This document shows, piece by piece, positions 1 to 34,246 of a DNA stretch of 34,246 nt. The stretch is from the NCBI GenBank assembly GCA_020720455.1, contig DYOQ01000003.1, positions 37,045 to 71,290 of the forward strand. The letters run 5' to 3'. The notes under the pieces are model-generated. The model saw only the letters and a list, made by a program, of their open reading frames with translations. It did not search any database and was not told where the DNA came from. The position numbers were made by a program, and so were the translations under genes. The DNA is from Bdellovibrio sp. Its GTDB lineage: Bacteria > Bdellovibrionota > Bacteriovoracia > Bacteriovoracales > Bacteriovoracaceae. How positions within the stretch are numbered: the first letter of the stretch is position 1; each line of letters starts with the position of its first letter.

Positions 1-787
1 CCGCTCCTCCTACAAGCCCTGTTTGAGCTGCACTAAATGCAATTGCGCTTGGGAATAAGTAGTTTATGATGATTAAGCTTATACCTTCAACATTCTTTAT
101 GGCATTGGTACTCTCTGGCAGAATTTGTATTTGTTGATTTTCTAGGGGGAGATAGTCAAGGGGCTTATTATCTGGATTTAATGGACTTTGTTCATTAGGA
201 GTAAATTCTTGGCCAGTATCTGGATATACCCATCCCCTCCCCTTAGTGCTAGTCCCATCAGCACCAGATGCGGTCTCCGGCTTTTCCTCTTTTGTACATT
301 TTCCACCATCAGGAGTTGTCGATTCATACAAAGCTAGAAGCGCCGAAACACCATACCCAATTGCTGCATATTGAGTTCTACTCTTTTTGGCCTCAGCATT
401 TTTTGCTGCCTCTTCAGTCTCTTTGGCAGCGGCCTTTATCGTGTCAATCTGCTTGTCACCCTTAGATTCCTTGGCAATTTTCATCGCCTCTTCACTACCT
501 TTTGTGTAATCGCCCCAGTCAAAAATTTCGCCGCCGACTAGATATAAGCTGGTTCCTAGGTATGCCATTGAAGACATTTTGCTTAAACAGTTCATAGCTA
601 TTGTTGGAGCTGGAATTATTGCTGCGGCCAGGACTAGTGATTCCGTCCACCCTGTATCCTCTTCTGGGCCTTCAACTTCGTCGCTTACGTATAGTGATGT
701 TCCATCATCTTCTACTTCTGCAAAAGTAGAGACAGGTGTTACGAGAGTTAGCGAAAGAACTAGAATATAAATTGTTATTGTTTTCAT
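1..787 (-). CDS. Secreted or membrane protein, unknown function (3' end outside window)
   Basis: The reading frame opens at an ATG at 787 and stays open to the window edge (262 codons), so the C-terminus is missing. The N-terminus is a clear signal peptide ending near VTPVSTFA, followed by an acidic stretch. Two hydrophobic stretches follow: one around residues 45-75 (LVLAAAIIPAP... to ...TSLYLVGG) and one containing AAIGYGVSALLALYE. An Ala/Lys/Glu-rich, coiled-coil-like segment lies between them, and a third hydrophobic stretch lies near the window edge. I do not recognise a family. The AIxYGV block followed by a GG-C motif also occurs in the decayed gene at 2248-3267, so the two look like paralogues now separated by the HNH element. 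No Shine-Dalgarno sequence precedes the ATG; a TAAAAT box ends about 9 nt before it, so the mRNA may be almost leaderless (inference). Confidence 0.75.
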   Translation of the reverse strand, partial: MKTITIYILVLSLTLVTPVSTFAEVEDDGTSLYVSDEVEGPEEDTGWTESLVLAAAIIPAPTIAMNCLSKMSSMAYLGTSLYLVGGEIFDWGDYTKGSEEAMKIAKESKGDKQIDTIKAAAKETEEAAKNAEAKKSRTQYAAIGYGVSALLALYESTTPDGGKCTKEEKPETASGADGTSTKGRGWVYPDTGQEFTPNEQSPLNPDNKPLDYLPLENQQIQILPESTNAIKNVEGISLIIINYLFPSAIAFSAAQTGLVGGA

Positions 788-794
788 AGTAATC

Positions 795-826
795 AAATTT
801 TACCACAGTTAAATAGTACGACCTAA
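795..826 (-). promoter_or_regulatory. Putative promoter of the partial secreted-protein gene
   Basis: Read on the minus strand this is TTAGGT, 18 nt, then TAAAAT, resembling a -35/-10 pair. The 32-nt block matches 3321-3352, upstream of the decayed paralogue, at 23 of 32 positions without gaps. The TAAAAT box lies only about 9 nt from the start codon. Confidence 0.4.
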
Positions 827-887
827 CTTTGCCATACGTTTTGTTCATTATGATGTCTTATCGGAGGCCTGTGGTTTATCTATTAGC

Positions 888-921
888 AAAAATACTGCCC
901 ATAATAGTGGGCAGTATTTTT
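888..921. terminator. Perfect 13-bp hairpin, terminator-like, outer edge of HNH element A
   Basis: AAAAATACTGCCC (888-900) is an exact reverse complement of GGGCAGTATTTTT (909-921) around an 8-nt loop. A and T tracts on both sides make it a possible bidirectional terminator. An imperfect but homologous hairpin with the same GGGC core occupies the same position outside element B (22231-22262), so it is probably part of the element and not only the terminator of a neighbour. Confidence 0.75.
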
Positions 922-967
922 ATGAATGTGTATTTATATGAATGTGTTATTTATGAATGTTTATAAA
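921..967 (+). repeat. Three iterons TATGAATG, element A
   Basis: TATGAATG starts at 921, 937 and 952, spacings of 16 and 15 bp; the first two copies continue as TATGAATGTGT. Element B has TATCAATC three times with the same 16/15 spacing and the same orientation relative to its gene. Confidence 0.75.
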
Positions 968-970
968 TTT

Positions 971-984
971 TCGTCCCGGGACGA
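971..984. repeat. Left boundary palindrome, element A
   Basis: TCGTCCCGGGACGA is a perfect 14-bp palindrome. Three near-identical sites (TCGTCCTGGGACGA read along the gene) occur at the right end of this element and at both ends of element B. I saw no fifth site in the window. Confidence 0.85.
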
Positions 985-1295
985 GCGGAACGGACAACAA
1001 CACTTAAAAAACCCAAGTAAAAAAATATTTTCATTCACAGAACTGGTCTAAATTTATCTCGTAAACGAATTTTCTTCTGTTTTGATTAACGCCGCTAACG
1101 ATTAAGCGTATAAGCGATCTCGTGCGATTTAAACACTGTTTTAAAAATTGATAACTGTCTTTATAGGTTCGGCCACAACTCTTTTGCCATTTGAAAATGT
1201 TTGATGGATATGATAAAAGATTTTCAATATTAAAAACGCCAAAATCGGCAACTGTACGCTGTTTTGGTCATTTGTTACACAAGGAAAAAGATAAG
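985..1295 (+). promoter_or_regulatory. Conserved leader of HNH gene A, with dyad
   Basis: This 311-nt stretch between palindrome and start codon has no independent gene that I can support. It is recognisably similar to the leader of copy B (315 nt). Positions 1214-1245 are identical to the corresponding 32 nt of copy B with no mismatch, while the coding regions differ at many third codon positions. TTGAAAAT (1191-1198) and ATTTTCAA (1220-1227) form a dyad with a 21-nt spacer, also conserved in B. The region is open in the frame of the gene, so an N-terminal extension is possible, but perfect nucleotide identity and a ribosome-binding-like AAGGA at 1281-1285 argue for a regulatory leader. Confidence 0.55.
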
Positions 1296-2288
1296 ATGAA
1301 AACGTTGTTAAAAAATATTAGTGATACTGAACTGCTTAGCAAAACAAAAAATTTAGTATTAAAGGAAAGAGAGCTAATTGGAGATATTATTGCTCATCTA
1401 GCAGAGATCGAAACTAGAAAACTTTACTGCGACCAAAAATATCATTCGTTATATGATTACTGTACAGAGGAGCTTGGATACACTAACGATCAGGCATACA
1501 GAAGAATCAGCGCGATGAAACTTTCAAAGCAGTTGCCACAAGTGAAAGAAAAACTTGAAAATGGTAGCATTAGTTTAAGTTCGGCCAATATGTTTTCCAC
1601 TCTAATAAAAGATGCAAAGATGGAGAAGAGTGAGCAGGTTAAAGTTTTAAATCTCATTGAGGGAAAGAGTAAAAGTGAAACGGTGACACTTTTTGATCAT
1701 ATCAGGAGCGCGAAGCAGTTACCTCCGCCAGCTAAAAAGCGAGTTGTCGTAAAGCAGACCGAAGGAAGTAAAGATGTTAGGCTTTCAGTCTCAATTTCAA
1801 AAGAGACGTTAGCGAAAATTGAGCAGGTTAAAAGTTTATATGCCAAGAAAAACAGAAGTGGCGAATCTCTCGATCTAGACAAGGTTTTGGATATAATGGC
1901 ACAAGCTGCTCTAGAAAAATATGAAGAAAGAATTGCACCAAAACAAGAGGCAAGAAAAATCAAGAGCGAAAATTTAAAAACAAAGCGAAAGGGTAGATAT
2001 ATAAGCAAGCAGACAAAATATATTGTTTATAAAAAGGCCAGTGGAAAGTGTGAACTTTGTGGTTCAATTAAAAATTTACAATATGATCATAGCGTTCCTC
2101 ATGCTAAAGGTGGAGGTAATGAACAATCAAACATCAGGTTACTATGTTCAAATTGTAATTTAAGACAAGGGGTTTTAATCTTTGGAACGAGTGCGATGAA
2201 GAGAGAAAGTGTCGGATGCTCTCGTCCTGGGACGAGAGGAGGATTAGCTAATATCGAGGGACAGGGAATGGATTCCACTCAGGGTTAG
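1296..2288 (+). CDS. DUF222-like/HNH endonuclease, copy A
   Basis: Predicted nuclease of about 330 residues. The N-terminal helical part runs from LLKNISDTELLSKTKNLV through KLYCDQKYHSLYDYC and AYRRISAMKLSKQLP, a pattern typical of DUF222-type or REP13E12-like HNH proteins. A charged linker follows. The C-terminal zinc-bound HNH fold shows CELCG, YDHSVPHAKGG, a conserved Asn (SNIRLLC) and CSNC. The start is ATG 1296, preceded by AAGGAAAAAG; the frame is open back to 1191 but that part looks like leader. Copy B (20787-21809) is a clear homologue. The last codons (SRPGTRG) are simply the right palindrome read in frame and continue into flanking DNA, so the C-terminal tail is probably not functional. 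Such genes are usually annotated only as HNH endonuclease; target and role are unknown. Confidence 0.85.
   Translation: MKTLLKNISDTELLSKTKNLVLKERELIGDIIAHLAEIETRKLYCDQKYHSLYDYCTEELGYTNDQAYRRISAMKLSKQLPQVKEKLENGSISLSSANMFSTLIKDAKMEKSEQVKVLNLIEGKSKSETVTLFDHIRSAKQLPPPAKKRVVVKQTEGSKDVRLSVSISKETLAKIEQVKSLYAKKNRSGESLDLDKVLDIMAQAALEKYEERIAPKQEARKIKSENLKTKRKGRYISKQTKYIVYKKASGKCELCGSIKNLQYDHSVPHAKGGGNEQSNIRLLCSNCNLRQGVLIFGTSAMKRESVGCSRPGTRGGLANIEGQGMDSTQG
2221..2236. repeat. Right boundary palindrome, element A
   Basis: CTCGTCCTGGGACGAG has arms CTCGTCC and GGACGAG around TG. It overlaps the last codons of the HNH gene and lies about 10 bp from the end of the minus-strand decayed frame. Confidence 0.8.
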
Positions 2289-3267
2289 CTTTAATATGTA
2301 ATACGTCATATTTTTTTCCGTTGATGATAAGTTTATCATATGAAGAGTTTCCACTAAGATCGTATGGATTGACTTCATTGTATGCATAAGCATCGTATCT
2401 CATCGCCTCAAACCGTTTAGCAAGAGCGGCCCTTAACTGCCGGAACGTCTGCTGAAAAAGTATAAGATGTAAAACAAGAAGTTTCTCCATCATCTCCGAC
2501 TACTGCGTATTCAACGGTAGTTCCTGATTTTGGAAAAGCAATGTTTTCTGTTTTGTCGCTTGACAGTTGCCTCCACTGCAATCTTCCATTCCCTTTGCTA
2601 GACTATCGTAATGATCCGCCTCTTCTTCAAATTTTTTAGCTGCCACATTGTTGGCCAGAGCATTTGCTTCTACGATTGCACCAAGAACACCGTAGGCAAT
2701 CGCTCTTTTTCCTAGAGAGTATTGCCATCCTCCAAGAGTTAAAATTTTGGTGACTGGGTTATCTACTAAAAAACCTGATTTATCTATCCCGTCAAGCTTT
2801 GCTCCTGTTGTTGTTTCTTCAACATTTTTTAATTTCTCACCATCTTCAACACCTGTTTTAAATTCATCATTCGCCATACTCTTCGCTATACATAGATTTT
2901 AGCGCGCCGTTAAGTGTCGTTTGGCAAGCAGCAGTATAAGTAAGAGGAGCAGCAGGGATAGCATGAGGAGTAAGCGTTTGCGATATTAGATTTGCTTTTT
3001 TCCCGCAGCTATTCGTTAAGTCGGTAAGCTTTTGTTTATCTGCTTTGGAACAAACAACTTTTGCACCACCAAGTTGCTCGCATCTAACCCTTTGACGTTT
3101 CCATCATACGTAGATTTTTCTCCGTATGCTAATGCAGCAGATATGGTTTCTCGAGTTTTATATTTGTCATCATCTGGTTGATTGGTGGTGGTTGTATCAT
3201 CGCTAATTGATACGCTAAAAAGTGATACTGTTGTTATTAAGCATGTAAGTACAAACAGTTTATTCAT
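2248..3267 (-). pseudogene. Decayed secreted-protein gene with alternating frames
   Basis: It starts at ATG 3267 behind GGAGCGAT with a signal peptide (MNKLFVLTCLITTVSLFSVS). Protein-like stretches then alternate between two frames: frame one to about 3080, frame two to 2889 (LGGAKVVCSKADKQKLTDL... ALKSMYSEE), frame one again to about 2545 (WQYSLGKRAIAYGVLGAIVE ... CSGGNC), frame two to 2417 (YAVVGDDGETSCFTSYTFS), and frame one to the end (KRFEAMRYDAYAYNEVNPYD). That needs about four frame switches, and frame one contains stops at 3016 and 2500. The AIAYGV/GGNC region resembles AIGYGV/GGKC in the gene at 1-787. It is read here as one inactivated paralogue. Separate small genes are less likely because only the first piece has a good ribosome binding site. 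Confidence 0.7.
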
Positions 3268-3320
3268 ATCGCTCCGTCATTAGTAGTGTTGCAGGTCTAA
3301 TATTATTTTTTTATACATAA

Positions 3321-3352
3321 AAATTTTAACATGGTGCTAGGGTAAGACCTAA
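3321..3352 (-). promoter_or_regulatory. Promoter-like block upstream of the decayed gene
   Basis: On the minus strand it reads TTAGGT, 18 nt, TAAAAT, matching 795-826 at 23 of 32 positions without gaps. It lies about 55 nt before the start codon at 3267. Confidence 0.4.
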
Positions 3353-3368
3353 AAAAATTAAGGCCAAA

Positions 3369-3392
3369 ATTGTAAACATAATTGTAAACATA
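3369..3392 (+). repeat. Tandem 12-bp repeat ATTGTAAACATA x2
   Basis: Two perfect adjacent copies at 3369-3380 and 3381-3392 in the 227-bp spacer between the decayed gene and the outer-membrane-like gene. They lie about 60 bp before a TATAAT at 3453-3458, a position suited to regulator binding. The rest of the spacer holds nothing else I can support. Confidence 0.5.
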
Positions 3393-3452
3393 TAGAAATA
3401 GAAAAAACCGACTGCTTTTATCGGGAAGCTGTCTCTTTTGCTATAACATTGC

Positions 3453-3458
3453 TATAAT
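3453..3458 (+). promoter_or_regulatory. Probable -10 box for the outer-membrane-like gene
   Basis: TATAAT lies 36 nt before the GTG start at 3495. TTGCTATAA is repeated at 3438-3446 and 3450-3458. I see no good -35 hexamer 17 nt upstream. Confidence 0.4.
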
Positions 3459-3494
3459 TTATTTAATTAATTAATATAAGGATGGGCGGGCCAA

Positions 3495-4199
3495 GTGAAG
3501 TTTATTATTTATGCACTAATTAGCTGTAATTTTTTTATCGTTTCAAATATCGTAAAAAGTGATGATATTTTTATAATCATTTCAAAAAAACAAGAAGCAA
3601 AAAAATCATCAAGATGGTCTCTTGGTGAGTGGATGATGACAAGAAAAGCTATGGATGCTCAAGATAGGTGGCTTGCTCTTCACTCATCGACTACGGTTTT
3701 TGAAGGGGGCCTTTCTGGTGATTTAACAAACTATGATAAGGATGTAGGTGGAGTGATAACCGAAAAAAAATCGACTCATGGTTCGCTTGAGTTGTATCTT
3801 TCAATATTTGGTTTGATGGGCGAGTATTCGAGCTCAGATGAAAAATATACAACAGAGGGCGGCCAGTTTATCTTGAGGATTTTTGGAAAGTCAGTTCAGG
3901 ATACTAGCATAGCTCTTACTTATGGATTAGTTCAAGGTGATGGCCAAAGGACTTCAAAGAATAATTATGCTGGCGCTAAGGCGACTGTTTATCTTACAAG
4001 TTTTCTTGGTGTTGATGGTGAGTATCGTGACTATAACGATTATATTGATGTAAATAATCAAACGATATCAGGTTACTATAAATCATATGGCGCATTCGTG
4101 GATCTATTTTTCTTTAGAGTATTTGCTAATAGCTGGACTGAAAAATTGGCAGAGACTAAAAGAAGTGGAGTAGCAACAGGCCTTAAAATCTTCTTTTAA
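3495..4199 (+). CDS. Secreted protein, probable outer-membrane beta-barrel
   Basis: 234 residues from a GTG start; AAGG lies 12 nt upstream. A signal peptide runs to about NIVKS. The mature part has alternating polar and hydrophobic strands rich in Gly, Tyr and Ser (SLELYLSIFGLMGEYSSS, SIALTYGLVQGDG, YAGAKATVYLTSFLGVDGEY). It ends in a strand whose last residue is Phe (GVATGLKIFF), the usual signature of the last strand of a barrel recognised by BamA. Length suits an 8-10 strand barrel, though a distinct N-terminal helix-like part (RWSLGEWMMTRKAMDAQDRW) precedes it. No family is recognised and the function is unknown. It converges on mgtE with 20 bp between them. Confidence 0.7.
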   Translation: MKFIIYALISCNFFIVSNIVKSDDIFIIISKKQEAKKSSRWSLGEWMMTRKAMDAQDRWLALHSSTTVFEGGLSGDLTNYDKDVGGVITEKKSTHGSLELYLSIFGLMGEYSSSDEKYTTEGGQFILRIFGKSVQDTSIALTYGLVQGDGQRTSKNNYAGAKATVYLTSFLGVDGEYRDYNDYIDVNNQTISGYYKSYGAFVDLFFFRVFANSWTEKLAETKRSGVATGLKIFF

Positions 4200-4219
4200 A
4201 AAAAGTGAGATAATAAAAG

Positions 4220-5581
4220 CTATAAGAGAAGCTTAGCAATTCCAAGAAAACTAAAAAAACCAACGACGTCAGTGACGGCGGTTAAAAGGACTGTGCTTCC
4301 AACTGCTGGATCAAAATCGAACTTTTTTAAAAGTAGAGGAATTAGGGTTCCAAAAAAACCTGCACAGAGCATGTTGATAAACATAGCTGACAGAATGATT
4401 ACTCCAATGATGGGTTTTTGAAACCAGATTGCAGCAATAGTACCAACTAATGTCGCAAAGAGTGCGCCATTTAACATTGCTAGAGAGAGTTCTTTTCTAA
4501 AAGTATTTTTACTATCACTTAATTCAATTTCTCCGAGGGCGAGTTTTCTAACTATAACTGTTAGCGTTTGGGTTCCAGCATTTCCTCCAATAGATGCGAC
4601 AATTGGCATAAGAACTGCTAGTGCGACAACTTTATGTATTGTATCTTGAAAAGTTGAAATGACGGTTGCGACAGTTAATGCTGTACACATGTTGACAAGA
4701 AGCCATCCCGCTCTTTTTTTTCCTGCTTGAGAGATTCCTTCTTCTTGTTCAGCATCATCATCAACACCAGCTAGGCCGTATAACTGGTCAGTTGCACTCT
4801 CTTCGACGACATCAATGATATCATCTGAAGTGATCCTTCCCATCAAAGATCCAAGTTCATTAATTACTGGCATTGATGAAAGTTCAAAATCCATGAAGAG
4901 TTGAACTGCCTCTTCTATTGGTGTCTCTTCTGTAACACTGATGGGTTTAAATTTATCGCCATTTTCATCAAGGATCTCTTCAAATGTTTTATTAAAGTCA
5001 AAAATAATTAGATCCTCTAGGTTGATCACTCCTTGAACTCTGTTGAAAATGCCTGTTACAAAGACTTGATGTATATTTTCGAGTTCTCCCTTCTTCTTCT
5101 CTTTGCGAAGTCGATTAATAGCGTCTTGGATTTTTTCTGTATATTTTGCTTCAAAAAGCTCGGTCTGCATGTAAGCACCAGCAACATCGTCCGAGTATCT
5201 CTTCAGTCTTTTAATTTTATTTTGTTCTCTAAAATCGAGATCTTTAAAAATCTCCTCGGCCTTATCTTGATCGATATCTTCAAGATATTGAAACAAGTCG
5301 GTGGCATCATCACTCTCTAAACTATCAAATATATCGACCCATCTATTTACAGGAAATTGGTTTAGTACCGTTGAAAGTTTTTTTTCTGAGAACTCTAATA
5401 ATAAAACAGAGAGCTGTTCATTAGGGATTTGACGAAGAATTTTTATGAACTCATCTTCATTAGATTTGATTACATTTGTCAGCTGCTTGTTTAGATCAGA
5501 CATGGAAATGAGGTCCCAGTTTCCATCTCTTAAAACAGCTTCGATATCGATATCTTCTGAGGAGTTTTGTTCTTTACTCAA
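4220..5581 (-). CDS. mgtE: Magnesium transporter MgtE
   Basis: 453 residues, the normal family length. The N-terminal MgtE_N superhelical domain (about 30-135) contains the repeated LxxLPxx-like pattern (LLLEFSEKKLSTVLNQFP). Two CBS motifs follow (about 137-255, including EETPIEEAVQLFMDFELSSM), then five membrane segments from about 285. The conserved signature MPIVASIGGNAGTQTL lies between the second and third segments. The protein is a dimeric inner-membrane Mg2+ channel gated by cytosolic Mg2+ bound to the N and CBS domains. The start is TTG 5581, preceded by GAGG at good distance. A hairpin separates it from the upstream FKBP gene, so it is probably transcribed mainly from its own promoter, which I cannot place. 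Confidence 0.95.
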   Translation of the reverse strand: MSKEQNSSEDIDIEAVLRDGNWDLISMSDLNKQLTNVIKSNEDEFIKILRQIPNEQLSVLLLEFSEKKLSTVLNQFPVNRWVDIFDSLESDDATDLFQYLEDIDQDKAEEIFKDLDFREQNKIKRLKRYSDDVAGAYMQTELFEAKYTEKIQDAINRLRKEKKKGELENIHQVFVTGIFNRVQGVINLEDLIIFDFNKTFEEILDENGDKFKPISVTEETPIEEAVQLFMDFELSSMPVINELGSLMGRITSDDIIDVVEESATDQLYGLAGVDDDAEQEEGISQAGKKRAGWLLVNMCTALTVATVISTFQDTIHKVVALAVLMPIVASIGGNAGTQTLTVIVRKLALGEIELSDSKNTFRKELSLAMLNGALFATLVGTIAAIWFQKPIIGVIILSAMFINMLCAGFFGTLIPLLLKKFDFDPAVGSTVLLTAVTDVVGFFSFLGIAKLLL

Positions 5582-5597
5582 GCTGGCCTCAATCTAA

Positions 5598-5626
5598 AAA
5601 CGCCTAAGCGTATGGCCTAGGCGTTT
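5598..5626 (-). terminator. Rho-independent terminator after the FKBP gene
   Basis: AAACGCCTA (5598-5606) pairs with TAGGCGTTT (5618-5626). Read on the minus strand, the stem is followed by TTTTT and lies between the FKBP stop and the mgtE start. A long T run on the plus strand also follows, so it could work in both directions. Confidence 0.75.
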
Positions 5627-5651
5627 CTTTTTTTTAAATAATTTTAATTAA

Positions 5652-6431
5652 TTACTTCTTTTCTGGAGCAGGAGTTGCTTCAGCTTTTACTTCAGTTTTT
5701 ACAGTTGGCCTTGGAGCAATTTTCTTTGGCAGCTCAGGCATTTTCTCTCCTTGGCCTGCTTTTATTTGGAATAGTTCAACTTCAAAAACTAGAGTTGCGC
5801 CACCAGGAATCTTTGGAGGAGCACCATGGTCACCGTATGCCAAATCTGATGGGATTACCAATTTGATTTTTCCACCGGCCTTGATTAGTTGTAACCCTTC
5901 TGTCCAACCTTTAATAACTCTGTTTAAAGGGAAAGATATTTTATTTTTGTTAAGAGAAGAATCAAACTCCGTTCCGTCAATTAAAGTCCCTCTGTAATGA
6001 ACTTCTACTTCATCGGTTGCTTTTGGGTTTGCCCCAGCACCTTCCTGAAGGATTTTATATGCAAGGCCTGATTCTGTTTTCTTTGTGTCTGGTTCTTTTA
6101 GGAACACTTCAATAAACTTTGTTCCCTTCTCTTTTTCTTGATCAGTAACTTTTGACATTCTATCTCTGAAAAAAGTTTGAACTTGAGCATGATATTTTGC
6201 AACTTCTACTTGCTCAGGTTTTCCAAGAGCTGCATCGTATAGTCCTTGATATAGAATCGTTAGCTCGTGCTCGTTTAATTCCAAGCTTTTCACTCGGCTT
6301 CCAAACATGTTACCAATAGTATAGACCGTCTTATCTTGATCTGTACTCAGTTGAACGTTACCAGGTCCGCCACCTTGCTTGCAGCTTGCTAGTGCAAACA
6401 AAAACATAGTTAAAATAATAAAGTTTTTCAC
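5652..6431 (-). CDS. FKBP-type peptidyl-prolyl isomerase, lipoprotein
   Basis: 259 residues. The GTG start is supported by AAGGAAGG just upstream. The signal peptide ends in the lipobox LASC (Cys at residue 17), so it is a predicted lipoprotein. An N-terminal dimerisation-type helical domain (YTIGNMFGSRVKSLELNE..., about 35-110) resembles that of Mip/FkpA. The FKBP catalytic domain (about 120-225) shows VEVHYRGTLIDGTEFDSS, VIKGWTEGLQLIKAGGK and IPSDLAYGDHGAPPKIPGGA. A Lys/Pro/Ala tail closes the protein. It should catalyse proline cis-trans isomerisation during folding of envelope proteins. Whether it stays at the inner membrane or reaches the outer membrane cannot be read safely; residues after Cys are Lys-Gln, not Asp. 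Confidence 0.92.
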   Translation of the reverse strand: MKNFIILTMFLFALASCKQGGGPGNVQLSTDQDKTVYTIGNMFGSRVKSLELNEHELTILYQGLYDAALGKPEQVEVAKYHAQVQTFFRDRMSKVTDQEKEKGTKFIEVFLKEPDTKKTESGLAYKILQEGAGANPKATDEVEVHYRGTLIDGTEFDSSLNKNKISFPLNRVIKGWTEGLQLIKAGGKIKLVIPSDLAYGDHGAPPKIPGGATLVFEVELFQIKAGQGEKMPELPKKIAPRPTVKTEVKAEATPAPEKK

Positions 6432-6506
6432 AATCGCCTTCCTTATTGTTGAAATTGTTAAAATATAACCAGAATTCTAAACAAGCTTTTACATATGTGC
6501 AAATAT

Positions 6507-7298
6507 TTAATTGGTCAGGGCGCGTAGCAGTAGGTGTTCCTTTTCTTTTGTTGAAAGTTTTGAGTCATATTTATAGATCGCACTTTCCCAGTCACCGTAC
6601 ATAGAGTTCGGAATAATGATAAATTTTGCTCCAAACTCGGCCCTTATTTCGTTGACAATGTTTACTCGTTGCTTAACTGATTGGAGATCAAATTTTGACG
6701 AAAAATCTATAAGGTTGTCCCCAACAAAGAGGAGTATTTCATGATTTTTTTCCACCTGAATCCTTCTTGAATCCTTGCTGGAACTATTACTTTTAAAAAG
6801 GAGGTTCTCTTTTTTTACAGGAATAGAGAGTGATCTGAGGTTTTCAAATGTATCATTTACTTCATCATCGGCCCTGTTGCTAATATAAAAAATTTCGACG
6901 TTTAATTTGTCTGCAAATTGTAAAAAATCTTTAGCTCCAGCTAACGCAGGCGTGGATCTTTTTGCGACCCACTTTTTCCAGCTAGAGACGGAAAACTTTT
7001 GCCCAGAAGCCATAAATTCTATTATATAGTTAAAGTTGTCTAAAACGGTTTCATCAATATCCAGAACGATTGCTGGTCTTTTGTTGCTGTTTTTAGGATT
7101 TATTTTCTTTACTTTCTCAGCAAGAACGGTCGTGGCAAGGTTGTAAGCTTGATGGCAAAGCGCAACGTATTCGCCACTTGTTCTATGCCAGACAGCACTC
7201 ATTGTACCTGGATGTGTTGAAGTGGTGGATACTTGCTCAGTTGCTAATACCGCTACTAGTGTTGAAAGGATTAAAAATAGAACCATTAAATTTTTCAT
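6507..7298 (-). CDS. HAD-family acid phosphatase, P4 (class C) type
   Basis: 263 residues from the ATG at 7298, which follows the rnhA stop by one nucleotide. A longer frame from 7325 would overlap rnhA and spoil the signal peptide. The signal sequence is MKNLMVLFLILSTLVAVLA; unlike Haemophilus lipoprotein e(P4), there is no lipobox cysteine, so a soluble periplasmic or secreted form is expected. HAD motifs: DIDETVLDN (nucleophile Asp and acid/base Asp), FYISNRADDE (motif II Ser), Lys in the KKENLLFKS region, and FVGDNLIDF (motif IV acidic residues). P4-type enzymes hydrolyse 5'-nucleotides and other phosphomonoesters outside the cytoplasm, in nucleotide scavenging. It is translationally coupled to rnhA; both concern nucleic-acid breakdown, although in different compartments. 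Confidence 0.88.
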   Translation of the reverse strand: MKNLMVLFLILSTLVAVLATEQVSTTSTHPGTMSAVWHRTSGEYVALCHQAYNLATTVLAEKVKKINPKNSNKRPAIVLDIDETVLDNFNYIIEFMASGQKFSVSSWKKWVAKRSTPALAGAKDFLQFADKLNVEIFYISNRADDEVNDTFENLRSLSIPVKKENLLFKSNSSSKDSRRIQVEKNHEILLFVGDNLIDFSSKFDLQSVKQRVNIVNEIRAEFGAKFIIIPNSMYGDWESAIYKYDSKLSTKEKEHLLLRALTN

Positions 7299-7299
7299 T

Positions 7300-7971
7300 T
7301 TAAAAACCACTCTGATCGAGAGCATCGTTTGCTATTTGGTCACAATATTCATTTTGTGGGTGGCCTGCATGGCCCTTAACCCAGATAAATTTGACTTGTA
7401 GCTTGGCAGTAATGCGGTCTAGTTCCATCCACTGATCTAAATTTTCAGGTGGTTTGTTATCAGCTTTTTTCCAATTTCTCTGTTTCCACCCAGGTACCCA
7501 TTTGGAAATACCGTCGATCACATATTTTGAGTCGCTGTAAAGAGCGCAAGATTCATTATCGCCTAGAAGCTCTAACGCTCTTTGAAGGCCCCAAATTGCA
7601 CCTTCTAGTTCCATTTTATTATTTGTTGTTAAAAGATCGACACCACTACCTTCGAAGACTACTGTTCCAGTTTGGTTCTGTGCCAAAACTCCCCATGACC
7701 CAGGTCCAGGATTCCCTCTACACGCCCCATCTGAAAAGATTGCCAATTTCATTCCATCTTTGCTTTGGAGCTCTTTCGGGAGTGGAAATCTGTCTAATTC
7801 TTCACTCTTAGATTTTTTTTTAGGTTTTTCTGCAATCTCCTCTTTGAATGAAGAGTCATCTATTTTTTTTATCTTTTTCACAAGTAGATCTATTGCATGC
7901 AAAGCTTCTTGGTCGCTGTTAACTGCGTATGCGAGAGTTTTTAGTGAATTAAGTATAGTTTTTTTGCTCAT
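7300..7971 (-). CDS. rnhA: Ribonuclease HI with N-terminal extension
   Basis: About 223 residues from ATG 7971 (AGAAGA just upstream); in-frame starts up to 8049 exist but lack support. The RNase H fold occupies roughly residues 78-223. Catalytic acids are visible: Asp in AIFSDGACRGNPGPGSWG, Glu in NNKMELEGAIWGL, Asp in CALYSDSKYVIDGI, and the last Asp in YCDQIANDA. The handle and HxGH-like WVKGHAGHPQNEY are present. It degrades the RNA strand of RNA-DNA hybrids in the cytoplasm. The first 75 residues (ILNSLKTLAYAVNSDQEALH, then a Lys-rich linker) are not the usual small hybrid-binding domain seen in eukaryotic RNase H1, and I do not recognise them. The next gene begins one nucleotide after the stop. 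Confidence 0.93.
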   Translation of the reverse strand: MSKKTILNSLKTLAYAVNSDQEALHAIDLLVKKIKKIDDSSFKEEIAEKPKKKSKSEELDRFPLPKELQSKDGMKLAIFSDGACRGNPGPGSWGVLAQNQTGTVVFEGSGVDLLTTNNKMELEGAIWGLQRALELLGDNESCALYSDSKYVIDGISKWVPGWKQRNWKKADNKPPENLDQWMELDRITAKLQVKFIWVKGHAGHPQNEYCDQIANDALDQSGF

Positions 7972-8083
7972 ATTTATCTTCTTTTCGTCATCTTTTTGCG
8001 CTGCTTTCATTAGATTGCCTTTGCAATCTTTTGTCGCTATGGTAATCACATCACCTAAATTATTTTAAAGGCTTGAGTCCAAT

Positions 8084-8581
8084 TTGGAAATAAACTATTC
8101 AATAAAAGTATATAAACAGTATTTTAATTTTTCGGCGGCCCACTTTTTGGTTTACGAGGAGAGTCGAGAATTTTTGCACGGACATAATTATAAGGTATCA
8201 ATCAAGGGTGATTCTTTGGCCCTTCACGATGACAAGGTTTTTGATTTTCTCGATGTTAAGCCTGTTGTTAAAAAGGTGTGTGATAGTTTAGATCATAAAC
8301 TTTTGCTTCCATCTGAGAACCAGTGGTTGGCAATAAGTGAAGATGGTAATAGTTATAACGTTAACTCAAAATGTGATGATTCTAGATTTTCCTTCCCAAA
8401 GAGTGATGCGTTACTACTTCCATTTCCAAATATTAGTGCAGAAAGGTTGGCGATGTATATTTCAAAAAGAGTTTATGAATTGATCGCTGCTGAATTTGAT
8501 TTTAAATTTTCGGCACTAGAAGTTGAAGTTGAAGAGACTCCAGGCCAAGCAGCAATTTATGTTTTGAGAGGTGATCTGTGA
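8084..8581 (+). CDS. COG0720 (QueD/PTPS) family protein, PTPS-III-like
   Basis: 165 residues from TTG 8084 with AAGG about 11 nt upstream. Family features: the zinc histidine in FNFSAAHF and the HGH pair in LHGHNYKVSIKGD, FDFLDVKPVVKKVCDSLDHK, and the closing VEVEETPGQAAIYV with its conserved Glu. The catalytic cysteine that precedes HGH in QueD (C-x3-HGH) is absent. Here the segment is REFLHGH, that is E-x2-HGH with Arg at the Cys position. As I recall, E-x2-HGH marks the PTPS-III subgroup that replaces dihydroneopterin aldolase (FolB) in folate synthesis, so a folate role is more likely than queuosine. Divergent from rnhA; its stop overlaps the next gene by 4 nt. Confidence 0.85.
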   Translation: MEINYSIKVYKQYFNFSAAHFLVYEESREFLHGHNYKVSIKGDSLALHDDKVFDFLDVKPVVKKVCDSLDHKLLLPSENQWLAISEDGNSYNVNSKCDDSRFSFPKSDALLLPFPNISAERLAMYISKRVYELIAAEFDFKFSALEVEVEETPGQAAIYVLRGDL

Positions 8582-9258
8582 ATTTTGTTCCTTTAAAAAG
8601 CGGTAAAACTGTTGAAGGGGCAGATATCGAAGCGTTTTGTAACGAGGTTAAAGGACAAAAGCACGTCTACTTACTTGCGGGGGTACATGGTGACGAAGTC
8701 GAGGGTGTTTACTGCTTAGAGCAGCTTTTTAAATGGCTAAAGCAGGTTGAGAATATTGAGTATCCAATAATAGTTATCCCGTTATTAAACGTCGATGGGT
8801 ATAGAACAGGAACAAGATTAAACTCACATGGTGTTGATCTAAATAGGAATTTGCCATCTGCTTGTTGGGCCCTCGAGTTCACTGAAGGTAAATATAATCC
8901 AGGCCCCAAACCTTTTAGTGAGCCTGAGAATCTTTTTTTAAAAAAACTGTTTGAAAAATATACCCCAAGCATTATGATCTCTTTTCATTCGTGGAAACCG
9001 ATGATTAATTTTAATGGTAGTTGTAAAGGTTTGGCCGAATTTATTGCTACCTATAACTCATATCCAGTAAAAAGCGATGTCGGCCACCCGACACCAGGTT
9101 CGCTTGGTAATTATCTGCCTCAAGCATATTCTGCTCCTGTTATTACACTAGAATTCCCTGTGTTAGAGGGAGAGACGATGATGTTAAAAGATATCTGGAA
9201 AGAGAATGAGACGGCGATGAGAGAGATGATACTCTCCTTGGATAATTTTATCAGCTAA
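8578..9258 (+). CDS. M14-family zinc carboxypeptidase/amidase-like protein
   Basis: 226 residues from GTG 8578, overlapping the upstream stop as GTGA. No signal peptide, so cytoplasmic. Zinc ligands are seen in AGVHGDEVEG (His and Glu) and in SFHSW (His). DLNRN follows the family pattern for substrate carboxylate binding, and the catalytic Glu lies in ITLEFPVLEGE. Short cytoplasmic M14 proteins of this kind resemble MpaA, which removes meso-diaminopimelate from the murein tripeptide during wall recycling; that substrate is a guess here. The overlap with the pterin gene suggests co-translation without showing a shared pathway. Confidence 0.82.
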   Translation: MNFVPLKSGKTVEGADIEAFCNEVKGQKHVYLLAGVHGDEVEGVYCLEQLFKWLKQVENIEYPIIVIPLLNVDGYRTGTRLNSHGVDLNRNLPSACWALEFTEGKYNPGPKPFSEPENLFLKKLFEKYTPSIMISFHSWKPMINFNGSCKGLAEFIATYNSYPVKSDVGHPTPGSLGNYLPQAYSAPVITLEFPVLEGETMMLKDIWKENETAMREMILSLDNFIS

Positions 9259-9276
9259 TAAATAATAAATTAAAAT

Positions 9277-10959
9277 CTAGAAACTATAATAGCTACCAGT
9301 ATTGGTTCCACTTGTTGTATTCACTGAAGAGTACATCGAATTGTAGTTCCAATACCACGGATTAATTTGATGCCTATAGTAGGTTGCGTAATTTGGAAAA
9401 AAGATATTTTGCTCCCAATCGTTTAAATCGTGCTGATACTGTCTTTGCCATATTCCTTGGTTCTCATAAGGTTTTAAGTTTGAACTGGCACTTAATGTTT
9501 GTATTCCAACGGTTAAGAATTGAGGGTCAGATAGAGTTTTTTTCAGCGCAGTTTTTCCAATCATATTCCAAACACCTGCAGGTTTTCTACATCTCGTCAC
9601 CCTAGAAGCTTGAGAACTATTGCAGATAATCTCACCATTTATTTGCCGCATTTTGTTCTTGTGATCTCTTTCTTCCGCAGCGGCGGCCCTTTTACCTTGT
9701 TTGTAAGGGATGATATTTGCGCAAACCATAGGAACAATTTTGACCATCTCTGTGGAGCCTATTTTTTGAGAGCAGAGGTGGATAAATTTATCTTCATTTG
9801 CATCGGCCGCTACGTCAATTTCAGCAATTATTTTTCCATCTTTGCCAGCTAATGAGGTGAGGGTAGCGTCTACGTTTATCGGGAGAGCATCGGTCTGAGT
9901 GTAGCATTCACCAAGAATAACTTTACGATCAGTCCCACATTTTTTAGCAATAGATCTTTCTGCTAGAGTCTTAATCATATCGCTTAAAAGCTTATAATTT
10001 TTGTTATACATTTTTATATTGTTTATCTCGGTCTGGATTTTGTTAAGCTTTTCACGTTCAGTTTCAATTTTATTTGAAGTATTTCCATCATCAAATATAA
10101 ATGCGATACAATCTTCAAAAGTTACATTACTTGGTCCTTTGCAAAAATTGTCTTTAACATCTTTTTGAAAATCTTCCCACGTTTGTGGAATGTGATTTGG
10201 TGGTAGTTTTTCTAAAAGTTTATCCCTTTCCCAGAGTGCTGCTAGTTTAGGTCTAATGCTTGCCCCAAACTCTTTTTCTAGCCCCGTAATCATTTCTTGC
10301 AAAAGTTCCTTGTCGATTTCTACTCGTTGAATTTCGTTTAGATTGGTGCTGTTTTTAGTTAGGGCCGATATTAGTTCATCTCTTTTTGCATGAGATGGTA
10401 AAATATTTTTGAAGTGCTCTAATAAAAGTTTTTTTCTATTGGCATTATCATCACTATTTCCTCTTGCCCAGTGGGCGATTAAATTTTCAATCGAATCTTT
10501 ATTGCTACTCATTCCACTCTTACATTTTTCATCTGTGCAGAGTGCAAGTAAAGAGTCGAAAGAGATATCATTACCATTTGTACCGTTAAGAGCATCGCTA
10601 CTATTAGACAGAAGATTTTTAAGTAGATGTTCTATTGCATTTAGAGCTTGATTGGCCTTAACTCTTTTCTCTAGAACTTCAGGATTTGCATCTTCTCGAA
10701 CTCTCATCGCTTGCAGATATCTTACTTTTGCCTCATCAATTCCTCTGTACATTTGAAAGTCACTCATGTGATCGTTAAACTTATGCTTTAGCTGACTAAG
10801 GTTTTGTCTACCATCACTTGAAGGAGTTAGGTTTTGCAACTCTTGCAGCGAAGTTATTGCAGATTCTATATCATCACAGGTACCAACTTGTACTACGTGT
10901 CCAATAACAGGAACTAGTAGTAATCCAGTAGTTATTAAAAATTTTAGTAAAAGATTCAT
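9277..10959 (-). CDS. Secreted protein, unknown function
   Basis: 560 residues from ATG 10959, which has a perfect GGAGG seven nt upstream; the frame is open to 10980 but the later ATG is clearly preferred. A TATAAT (10989-10994, minus strand) could be its -10 box. The signal peptide MNLLLKFLITTGLLLVPVIG is followed by a long, mostly helical region rich in Lys, Glu, Asn and Leu with scattered cysteines (GTCDD, ALCTDEKCKSG, DNFCKGP, KKCGTDRKVILGEC, HLCSQK). The last 80 residues are rich in Trp, Tyr, Asn and Gln (WYWNYNSMYSS). I recognise no domain. It converges on the M14 gene. The style (signal peptide, helical, paired cysteines) matches the secreted proteins at 22.4-31.3 kb. Confidence 0.75.
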   Translation of the reverse strand: MNLLLKFLITTGLLLVPVIGHVVQVGTCDDIESAITSLQELQNLTPSSDGRQNLSQLKHKFNDHMSDFQMYRGIDEAKVRYLQAMRVREDANPEVLEKRVKANQALNAIEHLLKNLLSNSSDALNGTNGNDISFDSLLALCTDEKCKSGMSSNKDSIENLIAHWARGNSDDNANRKKLLLEHFKNILPSHAKRDELISALTKNSTNLNEIQRVEIDKELLQEMITGLEKEFGASIRPKLAALWERDKLLEKLPPNHIPQTWEDFQKDVKDNFCKGPSNVTFEDCIAFIFDDGNTSNKIETEREKLNKIQTEINNIKMYNKNYKLLSDMIKTLAERSIAKKCGTDRKVILGECYTQTDALPINVDATLTSLAGKDGKIIAEIDVAADANEDKFIHLCSQKIGSTEMVKIVPMVCANIIPYKQGKRAAAAEERDHKNKMRQINGEIICNSSQASRVTRCRKPAGVWNMIGKTALKKTLSDPQFLTVGIQTLSASSNLKPYENQGIWQRQYQHDLNDWEQNIFFPNYATYYRHQINPWYWNYNSMYSSVNTTSGTNTGSYYSF

Positions 10960-11002
10960 ATAGGTACCTCCACCGAGCACATCACTAAATTATAACACGG
11001 TT

Positions 11003-12328
11003 CTAAACGCTTTCCACTAGGTATACTGGTAAGGAGAGTATGGTAGAATTTTCCTTCTTGAATACACTTTTTTTGTCAAAGTTAAACCGAATTGCGTGAT
11101 TAATATTTTTTTCTTGAACAAAAATTTCCATAGATTTCATTCTTCCAATTTTGCCCGCTTTAACTTCTACTGGGTAAATATTCCCCTCTTTGGAAAATAC
11201 AAAATCAACTTCGGCACTTGAACCTTGCTTATCTCTTAACCAATAAAAAAGTTCAGGATTAGAAATTCCCTTCTCTTTGTAATAGAGATGTTGTGCCACA
11301 AATTGTTCAATCAGCTTTCCTTTGTTTAAAAGGTTAAGCTCATCCATATTTGTAAGAGATGAAAAGCTCAAATCTTGCATGGTTGAAATTAATCCTATAT
11401 CGAGAAAATAAAGTTTGTAAGCGCTATCGTCAATTCCTGCTCGAAGAGGAATTCCGTTACAGTTAGAATGGTAAACTGGTAGTAAAACTCTAGCATTTAT
11501 TAATAGAGATATTGCTCGTATGACATCTCGTGATTGTTCTTCGCGTGCGATATTAACATATTTAACTTTTTCTCCAAGTCCAAGTGGCACCCATCTCCAA
11601 ACTTTTTCTATTCTTAATTTCTCATTTTTTTTACTATATTTTTCAAAGTCTGAACAATAGGTGTCGATAATACTTCTGTGAACATCTCTGACTGCATGTA
11701 TATCCTTTGTCTCAGAGAATATTTTTACTGCTTCAGGCATTCCCCCGACGTAGAGAAATTCCCGTACATGTCGGTTCAATTGATTGTGAGCACTTTCGGG
11801 TATTTCATCTTTAGCTTCAGTTGTTGTTAAATATTTAACTAGTGATTCTTCTCCTTTTGCAATTAAGTATTCTGAAAAACTCATTGGGCCTAGATAGAGA
11901 TACTGTATCCTTCCAACTGGCATCGAAAAATTATGACTGTTTAAAACAAATTCAAGTAAAGAACCGGCCGCAATTACAGGGAGATCGGGACGCTCTTCAT
12001 AAAAATAGCGAAGTGCCATTATGGCGCGAGGGGCCTCTTGAATTTCATCAAGAAAAAGCACTGTGCGTGGGTTGGATAAATTTTTTTTTGAAATGGCCTC
12101 AATTTCTAAAATAATACGAGAGATATCTAAAGTTTCAAAAACCGAGTCGATCTTGTTTTTTTCCAAATTGATTTCTACTAGATTTAGTTTTTGATTAGAG
12201 CAAAATTGTCTCACGAGAGTTGATTTCCCAACCTGTCTCGCCCCTCTTAAAATCAGAGGTTTTCTATTTTTCCCCTGAAGCCAGTTGAATAGTTCGCCTT
12301 CCGTCTTTCTGTACATGTATTCAAGCAT
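11003..12328 (-). CDS. AAA ATPase with C-terminal DUF4143
   Basis: About 441 residues from ATG 12328; ATG 12316 (MYRKTEGELFNWLQ) is an equally good family start, and neither has a strong ribosome binding site. Walker A is LRGARQVGKSTLVRQF and Walker B is TVLFLDEIQEAP; sensor-like AAGSLLEFVL follows. The C-terminal DUF4143 part carries the nuclease-like core SSAEVDFVF and YPVEVKAGKIG, which resembles a PD-(D/E)xK fold. These proteins are common and patchily distributed; some are linked to toxin-antitoxin or defence-like behaviour but their role is unsettled. It is preceded by a 29-bp repeat pair whose first unit overlaps the end of the kinase gene, and a remnant of a relative lies at 20636-20737. 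Confidence 0.9.
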   Translation of the reverse strand: MLEYMYRKTEGELFNWLQGKNRKPLILRGARQVGKSTLVRQFCSNQKLNLVEINLEKNKIDSVFETLDISRIILEIEAISKKNLSNPRTVLFLDEIQEAPRAIMALRYFYEERPDLPVIAAGSLLEFVLNSHNFSMPVGRIQYLYLGPMSFSEYLIAKGEESLVKYLTTTEAKDEIPESAHNQLNRHVREFLYVGGMPEAVKIFSETKDIHAVRDVHRSIIDTYCSDFEKYSKKNEKLRIEKVWRWVPLGLGEKVKYVNIAREEQSRDVIRAISLLINARVLLPVYHSNCNGIPLRAGIDDSAYKLYFLDIGLISTMQDLSFSSLTNMDELNLLNKGKLIEQFVAQHLYYKEKGISNPELFYWLRDKQGSSAEVDFVFSKEGNIYPVEVKAGKIGRMKSMEIFVQEKNINHAIRFNFDKKSVFKKENSTILSLPVYLVESV

Positions 12329-12339
12329 ATACCATTTTT

Positions 12340-12401
12340 TTGCATAAAACAAGGGGTGGTTTTATTCACGGCTTGCATGTTTTAAGGGGTAATTTTATTC
12401 A
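12340..12401 (-). repeat. Two 29-bp imperfect direct repeats before the DUF4143 gene
   Basis: 12340-12368 and 12373-12401 agree at 22 of 29 positions. Both contain TTGCAT, AAGGGGT and TTTTATTCA (plus strand). The gene-proximal copy has an inverted repeat ATAAAAC (12344-12350) and GTTTTAT (12359-12365), as expected for an operator. The distal copy covers the stop codon of the kinase gene. Confidence 0.65.
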
Positions 12402-13591
12402 AAATCTTTGGCAATTATGTGCACAAACAGAGAAATAGTTGTTCCTTCTCCTTCCGTACTATCAACTGAAATAGAAAAATTATTTAGATTTGCAATCTCT
12501 TTAGTAATCGCCAATCCAAGGCCTGTTCCATTGGCGTGCTTACTGACAGCGTTGTTGCATCTAAAATATTCATCAAAAATTTTGCCGATATTTTTTTGAG
12601 GAATGCCGATCCCTTCATCGCTTACGGTGATACAGATTTTGTCTTTTTTAATCTTGCTGATAACAACATCAATGTTTCCACCTTCGTTAGAGTATTTAAT
12701 GGCATTATCTACCAATATAGAAAACATAATTGTGACTTGATCACGGTTTCCATTAACGATCACTTCTGATGAATAGGAATCTATTTTGACATTTACCTTA
12801 GCGCTTTCTGCTAAAATTTTAGAATCTTCTAATATTTTTGTTAGCACATCATAGATGTTAAAATTACTAACCTGGATGTTCTCTTCGATTGAAGATTTTA
12901 AACTTGCGAGCTCTAACATTTCTTTGATTGAACTCTGAAGAAGGACAGAGCGATCTTTTATTTTCGTCATGATCTCTTTAGTCTGAGCTGGAATCTTCCC
13001 AGTATAACCTGCAATGATTAAATCAGAGTAACTTTGAATCGCAGCAAATGGTGCTTTCAAATGGTGGGTTGCTTGCAATAGATATTTGGTTTTTTGGTCG
13101 TTGATTTGCATCAGTTTTTCATTTAGTTGTTCATACTCAAGAATTTTTTCTTGAAGCTCAACATTGGTTCTTACAACTTCTTCTGTTCTTTCGATAATTT
13201 TTGTCTCTAATGTTTTTTGATAATCTTCCAATTTGTGATTAATTTTTTCTTGAGTGTCTAATAGATTAAAAATTATTTTTGTTCCAGTTGATCCTAGAAC
13301 GTTGCAATCGTCTTTGCACAATTTTTTTAGTATATCAAAAACTTCAGGTCTTCCTGTTACTTCAAAAACTAGACTGATATCGTGATTCTTAAAGATTTCA
13401 CTGTAGTCTGAATTTTTAATCACGATCGTTTGGATGCCATGTTGACGGGCCAGTACCATTCCTGATGCCTCATCACTTACATCGCATACGTATTTTACTT
13501 CGTAACTATGAATTCCAATCAAGGTTTCTAAAATAGATTTTCCGCCCTCTCCAGCTCCGACTAGCGCGACATAATGATTTTGTTCACTCAT
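12395..13591 (-). CDS. Histidine kinase with N-terminal Rossmann-like domain
   Basis: 398 residues with no membrane segment, hence cytosolic. Residues 1-115 look like a nucleotide-binding Rossmann domain: VALVGAGEGGKS with glycine-rich loop, an acidic residue after the second strand (VKYVCDVSDE), then LVFEVTGRPEV and NVLGSTGTKI, resembling NAD(P)-dependent dehydrogenase or CoA-binding folds. A coiled coil follows (about 112-170). HisKA has its H-box at THHLKAPF (His176), and the HATPase has N296 (LVDNAIKY), DEGIGIP (325-331) and GTGLGL (355-360). The start ATG overlaps the znuB stop by 8 nt, so the kinase is co-translated with the zinc transporter. No response regulator is in the window. Sensing of a dinucleotide or redox state is inferred. 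Confidence 0.88.
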   Translation of the reverse strand: MSEQNHYVALVGAGEGGKSILETLIGIHSYEVKYVCDVSDEASGMVLARQHGIQTIVIKNSDYSEIFKNHDISLVFEVTGRPEVFDILKKLCKDDCNVLGSTGTKIIFNLLDTQEKINHKLEDYQKTLETKIIERTEEVVRTNVELQEKILEYEQLNEKLMQINDQKTKYLLQATHHLKAPFAAIQSYSDLIIAGYTGKIPAQTKEIMTKIKDRSVLLQSSIKEMLELASLKSSIEENIQVSNFNIYDVLTKILEDSKILAESAKVNVKIDSYSSEVIVNGNRDQVTIMFSILVDNAIKYSNEGGNIDVVISKIKKDKICITVSDEGIGIPQKNIGKIFDEYFRCNNAVSKHANGTGLGLAITKEIANLNNFSISVDSTEGEGTTISLFVHIIAKDFE

Positions 13592-14438
13592 GAAGAACCC
13601 CTTTCTTAAATACAGTATTTAAAATATTGCTAATTAAGTAGGCCGTGGCCGCAATAACGATAATAGTTGGACCAGCAGGAAGATCTAAATAAAAGCTTGC
13701 ATAGAGGCCAGTTAGGTTAAATACCAAGGAGAGAATTGTCGCAATAATTGCGATCATAGATATTTTATTACTATATTTAGAAGCAATTGAAGCAGGGATG
13801 GTTATCATGGCCACGACCATGATGATTCCTACAATGTTGACCATTAATACGATAGATATCGAAACAAGAATTAGTAATACTAAATTCAACCAGAGGGTAT
13901 TGACTCCTCTTACTTTGGAAAAATCCTCATCGAAACAGAGCGAGATAAATTTATAATAAAACAGGTACATAAAAAGAGCGAGAACACAGTTTAGGCAAGA
14001 GATCATTAGGAGGTCATAATTGTTAACAAGAAGGATATTTCCAAAAAGATAGTTCATCGGATCAATAATTCCAGGAGTTTTATAGATGAAGATTATTCCA
14101 ATCGCCATTCCCAGCGGCCATAAGGCCCCAATTACTGAATCATAGCGCTCTTTGAAGTAGTGATTGGTAAGAGCAATTATCAATGCTGCACCAATAGCAA
14201 AAACAGTTGCACCAATTATTGGTAATAATGGCGAAAGATTGTAAAATGATTTTAGAAAAACACCGATTCCAATTCCGCCAAGAATTGTGTGAGAGATTGA
14301 ACCGGCCATGTAAGATATTTTTTTTGTCGTAACAATAGTTCCCACAATCCCAAATGTAATACAAGATAGCAAAGAGGCCATAATGGCATTTTTTAAAATG
14401 ACAAAACCTGCTCCATCAATTTCTAGAAAACTATCCAT
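13584..14438 (-). CDS. znuB: Zinc/manganese-type ABC transporter permease
   Basis: 284 residues from ATG 14438, supported by CAAGGAG; it overlaps znuC by 8 nt. A longer frame from 14498 lies inside znuC and is rejected. It has eight to nine hydrophobic segments with the ABC-3 family pattern: MASLLSCITFGIVGTIV, the early YMAGSISHTILGGIGIG motif, RYDSVIGALWPLGMAIGI, and VGIIMVVAMITIPASIA near the C-terminus. Inner-membrane channel for a divalent metal, most likely Zn2+ given the His-rich partner. The stop overlaps the following kinase gene. Confidence 0.9.
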   Translation of the reverse strand: MDSFLEIDGAGFVILKNAIMASLLSCITFGIVGTIVTTKKISYMAGSISHTILGGIGIGVFLKSFYNLSPLLPIIGATVFAIGAALIIALTNHYFKERYDSVIGALWPLGMAIGIIFIYKTPGIIDPMNYLFGNILLVNNYDLLMISCLNCVLALFMYLFYYKFISLCFDEDFSKVRGVNTLWLNLVLLILVSISIVLMVNIVGIIMVVAMITIPASIASKYSNKISMIAIIATILSLVFNLTGLYASFYLDLPAGPTIIVIAATAYLISNILNTVFKKGVLHE

Positions 14439-15204
14439 TGTTTTCTCCTTGTGAATGATTGCAGTGCCAATGTTTGATAAGTTTGTAATGTTCAACACCT
14501 AGATCTTTGACTGTTTGATTTCCAATCGCTTCAACTTTGTGGATAGATATCTGACCTCTATCTACGCAGATAACTTTTTCCACAAGTTCAGAAACAAAGC
14601 GAACGTTGTGTGAGACCATTACCACGGTCATTTTACCTTTTAGTTTTTTTAAGATTTCAAATAACTTATCTTCACTTAGGGCATCGATACTATTTGTTGG
14701 TTCATCAAAAAAAAGAATTTCAGGACTACTTGCGATTGCGCGAGCTATTAATACTCGTTGTTGTTGTCCTCCAGAAAGATCTGAAAACTGTTTTCTTTCA
14801 AACTCTAGCATATTAACTTTTTGTAAGGCTTCGTTAACAGCATCGGTATCACTTTTGCTTGGCCTGAAAAACAGTTTGTCGGTGATTCGTCCCATCAGTA
14901 CGACCTCTTTGACGGAGATCGGGAAATCACGATCGAACTCAACTTTTTGAGGCATGTGGCCTACTATGTGAGAGAGTTTTTCAGGAGGAGATCCCTTTAG
15001 AAGAACCGAACCACTGCTTGGCCTAAGAAGTCCAATAATAAGTTTTAGCAATGTTGTTTTGCCACTTCCATTTTCTCCAACAATACAGCAAAAATCATTT
15101 TCAAATATTGATAGAGAGCTGTCATTTATAATTAAATTTTTTCCATACGAAAAAGAGACGTTGCTTAACTCTATAATAGGTTTACTGTTTGTTATTTCCA
15201 ACAT
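14431..15204 (-). CDS. znuC: Zinc/manganese-type ABC transporter ATPase
   Basis: 257 residues. Walker A GENGSGKTT (43-51), Q-loop near HMPQKVEF, signature LSGGQ (143-147), Walker B ILFFDEPT and a switch His in VMVSHNVRF. Typical of the cytosolic ATPase of ABC-type Zn/Mn uptake. It starts at ATG 15204 within the 3' end of znuA (22-nt overlap) and ends overlapping znuB, so the three subunits are co-translated. The C-terminal tail (VEHYKLIKHWHCNHSQG) is histidine-containing. Confidence 0.92.
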   Translation of the reverse strand: MLEITNSKPIIELSNVSFSYGKNLIINDSSLSIFENDFCCIVGENGSGKTTLLKLIIGLLRPSSGSVLLKGSPPEKLSHIVGHMPQKVEFDRDFPISVKEVVLMGRITDKLFFRPSKSDTDAVNEALQKVNMLEFERKQFSDLSGGQQQRVLIARAIASSPEILFFDEPTNSIDALSEDKLFEILKKLKGKMTVVMVSHNVRFVSELVEKVICVDRGQISIHKVEAIGNQTVKDLGVEHYKLIKHWHCNHSQGENNG

Positions 15205-16075
15205 TGCCTCTAATCATTTCGGAAAGCTTAAGAAGGTTATTATACACATCATAAGAGAGTGGATCAAAGAAAATAATTGAAACAGAAAGAGTCTCTGCCA
15301 GTGTTTCAATCTGTTTTTGATTATTAACTGGCCAGATTATAAGTGACCGAACCCCTTTTTCTTTGATTTTTTTAGTGAGTTGAATCAACTTTTTTGGTGA
15401 TGGAAATTTACCGTCTTCTTCAACTGTTATCATTTCGATGCTAAAGGCGTCTGCGTAGTGGCCTAGGCTTGGGTGATAAACTAAAACAGTTCTGTTTGGT
15501 ATATTTGCCAGCGTTTGAGCTATTTCATCTTTTAAATCTCTTAGACGTTTTTGTAGCTTGTTGAAATTATCTTTATATTTGGTTCTGTCGGGGAAAATTC
15601 TTTTAATCTCATTGTACATGTTGGATGAAATAATGAGTAAATTATCTGGGTCGTTCCAGATGTGAGGATCTCTCGATTCGTCGATTTTTTCGTTGCCAGG
15701 ATGGTGGTGGTTCTCTCCTGCATGAACGTGATCAGATTTACGTTTAATTGTTCCTACTGAACAATCAACAATATTAAATATAGGTATAATTGTTTTAACC
15801 TTCTCGATAACTTGTATTTCAAATGGTGCGTTTAAAGAGAAATACAGTGTTGACTTGGATAGTTTAATAATGTCCTTAGGGGTTGGTGAGTAAGAATGTG
15901 GAGAGCTACCTTGCGGGATTAATGTTTTTGATTCGATTTCGCCACCAGTTATTTGATCAAGAAGATATTTTGCGGGTGGAATTGAGGTGAAAAAACTGGC
16001 CGTTTCACATTGGCCTCTTTCAAATGGTAATAGCATGGATACTAGAACAAATAGGCGCAGTAAGATTTTTTTCAT
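15182..16075 (-). CDS. znuA: Periplasmic zinc-binding protein of ABC transporter
   Basis: 297 residues, cluster A-1 (TroA/ZnuA) family. Signal peptide of about 22 residues (MKKILLRLFVLVSMLLPF). Likely metal ligands: His60 in SSPHSY, His138 in DPHIWNDP, and His in VYHPSLGHYA. Between them lies a His/acid loop (HVHAGENHHHPG, 116-126), the feature that distinguishes zinc-specific members from manganese ones. It is the first gene of the znuA-znuC-znuB-kinase unit and is divergent from lgt. I see no convincing Zur box in the 88-bp spacer, only a 7-bp inverted repeat. Confidence 0.93.
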   Translation of the reverse strand: MKKILLRLFVLVSMLLPFERGQCETASFFTSIPPAKYLLDQITGGEIESKTLIPQGSSPHSYSPTPKDIIKLSKSTLYFSLNAPFEIQVIEKVKTIIPIFNIVDCSVGTIKRKSDHVHAGENHHHPGNEKIDESRDPHIWNDPDNLLIISSNMYNEIKRIFPDRTKYKDNFNKLQKRLRDLKDEIAQTLANIPNRTVLVYHPSLGHYADAFSIEMITVEEDGKFPSPKKLIQLTKKIKEKGVRSLIIWPVNNQKQIETLAETLSVSIIFFDPLSYDVYNNLLKLSEMIRGNVGNNKQ

Positions 16076-16110
16076 AATGGTTAATATTTGGCCTAAATTT
16101 TTAGAAGTGT

Positions 16111-16160
16111 AAAGTACCTTAAAATCTACTTGTTTGATAACGTAGAAAAAGATGTACTTT
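16111..16160. promoter_or_regulatory. Inverted repeat between znuA and lgt
   Basis: AAAGTAC (16111-16117) and GTACTTT (16154-16160) are exact reverse complements, 36 nt apart, within the 88-bp divergent spacer. They could be a regulator site for either gene. It does not resemble the usual Zur consensus. Confidence 0.3.
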
Positions 16161-16163
16161 TAG

Positions 16164-16964
16164 TTGGTTCAGGTTAAGAATATCCCCATGATTGAATGGA
16201 ATGGTGATTCAGCTATTTTTCGTATAGGAGCGTTTGCACCCCGTTGGTATGGGATGATGTTTTTTATTGGTTTTTGGGTTGGGCAAAACTATTTGACACT
16301 AAATTTTAAACGTATAGGTAAGACTCAAAAAGATTCAACAAAACTTTTTATCTATATATTTGTTGCTACGGTTGTAGGTTCAAGGCTTGGCCACTGTCTT
16401 TTTTATGCTCCTGAATATTATATGAGCAATCTTTTAGAGATCCCGATGGTTTGGAAAGGTGGACTTGCTAGTCATGGTGGTTACGCTGCTGTTCTTTTTT
16501 CAATTTGGCTTTTTGTAAAGCAGACAAAAAATTTAAGTTTTCTTTGTGCAGCAGATATTATCGGCCCAGCGGCCCTATTTACTGGTGGTTTGGTTAGAAT
16601 CGGTAATTTTTTTAACTCCGAAATTGTTGGAAAAGTTACTGATCTACCTTGGGCCGTAGTTTTCAAACAGGTCGATATTTTTCCACGTCATCCGGCCCAA
16701 CTTTATGAGGCCATTGGATATTTAACGATATCGTTTTCGCTCTTTTATCTTTACCGTTTTGAGAGTTGGAGAAAAAAAGAGGGGGCAACTGTTGGTACGA
16801 TTTTGTTTGTCGCATTTGTGTTTCGTTTTTTTATCGAATTTGTTAAAGAGAATCAATCAACATTTGAACACGGAATGTTCATAAATATGGGTCAGATTTT
16901 GAGTATCCCGATGGCGCTACTAGGATTAGTACTTGTCGTTTGGAGTTATAGAAAAACTGATTAA
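16164..16964 (+). CDS. lgt: Prolipoprotein diacylglyceryl transferase
   Basis: 266 residues from TTG 16164, or 258 from ATG 16188; neither has a strong ribosome binding site, and family alignments usually begin near the PMIEWNGDSAIFRIG part, so both fit. Seven membrane segments. Family motifs: RWYGMMFFIGF, SRLGHCLFY, VWKGGLASHGG with the essential His, GGLVRIGNFFNSEIVG (the Lgt signature) and FPRHPAQLYEA. It transfers diacylglycerol from phosphatidylglycerol to the lipobox cysteine of prolipoproteins. It heads a tight plus-strand run with coaBC, panC and hflX. Confidence 0.95.
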   Translation: MVQVKNIPMIEWNGDSAIFRIGAFAPRWYGMMFFIGFWVGQNYLTLNFKRIGKTQKDSTKLFIYIFVATVVGSRLGHCLFYAPEYYMSNLLEIPMVWKGGLASHGGYAAVLFSIWLFVKQTKNLSFLCAADIIGPAALFTGGLVRIGNFFNSEIVGKVTDLPWAVVFKQVDIFPRHPAQLYEAIGYLTISFSLFYLYRFESWRKKEGATVGTILFVAFVFRFFIEFVKENQSTFEHGMFINMGQILSIPMALLGLVLVVWSYRKTD

Positions 16965-16975
16965 ACGAGGTCTTT

Positions 16976-18199
16976 ATGAATATTGTACTTGGAGTAACTG
17001 GTTCAATCTCTGCGTATAAGACGTATGATCTATTAAGAGAGTTTATTAAAGAAGGCCATGAGGTTGTAGTTGTTCTCTCAAAGGGTGCGCTCAAATTTGT
17101 GCTTCCACAAAATTATCGTTTTCTTGGCGCTAAGGCCGTTCATCTGCCAGATTCAGATTTTAGTTATCCATCTAGTCCGCTAGAGAAAGGGGTTCTTCAT
17201 ATCGAAATTGCTAAATGGTGTGATAGGTTTATAGTTGCGCCATTATCTGCAAATAGTTTGGCAAAAATGGCCAATGGAATGTGTGACGATCTTTTGACTT
17301 CAATATTTATTTCGCTTGGCCCTAAAGTTCCTAAAATATTTTATCCTGCGATGAATACGGTGATGTATTATAACCAACTTACTCAAAAAAATTTGAGTAT
17401 CTTGGCCTTTTTAGAAAATACTTTCGTCCATCCGCCCATGTCAGGTTCACTTGCTTGTGGTGATACTGGAATTGGAAAGCTTCCAGAGATTGAAGTCATT
17501 AAAGATAGTGCGCTACTATTTTCAGATAGCAAAATTGGTCAGAAAGTTTTGATCACTGCTGGTGCAACCGTTGCCCCACTTGATCCGGTTCGGTACGTTA
17601 CTAATCCATCATCAGGTTTTACTGGTTATTCTCTTGCCAAATCTTTTTTGGCCAAGGGGTGTGAAGTTATTGTTGTAGCGGGAATTTATGCTACAGATAA
17701 GCTTGATAATTTAAAAGAGCTTCCAAATTATAAGTTAGTAAGAGTTAGAACAACAAGAGAGATGCATCATGCAGTAATGAAAAGATTTCCGCTTTGTGAT
17801 CTTTACATCTCATCTGCCGCCATTAGTGATATTGAGTTTGATATGAGTAAAACAAAACTTAAGAAGGATGAATTGAAGACCCTTTCTTTTAATTTTAGTT
17901 TGGCCCCAGATATTTTAAGCGATGTCATTCGCATCAAGAGGGATAATCAAAAAATAGTTGGTTTTGCTGCTGAAACCGATTTAAGCAAAGAGACGCTGTT
18001 AAAAAAAATTAATAGAAAACCTGTCGATTTATTGGTTGGAACGCTTGTCTCAAACGGACATGGTGAGGATGCAACTGTAAATGGATTTGTTAACGATTCT
18101 GCATATTATTCACTCGTTCAAAATGGAGTTGTTGGCCCAAATATTACTATGACCAAAGAGCTTCTTGGCCAAGAGATTATGAATCGGGTAATGCAGTGA
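16976..18199 (+). CDS. coaBC: Bifunctional CoaBC
   Basis: 407 residues, ATG behind CGAGG. The N-terminal flavoprotein decarboxylase half (1-185) has LGVTGSISAYK, the HIEIAKW active-site His, PLSANSLAKMANG, and the PAMNTVMY and GSLACGDTGIG motifs with the catalytic Cys. The C-terminal ligase half (190-407) has VLITAGAT, DPVRYVTNPSSG and SSAAISD. It converts 4'-phosphopantothenate and cysteine through phosphopantothenoylcysteine to 4'-phosphopantetheine. It starts 12 nt after lgt and overlaps panC, so two coenzyme A pathway genes are adjacent. Confidence 0.95.
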   Translation: MNIVLGVTGSISAYKTYDLLREFIKEGHEVVVVLSKGALKFVLPQNYRFLGAKAVHLPDSDFSYPSSPLEKGVLHIEIAKWCDRFIVAPLSANSLAKMANGMCDDLLTSIFISLGPKVPKIFYPAMNTVMYYNQLTQKNLSILAFLENTFVHPPMSGSLACGDTGIGKLPEIEVIKDSALLFSDSKIGQKVLITAGATVAPLDPVRYVTNPSSGFTGYSLAKSFLAKGCEVIVVAGIYATDKLDNLKELPNYKLVRVRTTREMHHAVMKRFPLCDLYISSAAISDIEFDMSKTKLKKDELKTLSFNFSLAPDILSDVIRIKRDNQKIVGFAAETDLSKETLLKKINRKPVDLLVGTLVSNGHGEDATVNGFVNDSAYYSLVQNGVVGPNITMTKELLGQEIMNRVMQ

Positions 18200-19071
18200 T
18201 GGTTATTCGAACAACCAATGAGTTAAAAAGATATCGCGATCAGCTTCACGGTAATGTTGGTCTTGTTCCAACAATGGGTAATCTTCATGAAGGCCACCTA
18301 GAGCTTATAAGACACTCTTTGTACGATAACGAGTTTACGATTGTAACTATTTTTGTAAATCCCACTCAGTTTGGAGCAGGAGAAGATTTTTCAACATATC
18401 CGAGGACGTTAGATGTGGATCTTCGTGCTATTAAGAGTATTGAAGAGAGTGATGATAAAATAGTAGTTTTTGCGCCACAAAGAGTGGAAGAGATTTACCC
18501 GTTAGGTTTTCAGACAAAAATTGAAGTGACAGAGATAACAAAAAATCTTTGCGGCGCAAGTCGTCCTGGCCATTTCGCAGGAGTTACAACCGTTGTTTAT
18601 CTTTTGTTTGCTCTTACTCATCCAACAAATGCTTATTTTGGAGAGAAAGATTTTCAGCAGCTACAAACAATCAAGAGAATGGTTAACGATTTAATTTTGC
18701 CAATTAATATTGTCCCTATCCCAATTGTTAGAGATAGTGATGGCCTTGCTAAATCTAGTCGTAATAGTTATCTTTCAAAAGATGAAAGAGCTATTGGCCT
18801 TAATCTTCCTCGTTCAATTGTAGAGCTTGCTGAAATAGTTAAGGTTAGTGGAGTGCTAGCTGGTGAGAAAAAAATTTACGATATTGTCACAATAGACAAA
18901 AACTGGGAATATTTATTGATTGTTGATAGTTCAACATTAAATCAAGCAACAAATGAGAGTGTCGAAGTAGTTATTGCTGGAGCATATAAGGTCGGCAAGA
19001 CTAGATTGATTGACAACTCTAGAGTTAGAGTTAAAGTTAAAGCGGAAGTGGAAGTGCCTTGTGTTAGATAA
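18199..19071 (+). CDS. panC: Pantothenate synthetase
   Basis: About 290 residues from ATG 18199, overlapping the coaBC stop by one base; GTG 18196 is an alternative. Class I nucleotidyl-transferase motifs: VPTMGNLHEGHLELIR (HxGH), FVNPTQFGAGEDFSTYPR, AYFGEKDFQQLQ and SSRNSYLS (KSSRN loop). It ligates pantoate and beta-alanine with ATP. After the usual end (RLIDN), a short Val/Lys/Glu-rich tail follows; this tail DNA also carries the start of hflX. No panB or panD is in the window. Confidence 0.95.
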   Translation: MVIRTTNELKRYRDQLHGNVGLVPTMGNLHEGHLELIRHSLYDNEFTIVTIFVNPTQFGAGEDFSTYPRTLDVDLRAIKSIEESDDKIVVFAPQRVEEIYPLGFQTKIEVTEITKNLCGASRPGHFAGVTTVVYLLFALTHPTNAYFGEKDFQQLQTIKRMVNDLILPINIVPIPIVRDSDGLAKSSRNSYLSKDERAIGLNLPRSIVELAEIVKVSGVLAGEKKIYDIVTIDKNWEYLLIVDSSTLNQATNESVEVVIAGAYKVGKTRLIDNSRVRVKVKAEVEVPCVR

Positions 19072-20386
19072 CGAATTTAGAATTAAAACAGATGCCAAGG
19101 CCGCGCTTGTTTCTATTCAGTGTGAAAAGCTACCATCTCATGCTACTAGCGTAGAGGTTACCTCGTCTCTAGCTGAGATGTGGGAATTGATGAGGACTTT
19201 AAGCATTGAGACGGTTGGAGAGTATGTTCAAGTTAAAGATACACCAAGCTCTGCTACAATTCTTGGGAGTGGAAAATTAGAAGAGATCGCAGAAGATGTA
19301 AAAACAAAAGGGGGCGACCTTTTAGTTTTTGATTTTGAACTTACTTCTGGTCAGATTAGAAACATAAAAAAGTTAACAGGACTTAGTGTCGTTGATCGTT
19401 GTCACGTTATATTAGAAATTTTTGCCAAACATGCAAGAACTAAAGAGGCCAAAATTCAGATTGAGATGGCCCGCTTAGAGTATTTACTTCCGAGGCTTTC
19501 AGGTTTTTGGAGCCATCTTTCAAGGCAAAAAGGTGGGATTGGAGTGAGAGGCGGTGAGGGTGAACAACAAATTGAGCTCGACCGAAGAATCGTTAGAAGC
19601 AGGATCGCTTATTTTAAGCGTGAGCTTGGAGTTATTGTTAAATCTCGTAAAGAGCAAAATAAACGTAGAGGCAAGAAGACTATTACCGCTGCGCTTGTTG
19701 GTTACACCAATGCTGGAAAATCTTCAGTGATGAATAGGCTATGTCAAGAGCAGGTGATTGAAGAGGACATGTTGTTTGCCACACTTGATTCTACTTATCG
19801 AATGTTAAGTCCCGATACTAAACCACCTATGGTTCTTATAGATACGGTTGGTTTTATCTCTAATTTGCCTAATACATTAATTAGTGGTTTTAAAACAACC
19901 TTGGAGTCTGCAATTGAAGCAGACCTCTTGATTGTTGTTTGTGATATTTCAAATCCATTCTTTGAGCAGCAACTAAGCGTTACTAACCAAGTTTTAGACG
20001 AGTTAAAAATTGGAGATAAGGAAAGATTTCTTGTTTTTAATAAGATTGATAAGGCAGATCCATTTACTGTTAAGCTTATGTTAAGAAAATATAGCAAAAT
20101 GAGTATTGCAGTTTCAACATTTAATCCTGAAGATATGAAACAACTTCGCTCGCAAATCATTGATTATTTTTTGAGCAAGCAAGGACATTATGACCTCTTC
20201 GTTCCGTATGCCCTTGGAGATATTCATTCAAGCATTAGGTCGCAAACAAATATCATTGGTGAAGGTAGTCATGAGAAAGGAATTTTTTATCGGATTAAGG
20301 CCCCAGATTTTATAGTTAATAGATTAAATATTGAAAAGTATATGCTAGCGTCTCCAGTTCGTGATGATCAATTAATTTTTAGATAA
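19061..20386 (+). CDS. hflX: GTPase HflX
   Basis: About 441 residues from GTG 19061, which has GGAAG upstream; a TTG at 19010 would lengthen it inside panC and is less likely. The N-terminal HflX domain contains ATILGSGKLEEI and FDFELTSGQIRN, followed by the helical linker (RLEYLLPRLSGFW, GGIGVRGGEGEQQIELDRR). The G domain has GYTNAGKSS (G1), DTVGFISNLP (G3) and NKID (G4). HflX binds ribosomes and splits or rescues stalled 70S particles under stress. It overlaps panC by 11 nt and ends the lgt-coaBC-panC-hflX run. No hairpin follows it. Confidence 0.94.
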   Translation: MLDNEFRIKTDAKAALVSIQCEKLPSHATSVEVTSSLAEMWELMRTLSIETVGEYVQVKDTPSSATILGSGKLEEIAEDVKTKGGDLLVFDFELTSGQIRNIKKLTGLSVVDRCHVILEIFAKHARTKEAKIQIEMARLEYLLPRLSGFWSHLSRQKGGIGVRGGEGEQQIELDRRIVRSRIAYFKRELGVIVKSRKEQNKRRGKKTITAALVGYTNAGKSSVMNRLCQEQVIEEDMLFATLDSTYRMLSPDTKPPMVLIDTVGFISNLPNTLISGFKTTLESAIEADLLIVVCDISNPFFEQQLSVTNQVLDELKIGDKERFLVFNKIDKADPFTVKLMLRKYSKMSIAVSTFNPEDMKQLRSQIIDYFLSKQGHYDLFVPYALGDIHSSIRSQTNIIGEGSHEKGIFYRIKAPDFIVNRLNIEKYMLASPVRDDQLIFR

Positions 20387-20409
20387 AATTTTATATTCGC
20401 CATTGTTAA

Positions 20410-20487
20410 TTATGCGTAGCTAATAATTGGAGAAAATATTGCTACAAGTATAAATATGCTACCAAGAATATAGAGCAGTGATCTCAT
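20410..20487 (-). CDS. 25-residue single-span membrane peptide
   Basis: Small frame from ATG 20487 to TAA 20410, with GGGAGAG eight nt upstream. The product (MRSLLYILGSIFILVAIFSP plus IISYA) has one basic residue at the N-terminus and one continuous hydrophobic span, as in small inner-membrane peptides. It converges on hflX. No homologue is recognised; the evidence is the ribosome binding site and the composition. Confidence 0.5.
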   Translation of the reverse strand: MRSLLYILGSIFILVAIFSPIISYA

Positions 20488-20545
20488 TTTTCTCTCCCAT
20501 GTTTTTTTCTTACGATACCAAAAATTTTGACACAGCTCCATCTTC

Positions 20546-20737
20546 TTGCTAGACGCAAATCTTAACTTTTTGTCAAATTCCTACTTGAGCGTTGACAGTT
20601 TTCACCACTTTTTGTCAGTTCAGTTGCTACCAAGAGCGCAAATCGACGATTTTCTTTTTTACAAGAGTTTTATTATCGCCCATAAAAACAGAATTTTTCC
20701 AATAGAAGTAAAAGCCGGGCCTACTGATAAAATGTGA
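20546..20737 (+). pseudogene. Remnant of a DUF4143 ATPase C-terminus
   Basis: From about 20636 the frame encodes AQIDDF, a gap, then NRIFPIEVKAG, parallel to AEVDFVF and NIYPVEVKAG in the intact gene at 11003-12328. No Walker A or B region is present and the upstream part of the frame is not recognisable. It is therefore a 3' fragment. It lies about 80 bp outside the right palindrome of HNH element B. Confidence 0.55.
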
Positions 20738-20786
20738 TCTCTCTTATCGAGAAAAATTTAATTCACAGGCATCACTTTATTGCCAG

Positions 20787-21809
20787 TTAGGCCAGTAGGT
20801 CTTTGTGCCGTTCATTTCGTCCCAGGACGAATTCTTTTTTATTGGTAATGTTAGCACCACTTTCACGTCTCATTTTCTTTACTCCAAACTCAAGAATTCC
20901 TGCTCGCAAATTACAGTTTGAGCAAAGTAGTCTGATATTTGATTCTTCACTACTTCCACCTTTAGCATGAGGGTTCAAATGATCATACTGTAAGTTTTTT
21001 GTTGAACCGCAAAGTTCACATCTCCCATCGGCCTTTTTATAAACATAATATTTCGTCTGCTTGCTTATGTATCTGCTTTTTCGATTTATCTCTTTGCTCT
21101 CTTCCTTGTTATTCTTTTTTTTTAACTCTCGTTTTGGCGCAAGCTCTTCTTTATGTTTTTCTAGCGCCGCCTGTGCCATCATGTCCAAAACCTTGTCCAG
21201 GTCGAGTGGTTGATTGCCACTGCTTTTCTTTGAATATAAATTTCTAACCTGTTCAATTTTCGCTAACGTCTCTTTTGAAATTGAGACCGAAAGCCTGATA
21301 TCCTCGGCCCCTTCAGTTTGTTTAATAACAGTTTTCTTTTTAGCAGGAGTAGGTAGTTGTTTTTCGCTCCTGATATTTTCAATGAGGGCAGCCGTCTCAC
21401 GCTTACTCTTTCCCTCGATAAGATTCAAAACCTCGACCTGCTCTGCTTTTTCCATCTTTGAATCTTTAATTAGAACTGACAACAGATTCGCCGAGCTTAA
21501 GCTGATAGTACCATTTTCAAGTTTCTCTTTTACTTGCGGCAACTGTTTTGAAAGTCTCATCGCACTGATTCGCCTATAAGCTTGATCACTAGTGTAACCA
21601 AGTTCTTCAGTGCAGTAATCGTATAGCGAATGATATTTCAGATCGCAGTAAAGTTTTCTCGTTTCAATCTCTGCTAGATGAACGATAATTTCTCCGATCA
21701 ATTCTCGCTCTTTCATTACTAATTTTTTTGTTTTGCTAAGTAGTTCAGTATCGCTAATATTTTTTAATAATATTTTCATTTTAATTTCCGTTTCCGTTTT
21801 CATTTCCAT
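20787..21809 (-). CDS. DUF222-like/HNH endonuclease, copy B
   Basis: About 340 residues from ATG 21809 (AAGGTG seven nt upstream). ATG 21779 corresponds to the first methionine of the copy A product, and the frame is open back to 21944. Domains match copy A: an N-terminal helical DUF222-like part (KLYCDLKYHSLYDYC, AYRRISAMRLSKQLP), a basic linker, and a C-terminal HNH with CELCG, YDHLNPHAKGG, SNIRLLC and CSNC. Copies differ throughout, including many silent positions, so duplication is not recent. The end of the frame reads through the right palindrome (FVLGRNE) and a few codons beyond. The product may act on the palindrome or iterons, as homing-type nucleases act near their own locus; this is inference. 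Confidence 0.85.
   Translation of the reverse strand: MEMKTETEIKMKILLKNISDTELLSKTKKLVMKERELIGEIIVHLAEIETRKLYCDLKYHSLYDYCTEELGYTSDQAYRRISAMRLSKQLPQVKEKLENGTISLSSANLLSVLIKDSKMEKAEQVEVLNLIEGKSKRETAALIENIRSEKQLPTPAKKKTVIKQTEGAEDIRLSVSISKETLAKIEQVRNLYSKKSSGNQPLDLDKVLDMMAQAALEKHKEELAPKRELKKKNNKEESKEINRKSRYISKQTKYYVYKKADGRCELCGSTKNLQYDHLNPHAKGGSSEESNIRLLCSNCNLRAGILEFGVKKMRRESGANITNKKEFVLGRNERHKDLLA
20817..20830. repeat. Right boundary palindrome, element B
   Basis: TCGTCCCAGGACGA on the plus strand, that is TCGTCCTGGGACGA along the gene, identical to the core of the right site of element A. It lies within the last codons of the HNH gene. Confidence 0.8.
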
Positions 21810-22124
21810 TCTTATCACCTTAGGTCTATTGTCAAAACGTCTTGCCAGTGCACATTTTGGCGTTTTTAATATTGAAAATCTTTTACCATATTCACTAAGT
21901 ATTTTCAAATGGCCAAAACGGTAGTGCAAAGTCAGCTTTAACATTTGCTAGTTTTTAAACTAACGTCTAGCTTGCATACAATCATTTATATGATTAAGTG
22001 TTGGCCTCTTCCTCTGAAACAGAAGCAAAATAGTTCGCAGCCTAAATTTAGCCGGTTTTTGTTAATGAAAATAATTTTTTTTCTTGATTTTTTTATTTGT
22101 TAAAATGGTTTCAAGAGGGTTTTT
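21810..22124 (-). promoter_or_regulatory. Conserved leader of HNH gene B, with dyad
   Basis: 315 nt, almost the same length as leader A. Positions 21854-21885 match 1214-1245 of copy A exactly. The dyad ATTTTCAA (21901-21908) with TTGAAAAT (21872-21879) is conserved, and here outer arms GCCAAAA (21912-21918) and TTTTGGC (21855-21861) extend it. No separate gene is seen. Confidence 0.55.
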
Positions 22125-22138
22125 TCGTCCCAGGACGA
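22125..22138. repeat. Left boundary palindrome, element B
   Basis: TCGTCCCAGGACGA on the plus strand, identical to the site at 20817-20830 and in the same orientation, so the two ends of element B are direct repeats of a near-palindrome. Confidence 0.8.
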
Positions 22139-22192
22139 GATTAGCAAAGTGTTTAACCATTATGTTGGAGTTGCACTAGAAAAAATTTTCGG

Positions 22193-22262
22193 GATTGATA
22201 AAAAACAGATTGATAAAATAACAGATTGATAAAATACCGCCCACTTTTCTGGGCACTGTTTT
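22193..22262 (-). repeat. Three iterons and hairpin outside element B
   Basis: GATTGATAAAA starts at 22193, 22208 and 22224 (TATCAATC along the gene; spacings 16 then 15 bp from the hairpin inward). The hairpin pairs AAAAT and CGCCCA (22231-22243) with TGGGC and GTTTT (22250-22262) with two internal mismatches. Order and spacing match 888-967. Confidence 0.7.
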
Positions 22263-22314
22263 GATAACTCTCTTGGGGCCCATTTTTGCTAACACATTAA
22301 GATTGTTACACCAC

Positions 22315-22354
22315 TTATTAGCTAATAATTGATTCTAAAAAAACCGATTATAAT
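22315..22354 (+). promoter_or_regulatory. Palindrome and -10 box before the secreted-protein locus
   Basis: TTATTAGCTAATAA (22315-22328) is a perfect 14-bp palindrome. TATAAT lies at 22349-22354, about 45 nt before the TTG start. The -35 region is weak and overlaps the palindrome, an arrangement expected of a repressor or activator site. The rest of 22263-22398 holds nothing else I can support. Confidence 0.4.
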
Positions 22355-22398
22355 CTTGATGTATATATGTGTATGCGTTAGCAGATTTGGGAGGCCCC

Positions 22399-24423
22399 TT
22401 GAATGTTTTAAATAAACTTCCATTTTTTAAGTTCACCAAACGAATCTCAAAATTATTTATATGGCCAAAGATATTTATGGTGATTCTATTGCTAATGTTA
22501 CATCCTGTATATTCGGAAGATGTTGATAAAGATAAAGATAGTATTGCTCGAGCTGTCAGAGATAGTGGTATATTTGATGCGCAGCCTTGGGATGATGTTA
22601 TACAGAAACCACAACAAGCCCAAGAAAAAGCCGCTGTAGCAATAGCTGCCAATCAAGCAGCGAAAAAATCTAATTTACATACTGAACTAGAAAAAATAGC
22701 AGAACGCATCACAACTGAAACAGTAGATGCTGGACATCTTGGCTCTGGTTCGTTTCTTCAATGCCAAGGTTATGCGAATGTTGATTGGAAGGATCTGGTT
22801 GCAAATAAAGCGTCTAATTTAAGCAATGAGACTTTTAGCAGTTCGTGGAAGAAATTTATTACAGACGAGTTGCTTGGCCCGGCCGAAAAAGCTGCCGATA
22901 ATGATGATAATTCAAGAGTAAGCGCAGCGGTAGCAAGAAGCATTGCTGAAAAATCGAAAAACTATTTAAACAAACTTCAATTTTGTCACGCTTATGCCAT
23001 CGTTACTAGTTACAGTAATACTTTTGATGATTCTGATATGAACAAACACACTAAAGAGAGTATGGATAAAAAGCTAAACTGTAACTCTGCTGGCCAAGAA
23101 ACTCAGGACTATAGTGCTTGTGGGAATTTGATTAATGCTTACGATGCTACGATTGTTGGGCAAAAAGCTATGGAAGGGTTGCAGTATGTTGATCAAGAAA
23201 AGACTAGTGTTGATTCACAAATTACAATGCTTAAGACTCAAGAGGAAGATGCTGCTGCAGCATTAAAAGCGATGAGAGAAGGTATAAATAAGAAAAAAGA
23301 TATTTCGACTCAGACGACAGGGTTTCATGCAACAAAGCTAGCAGCATTATTTGCGATGTACAATGCTATGCCGACGAAAAAAGAGGTCTACGACTATTGT
23401 ATTGGAAAATTTGGAGGAGATACTGTAGCTGGGAAGGTTATTTACGATGAGATCATTCAGGCAGTAATGACGCCAGGGAATAGTCTTAGAGCACCAGCAA
23501 ATCCAAATTTTAAACCATCTCCTGAAAGAGCGTGCGCAAAAGCAGCTTCTAACAATAATGTTATAATGAACGATGATGCCAGAGATTCGGCAAGGGCCTT
23601 GATGGTTGAAGCTGGAGTTGATGCGGCCAAGTTTGGGGCAATCACTGCTCTCCTCGATCATCAACTTGATGATGTTGATGATGCTATCGCGGCAGTTGAA
23701 GATTATGAACCTACTGACAATGCGGCCTTACAACAGCAAGATTTATTGATCGAACAGTGTGCTGCTGATCCATCACTTGAGATTTGTCAGACTGGTGGTT
23801 ATATAAATCCGGTTGGGTTTATGAATGGTAGATACGATTTAGGTGGGAGTGGCGGCGATACTATTATTTCTGGGTCTACTGATCCCGATGATAGCGGAAC
23901 TAATAATGCGACGGCAAGTGGTCCAACTGATAGATCAGGTATGCCTGTTCCACTTGGAGAGATTCCAGGAGAGCTTCCAAATGGTTCAAGTTTTCTTGGG
24001 CCTGCTCCTGCAGCAGCAAAAGCTAAAGATGGAAGTAGCGGGGCCAGTGGTGGTGGTGGTGGTGGTGTTAGTGCCGGAGCAGAAGGTCTCGTTGGTGGAG
24101 ATGTCACTGGGCAGCCACAAAAGGGAGGAGGAACTCAGTCGAGTGTTACGGATTCTGAAAAACAGTATGTAGGTGGCCGTGGTGCTTACGCTAGTAAAGG
24201 TGGGGGTTCGTCGGCAAAAAAAGATGACAAGAACCCATTTGCTGATATGTTTGGTAAAAAAGTTGAAAAGAAAAATGATCCAAACTCACTTGATTTTGGA
24301 AGGGCCCAGATAAGTAGAGATCCAGCATCGATCTTTTTGCGGATATCTGATCGGTATGGCGAAGTCGTGAAGGAGAAAAGGCTTCTTGAGTACGTCACCC
24401 TTGAGGATAAGTCTACAAACTAA
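22399..24423 (+). CDS. Large secreted Ala/Gly-rich protein, unknown function
   Basis: 674 residues from TTG 22399, chosen because GGGAGG lies just upstream (the frame is open to 22369). The signal peptide is long, with a basic N-region and core IFMVILLLMLHPVYS. Residues up to about 470 are helical, Ala-rich and contain scattered cysteines (FLQCQGY, LQFCHAY, LNCNSAG, YSACGN, YDYCIGKF, RACAKA, EQCAADPSLEICQ). Then comes a low-complexity Gly/Ser/Pro region with six GGT codons in a row (24049-24066), a basic patch, and a conserved-looking end, IFLRISDRYGEVVKEKRLLE. No family is recognised. It is the first gene of a locus of six secreted proteins. Confidence 0.78.
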   Translation: MNVLNKLPFFKFTKRISKLFIWPKIFMVILLLMLHPVYSEDVDKDKDSIARAVRDSGIFDAQPWDDVIQKPQQAQEKAAVAIAANQAAKKSNLHTELEKIAERITTETVDAGHLGSGSFLQCQGYANVDWKDLVANKASNLSNETFSSSWKKFITDELLGPAEKAADNDDNSRVSAAVARSIAEKSKNYLNKLQFCHAYAIVTSYSNTFDDSDMNKHTKESMDKKLNCNSAGQETQDYSACGNLINAYDATIVGQKAMEGLQYVDQEKTSVDSQITMLKTQEEDAAAALKAMREGINKKKDISTQTTGFHATKLAALFAMYNAMPTKKEVYDYCIGKFGGDTVAGKVIYDEIIQAVMTPGNSLRAPANPNFKPSPERACAKAASNNNVIMNDDARDSARALMVEAGVDAAKFGAITALLDHQLDDVDDAIAAVEDYEPTDNAALQQQDLLIEQCAADPSLEICQTGGYINPVGFMNGRYDLGGSGGDTIISGSTDPDDSGTNNATASGPTDRSGMPVPLGEIPGELPNGSSFLGPAPAAAKAKDGSSGASGGGGGGVSAGAEGLVGGDVTGQPQKGGGTQSSVTDSEKQYVGGRGAYASKGGGSSAKKDDKNPFADMFGKKVEKKNDPNSLDFGRAQISRDPASIFLRISDRYGEVVKEKRLLEYVTLEDKSTN

Positions 24424-24475
24424 AAGTCATTCTATAGACAAATTAAAGATCACATAGAGAAGTAGTTTTAGACCG

Positions 24476-24547
24476 TTACATTTTTAGTTACATTTTTACA
24501 ATTTAAATCGGCCATTCTTTACATTTTACGGCCTGTGAAGTACATTT
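24476..24547 (+). repeat. TTACATTTT motifs upstream of the second locus gene
   Basis: TTACATTTTT at 24476-24485 and 24488-24497 (12 bp apart), TTACATTTT at 24519-24527 and TACATTT at 24541-24547, all in the 172-bp spacer before the gene at 24596. Possible regulator sites or AT-rich promoter elements. Confidence 0.4.
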
Positions 24548-24584
24548 CGCGCACTTCGGTATTTTTATAAACAATATTTCTTGA

Positions 24585-24593
24585 GGGGGGGGG
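24585..24593 (+). repeat. Run of nine G at the ribosome binding site
   Basis: TTGA is followed by nine G, two bases (CA) and then ATG 24596. In such AT-rich DNA this is exceptional. The run supplies the Shine-Dalgarno sequence, so slippage would alter spacing and strength. Confidence 0.7.
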
Positions 24594-24595
24594 CA

Positions 24596-25588
24596 ATGAA
24601 GAGGTTACCAATAAGTTTCTTTATTCTTGCGATGGCGTTTTTTTCAAGTGGTTCACAGGCGATTAGTTTAAAGTTCACTCTTGATATCATCAGCAGTGGT
24701 CCAAGCATTTATGCGTGTGGTGCTGGTATCAAGCATGCTGAGCATAGAGGTGGAAGAATTTGTTATGATAGAGAGAGTGGTGAGAGTTGTTCACCAGATT
24801 TATGTATTGATGCTGAACCTTGTAACTGTGTTTGTACAGGTGGTGTTAATGGTGGTATCGGTGGCGAAGAGAGACATGATAAGTTGGTTGCTACTTATGC
24901 TGAATGGGTTGATAACGGAGAGCTTCTTGGTGAGATAAGGCCAATAATGAGAGTGGCCACTGGCAGCACTAACTGGAGTTCAACTTTCCAAGAACAAGAG
25001 AAAGAAGAGTGGGGAAAAGTTCTAAATAGTTTAGAGTTCCAACTAGGTTCAGAAAGATACGGTGCAGAGATGTACCTAGATGTTTGTTACAGAGGACCAC
25101 AGATTGAGTATTATAAGTATGCTGATCAGTATGCAAATGCTGGTGGTGATATCGGCGTTATGGCCCCAAATCACTCATTTAAGGCCCAAGCAACAATTAC
25201 TGATTTTTCAACTACTTCACAAACGTACCAAGAGCTTGCAAATCTAAAAGTTTCGATGATTGCTACTTGTGATGTTCAAGGAATGGGAGAGTATGTTTAC
25301 GCTTCTCAAAACAATGATGCTACTGAGCACACAATAACTGGTGTTACTGGTGGCGATAAAAATTTCTTTGTTGATTTTAGAGATTTCAATACATCAACAC
25401 AGTATTTATATGATGGTTGGATTAACCTAAGAAATTCTAATGTTCCAAGATTTTGTAAAGTTAGATACGTGTTTAAAGAAGCTAGAAGAGATGATGCTGA
25501 TTCACTTGCTCAAATAAGAAAATGGAAACTACAAAAAGCAAGAGTTTGTACTTACACAGAAATTAATGAGCCAGAAGAGTCTTTCTAA
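24596..25588 (+). CDS. Secreted cysteine-rich protein, unknown function
   Basis: 330 residues from ATG 24596 (the frame is open to 24581 through the G run). Signal peptide MKRLPISFFILAMAFFSSGS ending at QA. An N-terminal cysteine cluster (YACGAG, GGRICYDRE, ESCSPDLCIDAEPCNCVCTGG) is followed by Gly-rich residues. The rest is beta-like with FQLGSERYGAEMYLDVCY and FFVDFRDFNTSTQYLYDGW. The C-terminal part is basic (FKEARRDDADSLAQIRKWK). No family is recognised. Even composition and many disulphide-capable cysteines suggest an extracellular or surface protein. The next gene starts 16 nt downstream. Confidence 0.78.
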   Translation: MKRLPISFFILAMAFFSSGSQAISLKFTLDIISSGPSIYACGAGIKHAEHRGGRICYDRESGESCSPDLCIDAEPCNCVCTGGVNGGIGGEERHDKLVATYAEWVDNGELLGEIRPIMRVATGSTNWSSTFQEQEKEEWGKVLNSLEFQLGSERYGAEMYLDVCYRGPQIEYYKYADQYANAGGDIGVMAPNHSFKAQATITDFSTTSQTYQELANLKVSMIATCDVQGMGEYVYASQNNDATEHTITGVTGGDKNFFVDFRDFNTSTQYLYDGWINLRNSNVPRFCKVRYVFKEARRDDADSLAQIRKWKLQKARVCTYTEINEPEESF

Positions 25589-25603
25589 TTTTAGGTGTTA
25601 AAA

Positions 25604-27178
25604 ATGAATTTAAAAATAATTTTTTTTGCAATAATTATTTCCCTGCACGCGAGCGACCTGCTTGCGTGCAAGGTTTCTGGTCCAAGCGCTGTATCGATTG
25701 GAAGTTCTCTTACATATGAAAAATCCTTTGCATATGGTGAGAGCCAAATACTTCCGGCATATCCAAATTCAACTGTTGGCCGTTGTGAAGAGACTGCACT
25801 TCAAAAAAAATTTTTGATGATTGCTCTTGGCCCAGAAGTGACAGGTATAACAGATAGGCATAGAGGCGCTTCATATAACGGTATTTATACAGATGATGGA
25901 TGTACTATAGAAAATAATCCATTGAGAAATATTCAACCGTTTGAAGAGAAAAAAGCAAATTTTGATAAGCACTTCTTATATGTGACGAAGTGTATGGATG
26001 TTCTCGTAGAACACTGGGGAAGTGCTCCTTTAAAGTATCCAGAGAAACAACCAGGGTGTCAGGTAAGAAAACTGACTCCGCAGAGCGCAATTTTTAATGG
26101 TGGCTACTGCTATTTTCAACCAGGCTTTGATGGCCAGTACAGTGTCAAAGTTCTAGTTAACAAACAATGTACTAATAAAAAATTTTTAAATGATCTAGGA
26201 CTAGGTTCGATGGATATTAAAGCGCTACTAAATTTTTATGTAGCTGGTGATCCTTCTGGAACTAGTTTAGACCTGAAGGCCGTTGATAGTACGGAACTTA
26301 GAATATCTGTTAATCCAACTGGAAAGACGTATCCAGTTTCAGATGATTACGGTATTTTAAATCCAACATGGCCTGCGATTTGGGTGGTGCCAGATGTTAG
26401 TCCTGGTCCTTTACAAATCATGAGTAGTTCTAATCGCTACGATGTTTTAAATCTTCCATTAATTGTTGATAATCGTTGTAAAGATATTTGTGTCGGTGGA
26501 GAGTGTTCCTCTCCTTGTGATTTTGCATCACCAGTTGCGGCAGAGTTTAACCTGTACGAGATTGGGAAGAGTCGAAAAGAGTTCTTGCAGAATTGGTATG
26601 ATGGAGGAATTGCTCCGGCCAAGTGGCAAGGGATTATTGAAGGGAGCGGGGTAGAGATACCAAAAGGAATCTTAGTAGCAGGAAGAACATATGAGATTGA
26701 TGTAAAATTTACAGACCCTCATATGGATTTTATTATGTTAAAAAAACAGTACAAAACATTACTGGGTAATTTTAATATGGAGATTGGCCACATTCACAAA
26801 AAAGGTGGCAATATTGGAACCATTCCTGAAATTCCTGTGGCAATCGGCAATGCGAATGTTCCAGTAATAAGGCCAATCGTTGAATTAAGTTTTGAACAAC
26901 CGCTGGATGCTGTTTCTTATGCGGTTAAAACATTTGAAGCCTATCTTAATTACAGACTATGGCCACCCTTTATGGAAAAAATTTGTAATTCAGACTATAC
27001 TCGCTGCACTGAGCTTGGTGGAGATATTATTAATTTAAAAATCCGTTTTAAGATGGGAGATATTGATAGCGATGCTCGTTTCTATGGGATAAGTGATATC
27101 GAAGTAGAGCGAAAATCGTCGATTGTTGAGAGTTATACAAAGAGAGTAAGTGTTCAACCAAACATAGTTTGTAAGTAA
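25604..27178 (+). CDS. Secreted or lipoprotein, unknown function
   Basis: 524 residues from ATG 25604 with TTAGGTG upstream. The signal sequence MNLKIIFFAIIISLHASD ends in LLAC, which could be a lipobox (then Cys22 is lipidated) or a plain signal peptidase site; I cannot decide. The mature part is beta-rich with many cysteines (GRCEET, DGCTIENN, TKCMDV, GCQVRK, GYCYFQPG, NRCKDICVGGECSSPCDF, KICNSDYTRCTEL) and ends in IVCK. No known domain. It is close-packed with both neighbours (15 nt to each), so it belongs to the same operon. Confidence 0.78.
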   Translation: MNLKIIFFAIIISLHASDLLACKVSGPSAVSIGSSLTYEKSFAYGESQILPAYPNSTVGRCEETALQKKFLMIALGPEVTGITDRHRGASYNGIYTDDGCTIENNPLRNIQPFEEKKANFDKHFLYVTKCMDVLVEHWGSAPLKYPEKQPGCQVRKLTPQSAIFNGGYCYFQPGFDGQYSVKVLVNKQCTNKKFLNDLGLGSMDIKALLNFYVAGDPSGTSLDLKAVDSTELRISVNPTGKTYPVSDDYGILNPTWPAIWVVPDVSPGPLQIMSSSNRYDVLNLPLIVDNRCKDICVGGECSSPCDFASPVAAEFNLYEIGKSRKEFLQNWYDGGIAPAKWQGIIEGSGVEIPKGILVAGRTYEIDVKFTDPHMDFIMLKKQYKTLLGNFNMEIGHIHKKGGNIGTIPEIPVAIGNANVPVIRPIVELSFEQPLDAVSYAVKTFEAYLNYRLWPPFMEKICNSDYTRCTELGGDIINLKIRFKMGDIDSDARFYGISDIEVERKSSIVESYTKRVSVQPNIVCK

Positions 27179-27192
27179 TAGGGGAGATTGTA

Positions 27193-27744
27193 ATGAAAGA
27201 GATAAAGTTTTTAGTGTTAATGTTGTTATCGTTTAGTTTAAGTGTTGCCGTAGTAGCAGATTCTGATTTTGATAGCATCGCTGGTGGTAGCGATGAGTTC
27301 TCATATATTAAGAATCAAGGTGAGTTACTTTTAAAAATTCAAAGAGATGTTGAGCTAGTCTGTAAAGACGGTCTTTGTACGTTGTTTGCTGTTGATACCG
27401 ATCACAATGATTTCTCTATAGAGTTTAACGTTGGATACGGTGACGATAATGGGTATTACGGCAACGGCACGGGAAGTGTGGTAGTCCTACCTGGTAATGG
27501 ATCAACAAGTAGTAACAATAGCAGTGAGAAGCTACCTGTGACTATTGGCTTTAAAGCAAAATATTCTGTTGGTAACTGTACTCAGCAAGTAAAAGTTCCT
27601 GAGACACTATATATATCGATGAATGTTTTTCTCGCTGGATTACTAAATAATGATGGAACTCCAAGAAAAGGTTTCACCCCAGCAGATGAAGCTATGATTA
27701 TGTTTTATACAACAATCATGAAGCAGGCAAACGGCTGTAAATAA
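27193..27744 (+). CDS. Small secreted protein, unknown function
   Basis: 183 residues with GGGGAG upstream of the ATG. Signal peptide ending near SVAVVA. The acidic N-terminal half has VELVCKDGLCTLFAVD, and a Gly/Asn/Ser stretch (GYGDDNGYYGNGTGS) follows. The second half is beta-like with VGNCTQQVKVPETLYISM and ends in ANGCK. The Cys-Lys terminus resembles the ending VCK of the preceding product, possibly reflecting relatedness. Unknown function; same operon. Confidence 0.75.
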   Translation: MKEIKFLVLMLLSFSLSVAVVADSDFDSIAGGSDEFSYIKNQGELLLKIQRDVELVCKDGLCTLFAVDTDHNDFSIEFNVGYGDDNGYYGNGTGSVVVLPGNGSTSSNNSSEKLPVTIGFKAKYSVGNCTQQVKVPETLYISMNVFLAGLLNNDGTPRKGFTPADEAMIMFYTTIMKQANGCK

Positions 27745-27745
27745 T

Positions 27746-27767
27746 AGTTAAGTTAAGTTAAGTTAAG
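27746..27767 (+). repeat. Pentanucleotide AGTTA x4
   Basis: Four perfect copies (27746-27765) plus AG, in the 50-bp spacer and about 28 nt before the next start codon. A change in copy number would alter the untranslated leader by 5 nt steps. Confidence 0.7.
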
Positions 27768-27794
27768 ATTTAGGCCAGTACAGGAAAGGATAAA

Positions 27795-30698
27795 ATGGTT
27801 AGATTAATACTTTTATATTTTATGCTGATTTTTCCTTTCCATGTTTATTGTGAAGATGTCAATCTTCCATCTGAAGACTCTAAATTGGTTGTTGGTAGTG
27901 TCAATGATTCATTGCCAACAACTGAAACAGAAGATGATTTACCGTTTAGAACTAATTTTAAAAATAAGACAGTTTGGGAGAATCCTGATTTTGAAAGCCC
28001 ATACCTTGATCTTGCTCCAATTACGTATAGCAATCGTGCCGGATGTGCTGATGATTCAAAATCTGCAACGAGGAGTGCGTATGTTGTAATTGATACTTTG
28101 AATGTCGCAAAGATGGGTTGGCGATTGGCCCTTGATACCAACAAAGATCCGAAGTATCTGACAACTGAGATAGTTCATCGTTATAAGTATGCGGTCTTAA
28201 AACTGTTAGATAATTTGGCAATGAAGTTATTAGAAGGGAAGTTGCCACTACTTCCTTCGGATATAACCGATGGTGATGTTCCAAAACGCTATAATGAGAT
28301 CTCTGCTCGTTGTCCTTTGGATGGATATTGTAAAGAGCTAGATCAGTATATCGGTGAAGTCTGGGAAAATTCTGTTGGTAAAAATCCGGGGAATGTTTTT
28401 AAAGTTGACGATTTTGATCCTGCGAATAGTTTTATCAATTCAAGCACTGTTAAAGATAAATTTGATGATGTTAGAACTGGTTGTTACTACTTAAAAAAAC
28501 ATTCAGAGCTACAAGGACATTTGGATACAGTAAAGAAACCTGATGTTACAAGTTTAAAAAAACTGATGGATTCGCATGTTAAGCAAGATGAATATCTTGC
28601 GGCCTGTGACGATTTTGCTGTTCAATCAAGTCTTGAAAACGGGGCTTTTTTATTTGAGATTGTTGGGGTTAAGGAGAAAAGGTGGCAAAAAAACGATTCA
28701 AAGTATGGGTTTGATTTTTGGAATAGCTTGAAGCTGTATGCTTCATGGGCATTTAGACTCTCTCCAGAAATTGGAGCATTTCAATACCCGTTTGCAAACG
28801 TGTTTAGAAGTGTTCACTTTGAAGATACACTTATGCTTTTTAGCAATGGGTGCAAGAGCATTACAAAACCTAAATGTGAAAATTCACATCTGACTGAGCA
28901 GAAAATTAGAGATTTTGCTCAGTACGATTTTGATCGAAATATGTCAGCGTTTGATGAAACGAAGTATGTTGCTGACGGAGTAACTAGTGAATTAATTGAA
29001 AAACCTTTGCCAAGTGTGAATCAAGATGAATTAGATTTTAATCAGTTCCCAAGCATGGATGAGTGGGTAAAGAATTTTAGAAAAAATATGGTTAGGACTC
29101 GGGGGATGATGAAGGGTAGAATCCTTGATGCCATCAATACTTTAGAGTTAACGAAAAATTACCTAAGCATTAGCGACATTATTTCTAGCTTGAAAAGTTT
29201 AAAACAATCAGTCGATAACTGGCCAAGAGTAGCTGGAGAAAACTTTGATGAGTTTCATGTTAAAAATCAATTTTACTATCTTTGTTCAGAATATCTTATC
29301 GCATCTGATAGTACACTCGGTGTTTTAAAAAATGATTTAGAACGAGTAAAAGATTTAAAAACTTTAGCACATGTTACACGTGATTTAACAACTGAGAGCG
29401 TAGCTTCAATGTTTGATTATTATGAAGAGCTCGCAACGCAAGTTAGAGGTTTTTGTTCTGAGCTCGAAGCAGAAGGTTTTTGGGGAAGCAATTTTCAGGA
29501 GCTAGAAAAGAGTGGCTTTAAACCTTGGTATACAGAGTTTTATTATAAAAATAGTGTGACTGCAAATATTAGTGAGCGACGCGGAATCCTTGAGGCCACT
29601 CCTCTTTTTGTTCATGAGAAATTTAGCAGAACTAATAACGCAAAAGATATAATCTGTTTTGATGGCGTTGATTGTTCAAGAAAAATTTTAGAATCTATTG
29701 TTAATATGTACACTGCAACTATGTATGCAAAAACATATTTTTCTTCTCAGAAAGAGATCTCGGCAGTTAATATGGCCAACCCATATGCAGAACGAGTTGC
29801 TTGTAAGGTTTATGATCCTTGGTGGAAAACTAAAAAAGCTTTTTTTAATCTGATTACAGATGTTTCTATGGCCGCAATTAGTGCAGTTAATCCTACGCCG
29901 TTTTATTTGGCGGCGGATATTCTTCCTAAAAAAGTAACTTCTTTTAATGAGATGTTAGAAGATGGGACACTAAAGCTTGATCCGAAATGGGATAGACAGA
30001 GATTAGTTGGGGCAATTGGAGCAGATTTTGGTTCATTGCTTGGTATTCCATGTATGGTCACGTTATCAAATACTAAGGGTGGAATTGGCCACTTGAATAA
30101 GTATTATTTTGCAGGTGTGAGTATAGATGCTTGCGTTGATCATACTGGTAGCAAAGTTATTGCAATGAGTGCAGGAGATGTTAACGTAACTCCAGAAAAA
30201 TCTGTTTCAGGATGTGTTAGCTGTACGCTAAATTTCAGTAACGCAATTAATATTTATGCTGTCATTTCACAAGTTCCAGTTTTAAATAGCGCCGTCTATC
30301 TTTTTAGAGGGGTTTTGAGGTTTTTTAAAGCACTCCGTGACCCAATCAATGTTCCAAGGAAATACGTTGTTGATATAAATAGTGTAGTTGAAGCACATCG
30401 AAAAAATGGTGAAATTGAAGATGATTGTGTTAGTAAACTAAGATCTGGTAAGCATTGTATGGATTACTCATATGAGAAAACCTATGCTGATTTTTTTCAA
30501 AGATATTATAAAATGGCAATCAATAGAATAGATAAGTATCCTGGTGGAGCATTTATCTATCTAAACGGGTGTAGTGAACCAGTTAGATATGATCAAGGTT
30601 TATGGAGTGGGCCAAAAGAAAAAATAAATCAACAAGGGCTGATTCCAAGTTCGTGTAAACTTGAAAAGAAAAAAGGAATAAGAAGTGAAGTTAAATAA
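27795..30698 (+). CDS. Very large secreted cysteine-rich protein, unknown function
   Basis: 967 residues; ATG behind AGGAAAGG. Signal peptide MVRLILLYFMLIFPFHVYC, possibly with the Cys at its end. A long mostly helical body has about two dozen cysteines, for example RCPLDGYCKELD, TGCYYLKK, NGCKSITKPKCEN, FYYLCSEY, RGFCSELEAEG, IICFDGVDCSRK, IDACVDH and SGCVSCTLNF. A hydrophobic stretch near residues 820-850 (AINIYAVISQVPVLNSAVYL) and a Trp-rich motif (VYDPWWKTKKAFF) suggest membrane contact. I recognise no domain. It is the largest product of the locus, and its end overlaps the next gene by 14 nt. Confidence 0.8.
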   Translation: MVRLILLYFMLIFPFHVYCEDVNLPSEDSKLVVGSVNDSLPTTETEDDLPFRTNFKNKTVWENPDFESPYLDLAPITYSNRAGCADDSKSATRSAYVVIDTLNVAKMGWRLALDTNKDPKYLTTEIVHRYKYAVLKLLDNLAMKLLEGKLPLLPSDITDGDVPKRYNEISARCPLDGYCKELDQYIGEVWENSVGKNPGNVFKVDDFDPANSFINSSTVKDKFDDVRTGCYYLKKHSELQGHLDTVKKPDVTSLKKLMDSHVKQDEYLAACDDFAVQSSLENGAFLFEIVGVKEKRWQKNDSKYGFDFWNSLKLYASWAFRLSPEIGAFQYPFANVFRSVHFEDTLMLFSNGCKSITKPKCENSHLTEQKIRDFAQYDFDRNMSAFDETKYVADGVTSELIEKPLPSVNQDELDFNQFPSMDEWVKNFRKNMVRTRGMMKGRILDAINTLELTKNYLSISDIISSLKSLKQSVDNWPRVAGENFDEFHVKNQFYYLCSEYLIASDSTLGVLKNDLERVKDLKTLAHVTRDLTTESVASMFDYYEELATQVRGFCSELEAEGFWGSNFQELEKSGFKPWYTEFYYKNSVTANISERRGILEATPLFVHEKFSRTNNAKDIICFDGVDCSRKILESIVNMYTATMYAKTYFSSQKEISAVNMANPYAERVACKVYDPWWKTKKAFFNLITDVSMAAISAVNPTPFYLAADILPKKVTSFNEMLEDGTLKLDPKWDRQRLVGAIGADFGSLLGIPCMVTLSNTKGGIGHLNKYYFAGVSIDACVDHTGSKVIAMSAGDVNVTPEKSVSGCVSCTLNFSNAINIYAVISQVPVLNSAVYLFRGVLRFFKALRDPINVPRKYVVDINSVVEAHRKNGEIEDDCVSKLRSGKHCMDYSYEKTYADFFQRYYKMAINRIDKYPGGAFIYLNGCSEPVRYDQGLWSGPKEKINQQGLIPSSCKLEKKKGIRSEVK

Positions 30699-31266
30699 GA
30701 CTATTTTTTTTACGCTAGCACTTTGTTGTACTTTTGAAGTAGGTTCATTTGAAATTGCTCCATTTTGGAGTGATGATTTTGTCCCACATGTTAAGCTGAC
30801 ATGTCAAAATGATGAAGAGTTTGCGTATTGTAACCAGTTGTGTGGAGATGAGTCTGAGTGTCTGATTGAAGAGGGTTTTTGTCGTGATTGTGCTGGGGCA
30901 AATTTAGCGTTAAGAGAGATTTTTCTTGAAGTAGGAGATCTCTTCGTCCGCTCAATTTATCCAGTTTCGTTTGGAGCGTTCGCTAAATTTTTAAAGCAAG
31001 GTGATTTTGTTACTTTAACTTCAAAAAGCATTTATAATTTTGTTGATTACTATGATTCAGAAGCTGTTCAAGCACAGTTTCAGCAGTTGTGTAATGAGAA
31101 AGATGAGTATCCGGTTTTGTTTTTAAAAGTTGATCACTACTCAAGGTTGATCGAGAAGATTGAGTACGTTGTTTGTAGAAATTTGTATGATGATCGAGCA
31201 CTGGTTTTTAATCTTGAAAAGCCTCGTCCGTTTGTCCCACTTTCTGTTAAATATATAATTAAATAA
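30685..31266 (+). CDS. Secreted cysteine-rich protein, unknown function
   Basis: 193 residues from GTG 30685 with AAAGGA about 8 nt upstream; overlaps the large gene by 14 nt, so translation is coupled. Signal peptide MKLNKTIFFTLALCCTFEVG. A dense cysteine block follows (LTCQNDEEFAYCNQLCGDES, then ECLIEEGFC and DCAGA), as in disulphide-rich small domains, then a globular part ending in PLSVKYIIK. Last gene of the locus. No family recognised. Confidence 0.76.
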   Translation: MKLNKTIFFTLALCCTFEVGSFEIAPFWSDDFVPHVKLTCQNDEEFAYCNQLCGDESECLIEEGFCRDCAGANLALREIFLEVGDLFVRSIYPVSFGAFAKFLKQGDFVTLTSKSIYNFVDYYDSEAVQAQFQQLCNEKDEYPVLFLKVDHYSRLIEKIEYVVCRNLYDDRALVFNLEKPRPFVPLSVKYIIK

Positions 31267-31301
31267 TCATTTTAAAATATATAGCATATGCCAATCACTT
31301 C

Positions 31302-31391
31302 CTATTGCTTATTGCCCCTACCATTAACTAACTCACTTTCACAGGAAAAGAATAGAAATGATACGATTAAACAAATAAAAATATTTTTCAA
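31302..31391 (-). CDS. Tiny lipoprotein (about 29 residues)
   Basis: TTG 31391 has AAGG nine nt upstream; the frame is open back to ATG 31442 (46 residues). The signal-like core KNIFICLIVSFLFFSC ends in a lipobox-like FFSC followed by ESELVNG. After processing only about 13 residues remain, as in entericidin-type or lysis-type lipoproteins. The pattern is good but short; no homologue is recognised. It is divergent from the radical SAM gene and converges on the secreted-protein locus. Confidence 0.5.
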   Translation of the reverse strand: MKNIFICLIVSFLFFSCESELVNGRGNKQ

Positions 31392-31483
31392 AACGGCCGC
31401 CTTGTTGATATGGTTGTTGAATAATGTCATTGTTTTGGACATTTTATAGTAAAGTGTAATTTATTGAAATTTTATGAGGTCTG

Positions 31484-33307
31484 ATGAAAATCCTGCTGGC
31501 CTTGCCACCTATGGCCCAATTTAATATGCCATATCCTTCAACGGGCTATCTCGCGGGGTATTTAAAAACAAAGGGACACGAGGTTCATCAAAAAGATATG
31601 AGCTTAGCACTAGCTCACAAGCTTTTCTCTAAGGATGGATTAATAAGAGTTAAAAACTATATTTTAGCTAACAAAAAATCTTCAATGTACTCCGAATCAG
31701 TTAAGTTTTTTATTGAAGCATTCGTTGATTATCAATATACCATAGAACCAGTAATTAATTTTTTAGTTGGCAATGATTCAGCGATATCATTAAGAATTGC
31801 TGGTAGAACACTACTTCCAGAAGGCCCTCGGTTTATGGTTTTAGATGAGCTTCCTAGCATTGACGCGCTTTTTGGTACAATGGGTGTTAGAGATCAGGCC
31901 AAATATTTGGCGAGTCTTTATATTGATGATTTGGCCGATGTCATTCGTGATGGTGTTGATACTGATTTTCAGTTAGCAAAATATGGTGAAAAGCTTGCAT
32001 CTTCAATGATCTCATTTAATTTTCTTCAGGAAAGGCTGGGAAAATTTACTCTGATTGATGAGATGATTGAAGAGTTGATCGAAGAAGAGATGAAGAATTT
32101 CACCCCAGACATTGTTGGCATAACTATTCCATTTCCAGGAAATCTTCTTGGTGCTTTAAGAATAGGGAAATGGATTAAACGTAATAAGTCTGAGGTAAAA
32201 ATTGTAGTTGGTGGTGGTTACGTTAATACAGAGTTAAGACAGATGGAAGATACTCGTCCATTTGCATATTTTGATTACATGATATTCGATGACGGAGAAC
32301 TTCCCCTTGAGCGGTTACTGAGCTTTTTAGAAAAAAAATCACTGCCAAAGGATTTGATTCGTACATGGTATATTGAAGATAAAAAAACAAAAAAAATAAA
32401 TATGGAATCTAAAGAGAATATTTTATTCTCAAATCACCCAGGTCCAAACTATGAAGGGTTAACTTTAAACTATATTTCCCTTTGTGAAATGCCAAATCAG
32501 ATGCACCGAATGTGGAGTGATTTTTGTTGGAATAAAATGGTTCTGGCCCATGGGTGCTATTGGAAAAAATGTACATTTTGCGATACATCCTTAGATTACA
32601 TTGAGCGGTTTGAACCTGCTAAGGCAAAACATTTGGTTGATCAGATGGAAAACGTTATTAAGCAGACGAGGCAGAGCGGGTTTCACTTTGTCGATGAAGC
32701 GATCCCATCATCGTTACTAAAATCGCTGTCAGAAGAGATTTTAAAGCGTGGATTGAAAGTTACTTGGTGGGGAAATTTGCGTTTTGATTCTCAGTTTACT
32801 CTAAAGTTGTGTGAGCTAATGGCAGATGCTGGATGTGTTGCTGTTACTGGTGGCCTTGAAGTTGCTGCTCCACGTATTTTGAAACTTATTAACAAAGGTG
32901 TCTCAGTTGAGCAAGTAAGAGAAATAACTGCAAATTTTAGCAAAGCCGGAATTTTTGTTCATGCTTATCTTATGTACGGATATCCTACTCAGACAAAGCA
33001 AGAAACTATTGCTAGTTTGGAAGTCGTAAGAGATCTCTTTGTCTCAAACAGCATCCAGTCTGCCTTTTGGCATAGATTCTCTTGTACTGTTCACTCTCCT
33101 GTTGGAAAAAACCCATCAGAATACAAGATTACATTGCAGTCACAAAAGATTCCTTACGAAGGGACGTTTGCGATTAATGACGTACCATTTATTGACGAAA
33201 CTAATATTGATCATGATAAACTCGGCAAAGGTTTAAACAGAGCGCTTTATAATTATATGCACGGAGAAGGTTTTGATATACCAGTGAAAGAGTGGTTTAA
33301 GTTATGA
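31484..33307 (+). CDS. B12-binding-type radical SAM protein
   Basis: 607 residues; ATG behind ATGAGG. The N-terminus (MKILLALPPMAQFNMPYPST to DIVGITIPF, then VVGGGYVNTE) has the layout of a cobalamin-binding domain. The radical SAM core starts with the cluster motif GCYWKKCTFC: Cys358, Cys363 and Cys366, that is C-x4-C-x2-C and not the canonical C-x3-C-x2-C. Later parts (HFVDEAIP, VTWWGNLRFDSQ, VAVTGGLEVAAPRILKLINK, HAYLMYGYPTQTKQE) fit the TIM barrel. Related proteins with CYWxxCxFC are generally uncharacterised. The long insert at residues 35-185 lacks recognisable motifs. The stop overlaps the methyltransferase start, suggesting a modification pair. Confidence 0.88.
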   Translation: MKILLALPPMAQFNMPYPSTGYLAGYLKTKGHEVHQKDMSLALAHKLFSKDGLIRVKNYILANKKSSMYSESVKFFIEAFVDYQYTIEPVINFLVGNDSAISLRIAGRTLLPEGPRFMVLDELPSIDALFGTMGVRDQAKYLASLYIDDLADVIRDGVDTDFQLAKYGEKLASSMISFNFLQERLGKFTLIDEMIEELIEEEMKNFTPDIVGITIPFPGNLLGALRIGKWIKRNKSEVKIVVGGGYVNTELRQMEDTRPFAYFDYMIFDDGELPLERLLSFLEKKSLPKDLIRTWYIEDKKTKKINMESKENILFSNHPGPNYEGLTLNYISLCEMPNQMHRMWSDFCWNKMVLAHGCYWKKCTFCDTSLDYIERFEPAKAKHLVDQMENVIKQTRQSGFHFVDEAIPSSLLKSLSEEILKRGLKVTWWGNLRFDSQFTLKLCELMADAGCVAVTGGLEVAAPRILKLINKGVSVEQVREITANFSKAGIFVHAYLMYGYPTQTKQETIASLEVVRDLFVSNSIQSAFWHRFSCTVHSPVGKNPSEYKITLQSQKIPYEGTFAINDVPFIDETNIDHDKLGKGLNRALYNYMHGEGFDIPVKEWFKL

Positions 33308-34188
33308 GTTGTGAAAATTTAATTGCTAAATGTTTTGAAGATTATCAACTAATTGATAGTGGACAAGGTAACAAGCTTGAGACGGTTTCTGGAATTAAAA
33401 TGGTTCGGCCATCTCCACAAGCTATTTGGAACAAAAGCGTCCCGCAACGTCAGTGGCAAGCGGCCACTTCAAAAGTAATACGGAAAAAAGATGGTGGAGG
33501 TGTTTGGGAGCATGGTAGTGGTGATCCAACTCCGTTTAATTTAAAATGGAAGAGTGATAAGGGCGCATCTTTTGAGTTTAAGTTAAAGCTGACAAGCTTT
33601 GGCCATTGTGGAATATTTTTTGAACAGTCATCAATTTGGAATGAGATTGAATCACAGCTTAGTCTGTCGCATAAAAAGCAACCCACATTTTTAAATCTTT
33701 TTGGTTATACAGGGGCAGCAAGCATTGTTGCTGCAAAATGCGGAGCAAATGTTGTTCACGTCGATAGCTCAAAAGGTGTGCTTGATTGGGGTAGGCAAAA
33801 TTGTGAGTTAAATAAAATTGGATCAGATAGAATCAAATGGTTCCAAAGTGATGTGATGAAGTTTTTAGAAAATGCGATAAAGCGTAATGAAAAATTTGAT
33901 GGAGTTTTGGCCGATCCCCCATCGTGGGGACATGGAGCAAAAAAAGAGGTTTGGGAGTTTGATAAGCATATTGGCGAGTTGGTAGAAGCTGTTAAACAAG
34001 TCTCACTAGAAAAGAATTTTTTCTTTATCCTTACAACTCATACTCATGGTGTTCAGCATTTTGCACTTAAAAATTTAATCTCACGAAATTTTAAGAGTGG
34101 CATAGTTAGCTCTGGCGATATGGCAATAAAACATGCAAACGACGAGCGACTTTTACCAGCGGGAATTTATGCTAAACTGCTAATGTAA
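33304..34188 (+). CDS. Class I SAM methyltransferase, RlmI/RlmK-like
   Basis: 294 residues, ATGA overlap with the radical SAM gene. Central beta-strand region (FEFKLKLTSFGHCGIFFEQS), then the Rossmann methyltransferase: LNLFGYTGAASIVAAKCGA (motif I), VDSSKGVLDWGRQNCELN, and DGVLADPPSWGHG (motif IV, DPPSxG). This is the arrangement of rRNA large-subunit methyltransferases such as RlmI and of relatives of RlmK, but the PUA domain of RlmI is absent, so the substrate is uncertain: rRNA or, given the partner, another molecule. The 58 bp after its stop hold nothing I can support. Confidence 0.85.
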   Translation: MSCENLIAKCFEDYQLIDSGQGNKLETVSGIKMVRPSPQAIWNKSVPQRQWQAATSKVIRKKDGGGVWEHGSGDPTPFNLKWKSDKGASFEFKLKLTSFGHCGIFFEQSSIWNEIESQLSLSHKKQPTFLNLFGYTGAASIVAAKCGANVVHVDSSKGVLDWGRQNCELNKIGSDRIKWFQSDVMKFLENAIKRNEKFDGVLADPPSWGHGAKKEVWEFDKHIGELVEAVKQVSLEKNFFFILTTHTHGVQHFALKNLISRNFKSGIVSSGDMAIKHANDERLLPAGIYAKLLM

Positions 34189-34246
34189 AATTTTAAGAAC
34201 TGGCCCACAACAATGGTTGAACACTTCCTGACATAAATTATCAAGA

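Follow-up and report, generated by a model that had tools for sequence, protein, structure and literature searches.

Two short repeat arrays that differ in concert upstream of HNH-family genes in a Bdellovibrio genome

Introduction

The iterons of theta plasmids are Rep-binding arrays (PMC4980987). Two arrays in a draft genome of Bdellovibrio sp., here called A and B, are like these iterons in that their units are short, tandem direct repeats, alike in sequence and orientation and set in AT-rich DNA at fixed spacing. They are unlike them in having three units, in being chromosomal and beside an HNH gene, with no Rep gene recognized, and in showing no sign of a replication role. Both arrays are in the window, which is the whole 34,246 bp stretch of DNA analysed here, from a genome assembled as a 2.7 Mb draft of 92 contigs that is 97% complete. 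Each array is associated with a copy of a multi-copy HNH-family gene, and it is this association, and the way in which the two arrays differ, that is considered here.

Results and Discussion

Sequence and spacing of the arrays

In array A the 8 bp unit TATGAATG is present on the forward strand at 921–928, 937–944, and 952–959. In array B the unit TATCAATC is present on the minus strand at 22224–22231, 22208–22215, and 22193–22200, the forward-strand letters being GATTGATA three times. All six units were read from the sequence and identified in a genome pattern search and by TRF, which detects both arrays with a period of 16. In gene orientation the spacing is 16 bp and then 15 bp in both cases, with each array upstream of its HNH gene. 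A previous sequence-only reading had reported three identical units per copy, in the same orientation and at this spacing, and a difference of two letters between A and B that is present in all three units of a copy; direct reading confirms both observations. The end of array A, which had been placed at 967, is 8 bp past the last unit.

Within each array the three units are identical at 8 of 8 positions. When each upstream region was dinucleotide-shuffled 300 times, the highest identity was 7/8 (A) and 6/8 (B), with none reaching 8/8. The repeat pattern is thus confirmed as real and non-trivial, with the units being more similar within an array than between arrays. The spacers vary inside an array, where the 8 bp core does not (Fisher p about 0.02, for a core chosen post hoc). 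A loose pattern, TATNAAT three times with gaps of 7–11 bp, finds only the A and B sites in the 2.7 Mb genome. As a 15/16 bp array, the strict pattern is present only at A and B among 369 genomes of the phylum, the remaining strict-pattern matches being repeats with a different unit or period, and the array pattern is not found in viral contigs.

The outer 5' module

Array A is part of a module of hairpin plus repeats, 882–970 on the forward strand, that was delimited by local alignment to its B counterpart. The A hairpin, AAAAATACTGCCCA-TAATAG-TGGGCAGTATTTTT (888–921), has a perfect 14 bp stem in the sequence and is like a bidirectional terminator; the RNA fold of 885–970 has a z of -4.7. Its final base is the first base of the first A repeat. 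The B hairpin, with a GCCCA/TGGGC core, is at 22231–22262, and a hairpin of the form GCCCA-N6-TGGGC directly adjoins the array. The homology between A and B in the approximately 88 bp upstream of the palindrome described below has a score of 42, against a shuffle maximum of 20 (z 14.4), and the two modules descend from one ancestor. Indeed, they are 75% identical between A and B, as against 64% for the leader.

The module of A adjoins the palindrome, with 11 bp between array and palindrome, while in B this distance is 54 bp and there is a segment between the two. Part of this sequence (22152–22196) recurs once elsewhere in the genome, on contig 25 (89%), and a search of 59 genomes gave no full-length protein homologue for it. 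The B array reads NHYVGVALEKIFGIDKKQIDKITD-stop, and the idea that it is the tail of a decayed gene was rejected, there being no full-length homologue in its own or 58 other genomes. The hairpin and repeats are also not a separate dispersed repeat, as there are 11 sites with the hairpin pattern and repeats only at A and B.

Two other HNH gene copies, on contigs 42 and 50 (L208 and L212), have in common a different 58 bp upstream module, which has a hairpin and no repeats. It is not significantly similar to the A/B module (z 0.4 for A with contig 50, z 2.0 for A with contig 42) and was rejected as its homologue. An outer 5' module thus travels with the element in some lineages, and it is to a module of this kind that the repeats belong. 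A short repeat, GGCCCTCTATCAGATTAGTGCATCTCCCTAATA, was also seen after the genes at two further loci (L098 and L100).

The element and its copies

There are three intact copies of the HNH-family gene in this genome, A and B in the window and C on contig 3, with fragments elsewhere. The core consists of a leader of about 310 bp followed by the HNH gene, with a palindrome at either end. In A, the 5' terminal palindrome TCGTCCCGGGACGA (971–984), identified by palindrome search and element alignment, is followed on the forward strand by a non-coding leader (985–1295) that is common to B, C, and the remnants and is 68% identical between A and C. The HNH-family protein core (1296–2216, forward strand; Pfam PF01844, 5e-8) is followed by the 3' terminal palindrome TCGTCCTGGGACGA (2222–2235), through which the ORF reads as far as 2288. 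The 5' terminal palindrome of B is TCGTCCTGGGACGA in gene orientation (22125–22138), and its gene, 77% identical to that of A, is on the minus strand (20787–21779; PF01844, 1.5e-9), with a 3' terminal palindrome at 20817–20830; the 3' palindromes of A and B were both found by palindrome search.

Sites matching TCGTCCNGGGACGA are present only at both ends of A, both ends of B, and the 3' end of C. A 13 bp form of the palindrome is found at the ends of further copies or remnants on contigs 11, 41, 42, 50, 71, and 83, and is ambiguous on contig 48. On contigs 11, 41, 42, 48, 71, and 83 these end palindromes are at or near the contig ends, which would suggest that near-identical HNH copies were probably collapsed in the assembly. 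Solitary 13 bp palindromes with no adjoining HNH gene, at 20382–20394 of contig 18 and 11286–11298 of contig 89, are possibly leftovers after loss of the element. A further palindrome site, on contig 31, is within coding sequence and appears to be a chance match.

The sequence common to all copies starts after the 5' palindrome and stops at the 3' palindrome, and the module is present only in A and B, which places the repeats outside the common core. There are no repeats upstream of C or of the 5' ends on contigs 50, 71, 42, and 83, and TRF finds no 16 bp array upstream of the HNH loci fetched from relatives. The repeats are therefore not a general part of the element, as they are missing from copy C, the remnants, and the relatives.

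Blocks conserved in all copies, for example CATTTGAAAAT...ATTTTCAATATTAAAAAC, are seen in the leader (985–1295 in A, 21780–22124 in B); its single folds are only weakly better than those of shuffled sequence. In an Rfam search of A, RsaJ and the other matches were far below gathering scores, with none above, and were treated as chance. Searches for relatives across genome, viral, plasmid, and phage collections gave matches to the HNH domain only, and an AlphaFold prediction from two sequences has a pLDDT of 49. Related secreted-protein genes are present downstream of A (2248–3267, broken, on the opposite strand) and of C (4315–5754 of L013, on the same strand).

Matched ends across genera

Exact words shared by the 5' and 3' flanks of an HNH copy were compared with a null of 1,878 cross-genome pairs, the maximum of which is 28.1 bits. 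This maximum is exceeded by B and by six other copies (L059, L070, L073, L153, L157, and L160). Copies with matched ends are found in seven genera, that of the window and those of genomes G022, G017, G016, G025, G023, and G019. The matched ends are mostly palindromes, ACACGCTCCGGAGCGTGT in G022, CGCTCCAGAGCG in G016, a CACCCTCC/GGAGGGTG hairpin in G017, and TTCTAGAGCGCCCTAGAA in G025; those of L157 are an inverted repeat. The end sequences differ from genus to genus. The palindrome of G022 has five sites in that genome and none in either the genome of the window or G017. The pattern is not universal, as many HNH copies in the same genomes are without matched ends. Three genomes from other families (G055, G057, and G058) have no HNH copy above the 28.1 bit maximum. 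At two loci of another genome (L074 and L075 of G024) the HNH gene contains a second palindrome, which precedes the sequence for the HNH domain.

Matched ends are the expected trace of a mobile unit with terminal repeats, which suggests that the HNH gene is probably mobile. It is conceivable, although we consider it doubtful, that there is a mobile family in which the HNH gene is between two copies of one palindrome, palindrome and nuclease diverge together between lineages, and outer modules have been added in some lineages; the nuclease would then recognize its own ends and move the element without a known transposase. No published description of HNH elements bounded by palindromes was found in the open-access literature, which is a weak negative. 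This wider pattern, a multi-copy HNH gene that resembles a mobile unit and has palindromic ends differing between genera, carries more weight than the arrays themselves, and it turns the question of how the element moves into a concrete one that can be tested.

Origin of the concerted difference

The two arrays are each uniform and yet different from one another. Neutral drift was simulated at the observed divergence from a uniform ancestor, the most favourable case for drift; arrays that were uniform yet different at one core site arose at a frequency of at most about 4e-5, and two differing core sites were never obtained. Independent neutral drift is excluded as the source of this pattern, and therefore either changes have spread between units or selection has acted.

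The reading that we prefer, at a probability of about one half, is that the 15/16 bp array was in the ancestral module of A and B and that changes have since spread through it by turnover or selection. The module of hairpin and array would have been inherited by A and B from the common ancestor of a multi-copy HNH-gene element, and in each array a change first present in a single unit would then have spread to the others. The spread would be due either to local repeat turnover, in the form of slippage or of template switching from unit to unit, or to selection exerted by some DNA-binding protein that is not the HNH protein. The array itself would be a passenger. The core does not need it, since other copies are without an array. 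As to the cause, we would tentatively place turnover or conversion first, ahead of selection by such a protein. The 16/15 spacing common to both arrays speaks mildly against whole-unit replacement, as whole-unit turnover tends to scramble spacing. The sequence-only reading had offered two causes for uniformity within a copy and difference between copies, homogenization between repeats and co-evolution with a copy-specific DNA-binding protein, to be checked against the N-terminal HNH domain. The exclusion of drift bears out its inference from the pattern. The shared spacing lends homogenization no positive support, and co-evolution with the N-terminal HNH domain is unsupported, as discussed below.

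Selection through a regulator is the strongest alternative, although it falls clearly short of being probable. Here the array would serve as the operator or loading site of a regulator or other DNA-binding protein that the HNH gene does not encode, one acting for example on the neighbouring divergent secreted-protein gene, with the two-letter switch selected at all three sites in one copy. An invariant core with variable spacers is as expected for binding sites and favours this explanation, but the argument is weakened because the poly-T spacers mutate easily by slippage, so that homopolymer indels could account for their variation. The conserved 16/15 spacing, the location of both arrays, with the HNH gene on one side and a divergent secreted-protein gene on the other, and the greater identity of the module than of the leader are all consistent with such a site. 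Against this, no candidate regulator was found, no relatedness was established between the divergent genes at A and B, and the pattern is at just two sites in the genome. If the change in the array was selected, A and B would offer, within a single cell, a naturally diverged pair of DNA sites in which to see how recognition switches in step at several sites.

Binding of the array by the N-terminal domain of the HNH protein, with protein and array co-evolving copy by copy, is improbable. The proximity of gene and array, and the fact that the genes of both array-bearing copies are intact and evolve under purifying selection (dN 0.144 against dS 1.2 for the A and B genes overall), would be in keeping with it. 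No part of the protein, however, is more conserved than residues 1–125, which are 88% identical between A and B and 90% identical for both A with C and B with C, with dN of about 0.06 and dS of 0.7–1.8, including the pairs with the repeat-less C. Copy C is intact, is 84% identical to A, and has no array although its domain is equally conserved, and relatives with intact genes have no array either. Given this conserved domain, the array-less C, and the lack of arrays at every other copy examined, co-evolution with the HNH protein is unlikely; with only A and B in the data searched, there is a single comparison of arrays.

It is very unlikely indeed that the arrays are an origin of replication left by a plasmid or by a replicon that has integrated. 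They are direct repeats in AT-rich DNA, but each has just three units, of 15/16 bp, and the two places where they occur are on the chromosome, with ordinary chromosomal genes around them. No Rep-like gene was recognized by eye among the ORFs adjoining the repeats, the family-library searches having covered HNH proteins only.

Comparison with known mobile and nuclease elements

In the A and B ORFs only an HNH domain was found, where a classical insertion sequence would have a DDE transposase, and by inspection no sequence adjoining both ends of A or of B is in common that would indicate a target-site duplication. The element is like IscB and the IS200/IS605 family in that the NCBIfam IscB model matches the HNH region and there are palindromes near both ends. 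It is unlike IscB in that the match covers the HNH region only, at 34.7 and 42.4 bits against the curated cut-off of 175 for a full-length match (guided_IscB, NF040563). It is unlike IS200/IS605 in that no RNA family is above its gathering score and no match to the Y1 transposase (PF01797) is found in this 97% complete draft genome; of 7 relatives searched, 6 have this transposase. The element is also like free-standing HNH endonuclease genes of the homing type (PF01844), in that it has the HNH nuclease domain and a single genome contains several intact copies of it together with decayed fragments. It is unlike these genes in that the N-terminal domain of its protein is assigned by no library and in that it has matched terminal palindromes at both ends.
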